A stretch of DNA of 64,000 bases from Thermothielavioides terrestris NRRL 8126 (Eukaryota; Ascomycota; Sordariomycetes; Sordariales; Chaetomiaceae), in NCBI RefSeq assembly GCF_000226115.1, contig NC_016462.1:3506488-3570487 (forward strand). The letters are read 5' to 3'. The position numbers and the translations under genes are program-made. The notes beneath the pieces were generated by a model, which saw only the letters and a list, made by a program, of their open reading frames with translations, searched no databases and was not told the DNA's origin. Of this stretch, positions 1-64,000 are shown piece by piece. Position 1 is the first letter of the stretch, and each line of letters begins with the position of its first letter.

Positions 1-1375
1 TGCGAGATGCAACTCGGCTTCGTCGCCAGGGCCGGGGCTAAAAGCCCGCTGCTGTGGACACAACCTTGTCAGCCAGCTTCGGAAGCGGGCCCCATCCCAG
101 TTCTCGCGACGAAAGGGAAACGCCACCAGGCATCAACACTCACACACAACCTCGACCCCGACAATGTCACGACGCACAGGAAAGAATTTGGGAAGCAAGC
201 GCTCCTATTCCGCGATCTTGTCCATGCTAAGCATATCTGCTTCCCTTGCTGGATGGATGCTTTCCTCTGGCTCCCATCCACCTCGCCAGTGGTCATCAGC
301 CAGCCAGAGGAGTGGGTGGCCATACCACATTTCCCCAGGCGCAGCAGCAAGCTCTCTCTCTCTCTCTCTACCCCAGCCCAGCCCATTGCCAGTGCAAAGA
401 GAAAAAAAATTTTGCCCGCCACCCCAAGACCTTCCAAGAGCGCAGAGAGGAGAAAGAGGAACGAAGAGAGAAACTAAACGCAGAAAAGACGAACCCCCAA
501 AGCCAAAGCCGAAGCGGAACTGGAACCGACTCGACTCGACTCAACCGGAGAAGCTGGGGGAGCCGAGCGCAAACGCAGAAGAGCAGAATATGACTGCGCG
601 CGTTGCACCGGAGAGCCATCCAGTTCCGTAAAGTCAGGCTCCAGGGCGGATTACTCAAACATATCCCATCCCATCCGTCCGTCCACCCATCCGTCCATCA
701 TCCTCCACTTCCATCTGCCATCCTCAAAGCCCATTTTTCGGGACTCATGAGATGTGTGAGGCTTAGCTTCTTAGCCCGACGCCACAACGCCCGTGATCGC
801 AAAACACAGAATGCAAGTGCGAGCGAAGAGCGCGCAGAGGCAATGCAATGCATACCGAGGCGGCGGTCAATAGGGGGGGTGACATCGTGGTTGTTTCCCT
901 CTGTCCCCTTTCGTCAAATCCCCTTTTTCGAGTTTCATCCTGTCCCATCCCCTACCTCCCCCTTTGGAAGTCGCCAACCCCGCACAGATTAAGCGGTTGT
1001 TGGCTGGGGTGGCAGTTGCATGACGTCTGGCCGCCAAGGCCCGGAGGATGTCTTAAATATGGTACACATAATATTCCTACAAGGCGAGAAAAAGAGCGGT
1101 GCAAGGGCGGTGAAAGACTGGTGCAAGGGGAGGTCTTGGGGGTGATTCAAGAGACGGACCAAGTGGCCATCATGTTTGTATGTCTGTCGCCGTCGGATGA
1201 TGTCGAGAACAGCGTGCCGAGGGGTGACTTCTCAGCCGAAGCTGCCGAGAATAATGACGTGATAAATCGGAAACGCTGAGCTGGCCAAGCGTGGTGGGTG
1301 GGATTCCTCACGGGATGACGAACGGTTTCCGTCAAATAGGGACGAAAGCGGTCGCGCGGTCCGAACCGGGCCCCC
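1..1375. other. gene-free left edge, low-complexity sequence
   Basis: No reading frame here looks like a protein I recognise. The stretch holds a (CT)9 run at 352-369, a short CGACT repeat near 523-540 and a CCATCC/GTCC-rich run at 664-707. Such pyrimidine-rich tracts are common in fungal promoters and UTRs, so this is probably flanking sequence of a gene outside the window plus the 3' flank of the bromodomain gene. Confidence 0.5.
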
Positions 1376-4328
1376 TTAGTCCTCTTCCGAATCCACCTCG
1401 TCCTCGCTCTCGTGATCGGGCTGGGAGGGCTCTTGGCCGTTGCCTTCGACCGACTCTAGCGGCTCCTGGCTGCCGGACGCCTGACGGCCGGCCTGGGCAC
1501 GGAGCTCGTTCAGCTGCTGGATCCGGCGCTCCTGCTCGCTCTTGCTCATCGGCTTGTTCTTCTTGGACTTGGACGGCTTGGACTGCGCGGCGGGCGGGTC
1601 CGTCGCCGCCGTCGCACTGCTCCCCAAGTGCTGCCGCTCCTTCTCGGCCCGCGCGTTCGGCCTGAACTTGAGCGCGATGTCGTAGAGCTTGACGAGGGCT
1701 TCCTCGGACACCATATCGATGTCCAGCTCCAGCTCGCCCGCGTCGTTCTCACCCTGGCCGGTGTCCTTCTTAATCAGATCAATGGCCCGCGCAAGAAGTG
1801 GGCCTTCCAGTTCGCCAATCGACTCTATGATGATTTCCTTCTCGATCGGCCCTATCTTGCGCTTGGCTGCTGTCTTCTTAGTGCCGCTCTTCTTGGCAGC
1901 TCCGGTGGCGCCACCGGCACCAGCCACGGTAGCCTTCTTAGCGGAGGCGGCTGCACCACCGGCCTTCTTAGACTTGGACGCCTTGGGCTTGCCTGGCTTC
2001 TTCGCTGGCAGATTCGCCAGCTTGGCCCGCTCCTGCATGAGCTGCTTCTGCAGCATCGCGACGACGGACTGAGCAATCTCCACATCCGCGATCTCTGCCG
2101 TGCCAGAGTTGACCATCTCGTTGATCTTCTGCTGCTCTTGGTCGAGACGTTTCTGGATCGTAGCCAAGCGGTGTTCGATTTGCTTGCGCTCTTCGTCGTG
2201 CTCGGCATCGGGCTCCGACTCGGCCTCTTCCGACTCTGAGTCGTCTCGCACGCGCGGGCTCTGGGCGGCATGCGGGGGCGCCGCCGACACCGGGGCGTGC
2301 TTGGCCATCCACTCGTCCTTCCTGGACATCTCCGCCCGGTACAGGTCCTGCAACTTAAGCGCCTGATTGTAGACGATGTGGTCCTCGCCGTTGAAGGTCC
2401 GGCAGTTCTTGATGATGAGGTCGAAGTCTTTCTCGAACTCCTTGGAACTTGTGTATTCGCCCGAGGCGAGCTTGTTCGCCATGGTCCCGAGATCCATCGG
2501 CTTCTTGATCACCTTGTGATATTGAGGGATGTTGAGCGCGACAGGGTCGACAGGCTGCAAGAATGGCGCGTTGAATTCATAGTGCTTGCTCTTGCGGAGC
2601 TCGGTGAGAACCTCATCGCAAAAGCGGAGCTCGGGGGGCAGCTTCTTTTTGCGCTTGGTGTCGTAGACCAGGTCCTTGGGATGGGCCGGCTTCACCGGCC
2701 GCTTGGCCCGGCTCTCGGGCTTGGTCGAGTCACGCCGAATCAGCGGCACGCCGTTGCTCCCGGGAGGAAGCGCAAACGCAGGCGATTCGGGGACTGGCTT
2801 CTGGGGCTGTTGTGGCTGGGACTGGGCCTCCGACGGGGGTTGGGACTGGGACGGGCTGGCCGCTCCGCCCTTCGGGGGGCGACCGGGGCCCGCTGTCGAG
2901 TTTGGGGCCGCGGCTGCACGAGGCTCAACATGCCGAGTGCTGTGCGGCTTAGCGGACTCTTTCCTCTCGGGTTTCGCTGGTTCGACCGCCGGCTGCAAGG
3001 CCAACCGATCGAGAATGGCTTTACGGCAGGCTCTCGCCTGCTCCGTCACGGCATGGGCATCGCCGTTGAAGGTAATCGAGTTCTGAACAAGGAGGTCAAG
3101 GTCTTGCTTGAACTCACCCATCGTGGCGTAGCGAGGGCCATCGCCGCGGAGACGCTTCTCCATGGAGCTGATGTCCGTCGGGTTGGAGATCTTGGCCGAG
3201 TAGTCACTCCATAGGTGAGGCCAGAGCTGCGCAACGGGGAGCCTGAACTGCACGCCGGCCTTTGTCTTCTTGACGCCGGCCAACACCAGTCGGATCTGCT
3301 TGCTCTGCCACTCTGTGATCGGCTTGTCGTTGAGCGCATCGTCAGCGAGGTTCTGAGCCTCGGCAGCTTCGCCACCCGCTTGCTGATCCACCTCCATGCG
3401 CTCCTCCGAACCGGTCTTCGCATGTACCTCATCTGCCGCATGTTCAATCTTGGTTCGCTTCGCGACCGGTTCGTCCTCGCCGTCGACGTCCCTCTCCCGG
3501 GGCACCTTTGCGGCCGTCTGCGCAGCCTCCGACGTGCTTGCGTCCCCGTGAGGCGGGGGAGGGCTCGCAGCGGCGGTCGTGTCGGCTGCGCTGGCCTGCG
3601 ACTCCACCGCTGGGATGGCTGCATCGTCTTTGAGGTTGACGCCCGAATCGTCGCTCATCTTTTCGCTCTTAGTGCCTTCCGAAGGATTCGCCGGCTTCAA
3701 TGTCTCAGCCTGCTCTTCTGCGTCCGCCATGGTAACATCCTCCGCTGCACCGGCCGGCGCTGCGGTTGTGGGCGCGTCGGTGGCATCGGCGGCGGGGTTG
3801 TTCTCTTCCTCTTTGCCCCCCGATGGAGCGGCAGCTTCCGCCTTGGGTTGCGACTTTGGCGAAAGCGCTTCCGACGTCTTGTCACCCGACGTGCTGTTGG
3901 TGGGCGCATCAGGCATGTCGGTGTCGGTGGGCGCCGCGGTATCGTCCGCCTTCACTCTGTCCATTTCAGTGGCAATGTCAGAGTCGGGCGCACGCTTAGG
4001 AGTCTCCGCGCGCTGGTCATCTTCCTTCATTTTGTCGGATAGAGCGTAGTTGGCGGCGAAGGCGCCTTGGTTCTGGCTGAGCTTAAGGTCAGTAGAAGGC
4101 GTCTCGCCGTTTAATTCGGGCGCGTTTCCGGACTCGGACTCGAGGGGGTTCGAGCGTGGGGACGTATGGCTTTTGAGCGATCGTAAGCATACAGGTGCGA
4201 CCAGACAAAAGCGACCCAACCTACCCATTCACTTCCAAGCTCCCATTGAGGCCTTCTTTTGCGCCCGGCAGAGTGCTCGGGAGGGGCTTCTCGCCGAGAA
4301 GCGCGCCTTCCGATTGTTGGGTGGTCAT
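1376..4328 (-). CDS. bdf1: BET-family double bromodomain protein (Bdf1-like)
   Basis: This is a nuclear acetyl-lysine reader expected to bind acetylated histone H4 and help TFIID and chromatin regulation, as yeast Bdf1 does. I join two exons, 4328-4225 and 4169-1376, across a 55-nt intron with a GTAGGT donor and AAAAG acceptor, giving 965 residues; without the join the start would fall inside the intron. A long acidic, Ala/Ser/Glu-rich disordered arm comes first. Bromodomain 1 lies at about 315-420, with its acetyl-lysine Asn in the FNG motif. Bromodomain 2 lies at about 550-650, with KKPMDLGTM and NCRTFNGEDH. An extraterminal (ET) domain lies at about 803-876, and the protein ends in an acidic tail. 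Bromodomain 1 is the more divergent, with NPTDISSMEKRL where PMDLGTI-type sequence is usual. The family call is firm; the exact start is inferred. Confidence 0.93.
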
Positions 4329-4431
4329 GACTGCCATGCGGTAGTTTCGAAAATCGGAAATTAGGCTCGACGCGACATCAAATCAGCTGGGTCAGGTGGT
4401 GACGCGGTTAGCGATGCATGTCCTGGCTAGA

Positions 4432-4528
4432 AATCGCGAGTCGGTCCAGGAATCGCGAGTCGGTCGGCCACCCGTCGCGCGAAGACCGCAGGTCGCAATC
4501 GCAATCGCAGTCGCAATCGCAGTCGCAA
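4432..4528. repeat. short tandem repeats upstream of the bromodomain gene
   Basis: The 15-mer AATCGCGAGTCGGTC occurs exactly twice, at 4432-4446 and 4451-4465. It is followed at 4493-4528 by about six copies of the hexamer TCGCAR. The array starts about 100 nt upstream of the proposed start codon at 4328, so it could fall in the promoter or 5' UTR. A role as a regulator-binding array is only inference. Confidence 0.6.
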
Positions 4529-5833
4529 AATCCTCTGGTTAAGGAGATCGCCGCAAATAATCCACACGTAAATGCAGTGTGGTGTGACTATTAAATGCGG
4601 CGTGTGCGACTGCAAAGTGAAAATGCCGAAGGCGACCTTGAAGACAAGTTACGTGGAAAAGTGACGGAGGCGAAATGCGCTGCGTGGCGGGGATGTGTGG
4701 AATGGAGGGACGTGCGCACGCGTTGGATCGCGGAGGAACCGAGATCAGAAAAGGAGGGAAAGAAATGGCAACCACTCACAGGTTCGCGAAAAAAAAATGC
4801 GCTGGGGGGAAGGCTGAGAAATTATAGACTCGGAAGGCCAGCCTCGCGGGATGGCGCTGCTCGGGAAAGGAAAAACTCGAGCGGGGTTGGCGGGTCTGGA
4901 TCTGTGTCTGTGTGGCTGGTGGTGGCAAGGGAAAAAGGAAAGGTGGGCCCTTCGTTGGTCGCGTTTGTGATGGCTGGCTGCGAACGGCGAACTGCGTTGT
5001 GGTTGGCTGTGAATCGGAGGCGGTGGGGGCGTCGGACCTCGTACCGAGTCGTTTCGAAAATTTGGGTTGAAAACGCATGTTCTGTCACGATCGGAACCGG
5101 GCGGCTATTTATCAGAGCTGCCCAGCTCTCGTGCAGTGGGTGGCTCCGCCTCTGAGTGGTTCGCCTGGCTCATCGACACGGGCTTTGACGCCTCTGATTG
5201 GATGCAGCGGGGCCCAGTGATCCGTGCGCAGCACAACGATGGATCAGAGCGTGTCATCTGTCTTCCCCGACCTTGCGCTGCCTGGAATTTATTCTTAACC
5301 TCTCCCAACCACTACCAGAAAAACGTGTCAATGGCGCGTTCATGTCATTCAGGTGCTCAGGATGGCAGGCTTGGCTGTTTTTTGGTGAACGGGAAGGAAG
5401 CACCTCGTCCGGCGATCCAGGGCTAAAAATAAAAGAGTCAAATCGCCAAATGTGACGCGTCCACCGCTCAGGTCCTGGACAAAGCATTGGCAAATGGCGG
5501 TACCTCGCTCGGCGACATCCCTTCAAGAGGACTGACGCATTTGACCTAGCGGGAGTGTATCGAACTTCGAGGGTAGATTCAGCTAGGTTTGCGAAGGGAA
5601 GGCCGTTGAGCGGTACAGGCAAGCAACATCACGTTCCGCCAACACTCGACAGTTGCTGTGGTCAGTCCAGGAGCAGCAAACTGTTCCGCACCAACACAGC
5701 ACCAGGCAAGTTGGTGGACGGGAATGAGTGGTGGGCTGGGCCGGTGAGCCGAAAAACCGCGCTAAACGCACAGGGGCAACGCGAGAATGACGCGAACATC
5801 CGAAATCGCATCCAAGCCTCTTGTGTGAAGATG

Positions 5834-5857
5834 GGTACCTTAGTTAACTAAGGTACC
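5834..5857. repeat. 24-bp perfect palindrome
   Basis: The half-site GGTACCTTAGTT is followed directly by its exact reverse complement, with GTTAAC at the centre. It lies in the middle of the divergent intergenic region. Related GGTAC/CTAGGTA-rich sequence recurs in gene-poor parts of the window, for example near 34096-34130, 38108-38125 and 60311-60330. Confidence 0.75.
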
Positions 5858-6545
5858 TACCCGTCATCTATCTATCAAGGCAAAACTTAGCACGCCACTT
5901 AAGGTGATGGGCTCGCAGGCTGCTTGTTTTTGCTGGTGCATAGATTGGTTAAGTGTCCAACGAGATGTCTCCATCTTCCCGCCGTCCTCCGAGGATGCCA
6001 GCTGTGAGCAGCGGTAGCCAACAAAGTTAACGGGAACCACCCTTACCGCAGTACGTCCCGTAGAGTGAATGAAATTGCCGGCGGGCAAAGCCAATCATGT
6101 CCTCGCAACATGCGTCTGTGCCTTAGGCGCGAATGCATTCACATGCTTAATTCTGCTCGCTGCTATTCTTCTCGCTGCCACTTTGTTAACTATGCTGAGG
6201 TCCCAGCCACATCGGCTGTGGCGCAGTGCATCGAGCTGCTAGCGAGAAACTGGCCCAAAAAAAAGTTTGGTCTGCAACCCGAAATTTTTGCTGCGACTTG
6301 ATCTTGCATGCCAGCGCATTGACTGATCCCCGTAACCCGCTGCATTTCTCGAGTCGATCAGCTTGCCTTGAGAGAATCTGCATAGCGATAGTGCGGAACC
6401 TCATCTCGTTACGTTTAACGGCTTAACGAAAAAAACACAAGTCTTAGTCCTTGCGTCCCAGCAGCATCCAGGCTGCGTGCGGCCTCCGTCGGTTGCTGGA
6501 CTTGCACGCGACAATCTGGCCTTGCCTGTCGGACCCTGAAAAAAA

Positions 6546-7811
6546 ATGTCGACCAAACGAAAAGCTGCGGCGGCAATCGCAAAGCCAGTGGTGAAGCCAA
6601 GCGCTAAAGCACCGGTAAAGACCAAGATTGACGAAGCCAGAACCGCAGTCTCAACTGGGTCATCCAACAAGCCAGCGCCCAAGCAGTCGGCAGAGCCCAT
6701 CGAAATCTCGAGCGACTCGGACAGCCAGTACAGCTCATCTGACAATGAAGATGGCGAGAGCGGCGACGAGAGCAAGGAAGTGGACGAAAAGAGCAAACCG
6801 GCTGGCACTAAGAGGCTAAGAAATGGCCAGGGTGAGGCGGATGAGGATGCGGTGATGCAGGACGGCGGGGAAAATTCAGATGGCGAACCGACATCACCAA
6901 CCTTCGGCGACCTCGTTCGTGGCAACTCCACCATTGACGTCCCCGCGTCTTTGGCCGCACAGGCAGCGGCCGCGCAGACCTCGCGTCACCCAGTCCAGCG
7001 ACGATCGGCCGCGCCGATCAGCGCCACCTCGCTCGGAACTGTTTTGAACCAGGCCCTCCGGACGGACGACGCCGACCTGCTCGAGTCGTGCCTGCAGACC
7101 ACCGACACCAAGATAATAGAGAACACGATCAACCGCATGGACTCGGCGCTGGCCGGCAGCCTCCTCTCCAAGCTCGCTGCCCGCATGCACCGCCGGCCGG
7201 GCCGCGCGTTTGGCCTGATGCGCTGGATGCAGTGGACGCTGGTGGCGCACGGCGGCGCGCTCGTCGCGCGGCCCGACCTCATCGCCCAGCTCGGCGAGCT
7301 GAGCCGCGTGCTGGAGGAGCGCTCGAGGGGTTTGCCCAGCCTGCTGGCGCTCAAGGGGAAGTTGGACATGCTGGATTCGCAGATGAAGTTCCGCAAGTCG
7401 ATCAAGGCCGCCGGCGCCGGCCGGAGCCGCGGCGGAGACGGGGAAGGATCCAGCGGAGAGGACGAGGATGATGTGGACGAGCCCGCGGTCGTGTATGTCG
7501 AGGGCCAGGAGACCCTTGGGAAGAAAGGGCTCACCAACGGGACGGCTGGCAGAGGTGTTGTCGACGAGGATGACGATTCTGCCGCCGGTGAGGTCGTCAT
7601 TTCAGATTCGGAGGAGGAGGAGTCTCAGGAAGAGCTGGAGGAAGGAGAAGAAGAGGAGCTGGCAGACGCCGAGTCCCTCGACGAGGACGAGGTCGACCAC
7701 GACGACGTGGAGGACGATGAGGAGGAGGAAGAGGACGAGAGCGAGGGCGATGACTCTCGGCCTCCAGCAAAGGTCCGGAGGGTGTCGGAGAGGATTTCAA
7801 AACGGAAGTAA
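6546..7811 (+). CDS. Utp12/NUC189-domain protein, SSU processome component
   Basis: The 421-residue, intronless protein fits a nucleolar component of the small-subunit processome that assembles on pre-rRNA. Residues about 1-115 are Lys/Ser/Asp/Glu-rich and disordered. The Utp12-type helical domain, about 150-290, contains GTVLNQALRTDDADLLESCL and the LLSKLAARMHRRPGRA region typical of UTP-A proteins of the Utp5/WDR43 and Utp9 type. The tail, about 300-421, is very acidic and ends in a basic patch. No WD40 propeller is present, unlike yeast Utp5, so this is either a short fungal form or a Utp9-like subunit, and I give no symbol. The start sits in an A-rich context (AAAAAAATGTCG), as usual for strong fungal starts. 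Confidence 0.8.
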   Translation: MSTKRKAAAAIAKPVVKPSAKAPVKTKIDEARTAVSTGSSNKPAPKQSAEPIEISSDSDSQYSSSDNEDGESGDESKEVDEKSKPAGTKRLRNGQGEADEDAVMQDGGENSDGEPTSPTFGDLVRGNSTIDVPASLAAQAAAAQTSRHPVQRRSAAPISATSLGTVLNQALRTDDADLLESCLQTTDTKIIENTINRMDSALAGSLLSKLAARMHRRPGRAFGLMRWMQWTLVAHGGALVARPDLIAQLGELSRVLEERSRGLPSLLALKGKLDMLDSQMKFRKSIKAAGAGRSRGGDGEGSSGEDEDDVDEPAVVYVEGQETLGKKGLTNGTAGRGVVDEDDDSAAGEVVISDSEEEESQEELEEGEEEELADAESLDEDEVDHDDVEDDEEEEEDESEGDDSRPPAKVRRVSERISKRK

Positions 7812-8088
7812 AGAAGCGGGTTGATAGAGCGGCATCTTGCATCCGGGGCTTCAGCAATGTACGAACAATGTCATAGACGGCAGCGGCTGCTGCCGTAGAA
7901 TGGGAATGCGCGATGTGTCTGGCCATAGACATGCATTTTGGGTGCGGCACGCCGTCCACCCGGCTCTGGATTAAGATGACCCTGGGCTGTGAGTGGTGAC
8001 CCCTGCCAAAGCTTTAACGGAGGAAGAGTGCCGACATCACTGAATGAAATACCCCAGCATGCCGAATCGCCGCTCGGAACGCATGCCA
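7812..8088. other. short intergenic spacer
   Basis: This lies between two gene ends that face each other: the Utp12-domain gene (+) and the transporter relic (-). It is expected to hold their 3' flanks, and no motif stands out. Confidence 0.4.
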
Positions 8089-8324
8089 TCAAATGATATC
8101 CATACCCTTTTTGTTACCATGCCGAAACAGCACCCAGAACAAGCCCGTCGTTGCGGCCATCAGCCCCGTCAAGACCGTATACATCGCTACAAAATGCGGA
8201 TCCTTAGCCAGGGGCGTCAGCGCATTGTAGGTACCGCCAAGTAGGCAGCCCAAAAAGAGACGTATCGCTCCAGCAGTGTCGTCGCGAGGGCTGTTGATAA
8301 GCCTGGGCTACCAAAGCAGGGAGA

Positions 8325-8394
<70 letters not shown>

Positions 8395-9220
8395 GGAAAC
8401 CAACTGGTTATCGGGGTTCTAGGCCTACTGAGTCATCAACTCCTAATTCATGACGGCAACTTCGCCTGGTCTGAGCACCCTGATCGTCGACTCTCTTTTA
8501 TTTTTTGGGTATTGGTCAGCCGGAAACCACATGTCAGTAAACAGAGAGGACGAGACGAGGGAGCGAGCAAGGCCTTGATTACCTACGAGAGGCGTAAAGA
8601 CCACCTTCCCGCCGCCCGAGCCAAGAGACATCAAGGCCATGGCGGTGTAGACTGCCCACTCGGCAGCACCTCGATCCAGCATCTGCGGCAGCGAGGTGAC
8701 GAACAAGACGACTGAGCTAGCAAGCACGGTTCTAGAAGGAGAATCTGAGCAAAAGCTTTAGATCCGGGGGGCTAATCTATAGTAAGCGACTTTGAGGATA
8801 GTCTATCTTACGAGTAGAACAGAACCAAGGCCCAGTAGCGGCCAAGCCAAGTATCCGCATGTACAGCCGCTGGCGTAGGGTGAAGTCGCTGGCGGCGAGG
8901 ATGGCGCTGTCAAGATTGGACGCTGTGGCCTGTGACAAGCCAAGAGCACCGCGGATGGAGCTGTCCGGAGACTGCTGGAGGTAGCTTTCTGGATACGGCA
9001 CCCGAAAGGTGTTAATTAGCGCAGTAATCTGATTCAGCAACGTCCACAAAAGGAGCTTTATGGTCCCGTCCGACGTACGTAGCGGCCCAGTATTGCCGCA
9101 CCAGGTAAACCGTTCGGCCACTCTCATCAGCATGGCGAGCCACACGCGGGCAGGAGTGCCGTCGATAACGTATAGAAGGTCCCAGATTTCTTCCTCGGTG
9201 GCCAGCTGCCCGTCCCTATC
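8089..9220 (-). pseudogene. decayed POT/PTR2 proton-oligopeptide transporter
   Basis: On the minus strand, pieces of a POT-family peptide transporter appear in the correct order. The N-terminal piece (about 9215-9090) has ATEEEIWDLLYVIDG and AERFTWCGNTG. Next comes GALGLSQATASNLDSA and, one frame over, ADTWLGRYWALVL. An intact-looking 80-nt intron follows (8811-8732). After it come LGSGGGKVVFTPLVGNQ, QYPKNKRESTIRVLRPGEV, and STALATTLLERYVSFWAAYL at about 8240-8300. The sequence then jumps to the C-terminal LTPLAKDPHFVAMY and LFWVLF motifs, skipping most of the membrane segments in between. Frame changes, stops, a missing acceptor near 8530 and a 65-bp homopolymer at 8329-8393 show it is dead. 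The family call rests on remembered POT motifs. Confidence 0.8.
8329..8393 (+). repeat. 65-bp uninterrupted poly(A) tract
   Basis: Sixty-five consecutive A residues lie on the plus strand inside the transporter relic, between the fragments matching the QYP and ATTLLER regions. No direct repeat that would mark a retro-insertion is obvious on either side. It could be a retroposed tail, homopolymer expansion or an assembly artefact. Confidence 0.85.
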
Positions 9221-11043
9221 TGCGGCCGAATCTCAGTTCCCCGCTTTTACATCACGGCTTTGTGCTGCGACGATGACTGGACGGTCTTGCTCGGCTCAGG
9301 CTCGTCTCGCCCCAAGATTCGACGCTCGGACGACACCGTCTGCGTCGAAGAAAGCGTAATGATAGGCCATGGCCCGAAGCTCTTGGCACAGAATGAGATA
9401 CTGCCAGTATGGAACTGAAATCCTAAATCCAGACAAAGCGTGAGAGAAGTGGGTGAGGCGTGTTACGTCGGGAAACCGGCAGATCCAGGTACCGCGTCGG
9501 GAGCCATGCCATCCTCTCGTCACGAGGTTCCTGGCTTTTCCATCGCGAGCAGTTGGCGAGAGAAGACAAGAAATCACCCCGGGGTGGGGGGGGGGGGAGG
9601 GGGTCCTTTCGTATTATACACAGATCAAAAGGCAGTCCCCCATCACGCCGAACTCCTCATTTCTACTTGAGTTATCCCTATTCTTCTTCTCTCCATCACT
9701 ACAACGAGGGCAGCCCACGTTGCATTACAGATCTGATCTAATTCCTTCTACCAGCCCCATCCTGCCTGCCTGCCAGCCATCCGCGATGCTATCCTCAACC
9801 TCCCACCTCACCATAACCACGCTCGCCTCAGCAGTTGCGGCTGGAGCAGGGCAGCTTGGTGGATAAGAATGAGGTTGGGGTGGAGTATTCCGGTGATGAG
9901 GGGATGAGGAGGGTAGGCGGAGATATATTTACTTTGTGATGGCCGGTATTTTTCTGGGTTCTTGAGATATTGGAAAGAAAATAAATCTGTAGTTAGGTGA
10001 TGGTGTGACCTATGGCGAGGCTTCCTCGACAAGCAGCGCGTCATCCAATACTACTCCCTCGCCCCAGACCCTAACCGACACGGCGACGGCCAGGTTGCGG
10101 TACGGGATGGCCGGGTCCTGATACGACGGGGCGTTCAACCTGACCATCGCCGGGCAGCTCGCGGACGGAACGGGGCCAGACGAGCTGTGCGACGTGGGAT
10201 TCGGAGCCTGAGATGGCGCTGAGCCCGCGGCTGTCGCTGTCGCTTTAGGAGATCTATTTTGACGACGCGACTCGGCACCGCGGGTCGGTGGAGGACGTGG
10301 CGGTCAGGCTGGATGTTGTGTGGGAGAAGTGCGGCAGTTGAGGGGCAGCGTCGTGTGGTGGCGTCGTGCAGGTAGGGGGAAAGCGAGAGGGAGCTCTGGC
10401 CATCATTATGTCCGCCACCATGGCCAGAGGTTACTACGAAAACCATCTGACTAGACCTGTTACCTATCTCCTTCCTGAAAACACCGTCGTCTCGTTTCGC
10501 GTGCCTGCATCGAAGTTAGTTAGCGCTGATAACGACCTTACTGGATGAATCATGCTCCGTCTGCCCCTTGGTTACCTAACTCACAACACTCCAACACCGG
10601 CATTATCCGCCCCTGAGTGCTGCGTGAATCCCTGCTGCTCGTTGCACAACAGCGCCGCTTTTCGTCGAGGGGCGAATAGGTCTCACAACGGCTGCAGGAT
10701 GCCTGATGCATGGCGTCGGGTTAGCTGTCGGGACAAATGCGCTCCGCGGACCATTCGGCGCCAAGCGCGCCATCGACTCTGGGCAGGTCTTCTCAGAGGC
10801 TCGGATGGTCGGGCGGGAGATGAACAGTCATGGGGCTGAATGCCGAGACCCTGGCTGGTGGCTTGAATTCCGATCAACTGACGAGGCATCGTGTTCGTCC
10901 TAGACCTTTTTGAGGGGCCTCAAATTTGACTCTTCTCTGGCCCTTATCCATGGTTTATTTCCACGGCATTTCTGCCTCTCTCCCGGGCCTCATGCAGACC
11001 TGCGGTTGAGGGCGGCTCACCTCCCACTGCACCACACAGCGAG
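9221..11043. other. gene-free stretch with possible degenerate secreted-protein gene
   Basis: A G-rich run lies at about 9583-9604. An ATG at 9786 starts a signal-peptide-like 26-residue frame. Plus-strand pieces at about 10130-10190 (GAFNLTIAGQLADGTGPDE) and 10250-10325 (EIYFDDATRHRGSVEDVAV, preceded by a TTTAG acceptor-like site) look codon-shaped but are broken by stops and are not assigned to any family. Together they may be a relic of a secreted protein. Nothing coding is visible at 10340-11043. Confidence 0.35.
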
Positions 11044-12198
11044 ATGAAGATCACCACAGCGCCATGGGCGGCGTTCCTGCTCGCCAGCTTCGGGCGCGCC
11101 CTCGCGGGCGTCGTGTTCACCAACGACGACTATTACATCTACGCTGGGCAGCCATTCACTATCACCTGGACCGACGCGCGCGGGCCCGTCACGATAACAC
11201 TCATGGAAGGGCCCGACATCGACCTGCAGGAGGTCCTGGTCATCGTGTCGGGTTACCAGGGACAGGAATACACGTGGACGCCGCCGCCGACGCTGGCCGC
11301 CGGCTCGTACGAGCTACAGATCAGCGACGGCGGCAGCACCGACTACTCGCCGCGCTTCACGTACCCGGCGCCGCCGACAAGCCCGGCCAGCTCCAGCGGT
11401 CTGAATCCTACTGACACAGGAGTACGCCGTCCAGCACCGCGTCCCTCCTTTTCATGTCCCCTCCTCCCCTGACAGACCGGCCTGACTGACAAGCACACGC
11501 GGCAGCCATCATCAACACCACCACCAGCCACCCTCCCCACCGCGCCACCCACATCGTCCTCAACCCCGCCACCCCCCGCCTCAACTGCCCCCACCTCAGA
11601 ACCCCCCTCAAGCTCCTCAACACTCCCCCTCGCAGCAAAAGTAGCCATCGCCGTCCTCGGCAGCCTCCTCGCCGTCGTCCTGCTCCTCCTGCTGGTATAC
11701 ATCCTCACCGCGCGCCACCGCCGCCGCCGGCGCAGACGCCTCGCTGCAGCAGCAGCAGCAAGTGCAGGTGCAGCCGAGGGCGGCGGCGACGGGGGCGCGC
11801 CGATGAGTCTGCTGTCGGGGAACACCGCCACCACGGAGCTGTCGGCTGTCGGGGGGAAGGCTGACGGTGGTGCAGGACAGCTGGTAGTGGCTGAGTTGCC
11901 TGGGAGGGGGTGGGCCGGGGCGGTGGAGCTGAGTGCTGAGCCTGGGCGGAGGCAGATGAGGAGAACGGTAGCGGTGGCGGCGGCGGGGGTGGGCGAGAGG
12001 GGTGGTGATGGCGCGGTTGGAGGGCGCGGAGGGGAGGAAGGTGGCGGTGGTGGTGGGTATGGGCATGGCCATGGTAGGCATGGCGCCGGGGAACGGATTG
12101 AAGCGGGTTATGGGGTGGAGGAGGAGCCGGATGAGAGGGAGTACGGGCAGCTGAGGCTGCCGATCCAGGGTCGGGCGGTGATAGGTGAGGCGATGTAA
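11044..12198 (+). CDS. Kre9/KNH-domain single-pass surface protein
   Basis: I join exons 11044-11421 and 11506-12198 across an 84-nt intron (GTACGC donor, CCTGAC branch region, GCAG acceptor), giving 356 residues. Residues 1-21 form a signal peptide. Residues about 22-110 match the Ig-like Kre9/KNH N-terminal fold (Ser-Thr-rich anchored membrane protein family), with GVVFTNDDYYIYAGQPFTI, TITL and YTWTPP. A Pro/Ser/Thr stalk follows to about 170. A transmembrane helix at about 172-194 is followed by an Arg-rich stop-transfer patch. The cytosolic tail is Gly/Glu-rich with a GYGHGHGRHG stretch. The likely role is at the cell wall or plasma membrane; the partner is unknown. A single membrane helix here replaces the GPI anchor seen in many relatives. 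Confidence 0.82.
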
Positions 12199-12466
12199 TC
12201 AGGGCGTTTACGACGGCGGGTCCCGTTGGACGGGGAAAGGGGTGAGGGGTTGGGGATGGGATTGGGTTGATGGCAGGGTTCCTGGAGAACCGAGTCACGA
12301 GGGAAGCCATGGATGGGAGGCTAATGTTGATTACTGCTAGCTCTGTGTTGACGGAGTGCCGGCTGCCTGTCGAGCACAGCCGTGTGCAAGGTACATGCAC
12401 CAAGTTACAGCAAAGACCCCTCTTCAATGAACAACCAGCGTCTGCCGCATCCCATGGTATGCCTAC
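12199..12466. other. convergent 3' spacer
   Basis: This separates the 3' ends of the Kre9/KNH-domain gene and the small secreted protein gene, which converge. Nothing else is visible. Confidence 0.4.
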
Positions 12467-12849
12467 TTAGCGGCATTCGGCGTTCGGGCCAGTGTCGCCG
12501 CCGGCGTTGCAGCCATTCTGACAGAGATGGTTCCAGGCGATATCACCGTCGGCGTCCAGGCAGTTGTAGATGGAGTTGTAGATGACGTCCCTGTTGTCAG
12601 AATCCTGGCCGGCGGCTCTGGCTGCGGCTGCCAGGATTTCAGGAGGGTAATCTGGTAATCAACCACGTTAGAACGGCGGCAACTTTGGATGGTGCCTTGA
12701 GGGATGGACAGGGGGAACTTGCTGTGAACGCCGTCACGTAGCGTCCATCCGCACACGTCGTACGGGGCGGTGCAGGGCGTGAAGGTGCCCTGGGCAGCGG
12801 CGGCGGTGGCGAGGGCCACGGCGGTTGAGAGAGCGTTGAAGACGATCAT
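12467..12849 (-). CDS. small secreted cysteine-rich protein, 98 aa
   Basis: I join exons 12849-12738 and 12651-12467 across an 86-nt intron (GTGACG donor, TTCTAAC branch, TACCAG acceptor). The join restores a frame with even cysteine use; reading straight through gives a Cys-poor, low-complexity end instead. The product has a signal peptide (about 1-20, ending in an Ala-rich AAAAQ) and six cysteines after it, at residues 26, 33, 68, 81, 85 and 97, enough for three disulfides. The core includes YPPEILAAAARAAGQD and NCLDADGDIAWNHL. I do not recognise a family. Size, secretion and cysteine content resemble fungal small secreted effector-like or surface-interaction proteins, but no function should be assigned. 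A TATA-like box lies about 120 nt upstream. Confidence 0.72.
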
Positions 12850-12967
12850 TTTGGAAGGTGCTTGAGAGAGACAAGGCTCTCGTTACTGCTATGGTGATGT
12901 GATCAACGGTGAAGATGTAATGATGAACTGCGGTCGGGAGGGAGAGACAAAACCGAGATGTGCCCCC

Positions 12968-12977
12968 TTTTTTTATA
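12968..12977 (-). promoter_or_regulatory. TATA-like box for the small secreted protein gene
   Basis: The minus strand reads TATAAAAAAA, about 120 nt upstream of the start codon at 12849. This suits a strongly regulated gene, since most fungal housekeeping promoters lack a clear TATA box. Confidence 0.5.
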
Positions 12978-13942
12978 GACAGTAGACCGTTTGGATTAAG
13001 TCGTGACGGTCAAGACTGACACCCTTTCTATCTCGTATTCCGACAGACCCAAGACTCTTCTCTTTGGAGCGTCTTACCAACCCATTAGTTGGTCAGCATC
13101 CTAGCCAAGAGTGAGTTCCTGCGCCCCCTTTCCCGTCGAACCTATTTCTCATGTGAGCATGAGGAACGAAGTTGATTGGTGATCTTCGGGGAGAAAAGAA
13201 AGGAAACGCCTTGTGAGTCCACGGCCAACAATGGCTGCCTACGTACCCTTTGTCCTTCTGTCGCTCGGCATGCGACGGAGTCGCCGGAGCATATTGACCG
13301 GCGAGACCTCCAGACCCGCGCCGGCCTTCTCTACAACCTGGTTTCGGTTGACCATAGAGTAACTAATTTCCGGATTGGCACTCTACTCTCCCGTCGTGTT
13401 GGCCTGGGCTGGATGCTATTCGCATGCGGCGTGCGGCTGCGAACCGAACTCTGAATGCGGCTGGGAGTCCAGTCGCCGCGGCTCTTGCGGCAGCTTACAG
13501 CCAGGTACGCAAGTACGGATTCCCGCAGGGGCGCATCGCAATGCTAGTTTATGCGCATCTGAGTCTGCCATCTGGGAATCCAAACTTCATTCGTTTGCTG
13601 GTTCAGTTCAATCGGGGTTTGCTGCGCGATATTCGCCGTGCTATGTCTCCCGTTGTTGCCCGGCCTTGCCGCCATGTGAATCATCCACTGGATGGGGCCA
13701 TGGGGTCGTGATTGCCGGAAGTGACCTTGTTCAGTTGCGAGCGTATCTTGATTCACGCGAAACTTCAACTGGACTGAACCGGCCTCCTGAAACACACGGC
13801 ACTGGATGTTCCAAGGTGCTGCTGCTCCTGCTTCGCCACGTCCAAATGGGATGACATGTTGTATGGTACGGCCGGAAATGATAAGCCGGGACACCCAATG
13901 GAATCCCGCGCTTTGTTTCCGTCAGGAATGACGAGGCCTCTC
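12978..13942. other. intergenic, no gene recognised
   Basis: Several open frames of up to 159 codons exist here, but none has protein-like composition or a recognisable motif. It is upstream DNA of the small secreted protein gene and downstream DNA of the pyrophosphatase gene. Confidence 0.45.
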
Positions 13943-15093
13943 CTAGGCTCCATTGCAGTCCAGCGCGATCCGTAGATCACTGGTAGAGTCCAATGACATG
14001 GCCGCATCCTCGAGAGCCTCTCTGTCGATGTAGAACCACTCCTCCAGGTCGTCTTTGATCGGCGCCGGCGTCAGGTCCTCTTCGCGGGGCAAGTGCACCT
14101 TGCTCGGATCCAGCTTCCCCGGGGTTCCCTTCAGCGTCGTGTTGTCTCTGCCAAGCCGTCAGCAACCTCTTCCTCACCCTGAATCCCCCAACCAACAGGG
14201 AGAAACCGGCGCCTGCGTCGGGCAATCTCACATAGCAACATCCCCCCTTTCAGCCTCCCCCTCGACCAACCGCTTCCACGCGCCCGCGCACTCCGCAATC
14301 ACCTTCTCCGCGTACGCCCTCCCCTTCCACCGGCCGCCAAGCGCAAACTCATTCGCCGGCAGCCCATCCGGCACTTTGTAGATCCGAAACCAGTCCCTCG
14401 TCGCGTCCAACAAGCCCGGGAAACACCTCTCGACATCCTCGACGTCATTGACCCTCCCGGCCAGCGGATCCGCGACATCGATGACCAGCACCTTCCAGTC
14501 GGTCGCGCCTTCGTCCAGCAGGGCCAGCACGCCGAGCACCTTGACCTGCTTGACGTCGCCGGGCCGGGCGATGGCGCGGCCGATCTCGCACGCGTCGAGC
14601 GGGTCGTTGTCGCCCCGCGCGCCCGTGTCGGGGGACGTGTGGCCCGGGTCCTCCCACGTCTGCGGTAGCGCGCCGTAGTTCCAGAGGTAGCCCTTGTAGG
14701 GGAAGCAGTTCTTGACGAAGCGCGGGGTGGCGTCCTTGTGGTGGTGGGTGGTAATGGTGTCCTGGTGGATGGGGTTGAGGCGCTCGTTGGGCGAGATCTG
14801 GAAGGGTGGGAAGGTGAGTGAGTCTGTGAGTAGTAAGGCCATGGGTGAGTGAGGTTGGGATGAGGTGAGAGTGGGGGTTGTACCTCTAACTTGGTGTTGG
14901 ACCACCGCGGAACCTCGACCACCATGTTCAGCACGCCCTTTTTCTTGTCGTGGTAGAGCGGGATGTCGTGGAAGGGCGACACAGGGACCTTGTCCTTGGC
15001 GCGCACGAAGTGGATGCGATAGTCCGTTGTATACGGCCGGCCCGACTTCCTCACCGTGTACTCGGCCTTGCGGGATTCTTGCTCGGCGGACAT
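13943..15093 (-). CDS. ipp1: inorganic pyrophosphatase (family I)
   Basis: This soluble enzyme hydrolyses pyrophosphate to two phosphates and pulls biosynthetic reactions forward. I join three exons: 15093-14884, 14797-14232 and 14147-13943. The introns are 86 nt (GTACAA, CTTCCAG) and 84 nt (GTGAGA, branch TTGCTGAC, GGCAG), and the product has 326 residues. The metal-binding signature DNDPLDA is present, with [17 protein letters not shown] and the [14 protein letters not shown] region. The third exon adds the typical family end [11 protein letters not shown]. The length is somewhat above yeast Ipp1. A CRE-like TGACGTCA lies 112 nt upstream. Confidence 0.95.
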
Positions 15094-15627
15094 GTTTGCG
15101 AATTGTCGTCACGCAGTTTCCCGGGTACCCTGTGATGCGATGCTGTGTATGTGGGCAGCGGAGATAAGTTCAAAGAGCTCGTCCAGGGGGTTTGCTCACA
15201 GATGTGACGTCACGGAGGGAGGGAACGCTTATTGCTGGGCACTTCCTGTTTGGGAGCCGCGGGGTTGAATCCTGTCTTACTCGCATACACAGATAGAGCA
15301 GATATCCCTGGCGTCGTTAGACTATCTGAAGCTTATAGGCCACCCTGTGTTGTGGCTCGCTGTTTAGTCTCAGCACCTGAGGCACACTGAAGCCAAATCT
15401 CAGGACATCTTTTCTTCAGGCTCGCCACAAGCGCGGCAGTCTAGGCGACCAGCAAGGCAGAAACCGAAAGGTCATACGAAAGGCGACAAGGTTGCCTCGT
15501 CCTTGTTCCGAATTCTAGAATACAAAGCAATCAGGTGAGCTCGTCGACCTCCCTTCCATCGCCCCCATTAGACACAAAACAAAAATCCAGCCTAGGAATG
15601 CATGCAGCACAGCATGCTGCAACTGTC
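15094..15627. other. pyrophosphatase promoter and kinase 3' flank
   Basis: Both flanking genes run on the minus strand, so this is upstream DNA for the pyrophosphatase gene and downstream DNA of the kinase. It contains a TGACGTCA palindrome at 15205-15212. No further gene is visible. Confidence 0.5.
15205..15212. promoter_or_regulatory. CRE-type TGACGTCA site
   Basis: A perfect TGACGTCA palindrome lies 112 nt upstream of the pyrophosphatase start. ATF/CREB bZIP factors bind this motif in fungi. Two more copies, at 61157-61164 and 61900-61907, mean chance occurrence is not excluded. Confidence 0.4.
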
Positions 15628-16968
15628 TCATCCGCTTGACACCGACACAAACACCTCGGATTCGAGACGCCGACTCGCTTCCGCGGCCGAGATGCGCTGG
15701 TCCGGTTCCAAGACAACCATATCCCTGAGCAAGCGGTCGAGCGCCTCCATCTCCGCGCCGAGAGGTCCGTGGGCCACTTGCCGATACGGTCCTTGAGCGA
15801 CTTCGTCGACTCGCTCCCGTCGAACCACCAGTCCGGTTCGGGCAGCGGCTTCGCCGGCTCGCCGGACGGTTGCCGCCGGGCGTACTTGCTCCAGACGAAC
15901 TTGCCCCGCCACCGGCTGGGCAGAGGGCCGTGGTACTGCACGATGAAGGCGACGAGGAGGAAGGGGATCTGGAAGCCGACCTGGAACATGTAGCTGTCGG
16001 TGCATACGTAGAAGATAATGGCCGCTAGTTGCCAGACGTCAGAGTGGGTCGAGGCCGGGTCGTCGAAGATGAGCTCGGGTGGGAAGTACTCCAAGGGGCA
16101 TCCCAAGGTCGCAGGCGGGGCACTGTTGGCGAAGGCGCAGCCGAAGTCGATGATTTGGACGCTTGTAAGCGAGGCGGGGTCGAGGCCTGGAAATGAAGTG
16201 GCCGCTACGATCCGCCTGGGGGCGTGTTTAGAGTGGCGTACAGGACCTTTACGCAGTCGGAGCTCCTCGTCTGCAACAGGGCCTAGGAGCGCAAGGAGTT
16301 GGCTTTCTGTGAGTTCCTGTGCAGCAGGAATTGTAAAGACAACGTTGGAGGGAGTGAGGTCTGTTATTCGCGTTAGCTTTGTTAATCACGCTGCGATGAT
16401 GGGCAAGAGGACGGAAAGCCGTACCGCCATGACAGACGTCATGCGAGTGGAGGTAGGCGACAGCGCTTGCAAGCTGCTTGCATATACCGCGTCGTTGAGC
16501 GGGAGTCAAGCACTCTCGTAGCAGGAGGGAATAAAGGCTTGGCCCAAGGAAGGGGAAGACGAGACAGCGATGCTGGCCGTTGGGACCGGAGACGGTGAAT
16601 GAGTCCTCGAGCATCACGATGTTTGGGTGAGTGGACGATCCCGCTTGGCCGAGACGCTGGAGAAAGCGATGTTCGTGGCCTGCCAGCTCATCGCTGAGGT
16701 CGGCGCGAAGGATCTTGAGGGCGTGGAATGAAGGGCTCGACCCTGCCGAGTGCTCTCTCTGTCGCTTGGCCAGCCACACCGTGGAGAAGCCGCCGTGCCC
16801 AAGCTTATGGAGAACCGTGTAGGTATCTTCGCCGTTGGTGATGGTGTCGCCAATGTCAACTGGGTGATAGCCCCCCGGCTTGTAGCGCTCCACATTTTCG
16901 ACATGTTCATCCATGAAATTGGTATGGCGATAATACTGCGAGGGCCGCGGCCCCAATGATTCCGCCAT
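15628..16968 (-). CDS. SRPK-like serine/threonine kinase with a C-terminal frame break
   Basis: Exons 16968-16425 and 16360-15628 are joined by a 64-nt intron (GTACGG donor, GCTAAC branch, AACAG acceptor) that restores the catalytic loop HGDLTPSN (Asp at about 182). Other kinase marks are the Gly loop LGHGGFSTVW (56-65), the catalytic Lys in HALKIL (85), DFG in IIDFGCA, and PPELIF followed by SDVWQLAAIIF, the arrangement seen in fungal SR-protein kinases. Near 15752-15762 the frame is broken: the sequence before (KWPTDLSA) and after (EMEALDRLLRDMVVLEPDQR) belong together but lie in different frames, as if two bases (CG) were gained in GCGCG. The last segment is the end of subdomain XI. The allele may therefore be truncated, or the break may be a sequencing error. 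Confidence 0.75.
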
Positions 16969-17474
16969 GAGGAACAGTGCTTTTGAATGAGCCAGGCACT
17001 AACGGCTGATTTTCTCCGTGGCGGCAGCCGGCGGGTAGATAGGTACGCTGGTCAAGCTATGGCAAGAGGTAGCCTGAGGCTTTGAGGCGGTTGGTTAGGT
17101 CCTCCCACACGCCAAGAGACTGGAGCTATGCAGCTTTGTTCAGCAGCCAGGATGGAGTCCGAGCAGCTGCATGTTGCCATTGGCAAAGCTTCAAGGGGAA
17201 AAAGTCGACACTAACCACACCCCCTTACCAGATTCCGACCGCCCCCCACCATCTGCGAGCCTTGGGTACACAAGGTTGTGCGGAATATCCATCGCATATC
17301 AAGCTTCATGCTTTCCGCGGATTGGCTCCCATACGAATCCCGTCTCGCAACCAGTCAAAAGATGGCACAGATAGAGGCTCTGCAACTTGGTCGCGGCGGT
17401 CGCCCATCCACCGCAAACAAGTCACGAGCCTTGTTCCTCATCACGATATCGGAAAAGATTCCCATCTGAGACCC
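16969..17474. other. kinase upstream region
   Basis: This is upstream DNA of the kinase gene, next to the first relic of the following cluster. No motif or gene is recognised. Confidence 0.45.
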
Positions 17475-17890
17475 ATGGACAAAGTCTGGTTCAAGCTCCG
17501 CCAAACGCACTATCCCCCCCGGCCCCGAGGATGCCATCTTGAGCGGCGGTGACGACGACTCGCAGAGCCCCATCAGCCTGGGTCACTGCATTCCGGACCT
17601 GAAGCACCTCGACTTCCCCATCAACGCGGGCGCCGTCGTGCCCTTTCCAGCCCGCATGAAGGTCTTCAAGGCCAGCTCGATCGATTTCGAGTGGGATGCC
17701 GCGCGCACGGCCAACCAGGGCTTCACGCTGGCCGCCGGGCCGCCGCTCGCGATCGCCATGGGCCTGTTGACTGTCAAGGCCAGCATCCGGCTCGCGTTTG
17801 CGCGGTCGGTCCAGGAACACGAGCGGTACGCCCGCCTGGACACGTACTTCGTGCAGCCGAACCGCCGCTATGTTGAGCAGTGCCTGAAGA
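17475..17890 (+). pseudogene. relic of a fungal-specific domain of unknown function
   Basis: From an ATG at 17475 the frame reads VWFKLRQTHYPP. It is lost in a run of seven C at 17514-17520 and continues one frame over as GPEDAILSGGDDD and LGHCIPDLKHLDFPINAG, then FPARMKVFKASSIDFEWD and YFVQPNRRYVEQCLK. Dropping one C restores a single open frame. The pattern resembles an N-terminal region I remember from large fungal proteins with HIPDL and DTYIVQPT motifs; I cannot name it. It stops abruptly where the minus-strand subtilase fragment begins. Confidence 0.5.
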
Positions 17891-17892
17891 CT

Positions 17893-18036
17893 GTCGCACA
17901 AGACCTTGCTGTTCGGGTCGACAAAGTCTACGAATTCTTTGACCTTTCTGTGCTGCGGGTCGTCCTTCCGGAATCCAGTGTCAATGACGCACACCTTGAC
18001 CCGATCATAGCCACCTTCGGAGTCAGACGGGGTCAT
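17893..18036 (-). pseudogene. fragment of a subtilisin-like (S8) peptidase domain
   Basis: The minus strand reads YDRVKVCVIDTGFRKDD followed by a VKEFVDFVDPNSKVL segment. This fits the first catalytic-Asp block (V-x-DTG) of fungal S8 peptidase domains, including those on NLR-like proteins. The His and Ser blocks are absent. The fragment abuts the plus-strand relic with only 2 bases between them, so the two were brought together by rearrangement. Confidence 0.55.
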
Positions 18037-18615
18037 GACGGGTCAAAGACCAGACTGTCCATCATTGCATCGATGAAAGAGCCAGGCGTGAGACAAAAAA
18101 ATGCGCATGATCGTCACGAAGGATGGATGCCCCGGCTCTGTGTGCTTGGATTGTAGGCTCCGTTGCTTGCCAAATGGACCCAAGTATTCTGGGGTTGACA
18201 AACAAAAGATACTAACGGCCCAGCAGTTGATGATAATGCTTTCAGGGTGGCCAAGAGTGGCTTGCAGAACTCACAAGACCTCGTCAAGTTCTGGTGCCAC
18301 GACTACGACGGTCTAGGGATTCCAACAATTCAGCAGACCAACTGGAATAAACTCACTTCGCAGCGGAATCGCAGAGTCACCGTCGATCAACTCAAGCTCC
18401 TGGGGAAGCCCCAGGTGACGAGGTACGATAATGACACCCGATGGCACAGAATGCGGAAACACTCACGAGTACTCAGTAATGTGGAACGCACTGCCGAACA
18501 CTGGCTGGACGACATCGATATCCTGAAAGGGATCAAGAGGCGAAGCGGCAGACTCTCTGCGGAGCTGAGTCAAGTCACTCCTCCAATAACCAGGCGACCA
18601 AAATAACGGCACATC
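18037..18615. other. unassigned sequence between relics
   Basis: A 119-codon open frame lies at 18247-18606 (+) with no recognisable motif. The stretch is probably further debris of the rearranged accessory genes. Confidence 0.3.
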
Positions 18616-20628
18616 TTGCTTACCGCACGTAAATCTCAGCTTCGTTTGAAAACGGCCCTTGGGAGAATCCCGGTGGTGGAGCCGAAGAAGAAGGCCAGGG
18701 AGGAGTTCGAGAAGGCCAAGAGGAGCGAGAAGAAACGGGCAGCGGCGCTGTTGGAAGAGCTGACGCCGGAGATCTTCGAGACCGCCTTGGGCAACATCCC
18801 GCCCGACACCACTGTGACCGTCAAGCTCAGGTACGTTCATGAGCTCAAGGCCGTCGTCATGAAGCACGAGAAAGCGGAGGGGCTGGCGATCACCATTCCC
18901 ACATCGATCGCGCCGCGCTACGGGGGTTCTGCGCGTCTGACTTCGCTGCCCGGCGTGGCCGAGAAGAGTCTGAAGATCTGGGTCCGCGTGGTCAACAACG
19001 GCGTCATCAACGTCGAGGGCTGCCAGGCGGAGTCGGGTTACGACGTCTGCTACCAGGGCACCGAGCGGGTCCCCACGCCGGTCGTCGTCGGCGGCCTCGC
19101 CGAGCTCGCCTACCTCCAGGCTCCTCGCGTTGCCGAGACGCCGCAGACCCAATCCGTCTGGCACTATGCGTCCGGCTCGACCGTGTCAGGAAGGACTTTG
19201 TCTTCGTCGTCCAGACGCTGCACGAGCAGCGGCTGCGCTCTCGCGCGGTGCTCGAGCCGGCCGACCGAACCGGCCACGCCGCGCTGATGGTCAGGCTGCG
19301 CCCGAACGACCTCTTCGCCAGCGCCGTGCGGCCCCAGTCGTTTGCCGGCGAGCTGCTGTTCGTGCTAGACCGGTCGGACTCGATGGGCTGGACCGAGGAC
19401 GGATACAACACGCTGAAGATCGACACGCTGCGCGACGCCATGACGCTGGCGCTGGCCGGATTGCCAGACACGTGCGCGTTCAACATCTTGTCCTTTGGCA
19501 GCACGGTGCGTGGCATGTGGCCCGAGTCGAAAACGGCCCGGGACGCCGACAATGTGAAGCACGCGCGGAAATATGTCTCGTCCGTCGCGGCGGACATGGG
19601 CGGCACCGCGGTGTGGGCGGCGCTGGAGTCGGCCGTCGACGCAGGTGATCCCAATCACCGACGGTGAGGTGGACAGCGAGCCCCAGAAACAGATCCTCAA
19701 GTTCGTGTGGGAGACGCGCAGGGGGCTCGGCGATAGGATCCGCTTCTTCACCCTCGGCATCGGAGACCGTGTCTCGCACCGCATGCTGGAGAGCATCGCC
19801 GAGCTGGGCGGCGGTTACTGTGACGTTATCGACGTCGTCCAGCGGCCGCGCTGGGAGGACCGGCTGAACCGCATGTTGCGGTCGGCCATGGAGCCCGACA
19901 GCTGGTCATGCGACATCGCGCTGGGACCGGGCTATGAGCGCCGGAGTTTGACAACTTCGAGATTCGCACAGGGCTCCCCGGGCGGGGAGAGCCAGGGCGA
20001 CACGCAGCCGTGTTCCGCTTACTTCCAGGCACCTTGTCCCGTGCCGCCGCTCCATCCATATACGTACAAGTCGGTTTTCTTCCTGCTGGATTTTCGGGGC
20101 GGCCGTAGCCCCCCAGCCGGCGTGACCGTTACCACGACGACACCAGGGGCTTTGGCAGCTGTGGTGGACACGCTCATGATGATGCAGTACTTCGAGACGC
20201 GCCTGGCCGGCGAACGGGATTCGTGGCACCTGCTCATGGACAAGGCCGAGCGTTCGGTGCTCCTCCGGCTGGGGTTCGATGAAGATCAGGACGATCTGTT
20301 GACGCCCCTGTATGAGATGTTGGCGTTGTCGATTGCTCACGTGCACTTTGACGAGGCCGTCGATGGTACGTCAACGGAGCGCAAGAGGGGAGGGGAAGGG
20401 TCATGTTCAGCGCGGCCAGCGGCTGTGAAGACGTGCCGAGTCTGCGACCGGGACTTTGACGGCGATGCGTGGCCCGAGAGCGGTAACAGGGCATTCGTGT
20501 GCTGGAATGACGACTGCTACGGTCGAGGGACATTCGACACTTGGGATTCGTTCTGGGACCACCAGGTCAAGAGCGGGCATCAGTTCTGCCCAGGGAGTGG
20601 GTTTGGGGAAAGCGGCGAATTTGACTGA
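18616..20628 (+). pseudogene. broken VIT/VWA-domain protein
   Basis: Three overlapping frames together spell a VIT plus von Willebrand A protein. Frame 1 (18616 to about 19145) holds most of the VIT domain: KKKAREEFEKAK, AALLEELTPEIFETALGNIP and TIPTSIAPRYG. The frame then changes near 19145; the second part (to about 19640) has KDFVFVVQTLHEQRLRS and the MIDAS-type LLFVLDRSDSMG. A second change near 19640 leads to VIPITDGEVDSEPQKQI, IRFFTLGIGDRVSHRM and a long tail. The end carries CRVCDRDF, a CWNDDC and WDSFWDHQVKSGHQFC, a Cys/His pattern that could bind zinc. The start of the VIT domain is missing. Intact relatives are large cytosolic fungal proteins of unclear role. Confidence 0.75.
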
Positions 20629-20932
20629 TGGCTCCAGCGAGGGTGTAGTATGACACACTGCGATGACTGATTGTGACAACTGCAATAACTGCGATAGATA
20701 CCTGGTTTTTTTAAGCACCTGAACTGAAAGCGGTTCCTACTCGCTCGACGGATGGCCGCAGTCAAGTTGCTAGTACTGGCTGTAATAACAAATCAATAAC
20801 GTTACCCCTGAATGGGTATGTATTCAAGCACGGAGTTTTTCGACTGTTACTTGCACTTATTTCAAAAAAAGTCTCTACGCGCGCCCAACGCCATGCCAAT
20901 CCAGAGCCCCGAATAATTACAACGCCGGCCCC
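20629..20932. other. convergent spacer
   Basis: This lies between the ends of the VIT/VWA relic (+) and the M13 peptidase gene (-). It is moderately AT-rich, and nothing is recognised. Confidence 0.4.
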
Positions 20933-23242
20933 CTACCACAGCTCACACACCGGCTCTTGGACCTTACACTTCCACGCCTCGCGGAACCCCCTCGAGTTCA
21001 TGGTATTCAGCAGCAGCCGCACCAAGCTTGGCGCGTGCACGTCCTCCAGCTGGCGCGGCATCCGGTCCGGCGTCATCGAATCGCACCAGAAGTTGCCCCA
21101 GACGAGGTAGAACAGCTGCTCGTGCGTGAAGTCGCTCAGGCCGGGCAGGTCCTGGTCCCAGGCGGCGGGCATGGCCTTGCGGTCGGCCACCCAGGCGTCG
21201 TACGCCGTGTGCAACCCGCCCGCGTCGGCCAGGTTCTCGGCCAGCGTCAGATTGCCGTCCACGTGCGCCTTGCCGCCGGGGACATCGACCTCGACCGCCG
21301 AGTACTGCTTGACGAAGCATTCGGCGCGCTGCTGGAAGCCGGCGATGGTCGCGTTGTCCCACCACTGCCGCCGCTCGGCGTTCTCGTCGAACAGCCGGCC
21401 TCGACTGTCGAACCCGTGCGTGATCTCGTGCCCGATCGCCGCGCCGAGCCCGCCGTAGAGGGCGTAGTCGGGCAGCTGCGGGTGGAAGAGCGGCAGCTGC
21501 GAGATGCCCGCGGGCACGATCATGCTGTTGATGGACGGGTTGTAGAATGCGTTGACGACCGTGATCGACCCGTCAAAGGAGCCGCGGTCCGGCGGCGTGA
21601 CGATGGCGGCGTACTGCCGCTGCGTGTTGTGCCGGCGCGCGGCCAGCATATTGGCGAAGTGCGAGGTCGACGTGAGGTTGAGGCCGGCATATTCGCTGGC
21701 GAGTGCGTCGGCCGACCGGATGTCCGGGTTCGAGGTCGGGTAGCCGATGTTCTGGTGCATGTTCTCGGCCTTCTGAATCGCTCGCTTCTTGGAGTCGTCG
21801 CTCATCCAGTCGATCTCGCCGAGCCGCTTCTTGAATTGGTTGCGGATGTTGGTCGTCATCTTGTCCGCCGCCTGCAGCGCGAGGTCCGGGTACGTCGCGG
21901 TCACATAGTAGTGGTCGAGGACGTCCCGCAGTTGCGTCTCGGCCACGGACACGCAGGTCTGCCATCGCGGCGTGGTCGGCTTGCCCAGTAACTCCGACAG
22001 GTCGGGGACATCCACGTAGTCGGCCAGCTCGGTGATCGTCTTCCACATCATGAAGCCGTGCACGGCAGCGCGGGAGTGGTTGGAGACGAGGGCGGACAAG
22101 TCAGGCCAGGCATCGGGGGCCTGGAGGAGGATTTCGGTCGGCGTATGACCTTCTGGCATCATCGCGGCGACAAGCTTATCCAGGGAAAAGGCAGGCGCGG
22201 CTTTGCCAATGTCAGCCAGGGACGCGTTCTTGATGATGTTCTGAAAGCCCATGTCAGCTCTCGTCGGAGACTACGAGCGTTCATTGCACGAGCGCCATGA
22301 GCAAGACCACTTACGTAGACGTCGCCGTTCGCCGCATCCGTGATCGGAACCACGAGCTCAAGCAAGTCTCTTTCGAACTCGATCACGGCTTCGGCAAGCG
22401 CCTCGGCGTCCTCATCGTCCAGGTCGGCGTAGATCAGCTGGAAAGCACCGGCAACCACTTCTCCGTAGCTGTCAAACGCGTCCTGGTCAATAAAGACTGA
22501 TGTATTCTGTTGCACCGCCCCGGGCATCTTAAAGCAGACACGGTTCGCTTTCTGCCCCGCCGTCAGTCAGCCAGGGTTGGAAATATCCGATGATGGCACG
22601 CACCACGACATACCGAGTTCAACGGATCCGGGAGCGCGGGGCCGGTTTCGGCGGCGCAGAACGCGTGCCAGGCGGTGATGCCGACCTCTTCGAGCAGCAG
22701 GGCCGCCTTGAACATGCCGTCGTAGTCGGACGCGCTGACCTTGGTGTCGAGGTCATCCGGCGACACGGGCCAGCTCTGGTTGATGGTGACGATGAAGTCG
22801 GACAGCGGCTTGATGCCCGCGGCGGCGATGGCCTCCGTGTCCATGCAGGCCTTCCAACCCGTCCGCAGCATGTCGAAATTGTTTTCCTCCGCGTTGCTGC
22901 GGCTCGTGAGGAAGGTAGACCGCACACCCGCGGCTTGGGCCTCGGTGGCGCTTTCGAGGACCTGCCGCAAAATCATCTGGTTGTGGAGGTTGACGCTAGT
23001 GAAGGCGTTCGCATTATCGCCGTTGTGCTCCGTGAATCCGTAGCAGACCACTGATACCCGGTCAGCCCCTGGCAACCCCAGAACGCGCCCCAAGCCCACA
23101 GGACGGAGTGGTGCTCACTCTTGTCGAACTCGGTACAGGGGTCCATCTGGGTCCAGTTCGGCGCCAGGTTTTGCAGGATGCGGGACGCCGCGTGGATACA
23201 TGCTGGCGTTGTGCACACGGGCTGGCTCTGCCACTGGCCCAT
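20933..23242 (-). CDS. M13-family (neprilysin-like) zinc metallopeptidase
   Basis: Four exons are joined: 23242-23119, 23050-22614, 22551-22315 and 22240-20933. The introns are 68, 62, 74 nt in order (GTGAGC, GTATGT and GTAAGT donors; GCTGAC-type branches), and the product has 701 residues. Catalytic marks are HEITH (537-541), a third zinc ligand at Glu601 in ENLADAGG, and NAFYNPSINSMIVPAG upstream. The chain ends in CELW, the typical M13 C-terminus. The N-terminal pattern CTTPACIHAASRIL and DPCTEFDK is also family-specific. M13 enzymes are usually secreted or type II membrane proteins that cut small peptides. No signal or anchor is visible from the ATG at 23242, so either a further 5' exon exists or the protein has lost its targeting sequence. 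Confidence 0.9.
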
Positions 23243-24701
23243 GGTGAGCTGATGGTATCTTGGCCGAGGGAGAAGAGAGAAGTGAAGACGGTGGTGCCTC
23301 CCAAGGTAGGGCACTGGTCTGGTAGCGCAGCACCCGCCATCTTTAATATGTCCTTGAATCAGACCGAGCTGCAAGTCTTGAAGTCGGAAAGTTTACTCAA
23401 CAACGTGCTCCATGCCAGGGATCTGGCCGCCAAACCTCAGCTTACACAGTAGTTATTGGACGCATTGACTAGGCGAATGAATGTGACCTCGGCTCAGCCT
23501 CCGTCTCTCGCTGCATGCCGGGATCCCATTGGCGACCTGACGCGTTGTGCCCCCAACCCTCGCTGGCAGTCAACAACGGACGACTGGACCCGCATCTCAT
23601 CGCCAACGACATAACTTAGCCTCGAAGGCAACAGCATAGGCATCACCAGGGTCCGACTTGGCGCGGCCGCCAGCGAATTGTCGAAAGGAGTCTCACTGAG
23701 AGCGGAGCCGACTCGCTCGGCCCCCAATTTGAAGATCAGCCACACGCCTATCCGCCGCCGGCCCCAACAGGACTGTTGGCAGCTAAATCTGGAAGCAAAT
23801 TTTGTTGGCATATGAGCGATGCGTGGGACACAGTACACTCCACCACACTCAATTTTGCTACACGTGTACCTAGTCAGTTACTAGTGTAGATCTGCGCTGG
23901 AGAACGCACCAGTGCGCACCTCCGGAGATTTTGGGAGGCTTCGACAACCCTGGCTGCGGCCGCTTGGCCTCCCCGGAACTGCGCCTCGCAAAGGAGCGAG
24001 CGAGTGAGCTTCGCCGTCGGCCCGTTGGTTATGGCGGGGATCCCAGCATGCCTGTTGCTTTTGTGCTCTCTTGGGAAAACGTCCACTTCGAAGTTCACTG
24101 TTATACACAGTAGTGTACCTTATCTCACATTCACCGCTTTCTGGCCCGTGATTCACACAGGACCGAGCGCAAATTTTGAGCCCCGGCTCCAGCGCGCAGG
24201 AATAGGGGCGCTTTCCCCTTTGGCTTCTCCCGGTGTGAGTTCGTGTCTGCAGACCGGGGTCAGGGAGGAGTGGTCACATACACAGTACATGCACAAACAC
24301 ACTATCTGCAAGTGACCGAGAGGAACGCGGTGGCGAGAGTTCCGGGAACTGCATGTTGTGAATCACTACAGAAGAGTTGCCTAGTTCGGCAATGTCAGTT
24401 TCCAGACTGTCGCCCCTGTTCTCGGTGGCGGCGGGGCCCAACCCGCTTGCACTGATTCGCTCTTTCGTTCACGCGATCTCGAAGTGCTCCGAGAAGTCGG
24501 GCATGCATCAGCCGCTGCAAGCAGCTTCCCTCTATTTCCAGCCTCTGTGGCCTTGGCTCTTGGAGGCTGGGGAAATCCGTCCTGTTGGGATGGAGGCTGT
24601 GGTAAGATTGGGCCTTTGCGTGTAGACACGCCGTTCGCCCCCAGCACAGTAATCATGGCGTGTTCCGCAATTCCTTCAGAGCACGCCTCACACGCGGGCT
24701 C
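23243..24701. other. intergenic, no gene recognised
   Basis: This is upstream DNA of the M13 gene and downstream DNA of the btn1 gene. It carries one copy of a dispersed 11-mer, ACAGTAGTGTA, at 24107-24117, inside the near-palindrome TACACAGTAGTGTA. A missing first exon of the M13 gene could lie at its left end. Confidence 0.45.
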
Positions 24702-26319
24702 TCAGCTCGCCTCGATCCGCTGGCAGTAGTCACGCCCGTGACTGACCTGCCAGCGACACAGCCACACCTCCATGGCCATGCCCAGGAAGCCGGCGACGCA
24801 GATGCCGCCGCTGTCGCTGACCGAGGTCGCCCCCAGGCTGAACTCGCGGTCCTCCACCGGCACCCGCTCCATGATCTCGGCGAACGTGTTGACGTAGACG
24901 GCCCCGCCGAGCAGGCCCTCCCAGAAGACGAGGGCAAAGACGAGGTAGACGGACGGGATGAAGTCGAGCAGCGCGTGGAGCGTCAGCAGGACGAGGTTGG
25001 CGACCTGCAGCAACGAGGGCAAGTAAAGATGGTGGATCCTGACGAAGGGCGTTGACGACCGCGAGATGAAGACGCCGAGCTGGTACAGGAAACCGTAAAA
25101 CGGATAGAAGGCCCTGAACTCGGAGAAGGGCGACTGCTCGAGCGGAAACAGCAGCGTGGGCGCCACGCCCTGGTTAATCGTGTACTCGGCAACGTAGACC
25201 AGCAGCAGCGGGAGCATGTAGGGGACAAACAGCGCCCGTGCGCGGCGCAGGTTCGCCCAGAACGAGTGCTTTCCTCCTGCGACTCCATGATAATGTGTCG
25301 AGAACGCCGTGGAAGCGACCGACGGGCCGGGCGCAAGCAAGCTCGACGACGCCGCGGCGGCCGGCACATCCCCAAACTCGTCATCCCCCACCACCATCAC
25401 CACATCCCGCTCCCCATCTCTCCTCGTGACCACCACAGCTGGCACATCGGCGTCCTCATCCAAAGGCTCATACTCCTTCCGCCAGCCCTCCAGCCTCGCA
25501 CGCGGCAGCACCCCGAAGAACGCCACGAGCATCACGCCGGGCAGCACCGCGGCAACGAGCAAGCTCTGCCTAACCCCGAGCCCAATCCACCCGGTGAGCA
25601 CCACGTACAGGCCGGCGCCGACCAACCCGGCGCCGCCGGTGCCGCTGCCCCACGCGGCCAGGCTCGCGGCGCCATAGTAATGCGTCAGCCCCAGGAAGCT
25701 CAGCTCCCCCGCGCCACTGCTCAGGCTGGCCAGCACGATGCCGAGCATCTTCATGCCGACAGCGCCAGTTTCGTTCATATCCCCCCCGTCCCCCTGAGCC
25801 GACGCGGGCGCGGCCGCGACGAGGAGCATGCCCGCGACGGAGAGCGCGACGCAGGCCAGGATGCGGACGGCGTAGGGGATGCGGTGGACGACGTAAGGGG
25901 CCAGCAGCTTGGTGAGGAAGGAGGGCAGGACGTCGGCGAGGAGGACGGCGGCTTTGGGGAGGGCGGTGCCGACGAGGAGGTCCTGGGCGGCGGAGAGAAG
26001 GAGTACGTAGAGGATGTTGTTTATCAGGCCTGTTTGTCGGGACGGGCGGGTGTTAGCTACCTAGGGAGCGGTTTTGCGTTGGCGGTGTATTGGGTGCGAG
26101 GGACGGGAGGGCCAAAGACGGCGAGGAGCAAATGAGCTGTAGGGATCGGTTGGAAGTGGAAGAAGAGAGTCGTGACGAACCAAACAACCAAAAGGCGACC
26201 ACGACAGAGACCTCGGTGTTCTGCAAGAGCGCAGCCAGGCGGGCGCGGTAGAGCGCCCACGAGGAAGACGGGGCGCCGGGCAGCGGGAGCAGGCCCGACG
26301 CCGAGGGCGAGCGGTTCAT
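24702..26319 (-). CDS. btn1: Battenin/CLN3 homologue (Btn1), vacuolar membrane protein
   Basis: Exons 26319-26181 and 26029-24702 are joined by a 151-nt intron (GTTCGT donor, AACAG acceptor), giving 488 residues. The join rebuilds [19 protein letters not shown], the characteristic first CLN3 membrane segment. [20 protein letters not shown] and [10 protein letters not shown] follow, and the C-terminal part contains [17 protein letters not shown] and [11 protein letters not shown], both strong family marks. About ten hydrophobic segments are visible, with an acidic cytosolic loop between about residues 230 and 300. Yeast and human relatives act in vacuole/lysosome pH, amino-acid and glycerophosphodiester homeostasis. 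No frame break is seen. Confidence 0.93.
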
Positions 26320-26998
26320 GGCGAGTTTCCCCTCTCGTTCTTTTTTATGATGTATGTGCGCGGCGTGTTTGTTTTCGCCCACGATCCCCCATCGGACGCG
26401 GGTTGCGACGCGGCAGGTGCTGCCGCCTTCGGGGTTGTGACGTTGAGATGCCGTCGAGGGCGCAGGCGCCGGAAATGGACGGGACACGTGCAGGTCTGCA
26501 AGTCGTTGGAGATGACAAGTCAATGGCCAATTGTATTCCGTATTCCGCACTGGGTCATTGGCCAGCGGGTCCTGGTGCCTGCCGGGACGATGAAACAGAT
26601 CAGCTGCTGGCCTGTGAGCCTGGGACCAGGGACAACCCTAACCCTTCAAAATACTCCGTTTAAGCACGAAGCACCACCACCACCTTCGACTGGGTGAAAG
26701 GTGTGACAAGAAGGTGGCGGGGAGACGGCAACAGATGTGATAAGATAATGCTTATATGTAATTATGCTAATGACCACCCGAGTCCACGCTAACGAGGCCG
26801 GGAATATTACAAGTCTACCTAGACAGCCAGATAAACACACAAAAACGAGCCCATCGCAGCGCTATGCTATAACACGGTCTAACCAGAGATATAGACAAGG
26901 AAAAATGCTGTTCCAGCTCGCCGAAGTGTCCAGCTTGCGTCTCCTTCTCGTACAGTCCACCCCGCCTTCTTCCGCAACCTTCCATGTTGATGAAGCCC
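26320..26998. other. btn1 promoter region and 3' flank of the next gene
   Basis: It contains a CACCACCACC-type run near 26671 and AT-rich sequence at about 26740-26790. No gene is recognised. Confidence 0.45.
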
Positions 26999-29900
26999 CT
27001 AAGGCATGACCCCCTGCCTCCACCGCTCGACCATATCCATATGCCCCTGCGCACCGCCCATCTGCACGCCGGCGCCATATCCCTGTTGCAGCGGCAGAGA
27101 GTTCAAGCCGACACCAGCAGGCACGCCGTTGCCATACACGCCGAGATTGGGCGTCGACCCGCCAAACGCGCCCTGCCCGAGACCTGCGCCAAGGAACGAG
27201 CCGTTCCCGAGTAGCGTGCTAGCCCTCTGCTGATACAGCTGCTGCTGCTGCTGCTGCGGATACGGGTTCACATTCCCACCTAGTAAGTTGCTGCCCCCGG
27301 CCCCGTCGTTAAACCGACCGCCCATGAAGCCGCCGGTGCGGGCACCGATGTTGGGCGCGGGCAAGCTGGTGGGCATCTGGGCGCGCAGCGCGGCCATCTT
27401 CAGCTCCGTTTCCCGGCGATGTCGCTCAGCCTCGGCCTCGCGGTGCATACGCGCGAGCTCGCGCGGATCGGTCGACGGGACGGCCGGGTGGCCGGCGCCC
27501 GCGGGGGCGGCGGCGGCGGGGTGTGCGCCGAGCACGTCGGCGAGGGCCATGGGTCCCGAGCGGGGGCCAGCAGCCACAGAGAGACGGGTGTTGGCGTTTA
27601 GACTGGGGTTCGGGTTCAGACCGAGCGGTGTAGCGGCCCGCGTGAGCCTGCTGAAGGCCATCTCGCGCTCGCGTGCCTCGCGCTCGCGCTGTAGTCTGCG
27701 CCGCCGCTGGCCAAGCGTTTCTTCCTCCTCCGGCACAGCCACGTCGGCTGAAGCGGGGTTGCTCTCCTTGCCGGCCGCCAGCCCGGCCGAGGTGCTGCGA
27801 TTGTGCGAGGCGGTGTTGCCTTTGCTCTTGGCCTCATCCTCGTCCGGTTTGAACTGGCTGAGGAGTTCGGACGAGAAGGCGCCGCTGACGGGGCGAGGGC
27901 GCGGGAGCGGGTTCTCGGCCGCAAGGCGGGCCTTGCGCGCGGCGAGCGTTTCGCCTTCGATTTCGGGCTCGATTTGCTCCGCGCTCGGGTTGTCGCCGGC
28001 CGAGGACCCGGGCCGGGAGCCCAGCATGGACCCCGCGCGGGAACCGCCACCGGGCTGGAGAGGCAACGTGAGGCGGGATTGCGACCGTAGACCCGTTCCT
28101 CCAGGGCCGCCGCCAGGCATGTGACTCGCGCGTTTGTGCAGGGCACTGAGCGACATTGGCACCTGCGCCGGCACCTTGCCCTGCAGCCTATCGCGGCGGC
28201 GGCTCAGCGGCTCGTTCTCCTCCATCTCGCGGCGCTCCAGGAGACCGAGAGGCCGGTGCACTTCGCTCATGAACGCACTGATGTCCATAGTGGACCGGTT
28301 CCCCTCGCCGGCTGCTTTCGCGGCGAAGAGCATGCCGAGTGGCACGTCCTCGTCATCATCGCTGTCCTGCCGCGCCACCGCAGAGGGATCTTCCCACGCC
28401 AGCGTAACCCGCTTGCCGTGTCTCGCCTTGCGCTCGACCTCGGCGACCGCGTCGAGTTCGAGCAGCGTGCTGCGCATGCCGTCAGGGTGCGTGTGCTGGA
28501 GCACGCGCGTGCGCATCTTGTCGTGCTGCTTGCGCAGCTGGAGCTCGGCGAGCAGCGTCGTTGGCGGGCCCTGGTACACCAGCTCTTCCTCCTCGCTCTC
28601 TTCTTCCGTTTCCTCGTCTGCATCAGGTGCCAGCTGGTTTGGAGAGAGGCTCCCGCGGGACCCGGCATCGCCCTTCACACCAGTGCGTGAATTCTCAGCC
28701 TCATCGTCGTCGCCTTCGGAATCATCAGCTCCGCGTTTTGGACCGAAGAGCGAGAAGCGACTGGCCCGTTTCTTCTCAGCGTCAGGATCGAGGAGGTTGG
28801 CGCTAGAGTTCCTCTTGACGAGCGTCTTCCGCTTCGGCTTGTCTTCGGCGCTCGGGTCAAGCAAATTGCCGCTCGAGTTCCTCTTAACGAGCGTCTTGCG
28901 CTTGTTCGCCTTGTCTTCTGACGCGATGGCAGGTGCAGTCGTGCTCTTCTTCACCTTCCTCTTCTTCTCCGGGCCGTAGACCTCGGCGCCCAGCTTGCCC
29001 GCAAACACGTGATCGGTAAAGGCGCTCACGGGCGCCACGGTGGAGGCATCAAGGAGGCTATCCAGCGTGTCCATAGCAGAACCGTCCTTCACGGTGATGC
29101 TGGGCACTTCAGAAGGCAGGTCGAAGAAAACACTGGCCCGCAGCTGTGGCGGCAGGCCGTCAACGCGTATCGGACGTGACTTGCGGTTCTCGGCCTCAGC
29201 CGGATGCTGGGACGGCTGCATTCCGCCTTTCTGCTCTGGAGGCGGCTGGGGAACGTGGATAGTGGCCTCGGAAGCGTGCCTGGCATGTGAAGGCTCTTTC
29301 GGTGTCTCGCCACCCATTCCAGACCGCAGCGACGAGGGGTTCGAAACATTCTGGCCGCCGAGGTACTCGGCCATGAAGGGCCCACCGTCATGGCTCGTAC
29401 GCAAACCTTCCACTGGGTTGGGCAGCCAAGAGCGAGACTCGCGGGGTGGCCTTGGCACTGTGCTGACGACCTGGGAGCGGCGCAAGTTCGGGGCAGGAGC
29501 CTTGGGCTTCTTGGACAACTTCGGCGGTAGGTTCAGCATCGCGGGCACGGGAGCTGGGTAATAGTGCATTTGCTGTCCCGAGACTGGGTCGAAATAAGAC
29601 GTGGGCCGTGGAGCTGGCGCGGCCTGGTGCCGTGGCGGCGCCCGAGGATCAAGGTCAGGATCTGGGCGAGGCGCAAAGCTGTCCGCCTCTGGATCGCAAT
29701 GCACGCCATCGAAATCACCAAAGGCAGCCCGGGCCTGTTCGAGCGTTGTGCCGGACCCAGATGTTGTCGGCCTGTCGTCATCGGTCCGGCGTGCTTCAAA
29801 CTGCTGGTATTGGTCCGGCTGGTGAAGCTGCAGCCGCGGGGGCTGTTCGTCGTGCACCCCATGGCCCTGCGCAGGCAGCAACGCATCAACTTCATGGGCA

Positions 29901-31525
29901 AATTCGGCCTCAATGAACTGGTGGGCGCTAGCTCGGATGTTCTCATCATCTTCTGGGCTGTCTCCAGCCGCCGCAGCACGGTCGGCTTCATCGAGAACCT
30001 CTTGGGTGAGCGCGGTGGGATGCTCAAGCTCGGCAATCTGTGCAAGCGACAGCTTGCTGGCCACGCTCCTAGTGGATGCCTTTCCTGGGCCGTGCCGCGG
30101 GAGGAATCGGAATTCCTGTGTGTGTTCGCCTTCTCCCGCGGATCCAGCGGGATCGGCGGGCTCTGGAATGTGCAACGGCATGCCAATGGAGCTCGCCTTG
30201 CTCCCGGACCGGAGCCGGCCCGAGGCAGCAGACAGGGAGTGGTGGGGGTTCATAACATAACCTCCTGGCGAGTAACCGCCGGACCGCGCCGCGTTGTTGG
30301 TGCCCAGAATGGAGTTCTGCCTGCTGCCGACCGAAAGCTGAGGCTGGCCGTATATCGAGCCGGTGTCCGAAGCCGACGCTGCCCTCGCACGGGCACGCAG
30401 GATCGACGAGCGCCGGCTTTCGCTGCGCTTGAGTTCGTTGTGCTCTTCGCGGATGGCCTCCTCGATACTACTCGTCATGGACAGCCGTTCGGCGGTCGCC
30501 TCAAGGGCGGCAATGTTGCCGAGAAACCCTCCCGCTTGCGACAGCTTGTCCGGGTCGGGCGCCGGGTGACTGAGCGACAGACTTGCCGTCGACGAAGTGT
30601 GGACAGTGGGCGGTCGGGACGGATGAGAGACGGCACGGCTCCGGCTTTCCGGCTGGCTTGTAGAGGGCGTCGGTCGGATCAATGGGGCATCGGCGACGAC
30701 GGTAGGTGGAGGGCCATCGAGAGAGGATGGCGCAGACGATGGCAGCCCGGAAGCATCGTGTGCATTTGGGGGAAGCAGAACCGCAGCTGACGGACCAGGG
30801 TTCAGCGTTGCACCGGCAGTCTGCGGCGCAGCGTTGCCCTCGTCGGCCCCTGCAACGGGTGTCTTCGGGCCTGCAGTGCCAAGACCAGCGTCGGCTGTCG
30901 GCTGCTGCGAGTCGGGCACGGGCGCACGCGCGGCCGGGGATGGCGACGGCGAGCGTGAGAAGGACGGGGAAGGCGAAAGCGTTGAGGGCGGCGACGCGAG
31001 GCCCGCCGGGCGCTGCCCCTGGCTTTTGGACCGGAGGAGCTCGTATCCAAGATTGGCGTTTCTCGTCGCTGCGTGCAACGCCTCAAACGATTCCACCATG
31101 GCGCTGACGATTGTGGCGCCGCCACGGCCCGCCGCCGATGCAGTTGGGGCCGTGCTGTTGCTGCTGCTGCGACAGAGACTTCCGTCCCGTCGCAGCTGCT
31201 CCAGACTCTTCGCCTTGGTCAACAACGTCTCCTTCTCGGGCACGGCAGGCGACCTTGTCCCCGGGCGATCCGCGCCGGCGTTAGCGGGGTCCGACGGAAA
31301 GAAATCGTTCGCATCCATCGACAGCGGGGTGAATGTCTGCTCGGCCAGGCTCACGAATGGAACCGGCGAGGTGGAGGACGCAGGCGAGACCATGGTGGGC
31401 GTTGTGGTCTCCGACTTGGGCGACAGTGACGGCGCCGAGTTTGGGGGGAGAAGCAGCGCGGCCTCAGCGTGGGAAGCGCCGTCGTCGGTCACGTCGCCGG
31501 CGGTGTCTTTGTCTCTCACCGCCAT
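26999..31525 (-). CDS. large low-complexity conserved fungal protein, 1508 aa
   Basis: This single long exon encodes an almost wholly disordered protein rich in Ser, Pro, Ala and charged residues. Three features stand out. First, a tandem repeat of about 23 residues near 870-920, each unit starting KRKTLVKRNSS. Second, a better-conserved block at about 965-1100 with LLAELQLRKQHDKMRTRVL, STLLELDAVAEVERKARHG and DDEDVPLGMLFAAK. Third, a short polyglutamine run near residue 1425 from a CAG repeat, before a Gly-rich end closing in MDMVERWRQGVMP. Basic-Ser phosphorylation-like sites (RRxS, RSxS) are abundant. I remember the middle block and the last line as conserved in filamentous fungi but know no function. 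A 5' intron cannot be excluded. Confidence 0.8.
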   Translation of the reverse strand: MAVRDKDTAGDVTDDGASHAEAALLLPPNSAPSLSPKSETTTPTMVSPASSTSPVPFVSLAEQTFTPLSMDANDFFPSDPANAGADRPGTRSPAVPEKETLLTKAKSLEQLRRDGSLCRSSSNSTAPTASAAGRGGATIVSAMVESFEALHAATRNANLGYELLRSKSQGQRPAGLASPPSTLSPSPSFSRSPSPSPAARAPVPDSQQPTADAGLGTAGPKTPVAGADEGNAAPQTAGATLNPGPSAAVLLPPNAHDASGLPSSAPSSLDGPPPTVVADAPLIRPTPSTSQPESRSRAVSHPSRPPTVHTSSTASLSLSHPAPDPDKLSQAGGFLGNIAALEATAERLSMTSSIEEAIREEHNELKRSESRRSSILRARARAASASDTGSIYGQPQLSVGSRQNSILGTNNAARSGGYSPGGYVMNPHHSLSAASGRLRSGSKASSIGMPLHIPEPADPAGSAGEGEHTQEFRFLPRHGPGKASTRSVASKLSLAQIAELEHPTALTQEVLDEADRAAAAGDSPEDDENIRASAHQFIEAEFAHEVDALLPAQGHGVHDEQPPRLQLHQPDQYQQFEARRTDDDRPTTSGSGTTLEQARAAFGDFDGVHCDPEADSFAPRPDPDLDPRAPPRHQAAPAPRPTSYFDPVSGQQMHYYPAPVPAMLNLPPKLSKKPKAPAPNLRRSQVVSTVPRPPRESRSWLPNPVEGLRTSHDGGPFMAEYLGGQNVSNPSSLRSGMGGETPKEPSHARHASEATIHVPQPPPEQKGGMQPSQHPAEAENRKSRPIRVDGLPPQLRASVFFDLPSEVPSITVKDGSAMDTLDSLLDASTVAPVSAFTDHVFAGKLGAEVYGPEKKRKVKKSTTAPAIASEDKANKRKTLVKRNSSGNLLDPSAEDKPKRKTLVKRNSSANLLDPDAEKKRASRFSLFGPKRGADDSEGDDDEAENSRTGVKGDAGSRGSLSPNQLAPDADEETEEESEEEELVYQGPPTTLLAELQLRKQHDKMRTRVLQHTHPDGMRSTLLELDAVAEVERKARHGKRVTLAWEDPSAVARQDSDDDEDVPLGMLFAAKAAGEGNRSTMDISAFMSEVHRPLGLLERREMEENEPLSRRRDRLQGKVPAQVPMSLSALHKRASHMPGGGPGGTGLRSQSRLTLPLQPGGGSRAGSMLGSRPGSSAGDNPSAEQIEPEIEGETLAARKARLAAENPLPRPRPVSGAFSSELLSQFKPDEDEAKSKGNTASHNRSTSAGLAAGKESNPASADVAVPEEEETLGQRRRRLQREREAREREMAFSRLTRAATPLGLNPNPSLNANTRLSVAAGPRSGPMALADVLGAHPAAAAPAGAGHPAVPSTDPRELARMHREAEAERHRRETELKMAALRAQMPTSLPAPNIGARTGGFMGGRFNDGAGGSNLLGGNVNPYPQQQQQQLYQQRASTLLGNGSFLGAGLGQGAFGGSTPNLGVYGNGVPAGVGLNSLPLQQGYGAGVQMGGAQGHMDMVERWRQGVMP

Positions 31526-34500
31526 GGGGGTGGATACGGCGTGCGGGAGCGAGCCAGCGAGGAACGGTTAGTTGGCGGCATGGACAGACAGATGCTCTCG
31601 CCGAACGCAACACTGCCAACCTCGAAGACCCGCCGCCGATCGGCTGCGTGTTCTTGCGAATGTGGAGAACGTTATCGACGGGCGCAAATCAGGCCTTGGC
31701 CGGCACTGGCCTCAGCTGGCGGTGCCGATAACGTTGGCGATAAGCACTGAATCGTCAAGCGCGGGTCTGCCGATTCCAAGAGATCGATGCCGATGCTCAA
31801 GAACGAGAAACGTCGGGCCCGAAAAAAAAGCCAACGAGACCGGAAAACAGGATAAAGATTGCAGGACCCCCTGTCGGACGCAGGTCTCGAATCTGTACGG
31901 AATACTGCATATGGGAAGAGCAAAACCGGCTCCACCCGCTGGAGCCCGGAATTGGCCCCGTCGGAAGAGCGCCGTCCCTGCTCCTTGGCTCTTCATCTCA
32001 ACTTTGGCAGCGGCACCACCCCGGCTCGCAAACGGGTGGCAGGGTGGGCCTCTTGCTGCGACCCAACGGTTTCCTCCCCTGGACGCAGGAAGTTGACGCT
32101 CCAATCGAGTCCCAGCTCCCAACACACGACACCACCTCAACTTCCCGGCAGTTCAGCAGGCTGGCGCCTGAGCGTCTGTGACACTCCATCCTTTCCACAT
32201 CGACGGGATACAGTGTAGTTACGAGGACGGCCGCCGCACTAGACACTCGAACTTGTACTTCGCTGTGGCGTTCCCAGCTCAATTTTTGGAGTTCCTTTGC
32301 GGATCAGCTGCCCAGGGACGTCCCTGCCCTCTGTTCCTGACAGATGCGATCCGGCGCAGCGACTTCGAACCGAACTAAAGACATGCCTTGGATTTCAACG
32401 AATATGCATGCGGGACCACTGACAGGACCTTGGTTTGGCGACCACTCGGGCGATGCCGCACACCGCAGCCGGTGGGTCTTGCGTTTTTGCTGTGAGCGGC
32501 TCACGGAGCTTTTTACCGTGCTGCCTCTTCGAGCCTGGTTTTTCGCCATGACCGCATTGTCCTTGTGTAGCAGAGCCATCCGGAACCACGAGCGGCACCA
32601 TCGTCAAGACCGTTCATACACAGTGATCTCCTGGTAACCGGGCATTTCAGTTGAAGATCTGTGCAAGCGCTTGCAGACGTCAGCATGAACCAATCCCTGC
32701 CAGCCACGCGTCGCGGGCCATCCGGATGCTACACTGCTCTCGTCCGTACAGGTATGTCCCGATGTACTCCGCACACTACACGATGCATGTGTACCCTCCT
32801 TGTGTTAATGGCCTTCTTAATAGTGTATGTCCGCTTGTAGCCCTCTGCTCCCTCCCCTCTGCTCGAGTCAGCGCTCGGTTCCAGAGACGCATTACCCTCC
32901 ACCGCGAACCAGGAGCAAAATGGGCCCTTGATAAAGTCTACCTCCCCCATGCAACCGTTGCAGCGTCGAGGTGCATCATCAGCGCCAACAATTACGTACA
33001 GTAGTGTATAAGTCCCCAGTGGCCAGCCAAGGACCGGTCCGGACCTAGATTCCTCCACAGGTTTGACTTAGACACGGTTGGATATCAACCTTGCCCGGCA
33101 AGGTTCCAGAAACTTCCCTTGATGATGCCTGAGCGCGTTAGTATAACTCAATTTTTTTTTTTCTTATTACTTCTGGATACGATGTACCTCCTACCCAGGA
33201 AATTTACCCCGTATTCTCCTCAAACGTCCCTTTACTCCTCAGCATCAACCGTGCTCTGGTTGACCGCGAGCCGAGAAGACCAAGAAACCCAAACACAGCA
33301 CCGACGGCCAAGCGCTCTACACGCCCGGCACACGACATCCGGGCACCGCTACCCTCCTCGAAGAGCTAGATCACCGTGAACTCCAGACTCCGGATCAAGT
33401 CATCGCTAGTCTCTAAATGGCCTACCGGAGACAGCATCATCGTCGCCCGAGGCTGGTTGCATGAACTCCCCGCCCCCTACCAGCTAGGCATTGGCGACAA
33501 TGGCAAGCCGTGGCATTCATTGGCGCGAGTGCAGCTCACTGAGCGGAATGTGCCGCCGTTTCTACATTGATCCTCGCCGACTGGATTTTGGATTCGAATA
33601 CTGTACACCCCATTACAACTAAATGCCGTCTTGTCCTATGCGAACATCTTGGATGCTTGCACAAACTGTGGACTGCAGCTTGTACTTGAACCGAGAGTTG
33701 GTGGAGCATGGTTTGTGAGACGCCGTGAGATCACTGTGCCACCCATGCTGATCAAGCCGGAGAAGAAAGATTTCACAACAGACGCAAGGTCCAAGGGAAA
33801 CTGGGCAACTCGGTGAAACTGGTGTTCGTAACTAACCGTGGCTGTGGTCGGTGGAAGAAGATGGTCTGGGTCGTGTCGGTGGGTGGCCGACTGGAAGATC
33901 AAATGCTGGACCAGTCGTCCCATCTCATTCAAGGGCTTTGTGAGAGGGATGGCTCGGGTGAGGGATGCCACAAAACAATAACCCGTTCAAATTAAAGGTC
34001 TTTCCTTGGTTGCGTTGCACGGCTGGCTCAAAGAGCAGACACTTTGGTCCAGCACCTGGCATTTCTGATACGCACGGTGAAAAGATGGGGACTACCTAGG
34101 TGAGAAACCATAATTACCTAGGTACTGGAACTGGTTGGGCTCGTTGGCGGGGCCAGAGATTAATGTTGATTGCACTCGTCAGCCTAAAGATTGCCCAGGG
34201 TTACCTATCTTCCAACACTCGATACGCTTCCCTCTCGCAGTCGAGAGGAGATGTTGAATTTCATCGCCAGCGCCATCAGGCGATTGGCTGACTGGCGCAG
34301 AAAGCAATGCATGACACACAGCTGACGCAATCGTATTCCCACAAAGCCAGTGCAACGTCGGACCGGCAAATGCAGGTACCCGGCGGGTCACGCTCTCGTC
34401 CGAAGGCACATCTTCATCTGCAACAAAGCACCTGCTGTAATCCGTACGGCCCAACACTACCTTTGCGCGCCAAATAAAGGGCCTGGGTCTGTGGCCAGGA

Positions 34501-35201
34501 GGCGCGGTAGTGGAAGACGGAAAGAGAGCATGACTAGGTACTCTTGAGGGTGGGCGGTGGCTGTTGAAGATGGGTTGACCGAAGCGGAATGGGGTTTTGC
34601 CGCAAAGGTGACACTGCTAGTTAGGTAGGTATTTACCAGGCGACAATAGCACGCCTTACATTGGAACGGCTTTGTCGTGGAAGTTTCAGCCTGCCTTGAT
34701 GCGCACGGCTGGACCCGAGCTGGCCTTGAACACTGGTGTCCCGCAAGGGACCTACCATAACAAATATAAGACCGAAAGTTACTCAGAACTCCGCAAGGCC
34801 ATAATCACCATCGTCAACTGCTTTGTAACTTCGTCGACACCCATAGTGCAACCACTCTTTATATTCCGGATATTTTACAGACCCAGACATGTACGGCCAT
34901 AGGTGGTAGAGAACTCGGGATCCCGTCCGCTCTCCCCTAGATAAGCTACCAACCGCCGGATTAGTAGTTGGGTCGGTGACGACCAGCGAATCCCCGGTGC
35001 TGTACGTTTTGCTTCGCTTTGTTTTGCGTCGCTTCTTGTCCCTTGTCCACGACAGCTTGTTCTCAAGTCAGTGGAAACCAACTTGGGGAAAAGAGAACAC
35101 AAGAGAGAAGAGAAAGGAAAGAAAGAGAAAACAACCTTGGAGGGAAGGCGCCCTCATCGTCCGGGGGAGCTGCGGCTAGGTCGTTGCAGCAGAGAAGGTA
35201 C
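31526..35201. other. 3.7-kb gene-poor region
   Basis: The right end nearest 31526 is promoter DNA for the 1508-residue protein. The rest contains only short unpatterned frames. A copy of the 11-mer ACAGTAGTGTA is at 32998-33008. TACCTAGGTA-like sequence lies near 34096-34130 and a GGTAGGTA run near 34623. A purine-rich AAGAGAGAAGAGAAAGG-type run lies at 35100-35132. Confidence 0.45.
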
Positions 35202-35600
35202 TTAGTCCTGGATATCCGAGGCTAACGAACATTGACCAAGCCTTGTCCCTATGTACAAGTCGACGCAATCAAGCCGCTCGGTCTCCCAAGGGGGATGCCT
35301 CCTGAAGAACCGGCGGTTCATATCATCGACAGGCGCGCCAGACCGAAGGAGGGCATAAGCCAATTCGACTCGGTAGAAGTCGCGATGGAAGCGAAAGTGC
35401 TCGGTGGGCGAGAGTGGCCCTGTACATTCGTAGAGATAGCTCCGCCTCTTGGTAAGATGGGCTTCACAGGCTGCAAAGTCTGCCGCCATAACGTCGATTG
35501 CGCTATAGGTATGATTTATCTGTCCAAGGCCAGCTGCCGGATGCCTGACACAGGCATCGTGGCAAGCTGTTCGCGAACCGAGCTGGTTAAGCAAGGCGAC
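35202..35600 (-). pseudogene. F-box-type protein relic
   Basis: The recognisable part reads AADFAACEAHLTKRRSYLYE, SPTEHFRFHRDFYRVELAYA and RRFFRRHPPWETERLDCVDL, the spacing of the F-box-associated region in many filamentous-fungal F-box proteins (RFhRalYRvEl ... FFsrhpPWEneQL). The F-box itself and the C-terminal half are missing. The open frame continues upstream to 35858, but that part overlaps an inverted repeat and is not family-like. The family assignment is from memory. Confidence 0.45.
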
Positions 35601-35610
35601 GGCCGAGGCT

Positions 35611-35730
35611 TCGGCAAGGGGACGGGGTAGATGCGATGCCTCTCTCAGGGCGACGGTGTTTGGAAGGAGGGCAGACGTGATCTGGGGGTTATTTAGAGAG
35701 GCATCGCATCTACCCTGTGCCCTTGCCGAG
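35611..35730. repeat. inverted repeat, 35-bp arms, 49-bp spacer
   Basis: Left arm 35611-35645 and right arm 35696-35730 are reverse complements with two mismatches. Both contain GGGTAGATGCGATGCCTCTC on the matching strand. The whole 120-bp unit interrupts the upstream part of the F-box-like relic. It could be a foldback element or a hairpin from local inverted duplication. Confidence 0.75.
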
Positions 35731-38700
35731 GACTCGATTGATGCATCGACACCTTTGTTTTCCTTGGAGGACACGGAAATTTGACACAGGCCAGGAGGTG
35801 AGCGAAACCAGCGATGGCCGAGTTTTCCTGTGATCATCCAAAAGAGATTCCTTGTCACCTGGAGTTGGCTGCTAAGAATTCCTAATTTAGATGAGCGGAC
35901 TGGCAGCCTAGGGGGTTATTCTCATGTTTCAAGTCCAAAACTACCTGGTAACTTAGGTCCTGTGTAGATGCGCAGCTCGCCCTCCCGCCTGTACAACACA
36001 TCCGGAGCTTGGAGGGTTTGGATGGCGCAGCGATCCAATGGGCAAGGGCAAACAAAAGCCGGGGCTGGCGGTCTGTACCTATATACAGCTAGTGCCCGGC
36101 TTGGGGACCTGTCGAGGGCGCAGAGAGGTTGACACCCTGCTCGGGCACTTCCAACTTGGCTTGACTAGACCATGGTCGGGCGATTCCTGCCCTTGCACGG
36201 ATCGTCAGTGAGAGGTAACTCTGGATTAGCGTAGCTCACGGACATCAGCCGCCAAAGAACGGAGACTCTTGGGCATTCTAATCCGTGAACAGTGATTTTC
36301 CCCCTGAGTCACTGCTTGATCCTCCCCCGCAAACCCCCTGGAAGGGACAAATCTGGGGTAAATTGGACGGAAACTATCCATGTTTTGTTGGGTGGTTGGG
36401 GGGTGCATGGACAGCAGCACTGAAGGTGCAATACCAGCCCGCATTGATTGAGTTCGCAGAGTTCCGCGGACGCATGTCCTCTCCGCAATGCAGCAGGTGT
36501 TCAGATGACCAGTTTCCGTGTTTGGTGCAGGTGAAGAAGCAGAGTTGCAGGTGATTGCGCGGAGTGTTTCATCCAATTAAGTTCCCTGGACAGCAGTGCA
36601 TGGGCAGTGTATCACAGTAGTTAATGGGCCTGCCTGCCTCGAAGACGACTGGGACCATTGCCGGCGGCAAAGTGTATGTACACGATGGCTGGAAAAGGCG
36701 GTCAGCGGAGAGGGCCGACGGCTGGCTGGCCATTGGGAATTGGCGACAAAATAATTGGTGCATTCCTTTGGCACGGCCGGGCCCGCTTCAATGAGCAAGT
36801 CGGAGGGAGCAATCCAGCCACAGGGCATCACAAGAGGATGTTGTGCTGCGCGTGGCTTCCCGATCACACGGCGGGGGCAAACAAGCATTGCGCTAAAGCA
36901 ATGCGGCGAGAGCGCTCTCACTTTCCGTCCGTCATGCTGCCTCTGCCTCGTGGTCTGCAGCTCGGCCCGCCCAAAGCTCGGGAATCAATCAACGGTGACA
37001 AAGCCAGGGGATGATACCTTACATAGGTATGCTGCTTACAGATACTTCGCTAGCTGGCCTCGAGCTTTGCTGTCAATGCCGCTCCGCAAATCCCCTACTC
37101 CGGAACTGTTGTGCAGGACTGTATAATGTACCACAGTAGTGTACACGTGTAGGTTGTTCTCTGCAGTGTACCATCGGGTTACATCAAGGTTCAAGGTGGG
37201 TAGCAGTGAGCACGGCGTGTGGGGTAGGATCCCGTTATCAGTCCTGGGCCCGCCGCGCGGGTTGGAGTGCGGCGACACTTGTCACCCAACCATCGGGAAG
37301 CGAGTGGCGTGTGGGTGCCAGTACAGGGGCTCCCGAGAACAGCTGATTAGTGTAGTGTCCGCCTGTGGTGGGAAGAACGACTGTGAGATGCCTACCAACC
37401 GATTTGCCCATGGACAGAACTCTTGTCTCGTTCTTCGGAGCTGAACTTGCACTCGGTGAGTGGGGACGGCGAGGTGAAACACCCGATGTCTGTTGTGACT
37501 CCCGAACGGCATTCACGTTAACATCGGGCAGCGAATGGCAAGGGGCAGAGCCGTCTTTTGGGTCGCGGAAGGCAAACTTGTCGCCATAGCAACTAGTGTA
37601 TTGTGGTTTACTCCGTGTACATTAGCTCTTCTTGCAGAGGTCGAGGTTGGGCTTCGACGCCGACAACGCTGCGGATCACCGTACAGTGGAGGGCAGAAGC
37701 CACTTCAGTTCTCTCAGGAATCGGATACTGCGTCGGGTGTCAAGCTGGAGGTGCAGCGCGGATGATATTTGGAAGCTGACTGGGACGCCCAGTGATTGCG
37801 GACCCACTCGGATCCAGGACCCGGGCTGGGGCTTCAGATTGCTTGTTCGGGATTCATAAGGAACACGAGGCGGTCTCGCATTGCTGAGCAGAGTCACTTG
37901 ATCGGAAAAAATGCCTTGACTCGGCTGACCCAGCAATGGTGGCCTGCTAGTGCTCTGGGAATATGCCCGGCTCTGTTCGTTTTGGGAAGAGCGACGGGTC
38001 TGGATCAGTCAAAGAAACGGAGTCCTTGTCGAATATTTCCAGCAGCGCGGAGAACTTCGTACTTCTCGTACTCTTCAGAGTGTTGTACTGGTTTATCAGA
38101 AGCCTGCATACCTACCTAAGGTAGGAAGGTAAGCTTCCGACCAAGCATCGACTTGCAAGTGATGGATCTGTGCAACGCCTTGCGTCCGGAATACCTTCGC
38201 TACACAGTACGATGATGTCAGCAGAACCCTGGCCGTTTGTCATTGCCCTGGCTTGAGGTGACCGCCACGAAGCCACGAAGATCCGAGGGGTAGACAGTCC
38301 GTGTGGGCAATCGCATGCACGGTGGACTCACGCCCTGTGCCTGCCCTTTGTGCTTCAGAAATCAAGGCAGCGACTGAAGGGCAAGTTAAACGGGCAACAT
38401 AACTGGGGGGAAAGCACATCTCTGGTTGTGCCCAGGTTGCTGGACATTGGCAAATCAGGTACCCACCCAAGTTTGCACTGCTTTGTCTGCTCTCGCCTTG
38501 CTGAACACAAGGTGAGGCGTGTGGGTCACATGGCAGTCGGAAACCGTCTCAGCCAACGCCAACCCACACGGTGCAGCTACACGTGCCAGGTACACTATGC
38601 TCGAATGACCCCACCAGCCATCCCACTGGGCCAAGGGGATCGCAGCGGTCAAGCCCTGGGGTTGTTGGTACCCGCCGCAGCACTTGTGACTGATCCCTCT

Positions 38701-38971
38701 ACCCCCCAACTCTGAGGTTCCTGACAAATTCGGTGAAGATACAAACCACTTTTCTCGCGGGGGCAACAGACGGACACACCTTCCATTGCCTTCTCCACCC
38801 CTTAGCATTCTAAACGGAAGACGAGCCGCGAGGAAGTTCCGCGATCTGCAGCAGCAGAGACGCGAGTCGACCGAAAACAGCCCGACGGCAACAACCTGGA
38901 ACTCCGGCAATTCCTCCACCTCGGACTGTCGCCAGTGACCAACCGGTCAACTGAATACGGTGTGAAACGGA
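35731..38971. other. 3.2-kb gene-poor region
   Basis: No coding frame is recognised. Another copy of ACAGTAGTGTA is at 37133-37143, within GTACCACAGTAGTGTAC, followed by ACACGTGT. A near-palindromic CCTACCTAAGGTAGG lies near 38111. The last few hundred bases are probably the promoter of the 726-residue protein gene. Confidence 0.45.
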
Positions 38972-41152
38972 ATGAAGGAACCTCAAGTCACGACGAACCG
39001 AACCGCAATGGCAAATACAAAGGAGCGACCGCGGGCCCGGTTTGCTCCTATACCCATCGAGACCACTTTCGAGCGATACCGCAAGACCGTCCCAGCAGGC
39101 GAGCTGACACCGAGCCCCTCGCCGCGCTCACCGTCCCCGCCGCCGCCGCGAGAGAAGCGCCGATTCGCTCCCCAGCTGGTCGAGTCCTCGGTGCGCCGGT
39201 CCCGGCGAGCCGGAGACGAGGGCCCCGCCACGAAGCCCACCGACAAGACCGACATCACCCCTTACACGAACCACATCTATGCGCCGAGAGCGCGGAAGCG
39301 GTTTGGCCATGGCGAGGGACTGTCGTCGCAAAAAGGGCATGGCCGGCGGGAGTCGTGCGACGACGAGATCGCCGGCGGCGTCTTCGACCTGGTGGCGCGC
39401 GATGCACATAGCAAGCTCCAGGAGCTGGCCATGAGCGCCTTCCCCAACAGCGGCCAGAGGACCGGCGGCGCTGAGCACTTCTATGTGCGCGAGGGATCCG
39501 ACGACGACGACCGGCCCCGAGGGAGGCCGCTGACAAGAGGACCGTGGATGCCCCTGCCCTCGCGCCGGAACTCGTCCGAGGAGGACATCAGCTGGGCCTT
39601 CAAAGAGATGCAGGAACATGCCCGGAGGATCAGCAGGGCGAGGTCCAAGGACCGCATCGACACGCTGGAGCTCGACCGCATGAGCATTGACAGCCCACCG
39701 AGCGACGCCATGGGTCTGACCAGAACCCAGAGAACCTCGATCGCGAGCTCCCCGCTGTGGACATCCCGGCCGTCTTCCGACTCGCTGGGCCCGATCGGCG
39801 AGGGCCACATGCCCCTCCTCCGCGCCGAATCGCCGCTGCCCGCCATTGGGGAGTCGACCATGCCGTATATCCCTCCCGAGTCCCCACCGCGCCGCCCTAT
39901 CGGGGAGAGTCACATGCCCTACATCCCCTCCGCCCCGACCGGCAGGGCCGGCGACATGCCGTATGCGCCGGCCTCGCAGTTCCTGCCGGGTCGCCCGCCG
40001 GCCTCGCAGATCCCGCCGGAAACAGGCTTCCGGCAGCCCGCCCCCTTCATTTCCTACGGCCAAGAGCGCGACTTGTCCCTGGAGCGGGCGCGCCAGCAGC
40101 ATCGCCTCCGCCTCAAGTCCTCCTCCCCGCCCTTGCTTGGCCAGGACCTCGTCTTCCGGCTCTGCCCTTCGCCGAAGCAGACCAAGCTGGAACCCGACCA
40201 CCTCTGGAACATGGCCACGGGCACGACGGTGGAGGACCACAACCGCGATCCGACCGAGCAGCACGGCCTCTGGCGCGGCTACTGCTACACCGCCGACCAC
40301 TCCGAGAAAATAGCCCCCGCCGAGCGCCCGGCTATGATCTCCACCCCGCTGGCGCCGCCCAGCCCGCCCCAGGACGACCCATTCGCCCGCGAATTCGCCG
40401 GCGCCGCGACCTCCCTCCCCATTGCCTTCAGCGAGGAGCCCAGCCCGATGGACGACAGCAGCGGCACCACACCCGCCACCGCCGCCCGCGGCGGGACCCA
40501 CTCCGTACCCGGACCCGGCGGACCCGGCGGCGGCGGCGGTATCGTGCCGGAGCACCGCACCAAGAACAATGAGCCCAAGGGCCTGCACATGCTGCAGAAC
40601 ATGGCGCACCTGGACGAGAAGCTGCGGCGCGAGAAAGCCGCGGCCGACCTCGAGGAACAGATCGCGGCCGAGTTCGACGACCACTTCGTCACGCAGGTGT
40701 TCAACTACCTCTCGCTCGGCTACCCGGCCACGGCGCGGCAGTACGACGAGGAGCTGAGCAAGATCAGCCGCATCGGCATCGAGGAGCTGGAGCGCGACGA
40801 CGAGGCCATCATGCAGGGGCTGTGGGGGGGAGGAGGCGACTCCGACGAGGAGGAGGAGGAGGAGGACGGGGTGGAAGACGGGATGGATGGGAGGGATGGA
40901 ATCGACGGGGAGGGGGATGGCGGAGGAGAACGAAACAAGAAGAAGAAGACGAAAAAGAAGAGGGTCAAGGCCACGGGGCATATCATGCTCGACGGTGAGG
41001 CCAAGGACGGAGTCAAAGAGGAGGACCGCTGCCAGCGCTGGAAGGCGCTCAAGCTGTACATCTACGAGTGGGCCCGCCAGCATCCGGATCTGAGCACCAT
41101 CAGCCCGCTCGCGTGGGGCGTGCGGGAGCGCAGGGGCAGCTGGGGTGTGTGA
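38972..41152 (+). CDS. uncharacterised protein with IGExxMPYIP repeats
   Basis: One long exon gives 726 residues from 38972. A second ATG at 39008 sits in a better context (CGCAATGGCA) and would give 714; I cannot choose between them. The N-terminal half is basic and Pro/Ser-rich. At about 270-330 a short motif repeats three times (PIGEGHMPLL, AIGESTMPYIP, PIGESHMPYIP), followed by a weaker DMPYAP. A block at about 375-450 (QDLVFRLCPSPKQTKLEPDH, then a GLWRGYC) looks folded. A helical block at about 530-610 contains LDEKLRREKAAADLEEQIAA and FVTQVFNYLSLGYPATARQYDEEL. A Glu/Asp run and a Lys-rich run follow. The compact end may be nuclear. No known domain is assigned. Confidence 0.75.
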   Translation: MKEPQVTTNRTAMANTKERPRARFAPIPIETTFERYRKTVPAGELTPSPSPRSPSPPPPREKRRFAPQLVESSVRRSRRAGDEGPATKPTDKTDITPYTNHIYAPRARKRFGHGEGLSSQKGHGRRESCDDEIAGGVFDLVARDAHSKLQELAMSAFPNSGQRTGGAEHFYVREGSDDDDRPRGRPLTRGPWMPLPSRRNSSEEDISWAFKEMQEHARRISRARSKDRIDTLELDRMSIDSPPSDAMGLTRTQRTSIASSPLWTSRPSSDSLGPIGEGHMPLLRAESPLPAIGESTMPYIPPESPPRRPIGESHMPYIPSAPTGRAGDMPYAPASQFLPGRPPASQIPPETGFRQPAPFISYGQERDLSLERARQQHRLRLKSSSPPLLGQDLVFRLCPSPKQTKLEPDHLWNMATGTTVEDHNRDPTEQHGLWRGYCYTADHSEKIAPAERPAMISTPLAPPSPPQDDPFAREFAGAATSLPIAFSEEPSPMDDSSGTTPATAARGGTHSVPGPGGPGGGGGIVPEHRTKNNEPKGLHMLQNMAHLDEKLRREKAAADLEEQIAAEFDDHFVTQVFNYLSLGYPATARQYDEELSKISRIGIEELERDDEAIMQGLWGGGGDSDEEEEEEDGVEDGMDGRDGIDGEGDGGGERNKKKKTKKKRVKATGHIMLDGEAKDGVKEEDRCQRWKALKLYIYEWARQHPDLSTISPLAWGVRERRGSWGV

Positions 41153-42435
41153 ACACACCCTTCCTTGCCTGTTGGCTTTTCTTTTTCTTTCCATTTTTTC
41201 TTGATAGGAGCCAAGTGGGCGTTGGGCTGTCTTGCGACGACGACTGGAGGTTTCGCTGCTGCGTCGCTTAGCTCTGGTCTCGGGATTTTGCGGGTCGACT
41301 GTTTTGGTCTTTGGCGCTACCCCGTTTCCTTTCTTTTTATTTTCATTTTTGATCTCTTTTTCGGCCTGTCCGGGCTCACCCGGCTATTATGGGAGCGTTG
41401 GAGCTGGCGCCTGCCTTGCCTTTTCATTTCTTACTTTTCACCCTGTTTCCCCCCCTCCCTCTTCGAAGCATACTCGGCGGGGCATGCATGGGCATTCCTG
41501 GACGATGTGACGACTTTTATTTCCTTTCACTCACCTGCAGACTCTCCTTGATGCTGGGATCCCAGCACGCTTGCCTTACCTTCTTTACCTGCTCGGGGCG
41601 GCGGGGAAAGTGAAGCGTAGAGAGTAATGGGGTTGCTAGAGAAGACGGGGGGTAGAAGGATCTCGCTTCTCGATGGAAGCGTGGCTGGCAGTGCTTCAGG
41701 GAGTTTAGAGAGGATCGGTGCGGCAGTGGGCTTTATTCGGGCCAGACGCTAGACTATTTTGCTTCTTCGGGGTACATGTTCTACTAGGAGCGAGCATCAG
41801 AGAGAGAGCAGAGAGAGGAGCCATCATCCCACTTTGCGGCCTTTGACAGGCTGGGCATCTTCCATACCTGGCGGGGGGACCGGTGGAGAGGACTAAGGGC
41901 GGAGTCGTTATGGTAGACTTATTTATTGTGTCTGTGCTCAACAGGGGCAACTACGGCAAATGGAATCATCTTCTTGCGCAATGATGCTTGAGAATGTCGG
42001 GGATGCTGAAATACTGCTATGGAAGGATCCAAGGGTTGGATGCCGGTCGAGCCTCGGCTAGTTGGCGCCCAACACCAAGGGGCTGCACAACAAAGGAGAA
42101 ACCACTGCTGGGTGGGTAACCGTGCAAGAGCTGCCACTCTCTATTCTCACTCCCAGACCGCGGCTCAAAACTTGTCGGTTTCGCCACTACCGGGTACCTC
42201 ACTCCAGCCCTGTGGTTGACGTCGATGGTGGTGGGAAGAGGGACGAGAAGGGACGATCACTCGTCAACACCGTATCGCCTGCACTGTGTTGTGGGTCACC
42301 CCGACGTTATCGCTCATTCAGGTCAACGAGCGTTATCAGCGCCCGACTTGGCCTTGTGCAGCGATCTCCGATTGATTGAAAGCACGATGCATGCTGCTGC
42401 CTGCGCCGTGTCTCAATCCTTCGTGAGCCTCCCCC
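41153..42435. other. intergenic, T-rich then mixed
   Basis: Pyrimidine-rich sequence at 41160-41480 looks like a 3' UTR of the upstream gene. The remainder has no recognised gene and should include the ARMH3 promoter. Confidence 0.45.
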
Positions 42436-44922
42436 ATGGAGACGTCTCCCCTCACCCACCAGCCTCGGCCGGAGGTGTTTCAGCCCAAGATCGTCCGCCT
42501 GTACGAAGCGCTCTTTAAGGTCTGACTGTCCCTTTGCTCTTCTCGTTACTCGGTCCTTGGCCCGGGGTCAGCTTGCGCCGAGCTGCATGGCCATGCCGCT
42601 TGCTGGTTGCTGTGACGGAAACGCTGACATGTCGGACTCTCTTCCGGACAGGTTCGTGTGTCTCTACCTTCATTTCCCCCCCGAAGCCCCATGCACGGGC
42701 AACCGGAGCGAGCTCGACCCGGCCGGACGAAACGCTAATTCGTGCCCCGCGGAGGACAGGACGACTCAGACGAGGCAGAGAAGTCGGAGGGCTTCTGGAA
42801 GGAGTTCTTCCTCCTGCGGCCCGACCGGCCATCGCTGCGGCAATTACTCGACGACATAGGGCCCAATGACCTGCTCCAGCTTCAACACCAGACGAGGCAG
42901 CTGTTCGCGCGGACGGTGGCGACTCTCAAGAATCCATATGGCGTCGCGGACCTCCATGCGCTGGATGTGAGCATACCACGACGCACTACTCGATGTTGGG
43001 TGGCTCTACTGACTTGGTGCAATTGCAGACCCTAAGCACCTTCATGATTGCGGTGCTGGCCAAGAAGTACACGAATCCGAGTTCCGACGTCATCGAGCTC
43101 CTCGCCGGCCTCGACCATGTCGATACCGTCTTTACCGAATTCGTGGGCGCGCTCGAGTCACTCATCCGGAACGGGAGGAGTAGCGCACACGAATGTTGCC
43201 CGAACGGCGTGGGGCACGTCGGGCAGGAGGAGTCAAGACCGCGGAGCAGGGCGTCCTGCACGTACACGGCAGATCTGCAGCAGAGGGCGGTGGAAGTAGC
43301 ACTGGCTCTGACGTCTGGGGCATATCAGACCAGTCTCCTGACCTACTTCATCCAGAGGGACTTGTTCCCCGCAATAATCAACGTCAGTGAGCCACGTTCG
43401 TCCGACAGAGTCGTGTGTGCTAGCCGCGCAGAGGGCTGACAGCTCGCAAATCGCAGTGCATCCAGTCCCAGATTTCGTCTACCGCGCCAGCGCCGCGGAT
43501 AACATCACCCTTCGTGCTGCTCGGGCTCTTGGCGAATTACAACAAGTTCGAATTCCAAAACCCCTACCAGATGCGGCTGAATGACTTTGTTAATGAGCGG
43601 ATCATCCGGGGCATCGTCAGGAGCGTTGGGCAAACATGCCAGAGGTTACGGGATCAGTTCATCGACGTGCAGGAAGATCTTCCCGAAGGGTGGACACTGT
43701 CGGGGGCACTGAGCAAGATCGGCCTGGGCGCCATTGCTCCCGGTGGCGCACCGTCCCCGAAACCGGCCTATGACGCCGAAACAGCAAAGAAGATGTTCGC
43801 CGCGCTGTAAGCAGGCTGCCCACTGCCCCCGGCTGCTGAACGGTTAACCGGCTGACGCTGCTCCGCAGTCCAGGACATGAGGCAGCAGTGCTCCTAGCCA
43901 CCTACGATTTCACTCACGCAAATAAGCTCTTCAGCCTCGAGCTGGTCACATGGATGCCCGACAAGGGCGAAGAGCAACCCTTCGCCAGCTTCATCTCGCT
44001 CTCGTCGTACCTCCTGCAGCACGCGCACCTCTCGCAGCGCGCCACCCTCTACAGTCACCTCAACCTGATGGTGTTCCGGCTGCTGATCGAAGACCCGATC
44101 CTGTGCAAGCGCATCTGCAGCGAGGAGAGCAAGGTGGCGGTGAGGCTGTGCCGGCAGCGGGCGCCGCACCTGCCGCTCGTGCGGGGCGAGCGGGTGCTGG
44201 CGGCGGCGGTCATGGACGCGATGGTGGACGCGCTGACGCACAACCTGCGACGGCGGCTCGACGTCGGCCTGTACACGCTCTGCGTCGGCATCCTGCTGCG
44301 CGTCATCGGCTACCTGTCGCGCTCGCGCACCCGCCTGCCCTACCACTGGGCCGAGCTGTTCCGCGCGCTGCTCTCGCTCGTCCGCTTCCTCACCAGCTAC
44401 GCGGCCGACCTGCGCGGCCTGCCGCACATCGACACCCTGCTGGACCACGTGGTCAACCTGGTCGCGCTGGGCCTGTCTGCCGGCGAGACGTTCCTGCCCA
44501 CGCCGGCCGCCTACGACGACTTGTTCTACAAGGTCGTCGAGACGGGCGACGTGCTGGTCAAGTTCCGCGAGACGTACGGCCTGGCGGACCGGCCGAGCAA
44601 CTCGATCGACACGCTCGTGAACGTGAGCATGCACTACAAGGAAATGCTTGCCGATCGGGGTGGTGGTGGTGGTGGTGGTGGTGGTGATGCGAAAGGCAGC
44701 GGGAATGGGAAGGCCGGGGCCGGTGGCGCGCGGAGGACGGGCTCGCAGCTGACGAGCCTGCAGGTGGCCGAGGTGATCAAGCAGGGCTACGAGACGCTCA
44801 GCATCCAGGCCAAGGAGGGGCTGGACAGCTGGGAGAAGTACCGCGAGGCGGACGAGAGGACGCTGTTGAAAAAGATGGCCCGGGCGGCCGTCGCGGATGT
44901 CAGGGCCATGGTGGCAGAATGA
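42436..44922 (+). CDS. ARMH3 (DUF1741) armadillo-like protein
   Basis: Six exons are joined: 42436-42519, 42760-42966, 43029-43179, 43273-43382, 43457-43806 and 43869-44922, giving 651 residues. Introns 2-5 are 62, 93, 74 and 62 nt with in-phase ends. Intron 1 is 240 nt with a weak GTCTGA donor, so exon 1 is the least certain. Family marks are EGFWKEFFLLRPDR, LAKKYTNPSSDVIELLAGLD, SGAYQTSLLTYF, LGLLANYNKFEFQNPYQMRL, LPEGWTLSGALSKIGLG and DFTHANKLFSLELV. Human ARMH3 (C10orf76) works at the Golgi with PI4KB and GBF1; the fungal member is likely a Golgi peripheral protein, by homology. A run of nine Gly near residue 566, from a GGT repeat, is lineage-specific decoration. Confidence 0.93.
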
Positions 44923-45459
44923 TGGGGCAACGTTGGGCCCTGGCACGGTCAAGAGCTCAGCCGTTAGGCTGAGTGTTCACTTGGGCAGAGCGATTGCACG
45001 GTTCATGATCGTTGATACCAGTCTGCGCGGGCAGCAATTTGACGTGGAGTATTTTTAGGAATCCGTACATCCGCTGCGTTATCCCTAAATTCATTGTCGC
45101 TGCAGCGGCACCGAATCGACCCCTCGATGCCGGCCGTTGCTCTTGTTTGCTTCAGGGGTTCAAAATGGACATGGATTTGAGATCAGACGACAGCGCCGAG
45201 GAATTGCTCAGCTTTGCGGTGGGTCCCCTGCAGTTGGCCAGGGAGCCGATTCCTAATGCCGAGGCGCTGATTGGCCCGGCGGAAACCGGGGGAACCCGAG
45301 GCTTGGCATCATGTCATTCGACTTTCCGTCGTGCCCGCCTTTGAAATCAACTTGGCAGCTTCTGCCAAACAAGAACGGCCCCTGGGGATGACATTCCAAC
45401 ATTGAACAACACAACTCCTCCCGAACCAATTCTCGGAGGGTACTCAACAGCTTCGCACG
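44923..45459. other. ARMH3-ISA1 spacer
   Basis: Same-strand spacer of 537 nt holding the ARMH3 3' UTR and the ISA1 promoter. A short hairpin at 44956-44973 is listed separately. Confidence 0.5.
44956..44973. other. small hairpin in the ARMH3 3' flank
   Basis: CTCAGCC and GGCTGAG form a perfect 7-bp stem with a GTTA loop, 34 nt after the stop codon. It may fold in the 3' UTR; a role in mRNA end formation is not implied. Confidence 0.4.
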
Positions 45460-46372
45460 ATGAACTCGCCGAGCTTGCTGTCGCGGAGGTCTCTCTCCGC
45501 CTGCTTCGCGTGCCGCCGCAACCTGCTGCGCCAGCGCCAGTTCTCGGCCGCGCCCGCATCGCTCGTCGCCGCCTTTCACGCCTACACGCTCCCGACGCAG
45601 CCGCCGCCATCAGCGCGCAATGCGTCCGTGCCCGACACCTCCATCGCATACCCGGTGCCGTCGCCGAGTCTGCCGAGGATACACGAGACGAGGTCGCCCA
45701 GGCAGCCTGATGCGCCGGTAGACGCCCCCGCCACGCCCTCGCCCTCGTCCATCCCGGAGAAGGAAGCGCAGCAGTCGAAGCCCGACTTTGCCGCTGCTCC
45801 CACAGCTTCTTCCCAATCCCCCTCGCAAACCACTCAACCAATCCCGTCCCCGTCTGCGTCCACACCACCACCACAACAACAGCCAGCCCAACCCCGGGAC
45901 GACGCACAGGCGGTCTCAGCAGCCGAAACCAAGCCCGCCGCGCGGGCGCGCCCCAAGCTGCGCGCGCGCAAGGCCGCCATGAAGCTGACGCCGGCGGCGG
46001 TCGAGCGGCTGCGGGCGCTGCTGGACCAGCCGGAGCCGAAGCTGATCCGGGTGGGCGTGCGCAACCGGGGCTGCTCGGGGCTGGCGTACAACCTCGAGTA
46101 CGTCGACCGGCCGGGGGCGTTCGACGAGGCGGTCGAGCAGGACGGCGTGCGCGTGCTGATCGACAGCAAGGCGCTGTTCAGCATCATCGGCAGCGAGATG
46201 GACTGGGTCGAGGACAAGCTCAGCCAGCGGTTTGTCTTTCGGAACCCGAATATTAGTGAGTCGGCCTGCTGCCCTTCCTTTTTCCTTGGCTTGGTGGTTA
46301 CGTGATGTGATGGCTGACTATGTGGGGGTTGCAGAGGAGCAGTGTGGGTGCGGCGAGTCGTTTCTGGTATGA
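45460..46372 (+). CDS. isa1: mitochondrial A-type Fe-S assembly protein (Isa1/ISCA1)
   Basis: Exons 45460-46255 and 46335-46372 are joined by a 79-nt intron (GTGAGT donor, TTGCAG acceptor), giving 277 residues. The tiny second exon supplies KEQCGCGESFLV, without which two of the three cluster-binding cysteines would be lost. The cysteines are 205 (GCSGLAY), 269 and 271. IIGSEMDWVEDKLSQRFVF matches Isa1 rather than Isa2. A basic, Ser-rich presequence at about 1-45 predicts mitochondrial import. The protein acts late in [4Fe-4S] cluster formation with Isa2 and Iba57. About 130 Pro/Ser/Ala-rich residues separate presequence and domain, making it longer than yeast Isa1. Confidence 0.95.
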
Positions 46373-46949
46373 TGGGAATGGGATGGGGCTGTGGGGAGGT
46401 AGAGTGAGGGATTGATGCCGGCTGCCGGTGCTCGGCTTTGATGCAGCATACTGATATTGGGCTGCTTAACATGCAGGTGGCTGGTGGCAGGCGGCAAAGG
46501 ATTGTTGAGGCGGCGGCGACAGACATTGATCTTGCTGTTGGGGCGCATCTCCATACACTAGACAGCGGGCGCTCGCTCGCATTGTTGCATCCATTCCGTA
46601 TAGAACGGCACGCAGTGGGTAATCCATAAAAAATACCATATGATTGCCGGTTTTTTGTTCCTCCTGTTTGCTGTTGGTTCTCATGCTCCTCGAGCCAGGC
46701 TTTCCACGATCCCCGGTCGGGCCTGGCTCTGCCGCACCGAGCGCGCGGGACGGCACAGCGAGTTGCCAAGCTGCGGAAGTGGGGCCCCTTCCCGTCGCGT
46801 CTCCAACTGCCAGTCAATTAACGTTAACTCGCGTCTGCTTTCAGCGTGTCAATGCTTCACTCCCACTTTTGCCGTGGCCAGCCAGCATCATATTTCTTCC
46901 ACCTCTTTCGACAGAACCCGGCGATTCTTCCCCCAAGCTGAGCCCTGAG
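46373..46949. other. ISA1-MGS1 spacer
   Basis: It holds the Isa1 3' flank and the Mgs1 promoter. The reading frame of Mgs1 is open upstream to 46644, but that part shows no family similarity and is judged 5' UTR. Confidence 0.5.
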
Positions 46950-48734
46950 ATGGTAGTGTGCCCCATTTGCAACCGGGGCGTCAAGGCCTCCGAAATCAAC
47001 GACCACATCGACTCGGGCTGCCAGGCCTTCCTCCTCGACGAGACCAAAGACCCGGCATCGTCCTCGCCGCCGAACGGCACGCACACCAACAACCCCCAGA
47101 GCCAGCCGCCAAGCTCGACCCAGAAAAAGCGCTCCGCATCGACCTTCTTCCAGACCCCGGCTGCGAAGCGACAAGCGCTGACGACCGCTTGGGCAACTAC
47201 ACCGTCACAGACCAACGGGAGCGGAGCGGTGAAAGCTGGAGTCAAGCGGACCTACGATGAGGGGCCAGGACATAACTCGTCCCCCGCCGGCGCGGAGGCG
47301 GGTGCGGGTGCGAACGCGGCGGCAGCCGACAACCAGGACGCACCGGCGGCGCCACCGGCAGAAGAACCGCGGCCGCGCGACGGCGGGAATGGATCATTAG
47401 AAGGGATGCCCCTGACAAAACGGTCCAAGAACGCGCGGACGGCTCCGCTCGCCGAGCGCATGCGGCCGGACACGCTCGACGACGTCTTTGGCCAGGACCT
47501 GGTCGGGCCGAACGGGGTGCTGCGCTCGCTGATCGAGTCGGACCGGCTGCCGAGCATGATCCTGTGGGGCGGGTCTGGCACTGGCAAGACGACCATCGCT
47601 CGGTGCATCGCGCGGCGCGTGGGCAGCCGCTTCATCGAGCTGAACGCAACCAGCACGGGGGTGGCCGAGTGCAAGAAGCTATTCGTCGAGGCGGCCAACG
47701 AGCTGGCGCTGACGGGGCGGAGGACCATCATCTTCTGCGACGAGATCCACCGGTTCAGCAAGGCGCAGCAGGACGTGTTCCTGAAGCCCGTTGAGGCCGG
47801 CACCATTACGCTTATCGGAGCCACGACGGAGAACCCGAGCTTCCGGGTCCAGGCGCCGCTGCTCAGCCGGTGCAGGACCTTTACCCTGCAACCTCTCACA
47901 GAACAAGACATCCAGCGCATCCTCGTGCGCGCCCTGCAACAAGAAACCGAAGCCGAAGGTGTTCCCGTCAGTCCGCTCATCGACCAGGAGCTCATCCAGT
48001 ACCTCTCCGCCTTCGCCGACGGCGACGCCCGCACGGCCCTCAACCTCCTCGAGCTCGCCCTCTCGCTGACCAACCGCCCGCCGTCCTCCTCGCCCTCGGA
48101 GCCGCCGCTGACCAAAGAAGCCATCAAAGCGGCGCTCACGAAGACGCTCGTTTACGACCGGGCGGGCGACCAGCACTACGACACCATCTCGGCCTTCCAC
48201 AAGTCGGTGCGCGGCTCCGACGCGGACGCAGCGCTTTACTACCTGGCACGCATGCTGCAGTCGGGCGAGGACCCGCTGTTCATCGCGCGGCGCATGGTGG
48301 TGATCGCGTCCGAGGACGTCGGGCTGGCCGACAGCTCGCTGCTGCCGCTCGCCACGGCCACCTACACGGCCACGCAGCAAATCGGCATGCCCGAGGCCCG
48401 CATCCCGCTCGCCCACTGCGCCGTCGCCCTGTGCCTGGCCCCCAAGAGCACGCGCGCCTACCGTGGCCTCAACAACGCCCTCGCTGCCCTGCAGGAGCCC
48501 GGCGTCGCCTCCCTGCCCGTCCCCGTCCACCTACGCAACGCCCCCACCCGCCTCATGCGCGACCTCGGCTACGGTAAGGAGTACAAGTACCCGCCCAACT
48601 ACCTCAACGGGAGGGTCCGCCAGGATTACCTGCCGGAGCAGCTGCTCGGCCGCCGGTTTTTGGAGGACCGGGATCTGGGGCTGGAGATCGATCCGGACGT
48701 CGAGATGGCGGAGGCGGAGGCGGACGCTAAGTAA
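46950..48734 (+). CDS. mgs1: Mgs1/WRNIP1 AAA+ ATPase with UBZ finger
   Basis: A nuclear clamp-loader-like AAA+ ATPase that protects stalled replication forks and binds ubiquitinated PCNA. I start at the ATG at 46950, just before a UBZ4-type zinc finger (Cys4, Cys7, His19, Cys24), because this finger is the usual N-terminus. The result is 594 residues in one exon. A disordered Ser/Ala linker runs to about 155. Walker A is GGSGTGKT (207-214), Walker B is IIFCDEIH (260-267), sensor 1 is GATTENPS, and LLSRCRTF holds the arginine finger. The C-terminal MgsA-type domain includes HKSVRGSDADAALYYLARML and EDVGLAD and ends in YLPEQLLGRRFLED. Confidence 0.96.
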   Translation: MVVCPICNRGVKASEINDHIDSGCQAFLLDETKDPASSSPPNGTHTNNPQSQPPSSTQKKRSASTFFQTPAAKRQALTTAWATTPSQTNGSGAVKAGVKRTYDEGPGHNSSPAGAEAGAGANAAAADNQDAPAAPPAEEPRPRDGGNGSLEGMPLTKRSKNARTAPLAERMRPDTLDDVFGQDLVGPNGVLRSLIESDRLPSMILWGGSGTGKTTIARCIARRVGSRFIELNATSTGVAECKKLFVEAANELALTGRRTIIFCDEIHRFSKAQQDVFLKPVEAGTITLIGATTENPSFRVQAPLLSRCRTFTLQPLTEQDIQRILVRALQQETEAEGVPVSPLIDQELIQYLSAFADGDARTALNLLELALSLTNRPPSSSPSEPPLTKEAIKAALTKTLVYDRAGDQHYDTISAFHKSVRGSDADAALYYLARMLQSGEDPLFIARRMVVIASEDVGLADSSLLPLATATYTATQQIGMPEARIPLAHCAVALCLAPKSTRAYRGLNNALAALQEPGVASLPVPVHLRNAPTRLMRDLGYGKEYKYPPNYLNGRVRQDYLPEQLLGRRFLEDRDLGLEIDPDVEMAEAEADAK

Positions 48735-49861
48735 GGGGGTTGCCTAGCTGGTCGCTGTTGTTGGGTTATTGGCACAGTATACTGTCGGTTGGATACGTGG
48801 AGCCGGTCGGTAAAGTCCGGCAGAGCGTCTTGATTTGCGGCAGGCACATGGCTAGCCGCCTGGTATGTTGCCGGGATAGATGCCAGCCAGCGACAGCAGC
48901 ACATCCACGCGATGGTCAGGCCGCACGAAGAGACATACGGGTACTATACATATGCTAGGGGGATTTACGGAAGATGCAGCCACGCAGACAGCGGCGTGGG
49001 CTGCAGACATCCGCTCTGCCCTTTCCAAGACCTTTATTTTGCAACCGGTCAACTGGAAACCGCCCTCGTCAAAATTTCCCCCTTCCCCCCCCTCTTCTCA
49101 AGTTCACTCCCCCCATCCCACCTATTCACCCCACGTAAACAAGGCGGCACCCGAACGGCAGCCATGGCCGGGTGGTCTTGCCGCGGCGAGGCGCAAGAGA
49201 GTTGGAGCGAGCGCTTAAGCGAGTCCAAAGGGCGGTGCAAGCAGACAGAGGTGGGCGGATGGGGCGGTACTGGAAGGTTGCTTGGGCAGCTTCGGCTTCG
49301 GCGTGGTTTTTGGCGCCGGTGTTTTCTTGTTGTCGTGGTCGGGAGTTGGTGGTGGTGATAGTTGTGGTGTTGGTGCATGACGTGTTCGTCGCTGGGCTTG
49401 CCCCCGTGTTGCTGCTCGATCACGGCGGAGACGCGGTCGGAGGGGAGCTGGGTGAGGTCGGGGAGCAGCTACTTGGCGGCATGGACGGCATCTATGATCT
49501 CGTAGAGCAGGACAGGCGCTTGGCTGCAGCCAGGTATTTGGTACCATTCCATTCACAACCGTATCTTCCTTAATTACCCTCCAACTAGCGTCCCGGTACT
49601 AGATAGTTAGCGAGAATGTGGCGAATCGCCCGCGAATACCCTACTTCTCCAAGGGACTCCCGAACATATCTGGCGAGTCTGAAGTTTGGCGAAGCCAAAA
49701 AGGGGCACAACAAATGCCCCAGCAATTGTCTTAGCGGGGGGTGCAGCTAACTGCTAGTATTGCTCGCTGAGGAAGATACTGGGGTGCAGGAGCGGTCATA
49801 ACGGTTATACACACCAGCAAGCTGTACCTAACCCAACATCCTCCCTTTCGACGTTTCTAGC
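48735..49861. other. intergenic with a possible small relic
   Basis: On the minus strand at about 49545-49380 a coding-like piece reads VLLYEIIDAVHAAK, then a TAG, then LLPDLTQLPSDRVSAVIEQ. The stop could come from a CAG-to-TAG change. The family is unknown. The rest, including His/Thr-rich repeats near 49330-49380, has no recognised gene. Confidence 0.3.
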
Positions 49862-50321
49862 TTATGCGGTTTCCTTGGACACATTGACCTTGGATGTGTC
49901 TTTTAGGCGAGGATTCAGATAAGTTAGCAGATTTCATCTCGCGCTCAGTATCTCCAAGGAGGAGAGAAAACGAGGACGAACACTCACAGAAAGCAACGTG
50001 GTCTTTGATGTTTGCTGCCGCTTCTTTCGGCTCGGGATAATACCACGCCGCATTTGGCCGTTCCGTCCCTAGGCGTAGAACCGAGTTAGTCCGGCCTTGC
50101 TCTCTCAGTTTCCGTCCACAACAGCGCCTACCATTGACGTTGATGGTATAGTAACTCGCCACGCCCTTCCACCCGCACGTCGTCTTCAGATCCGTCTTAT
50201 GCAGGTACTCCTGCTTGACCGATGCCGGGGGGAAGTAGATGTTCCCCTCCACTTCCTCCCACTCGGTCGCCTCCGCGATGACCGTTCCATCGACTTCGGC
50301 GATGGCCTTTCCTGACACCAT
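49862..50321 (-). CDS. DUF427-domain protein, 102 aa
   Basis: Three exons are joined: 50321-50132, 50068-49988 and 49899-49862. The introns are 63 nt (GTAGGC donor, GACTAAC branch, CCTAG acceptor) and 88 nt (GTGAGT donor, GCTAAC branch, AAAAG acceptor). The full DUF427 pattern is then present: AIAEVDGTVIAEA, VEGNIYFPPASVKQEYL, TTCGWKGVASYYTINVNG, NAAWYYPEPKEAAANIKDHV. The family is a small beta-rich fold widespread in bacteria and fungi with no settled biochemical role. The last 38-nt exon gives a short SKVNVSKETA tail. The protein looks intact, unlike its right-hand neighbours. Confidence 0.9.
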
Positions 50322-51475
50322 TTTCAACAGCGGAAGAAGACCCTGTCCAGGGAGGTGAGCGTTGGGGGGTTGTGTGTCTGGGTATGAGGCAGCGCAAGCG
50401 AGATAATCACAGAGAGTACTCTGAAAACCGGATGGCAGCAAGAGGCGTAGATGTCTCCGTTTATAATTCTTGTCAGGAGCGGCCCGCCGTCAGTTACCGC
50501 ATAGGAATTGCTGCGACCCGTTGATTTCAAATCGCATCAGTGGACCAAGGAATGGTGCGGGGTGCGGTTGACCGGATCATTGTTATCCGCTCGGTGCTGT
50601 GGACAGTGGCCCGCTTATTTGGAGTAAGCAAATGCCGTGTGACCCAGGGAATTCCTCTTGCAAGCCTCTCGCATTGCCAGTCCCAGTCGGACTCAGCCAC
50701 CAAATAGGTAATCGTTCCTTGAATGCTCCAGACAGCATCGCCGACTTTACCGCAGTCACAGTGCTGAGTAATGCATTGTTACCGAGCAGCTTCGCCGGGC
50801 GACGCACGCCAATGGTATGGCTGGGTTGGACAACGCCCGAGTAATTGCGGAATACATTGAAGGGTTCGGGAGGTTCCTGCGGTAGGGTACATAGCCCTCG
50901 GGTACACAACATACGGCTGTCTGAACTGGCCAGGACTCTGGAGGTCTGGTTCAAGCGCCTCGAAGCGACTGTCGAGCTGAAGCCGCAAAGGAGAAACCTG
51001 AGGGGCTCAAGCTGGCTGCAAAGCGAATGCTCTCCTACGTTCGGGGCGATCGTGCAACGTGACAGGCGATTTCGAAGCGTAACATGTCTCTCCCGTTGGG
51101 TGAGCATCGTATACAGTGGAAGGAATCGCCGATACAAGGTTACAACCTGCGGAGCTGTGTTCAAACTTTTACCTACCTCACACTGGGCAGCAGCTCAAGT
51201 GTGGCGATTGGTGTTATAGCCAGAACGGAATACAGATCCTTGTTCTGTCACGTTGACATCACCATTCTAGGCTTTCGAGAAAGCGCATCGCAACTTGCTA
51301 CATAAGATACTTCGACAGTGTAGGTGCCTCCGTCTACTGCCGAGATCGCCCCCTTGATGGCACTTCACCGCACCCGCACTTACACAGTCGAGTTCACATA
51401 AGACGATCTAGATTCCCCTCGCTCTAGCTTCCACCTAGCTGGCCTCTGAACACTGAACAACACGAACATCACGCA
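50322..51475. other. intergenic, no gene recognised
   Basis: Divergent upstream DNA between the DUF427 gene (-) and the PEP-mutase-like relic (+). Open frames of up to 193 codons exist but have no family-like motifs. Confidence 0.4.
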
Positions 51476-52054
51476 ATGGTTAATCCCACAGGCACTGGCC
51501 CCCGGCTGTTCCGGGAGGCCCTGAAGCGGAGTGAGCATTGGATTTGATATTTCAATGATCATATCCACTAACTCGTCCAACAAAACGGAGCTCAACTAAC
51601 AACGCACCCCAGAGATATGCCTGATCGGCCCGGGCGTTTTCGACGGCGTCTCGACCAAGATCGCGTCGGCGGTGGGCTTCGACTTCCTGTACCTAGCCGG
51701 CAGCGGCGCGACGGGGTCGGCGGTCGGCCAGTCGGACCTGAGAGTGATGACGGCAGAGGAGTTCGCCCAGCGGCCGAGATCGCGGCGCAGAACACACACC
51801 TGCCCGTCATCGCGGACGCCGACACGCGCTTCGGCGGCCCGCTCAACCTCCGCCGCGGCCATCTACCCCTGAACCGGCTTCATCCGGGCCACGCTGGCCT
51901 TGCGGAGGGCTCGGACCTCAAGTACTGCAAGGGCAACAAGATTGTCAGCTTCTTTGAGCAGCTGGGCCTCCAAGAGGCCTTGGAGCTTGACGAGCAAATC
52001 GAAAACTGGTCGAGGCATGAGGCACAGCACACGAGCGAACGGCAAGAAAGTTGA
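51476..52054 (+). pseudogene. PEP-mutase/isocitrate-lyase superfamily relic
   Basis: Exon 1 (51476-51530) and a still-intact 82-nt intron (GTGAGC donor, AACTAAC branch, CCCAG acceptor) lead into LIGPGVFDGVSTKIASAVGF, FLYLAGSGATGSAVGQSDLR and AEEFAQ. The frame shifts at about 51770 and resumes as AAEIAAQNTHLPVIADADT and RFGGPLN, the superfamily metal-binding region. The sequence then jumps to a C-terminal block (KIVSFFEQLGLQEALELDEQ), missing roughly the middle half of the barrel. The intact form would be a PEPM/ICL-type C-C or C-P bond enzyme; this copy cannot fold. Confidence 0.75.
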
Positions 52055-52154
52055 GTGGGGGGTTTTCTGAGGTGCTAGACGGCAAGAACTCAGTCTCCTT
52101 ACTTTTCACAACTTAAGTCGCCCCGGCTTATTCAGGATTCTCTAATTTAATTGA

Positions 52155-53672
52155 CTACCATATACGGAGTCGCCACCAGCCAGCTTTGCGCACGAAGACG
52201 CGAGCCGGCCGCGGGTCGAACGCCGTGAGGAGCTCGGTGCCGTCGAGGAAGCCGGCACTGAGTGGAAAATCTGGGTCCGTGTATGGTGGGCGGCCCTCCA
52301 CGTCGTCATGTGAGAAGATGCCGACGCACCGTTGAAATTCGCGAAATATCGGTTCTCCAATGTCTTCATCGAACAAGTTGGGCAGAAGGCGAAGACGAAG
52401 ATGCCTCCGCAAGAAGTATTCGAAGAAATGCAAGTCCATGGGTGCGACGGGCCCGCCTAGCTCCTCCCCAATGCAGTACCAGTTGGGGCGCCCCGAGCAG
52501 CCGTGGATCCAGGGGCAGAAGATTGCGGCACTGGTGCCCCAGACCGTCGCCTCGGAGTCCAACAGATCGGTGCGCACTTCGTCCGTGGGGACGTAGGGAA
52601 GCCGCGAGCACAGGTTGTACAGGTCAACGAGGCTCGCCGACTCCTCAACGAGCTCTATCTCCTCTGTGTTGAATACGCCAAGGAACACGGCACGAGCGGC
52701 GGTCTCGCCGGGCGCCAGCCAATCCGCGGCATCGAGTTCATTGTCGCGGGCCATCAAGGAAGTCTGCATCACGAACGAGATATATTCGTGAGCCCAGAGC
52801 ATTTGCATGAGCTCCCAGACTACTAGATGAGCATCCGAGTGATTATTACCTCCGCCAACCTCGGTTACGGGGCAGTCGGAACGGCTCAGGCAGTACTTTG
52901 CCCGGCCGTAGCCTTCTCGGAAGCGTCTGGCCATCGCCTCCCGAGCGGCATGGTCGGCTAAGATGGTTTCCAGTAGCCAGTTGCCGAGAGGGCCGAAGAC
53001 GGCTTCCTCTGCCTCGGGGGCCGGGTCCAGATTGCAAACGGCGAATTGTTCGAGGAACGCGAGTTGCTCCGCCGTGAGACGTTCGGCATCAGCGCCCGGC
53101 TTGGGTAGTCCCAGGCCCGGTTCCAACTTGGCCTTGAACATGGGCTCGTGGTAAGCGCCAGCGAGGGCTGCGCCGGCAATGAGGACGCGGTAAAAGGCCT
53201 TGTGCAAGCGGGCAGTGAACTCGGCCATGCGCTCGTCCTCTTCGGGGTCGCCGTGATAGGGACGATCATCCGGATATTCGAGATCGCTCCACAGGAGATG
53301 GCACTCGAATAGTTTCACCAAGCGGCTAAGAGAAAAAGCGGCCTCCAGCTCTGGCATGGACGGCGCCCGACGGCTGCTGGCTAGATCACCGGGGAAAATG
53401 CGCGTGGGCGGCAGCTCTCGGCGGCGCTCAGCTGCGGCAACCAGGTCGGTAATGCGGGCCTACAGGAGCCATCTCATGAGTAAAGCGGCGTCGAACGGGT
53501 GGGGCGACTCGGTGCTGGACCACAGCCTAGCCACGGCGTGGGAGCGGCCTATGTGGAACAGCATTCGGCAGGCTGAGCTGAGCGCCAACGCGTCTCTGGC
53601 CGATTCGCAAGCGTCGAGGATGCAGAGCACTAGCTCGGCGGGTGCTGTCCTGGATAGGAATGCGGAAGCCAT
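52155..53672 (-). pseudogene. F-box protein gene interrupted by one TAG
   Basis: Reading from 53672, residues about 8-48 form an F-box (TAPAELVLCILDACESARDA). The frame meets TAG at 53460-53462 and continues in the same frame as ARITDLVAAAERRRELPPTR and IFPGDL, the usual region after the F-box in fungal F-box proteins, then a long alpha-rich part to 52155. Read through, it would be 505 residues. No intron that removes the stop keeps the frame. A CAG-to-TAG change would explain it. The start at 53357 would give a 400-residue protein without F-box. Intact relatives are SCF substrate adaptors. Confidence 0.65.
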
Positions 53673-53915
53673 GGCGCATTCAGGGGGGGCTTGCGCTCAC
53701 ATCGAACAGGCAGGCAGGTAGTATAGTTTGGCAACATTCCAGTCAAAATACCCAGTTAGCAAATCAGAAATAAGGAATTGGGGGGCTGGCATGTCCGCGG
53801 GAAAGTGGGGAGGAGGAACTGGGAGTCTGGGGCCGCGAATTCGAAGCCTTGTGTCACCGCCAATCCTGAAGTGTGCTAGCATAATTTGTCTGCACTAAAC
53901 AATGAGTTAAGCCTC

Positions 53916-54330
53916 TCACAGACCCATCTCGATGCACTCCAACTCAGCCAGCACCCTGAAAAACAGCGGCTGTGCCTGGGCTTGGAGCAGCACACCAGGG
54001 ATGCCCCTAAGCAAAAGCAGCTCGTGCATGAATTCCCTTGCGCCTTCCACCTCCTTACTGTGTCTTGAGCTGTTGCTGCACCCGTGATCGGCGCCCACAC
54101 CGGCCGGATACAGCTTACCTGCTCGTATCACCACGCCCGGCCGTCGTTGCTGGCCCCGAACTGGAAGCTCCCATTCCGGCGCCCCCGCTGTGCAGACTCG
54201 AACCAGCTGCCGGACCACGTCTGGCGTATTCCTGAACTCCGGGAGCGCCATGGCCAGCTCCGAGCTCGCCGACTCGTGCGCCGGACTCGGACCCTGCAGC
54301 GCCCTGTGGCCGATGCCACAGTGGGCGAAC
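53916..54330 (-). pseudogene. unidentified gene fragment
   Basis: A minus-strand frame reads GQPFAHCGIGHRALQGPSP, ELAMALPEFRNTPDVVRQLV and ends ELECIEMGL. It has coding-like composition and a TAA just upstream of the first piece. I cannot name the family. It sits between two clear relics. Confidence 0.35.
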
Positions 54331-54440
54331 GGCTGCCCTTAGAAGATGCACCACAGCTGCTTGCCTAGTATAAAGGCCTACGCCCGCTCTAGCTGGTCCT
54401 GGCCCTCCTTACCGGCTTTCCTTCATAGCAATGGTGCGAG

Positions 54441-54690
54441 CTATGGCGAGCTGAAGCCGCCATGTGCGTCGTAGTACCGTCTGCAGTCGCCCGTACTTGG
54501 GCACCAGGCGGCATCGCTGCAGAACTCTTTGAGTAGCGTGACGACCTCGTCCTTCAGCTCGCCTTGGGGCAACCCTGAGTCGCCCGCCAGGACCTCGAGG
54601 TACTCCATATACGCCACCTCTGGCGGGCTCCACGCAAACCACCCTCCGCGCTGCTCAGGTCGATGAGCACCGCATCCATGAGGAGGACTC
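54441..54690 (-). pseudogene. unidentified gene fragment
   Basis: The minus-strand frame WSPPEVAYMEYLEVLAGDSG followed by LKDEVVTLLKEFCSDAAWCP looks like real protein, with a frame change upstream near 54645. No family is recognised. Confidence 0.3.
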
Positions 54691-54926
54691 AGACGGAACA
54701 AGGCCTTAGAAGACTTGCTATCCTGGCTGTTGCGCTGCAGTCCTAAGGGTATTCCCAAAGAACCAAGGAAAGGGGAACGAATGGAAGGAACAAATCAAAG
54801 CCAACGCCTACCTCGATATATCCTTTCCTTGCCCAACTCCTCAGCTCCAAACCCGAGCAAACAACGTCCCAACTGCCATCCACTTGAACGCCAGTCACGA
54901 CGTCAGCCGCTGACTCAATCGATACC

Positions 54927-55320
54927 TTACACGACCCTTAGCACGGCCACCACATTCCACCGCTCCCCCAGTTCATTCCCCTTGTCGATCCTCGCATATT
55001 CCCGCTGCAGAGGCTGGGGCAGCTTCCACGCCAGCGCCGGGTTCTTTAGCCACATCCGAACCAGGTAACTAAGCGCTTCCTGCAGCTCGACAAACGCCTC
55101 GCGCGAGTACAGCACGCCGTGGTTGTTGACGAACAGCGGATCCCCGGGCTCGGTGTCCGGCACGACCTGATTCCGTCTGTCGATGTCCTCGATTACATCC
55201 AGCGCGTAGCGCTGATCGTCGCTCCCCGTACCACGCCAAAACCTCTTCCGCGGTGAACAACCGTGGCCATCAGCTGCAGTTTCTGACCAAGCGTAGGCAA
55301 TGGGAAGGTATCCGGTGACA
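54927..55320 (-). pseudogene. TauD/TfdA-family dioxygenase relic with the middle deleted
   Basis: The N-terminal block SPDTFPLPTLGQKLQ and VVHRGRGFGVVRG (to about 55224) runs directly, with a frame change at GGGG, into the C-terminal block DDQRYALDVIEDIDRRNQ, GDPLFVNNHGVLYSREAF and YLVRMWLKNPALAWKLPQPL. The central part, which carries the HxD iron-ligand motif, is gone. Intact fungal relatives are Fe(II)/2-oxoglutarate oxygenases of the TauD type. The family call comes from the remembered motif order. Confidence 0.75.
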
Positions 55321-56300
55321 CTTTGCCGCAGAGCCCTAGGTCTGCATTACAGTCAGCGTAGAGCCCGCAACAGCCGGACATCACGGACCTGTACCCTTGA
55401 AGTGCGGCAAGCCGGACCGAACTTCAGGGATCTCATCCTCCGTGAGAGTATGGGAGTAGTCGCTCTCGGAAGCAAACGAAGTCGAATCCTACGCAATTTT
55501 CCCATTCATCCAACTTGTGTTGCACATCTTGGGCCACTCATTGATGCCCTAGCTGTGATCATCAGACAGAGAGCCTGGAGACGGCCTTGAAAATGCTCGT
55601 GGCGGCGAACCCAGAGGGGTTGCTTCGTGGTGGGCAGAGCTAAATAGTGGTTGAGATGCTCTCATGAACATTCATCATGGAGGACGTGCCAGCGGTGTGA
55701 GTGGGATCGCGCTGCCCTCGCAACATACTTACAGGGATCATCAGCTGGCTTTCACCATCTGCGTTCTCCAATTCCTGGCGGCCACGAAAGCGACGGCGTA
55801 TACATATTGTTCTTCAATTGGAGTATGTAATACCCGTAGTCCGTCAACGGCTGAGGCCAGTGGTGTATTCCGTACTTTTCTACAGCTGATTCCGGCTCTC
55901 AACCAGTGACTGGCGATGGGTCGCAGAAACTTTGGCCGCGTTACGCACTGTTCGTTGATCCAAGCTGCCTAGTTCCCAGACAAATATCCCACGTCAAGCT
56001 CCGTGTCAAACAAAAGCGACTGGCCATGTCCGAATCGGCACTTCGCGCGTTGCATCAAGGCGGGTGGTTGAGCGAATCAAAAGATGAAGCGGCGAGGGGG
56101 AAACGGCCAGGCAGGGTACATTGGGAGCTCCCGGCGAGCCCTAGAAGCAGCGCAACGGGAATTTGGCTCTCCGCGTGATTGCAGAGCGCTGCAAGGCAGA
56201 ACGGGATGCTATGCAGGTCCGCTTGACCACCGTCAGATTCTCCTCCTTTTACTGAATATTCGACCCCGAGCTGCTTTCGAGGTCGAATGTTCACGCCAAC
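55321..56300. other. unassigned sequence left of the nested elements
   Basis: No gene is recognised. GC content begins to fall toward the repeat nest. Confidence 0.4.
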
Positions 56301-56439
56301 TACCCGAGGGCTGAAGGAAAAGTGGGTATTTTCGCCGCCCTCTCTCCTTCCAGGAGAGAGGGGCACAAAATTGCCGGACAATCACCGACACACCAAAATC
56401 TACACCAAACTTTGTTAGTGCAGAATTGAACTTCAAATA

Positions 56440-56844
56440 CCCGAGGGCTGAAGGAAAAGTGGAGATTTTCGTAGCCCTCTCTCCTTCTAGGAGAGAGGGG
56501 CACAAAATTGGTAGACGTCATATAATTGGCGGACAATCACCGATACCTATTTTATACTAAACTTTATTAGTGCAAAACAAAACTTTAAATATCTCAACAA
56601 CCACTTAACTAAACGTAATAAAATTTTAAAATTATAATTTTTAGTAGAATAGCTCTTTATTTTAAAATTTTAGGTTTTCTATCTTAGGGTTAGGGTTATA
56701 GGAGGCTTATTTTCTAAGGGTTAGGGTTATTAGTGGTCAGAGGTAGGTGTCTGTTTTTTATTAGGGTGTCCGCCAATTTTGTGCCCCTCTCTCCTAGAAG
56801 GAAAGAGGGCTACGAAAATTTCTACTTTTCCTTTAGCCCTGGGG
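56440..56844. mobile_element. inner copy of family X (405 bp)
   Basis: It starts CCCGAGGGCTGAAGG and ends with the near-complement CCTTTAGCCCTGGGG, flanked by TA at 56438-56439 and 56845-56846. The first 71 bases differ from the outer copy at about five positions, counted by eye. Its own internal sequence CTTTAAATATCTCAAC matches the outer copy across the insertion point (CTTCAAA, TA, TCTCAAT), so it inserted into the corresponding TA of a sister copy. Confidence 0.85.
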
Positions 56845-56953
56845 TATCTCAATAACGACTTAACTAAAGTTGATAAAACTTTAAAAGGATATTTCCTAAT
56901 ATAATAGCTTTATATTTTGAGATTTTAGTTTTTTTAAGATAGGGTTAGGGTTA
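56684..56953 (+). repeat. interstitial telomere-like motifs inside family X
   Basis: TTAGGGTTAGGGTTA lies at 56684-56698, TAAGGGTTAGGGTTA at 56715-56729 and TAGGGTTAGGGTTA at 56940-56953. The first two are in the inner copy and the third in the outer copy, at matching places, so the motif belongs to the element. All run in the same direction as the telomere 7 kb away. Confidence 0.85.
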
Positions 56954-56989
56954 TATATGTATTTTGTTCCTATAGGTTAGAGTTAACTA

Positions 56990-57540
56990 CAGATGTCGCT
57001 ACCAAAAGAATCCGCACACCGCCCTCCATTGAACCAGCAGAATTAACCGGTATTTACATAGACATACAGATCCAGCCATCTCTCCGATCTGCCCCCTCAT
57101 CCAAGTATGTAGGACGTCTTTTTCCATTATCCTCCTCCTCAACAGAACGACCTTGAACCTCCTGAACAAGCCTTTTTACAATAGTCTACTACAATATTGC
57201 TACGCGGGCTCAAGTATTTACATTTAAGCTGATTGTTCAGCTTGATGATAAGCGGATTGAAGCGTTTACTAGCATTAAAACCAAGGACTTTGAACGACCT
57301 GGCCGTCAAGGCTCTAGCTCGTAGCTTAGGTCAAAAGCACGTCGATAGGATGTTGTTTCGGCTTCTGGGCCTAGTACTGAATAACTTCATTTTTACTAGT
57401 CAGGTAGTTGGATCCAGGAGAGCGTTGGATCCAGGAGAGATTCAGGGTCGGATTCAGGGGGGATAGTGCGGGGTATAATACAATGGCTTACAGGCTTGGC
57501 ATTCAAGGCGGTGTGCGGATTCTTTTGGTAGCGACTTCCG
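56990..57540. mobile_element. second inverted-repeat element (family Y, 551 bp), TA target
   Basis: The ends share GTCGCTACCAAAAGAATCCG plus CACACCGCC as inverted repeats (29 bp exact, about 34 bp with two mismatches) and are flanked by TA at 56988-56989 and 57541-57542. Inside are short broken frames with no recognised transposase and a duplicated TTGGATCCAGGAGAG near 57408-57435. It is inserted in the outer family X copy. Confidence 0.8.
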
Positions 57541-57644
57541 TATAGGTGTCCGGTGAAAAGTGTCTGTCTAGCGATGTTATACCCCTCTCTCCTAGAGGGA
57601 GAGAGGGCTGCGAAAATACCCACTTTTCCTTCAGCCCTCGGGTA

Positions 57645-58147
57645 GGACGGGAGGCAGGGCGCCTGCCAACTTGGGCCATATGGGTTGATCAGAGCCAATC
57701 AGCGGCGCTGGTTTCGTTATCACCAGATGCATGAGGTGCCGATATCTCACAGCAGGAACACAGAGCAGCTAGCAAGATTTCAAAAGAGAAACAACAGATA
57801 CAATGAATGGAGGAGGGGAAAATAACTTCCGATTTAAACACCGAGAGAAGAGCAAAGAAGAAAATATAGAAAAAGTGTACGGAACGCTATGACGCTACTG
57901 CTCATCGGATCTTGGTGGAATCCAAAGCGAGTCGTGTCTCACAGGAGATCGATCGATCGAGGGAGCAAAAAGTAGGCAGGTACACACACACATTCGACAG
58001 CATAGCCATGGGCTCCGCTTTATGTGGACCAACATCCGCTAGCATCAAGCGTATATCCCTTCATCAAATATATAGCAGCCCACAAAAACACGTCGCCCGC
58101 CCGCCACCAAGCACGACACCAACACAAACCGGCAGCGAAACCCACAC
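57645..58147. other. flank between the element nest and the DnaJC28-like gene
   Basis: Mixed sequence, purine-rich at 57780-57880, probably containing the 3' UTR of the minus-strand gene that ends at 58148. Confidence 0.45.
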
Positions 58148-59942
58148 TTAACCGCCCCTCTTCCACAGATCCCTCCAAAACTCCCTAAATCCATAGTACT
58201 TCTCCCGACTCTCTACCACCTTCACCGGCGGCGCCCTAAACAGCCCCGCCAGCCCCGCGCCAAGCTGCCCTACACCACCGCCGCCACCTCCTCCGACGCC
58301 GCGGCCACCAAACGGCGCGTCTACGAGCGACTTGGCCGGGCGGGTGGCGCGTAGGCGAATCTCGTCGGCGACCAGCGGCGCGACGTCGGCGAAGCAGCTG
58401 CTCAGCTCGCGCTCGAGCGAGAAGTACGGCTTCTTGGCCAGCTCGGGCGCCATCAGGTTGTAGGAGCGCGTGAGCGCGTTGAGGTTGGCGATGGCGAGGC
58501 TCATGTACGGCCGCTCGGCCGCCTCCCAGGCCGGGTCGCGGAAGGGTTGGGTGATCGCGGCGTCGTGGGCTGGTGGGCGGGCTGGGTCGGGGGAGTCGCC
58601 ACCACCACTACCACCGCCACCAGCACCACCGCCACCGGGGTTGCCGGCATGGGCGTCGTCGGGATTGGCGGGGGTGGGGTTGGAGGGAGAGAGAGGGGAG
58701 GGCGGCGCGGCGGTGACCCGCTGCATGACGACGTCGGCGGTGGAGTTGGTGGGCACCGAGATCTGTTCCGGGTTGCGCCGGCGCGGGTTGTGGATCTCTT
58801 CGGCCCGGGCATGGGCGGCAGCGCGGGCGAGTTGCTCCTCGAGGGTGCCGCCGCGGCTGGCGATCATGCGCGCGGCGTGGCGCTTCCAGTCGTTGCGCAG
58901 GCGGGCGCGGAACGTCTCGGCGGCTTTGATAAGTTCCTGTTGTTTCTCGATCCAGGGGGGGACTATGTCTTGGCGCTTGATCATCTTGTTCATGATGTAT
59001 TCGGTCTAGAGCCAGGGGTGTTAGAGACGGACGGAGGGTTGAAGTTGGTTTGTGCTGTGCTTGGCAACTCACGGTGTCGATGAACGGGTTGTCTGCTCTC
59101 GTGTCCCTTTCTATCCCCTTTCCGCGAGGGATGTTCTTGAACTGGCCCCTCGCAATGGCATCTTCGATCCGTTCGTTCGCCAGGGCGGCCAGCGCCGACA
59201 CCGAATTCGGCACCGCCCTCGCCGCGGGAGTAAACCGTTCACGGAATTCCCGCTTCAGCGCCTCCCTTTCTTCATCGCTCAGGCCTTTATCCTTCATCCC
59301 CATCCCCGCATAGGCCTGCGCCTTGTCCCGCGCACTCGAAGCTCTTTGGCCGGGACTCAGGCCGACCTCCCTGCGGAACCGCATGTCTACCGGCGCCGGC
59401 GCTGGCGGCGTACTCTTCCCCCTTAACCCGGGCGCCAACGGCTTGTGCGCATTATCCAACATCCGCAACACGGTATCCTCGGTCGATTCCTCGCCTGTCC
59501 ACGGCTTCGCGGACGCAATCGCCCGGGTGCCCAGCCCGGCGGAGTCAGGAATGCGCGAGGTGATGCCCGCCTGCGCCAGCGCGGCGGCGTGCTCGTGGTG
59601 GAACTTCATGTCGGCCACCTTGTCCAGCAACTGGGCCTTGAGCTCCTCGCTGAAGCCCGCTTCTTCGATGGCGTGGCGGCCGGCGCGGCCTCCGGTGAGG
59701 AGGGCATCTTCGGTCGCTTGCTGGAGGCGGCGTGTCATGGCCCCCTGTTCGTGGTCAGGGTCAGGCTCGGGCCCGAGTCTCCGGCTTAGGTGGGATGCAT
59801 CGGCACGGTCGTTTGATGCGTCGGAGCTCGGGGCGGATCGGCCGGAATAGCGAACGGTCTGGGACAGCGACCCGAGGGGTGGTGCTGTTTTTAATCGAAG
59901 GGCGCGGGCGCATCCGGCGCAAATGAACGATGTCGACGCCAT
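58148..59942 (-). CDS. DnaJC28-like DUF1992 protein, probably mitochondrial
   Basis: Exons 59942-59073 and 59005-58148 are joined by a 67-nt intron (GTGAGT donor, CTCTAG acceptor), giving 575 residues. The join restores NPFIDTTEYIMNKMIKRQ, the centre of the DUF1992 domain (about 255-335), with RIEDAIARGQFKNIPRGKG before and IVPPWIEKQQEL after. The N-terminus is basic and Ser/Ala-rich with RYSGRS near residue 31, typical of a mitochondrial presequence. No J domain is present, as in other fungal members. A Gly-rich run near 430 and another near 540 are simple-repeat decoration. The function is not established. Confidence 0.9.
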
Positions 59943-60574
59943 CGGTGCGGGCTACCGTCGCGGCAATCGAATCTGTGGACTCGTCGCGGCATTTTGCAAA
60001 GCTGGACTTCTCGCGGTGGAAGATGGTTGCGAATTGTTTCCGGTGACAGCGGGGATTGAGACAGTGCTATCTGCGACCAACTACACTGTGTCCAAGACAC
60101 GGTCAAAAGAGAAAGAGAAACCCTCTTGTTGGCGTGGCCACTGCTTCCAACTAATCCGTGCTGCAGCAAACAATAACTCAAATCAACAGTCCGAGACATC
60201 ATGATGGCGTTCGCACAGATCTCCAGTAACTTGCAAGGTCCGACGCCTGAAACGAGATTGGGCTGTTCTTGGGTGTGAGAGTTCCCCGTTTGCCTTGGTG
60301 ATGAATGCCTACGGTACCTACCGGTACCTACACAGGCGTCTTTCCTCAAGAGACGAGTCCCAAATCATGAAGAGCTCCGCTAGGGATACAGGCCACGAGA
60401 CACATCTTCTGGAGAATTCCGTTAATGTAACCACCGGAGAGATAGCGCACATATATATGCATCCCTGTTGACCTCCGCAGCCGGCATGCCACCTAACTCA
60501 TCGCACTGGAAAATAACGCCGCGAACAGACCCGACAGAGACCCGACGAAGACCACTCGTGACCTTACCCCCTCA
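59943..60574. other. promoter and 3' flank, no gene
   Basis: This is upstream of the DnaJC28-like gene and downstream of the GNAT gene. A GGTACCTACCGGTACCTAC run lies near 60313. No gene is seen. Confidence 0.45.
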
Positions 60575-61486
60575 TCAAGCACACGAAATCACACCAGCAT
60601 CAGCACACTCCACCACCCTGCGCCTGCACAGACCCAGACCGGTCGGCTCTGCCTCGCGCATGGCACCGACCTGGCCCGGCCCGAGCGCGAGCGCGGCAAT
60701 CTCAAGGGACTCGCCCTCACCCTCGATCTGGACGCGGAAGCGGCCGACATCCCGAAAGCCGAGCTTGCGGTATACCCCGAGGCCTGTGGGGCAGGCGAAC
60801 ACAGTGGTGTGCACGCCGAGGCGGCGCGCCTGGTCGACGCCCCAGCGGGCGAGCGCGGTGCCAGCGCCGCGCCGCGCCGCTGCCACGTCAAGTGGTAGAG
60901 CAGGATGCGCAGGAAGACGTGCCCGCCTTGCTCCGGGCGGTAGCGTGCGTCGAAGAGGACGGTCTTGTGGTGGACCAGCGCCGCGCGGTAGGCGGTTTGC
61001 CGGGTGAGGTGGTCTAGTTTGGTCGGGCTGGTGGGGAAGGTGGGCGAGGTTGGCGAGGTCGGTTCTGTGCGGAGTGTGTTACTCAAGGTTGTTTGCATCC
61101 CCAAGCTGGGTAGAACTGGGGTGCGTGAAGGGTACACAGAGGGAAGTGTGCGAGGATGACGTCACGTAGGTAATTCATGGACCGACTGTGCTGGCGCGTC
61201 GTGGGCGGATTGGCTGCGCGGCCGACGGCAAGGCCCAGGCGCTGGAGGCAACGATCTGCGTTGCGGATCCGTAGGCGTCGGTGGGCATCTCACAGACGAC
61301 CACGGTGCTGCTCTCCAGGTATTCGGCGCACTTCTGCCTGCAGAGCGCGGCAAGCTTGTCCGGGAACAGGTGCCGGTCCGGTCCGTCCGGACAGCGGTAG
61401 GGGTAGGGCGGGTCCAGCGGTGAGGCGCCGACCAGGACCATGGTCATGGTCTCCAGATCGGCCTCGGTTGCTTGCCGGATGATCAT
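60575..61486 (-). pseudogene. GNAT N-acetyltransferase gene with a 5-nt frame break
   Basis: Exon 1 begins MIIRQATEADLETMTMVL at 61486, the usual GNAT start, with DRHLFPDKLAALCRQKCAEY. An intron of about 100 nt is needed before TSPTSPTFPTSPTKLDHL; a GTCCAT donor near 61176 with a CGCACAG acceptor near 61066 would keep frame, but is weak. The acetyl-CoA binding motif is broken: FLRILLYHLTWQRRG is in one frame and GAGTALARWGVDQARRLGV in another. The cause is a third copy of GCGGC at 60864-60881; removing five bases gives the canonical QRRGAGT loop. YRKLGFRDVG follows. The substrate is unknown. This is either a recent loss of function or a sequence error. Confidence 0.65.
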
Positions 61487-63790
61487 GTTGAGGACATTGG
61501 GTTCTGGACTTCTGGTCGGGTAGGAGCACGAGTTGCTGCCCTCCGAATGGAAGACAAGCCTACCACAGTAGAACGTGTAAAGGGTTCACCGCGCTTTACC
61601 AGGCGATGGACGGCAGCTCTCGTTCCAGACCGCATCACGCCGTGGTCTCATCCCCGATGCCTTGGAAAAGTTGGTCTTGGCATCGCAAGGCAAGAGGTGC
61701 AATGACGTCGGACGCCGAGTGCGCCGTCGGACCGCTGCCACGCCACAGAGATGACAGGCGTTGATTGGGCTGTCAGAGGTCATCCATGGATGTTGGCAGC
61801 GGGGGCGCAGCTCGCCTTGGGCAGGACCATGGACCCTATGAGACCCTGGCAGACCCTGGCGCTTGGGAGGTGGAATTCAGGGTCCACCCCCGCGAGGCAT
61901 GACGTCATTTCTTGGGCTGGAACCTTGGGGCGATCACAGCTGAGTCTCGTCGACTTGCATGAATCGCGAAGTCACGTTACGGCGGCTGAACCAGAACTTT
62001 TCGATTTCGACTACTAGAACTTCGAACTTCTCGCATTCGACTACTACGCTAAGGGGGCGGCTAGATCAACGACCCATAGTTCTTTCAAGTCGACGCACGA
62101 TCCCAGCATCAAGCTTGGTTATCTCTCAGACTAGAACAGGTTGCTGACCGTGGGGAGTTCTCAACGGAAGTGCTGTTCCTGCAAGTGCTATAATTTGGTC
62201 AGCTAAACATTTCCCAATATCTGATTCGATTCCTTTCTGACTGCAATGCATTGTCAAGGCCTTGGCGAAAGGGTCTGCCCAACGCTACTGACCTGCATGG
62301 GGCACGTTCCCAGTCGGTCATTTGTGCAACGAGTTGCGCGGTTGTTGACTCGCTAGTAGTGCGGGGCCATTGGAACTCTGCGGTCCCCGATCTATTAGAG
62401 TTGAAGTCCTCGAAATGTGAAAAAAAGGCGAACAGGACTCAGGAATAGGCAAGGTACAGAACTCACCGTTGCATCGCAAGAGCGAGGTGTACGGTCCCCT
62501 CGGATGAAGCCCCAAGCTCGTGTGGCCAATCAGCTCCAGGATGTCCGAGGAGACGCTGTCACCCATGGGAAATCGCCGTTGCTTGGGAAGAGAGCAGGCG
62601 TTAGTCTAAGTCTCGTGTCTGTCGCACATGCCTGAGGTAGGAGAGGAAATCAAGTGAGAGAGAGGTTTTTATATCCAATGCTTTACGTTCTGCCAGCCCT
62701 CGTTCTGCCGACTTGGGGCGGTCCATGTCGCACAGACGAGGATGAGAATGCGGGACGAGAAAGCAAGGCACGGTTGGAAGCTAGTCCCCAAAAAGAACAG
62801 AAATGGGGCGGGTAACTCGGCGAAGGCTGGGGGCGTGACCGACTGCCCTCTGGTCGGTTTGACTCCTGCTATGCGATTGCGCAATTGTGTAGTAACCGAT
62901 AAGAAACAAGGTGCCAGGACAGCGGCACGCGGCCTGGTCTTTCTCGAAAGGAGCTGGCCTCCTGGAGGCAAGTTCGCCACCTGGCCGCCGCGAGAAGCCT
63001 AGAGCCTCGACCTAACCCTAACTCTCCATCCCGCCGTCACCCCAGGAGGGTTTCCGGTGCGGGTGAGAGATCATTCACGCTTGTCTCTCTCGCTTAGACT
63101 TACTTGAGTGTACTAGTTTCCTATGGCCAAGTCTGGTCCGTTATCCTAGCCTTGGAATGGGTGGGGTCTGGTTCTGGTTTCCCTGGGCAGCGTGTCCTGC
63201 TGATGTTGGGCATCCCCCCTTTTCATCCGAGCTTCTGCGTGCCTTCCCAGACCTTGGCGCCCTGCAACCGCTTTTACATACAAATCCCGCAACCCACACT
63301 CCCACGGCCCCTCCCTATCAATGAACTACCGATCGTCAAGCGGCATTGGGACGGTGTCCGGTGGACGCAGCAGCTGAAGACACCCGGCTTCGACTCCCGG
63401 GATGTGTCAAAGCAAAACCCCGATAGAGTTTTCGTAGCTGGCCACCTCCTGTCTTCCGGCGCGAGATAGAGGTGGGTAGGGAGGTTCAGGGTAGGTCGAG
63501 TGGGAGAAGGCTGGTCGGTGAGCTTTTTCATTACACGCATGTTGCGCAGATCAGATGGGCTGGCTAGTAAGGAGAGACGCGCTTCTCTGAGCACAGCTTG
63601 ACACCTCAGGATAAATGCGAAACAGTTCAGCTGCCACTGTTCGGCGGCACTGCAGCATCCACTCGCGGACGAGCTATGCGAAGCAGGCCGAAGCTCTGTG
63701 GGCTGACAGGAAGTAGCCACTATCCACTAAGTTTCCTCTGTCTGTTGTTTTGGCCTGTAGTGAGTGCCATGCCGGTCTGTAGTGGGCCAT
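61487..63790. other. gene-free subtelomere
   Basis: No gene or long repeat is recognised over 2.3 kb, and no telomere-linked helicase is present. A TGACGTCA lies at 61900-61907 and an isolated CTAACCCTAAC, telomere-like but opposite in direction, lies near 63012-63022. Confidence 0.5.
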
Positions 63791-63850
63791 ACTTAGGGTT
63801 ACTTAGGGTTAATTAGGGTTAATTAGGGTTAATTAGGGTTAATTAGGGTT
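63791..63850 (+). repeat. 10-bp variant telomere units
   Basis: Six tandem units of A[C/A]TTAGGGTT: two with C, then four with A. They form the inner boundary of the telomere and are regular, unlike random decay of TTAGGG. Confidence 0.9.
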
Positions 63851-64000
63851 AGGGTTAGGGTTAGGGTTAGGGTTAGGGTTAGGGTTAGGGTTAGGGTTAG
63901 GGTTAGGGTTAGGGTTAGGGTTAGGGTTAGGGTTAGGGTTAGGGTTAGGGTTAGGGTTAGGGTTAGGGTTAGGGTTAGGGTTAGGGTTAGGGTTAGGGTT
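63851..64000 (+). repeat. telomere, TTAGGG array
   Basis: Exactly 25 perfect hexamers (AGGGTT phase) run to the end of the window. The G-rich strand points outward, as at a true right-hand chromosome end. Confidence 0.98.

Follow-up and report, generated by a model that had tools for sequence, protein, structure and literature searches.

Which elements make up the cluster of TA-flanked sequences at 56303..57642, in what order did they come together, and what moved them? The window, i.e., the whole stretch of 64 kb that was analyzed and to which plain coordinates refer, forms the final 64 kb of contig C6 and terminates in TTAGGG repeats, and the nest lies ~6.4 kb from this chromosome end in a genome of 36.9 Mb with six contigs. 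The middle of the nest is A+T-rich (G+C of 0.31 at 56500-56999 versus 0.53-0.63 in most flanking 500-base bins), and a scan for open reading frames of at least 200 aa found none overlapping 56303-57642. Both chromosomal flanks are single-copy and match only themselves in this one genome, in which no unoccupied copy is available for comparison.

Two guests in one host element

By direct reading, the nest consists of a host element of family X (outer X) that carries a second X element (inner X) and an element of a different family, Y. The earlier note had read the locus as two small elements inserted, with TA flanks, into another one, and we found TA at all boundaries; the limits that it gave for both guests and for each of the three host pieces are correct to the base. 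The features are as follows:

56301..56302, no strand: TA left of outer X
56303..57642: outer X MITE, whole span including guests; a non-coding inverted-repeat element of family X
56303..56439, + strand: left piece of outer X; it includes the left terminal inverted repeat and ends in a TA target copy
56438-56439: TA target of inner X, left copy
56440..56844, + strand: inner X MITE, complete, 405 bp, in the same orientation as outer X and assigned to a sister subfamily
56685..56698, + strand: telomeric motif TAGGGTTAGGGTTA within inner X
56845..56846, no strand: TA target of inner X, second copy
56847..56989, + strand: middle piece of outer X; its last two bases are a TA target copy of Y
56940..56953, + strand: telomeric motif TAGGGTTAGGGTTA within outer X
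56988-56989 and 57541-57542: TA copies at Y
56990..57540, no strand: Y MITE, complete, 551 bp, with terminal inverted repeats of ~34 bp
57541..57642, + strand: right piece of outer X, running from the second TA copy at Y to the right terminal inverted repeat
57643..57644, no strand: TA right of outer X

When the three pieces of outer X are joined and aligned with 56440-56844, the interrupted sequence resumes exactly, and the two X elements share 79% identity over 372 columns (77% over 376 columns in a multiple alignment). The claim that inner X preserves the empty site of the X-into-X insertion was borne out, as inner X keeps the uninterrupted CTTTAAATATCTCAAC, whereas outer X reads CTTCAAA-TA / TA-TCTCAAT around the insertion. 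Because the arms of inner X pair over 85 nt with 89% complementarity and many genome copies have the same ends, the nest goes beyond chance. The nest had been described as three-layered; the nesting stands, but it has two levels rather than three, inner X and Y being siblings that sit next to each other within a single host element. Similarly, the proposed order of events holds in that outer X was in place before its guests, whereas the nesting does not tell which of inner X and Y came first.

Copies of X and Y in the genome

An initial genome-wide search gave at least 94 matches to the X query (40 scored of 71 candidates) and at least 59 to the Y query, both counts being lower bounds. X MITE copies measure 380-407 bp and Y measures 551 bp. 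We grouped 13 X-type MITEs in one alignment, in which L002, L003, and L004 are the nearest relatives of inner X (88-91% identity), outer X groups with L006, L007, and L063 (89-93%), a third group comprises L005, L008, L061, and L064, and L062 stands alone; identity between groups is ~73-80%. Because the two nest copies have these different relatives, inner X represents a sister subfamily of outer X rather than its copy. Thus, of the earlier claim that outer X is interrupted by a full-length copy of itself, the full-length X guest remains, and identity of subfamily does not (77-79% identical). Nor is inner X the best witness of the empty site: its site is indeed uninterrupted, but L006, L007, and L063 are closer to the host and are uninterrupted at both guest sites, the Y site reading GTTAACTATAGCTG in L006 and L063 and GTTAACTGTAGCTG in L007.

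Genome copies with other ends, or insertion sites elsewhere lacking TA, had been named in advance as evidence against this reading, and the reading withstood that test. Among the ends located by similarity in the genome stretches retrieved, with each locus counted once, TA adjoins all but one of 61 distinct X ends and all but one of 37 distinct Y ends, a count that took only ends whose match stops no more than three or four bases short of the tip, with badly decayed ends outside the sample. The two ends without TA belong to L075, a diverged X relative whose end was placed by similarity, and to L054 (Y, left end). Both families are short (under ~600 bp), have terminal inverted repeats and a TA duplication, and have a longer transposase-bearing partner with the same ends, as MITEs do; X and Y are new families of a known kind, and the nest as such is ordinary.

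Nested MITEs are already known, and this nest is of a well-known kind. In the part of the carrot study available to us, Stowaway-like MITEs are nested, with DcSto2 inside one DcSto1 and a Tourist-like MITE inside another (PMC3695323). As here, one host thus carries a complete sister MITE with a TA duplication and one an unrelated MITE; unlike here, the elements are from a plant and the guests occupy separate host copies, whereas both guests of the present nest share one host (PMC3695323, same part).

Longer elements with the same ends

The search that the earlier note had outlined, for full elements with matching ends and a transposase, succeeded for both families, with transposase genes found only as remnants and no intact one in either family.

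For family X, we examined eleven 3-kb-class elements with both ends; nine measure 3056-3142 bp, and insertions lengthen L021 and L022. The first 75 bases are identical between the MITE L007 and the full-length L018. These partners carry a broken DDE_1 transposase, and neither of two 3-kb copies has an open frame of useful length, many stops being present in the six frames of three copies. More specifically, DDE_1 exceeds the Pfam cut-off at C6:3032012 (26.2 bits) and C1:3656808 (23.0), and at C5:3331136 (22.3 bits) only together with neighbors in frame. Eight of the 20 listed DDE_1 places in the genome lie inside X-ended elements (both ends seen in six, one end in two), of which five score more weakly than the three over the curated cut-off, and some places outside X elements outscore those within. 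The catalytic residues lie in NVDEIGY, IDSFLGH, and PIDIG; 35 residues separate the second D from the third (DD35D), as counted by hand in the L017 and L024 frames with stops written as X. A Pfam scan for an N-terminal HTH or CENP-B-like domain gave a single match, to HTH_5, which was non-significant (E 0.38) and came from one frame of a heavily mutated gene, and a database search for relatives with the read-through residues of L017 (stops again as X) returned 3273 candidates, none at E 0.001. By DDE_1 and the DD35D spacing, the X partners would be Tc1/mariner elements of the pogo/Fot1 type. Fot1 is shorter than 3.1 kb and has shorter terminal repeats; in this the X partners, with ~3.1 kb and terminal repeats of ~100 bp, are unlike it. 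They are like pogo/Fot1 Tc1/mariner elements in their TA target, DDE_1, and DD35D, Fot1 being placed among the DD35D pogo groups, which are mainly fungal, in the part of the source available (PMC7325037).

Likewise, three Y partners (L049, L050, and L051) have a length of 1.7-1.8 kb, the same ends as Y, and transposase genes that are all broken. HTH_Tnp_Tc3_2 exceeds its cut-off of 31.5 in all three scanned (57.3, 50.5, and 38.3 bits), and DDE_3 gives weak matches under its cut-off in the same three (12.6-17.6 bits versus 28.6); these partners appear to carry a Tc1-type transposase. Fungal Tc1-type elements and their MITEs include impala and mimp, which the Y partners resemble, by description rather than by sequence, in their 1.7-1.8 kb, HTH_Tnp_Tc3_2, TA target, and MITE derivative. 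X and Y would both use TA because they belong to two different branches of Tc1/mariner.

Nesting is frequent in this genome: among 13 X elements of the 3-kb class for which both ends were seen, four are interrupted, by a MITE of another family, W, in L021, by ~1.1 kb in L022, by ~7.6 kb in the copy at C4:1089676-1100310, and by ~250 bp in the copy at C1:5077479. L022 and the Y partner L052 have insertions of ~1.1 and 2.9 kb, with ends TGTTACACG and CGTGTAACA. Family W (L080, L100, L101, and the guest of L021) comprises TA-flanked MITEs of ~370-410 bp with variable telomere-like repeats inside; 40 of its 512 first-look candidates were scored, many 95-97% alike and one of them inside a 3-kb X element, and the list of W matches by itself suggests W within W at C1:5455974-5456756.

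RIP and the relative age of the copies

In the ten pairwise comparisons among five X copies of exactly 3057 bp, transitions number 300-354 and transversions 0-1, an excess that we infer to be the mark of repeat-induced point mutation (RIP), which would also have killed the partners. Within the X MITE groups, the transition/transversion ratio is 0.8-5.7 (18 pairs, three groups), and because this is far from 300 to 1, the MITEs look much less hit by RIP than the 3-kb copies, perhaps through their short length. Counting against lighter RIP of the MITEs, the dinucleotide indices of inner X (TA/AT 1.63; CA+TG over AC+GT 0.65) point to RIP to the same degree as in the 3-kb copies; those of outer X are intermediate (1.30 and 0.84), and those of Y near neutral (1.00 and 1.12).

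Between Y and its nearest copies, L010 and L011, there are 13 and 19 transitions, respectively, and no transversion, which would fit a young copy or light RIP, whereas 6-8 transversions separate the X copies of the nest from their nearest copies. Since the nearest Y copies lack the transversions that the X copies have, there is a weak hint that Y may have arrived last, the nesting itself being indecisive.

History of the nest

The nest almost certainly consists of three non-autonomous cut-and-paste elements, two of them in a host X, most likely mobilized in trans by the transposases of their partners. An X MITE of the L006, L007, and L063 subfamily would have entered a TA ~6.4 kb from the chromosome end; later, a sister-subfamily X MITE would have entered a TA inside it, and a Y MITE another TA of the same host. 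The boundaries, the TA duplications, both empty sites, the common ends, and the transposase remnants are observed. Mobilization in trans we infer, both families having their transposases in broken form: the X MITEs were most likely moved by the pogo/Fot1-type transposase of the 3.06-3.14 kb elements, and the Y MITEs most likely by the Tc1-type transposase of the 1.7-1.8 kb elements, with which they have common ends. The nest is a clean small record of element order, target, duplication, and boundaries that is useful for annotating this genome.

Since the two X copies have the same orientation and are ~77-79% alike, one might propose, instead of insertion, that X was duplicated in tandem or segmentally or that X copies crossed over unequally. 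This is very improbable, as the inner copy is full length, is bounded by a two-base TA duplication after which the outer sequence resumes exactly, and comes from another subfamily, the site being uninterrupted in relatives. An assembly artefact joining reads of different X copies might come to mind for repeats 6.4 kb from a chromosome end, but single-copy continuous flanks, pieces diverged enough to be told apart, and TA at both junctions leave it hardly any probability. Better placed, if still unlikely, is the alternative that the X MITEs use the ends of the 3-kb elements but were moved by a different pogo-type transposase that escaped notice, such as one encoded by a further DDE_1 family in this genome. 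All 3-kb X copies with examined frames are broken, DDE_1 places elsewhere score higher than those in X elements, and the MITEs have transversions where the 3057-bp copies have 0-1 and thus look older than that burst; against this stand the 75-base identical ends of a MITE and a full-length X element, and the 3-kb elements are the source that we favor.

A telomeric motif within the X MITEs

The least ordinary feature, and one worth a second look, is the telomeric motif carried by both X copies. Fifteen X-type MITEs were collected by similarity and aligned (the two copies of the nest plus L002-L008, L061-L064, L075, and L076); TAGGGTTAGGGTTA is exact in 13 of them, with one G-to-A change in L003 and L006. 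Its between-group conservation of 0.988 ranks 1 among 240 interior 14-base windows (mean 0.55), and a second telomere-like stretch, which starts at position 278 of inner X, has a poor conservation of 0.47. Allowing one mismatch, the motif occurs in none of the eleven 3-kb-class X elements examined. Genome-wide, there are at least 40 TAGGGTTAGGGTTAH sites, of which five close telomeric arrays and 35 are interstitial; two repeat families hold 25 of the 35 listed interstitial sites, namely X-type MITEs (16, including L078, found only via the motif) and a repeat, Z (nine), and ten lie elsewhere (one in a W element).

This conservation is open to each of several plain readings: (i) common descent of a few related copies; (ii) RIP immunity; and (iii) a single telomere capture at the origin of the MITE. 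As the sole cause, RIP immunity through lack of CpA/TpG, the dinucleotides that RIP normally targets, is argued against by the finding that 31 of 120 other interior columns never in CA/TG in any copy are invariant versus 12 of 14 in the motif, in a sample of few and related copies. In a column shuffle, which ignores the clustering of conserved columns, a run of 15 was reached in 0 of 100,000 rounds; the shuffle does not single out the motif, because a second run of 14 (AATATCTCAACAAC) would look extreme as well.

It is doubtful, but worth stating, that the motif could be a working site bound by a TTAGGG-recognizing TRF/Tbf1-like Myb protein and kept because binding helps the element; the putative benefit would be a silencing shield, a boundary, or placement near telomeres during transposition. 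In the part of the source available, Tbf1, a TRF-like protein of budding yeast, acts at subtelomeres and snoRNA promoters (PMC7952879). If this reading were true, small mobile elements of this genome (X, W, and Z) would have acquired sites for telomere proteins time and again, and the motif would bear on how MITEs persist where autonomous elements are mutated away; if selection keeps such sites in MITEs, fungal interstitial telomeric sequence would in part be transposon cargo. No published MITE with a telomeric motif is described in the titles or abstract openings returned by a literature search outside which subscription journals mostly fell, and, unlike for the X MITEs, none is mentioned for the DcSto elements in the available part of the carrot study (PMC3695323).

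Ideas on two other features of the X sequence were set aside. The box AAATATCTCAACAAC is not a common genomic motif, occurring with at most one mismatch at 21 places versus 23 for the reversed control, and its six exact occurrences are all in X MITEs. The X ends (e.g., 56475-56499) each contain an 11-bp palindrome with a 3-base loop, in two sequence classes one compensated pair apart. We do not claim that compensation keeps this palindrome: one of 11 pairs changes on both sides (CG in 18, UA in 7, and other in 1 of 26 distinct rows), and the covariation score of 0.084 lies above all 500 shuffles, but one of the slid controls (+2) is higher, at 0.100. This alignment used 30 chosen X ends of 50, omitting most exact repeats, rows with indels, and strongly diverged rows, and the covariation may be one inherited change.

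Repeat Z (L082, L084, L085, L087, L088, L089, L090, and L095) is SINE-like, with a CCGGTTCGACCACTGCGAG tandem part and the telomeric motif, and ends in poly-T or (TA)n. In the middle of the largest contig, L094 (C1:6040831-6040958) consists of ~20 perfect TTAGGG repeats in one direction, perhaps a trace of chromosome fusion, of the healing of a break, or of assembly.
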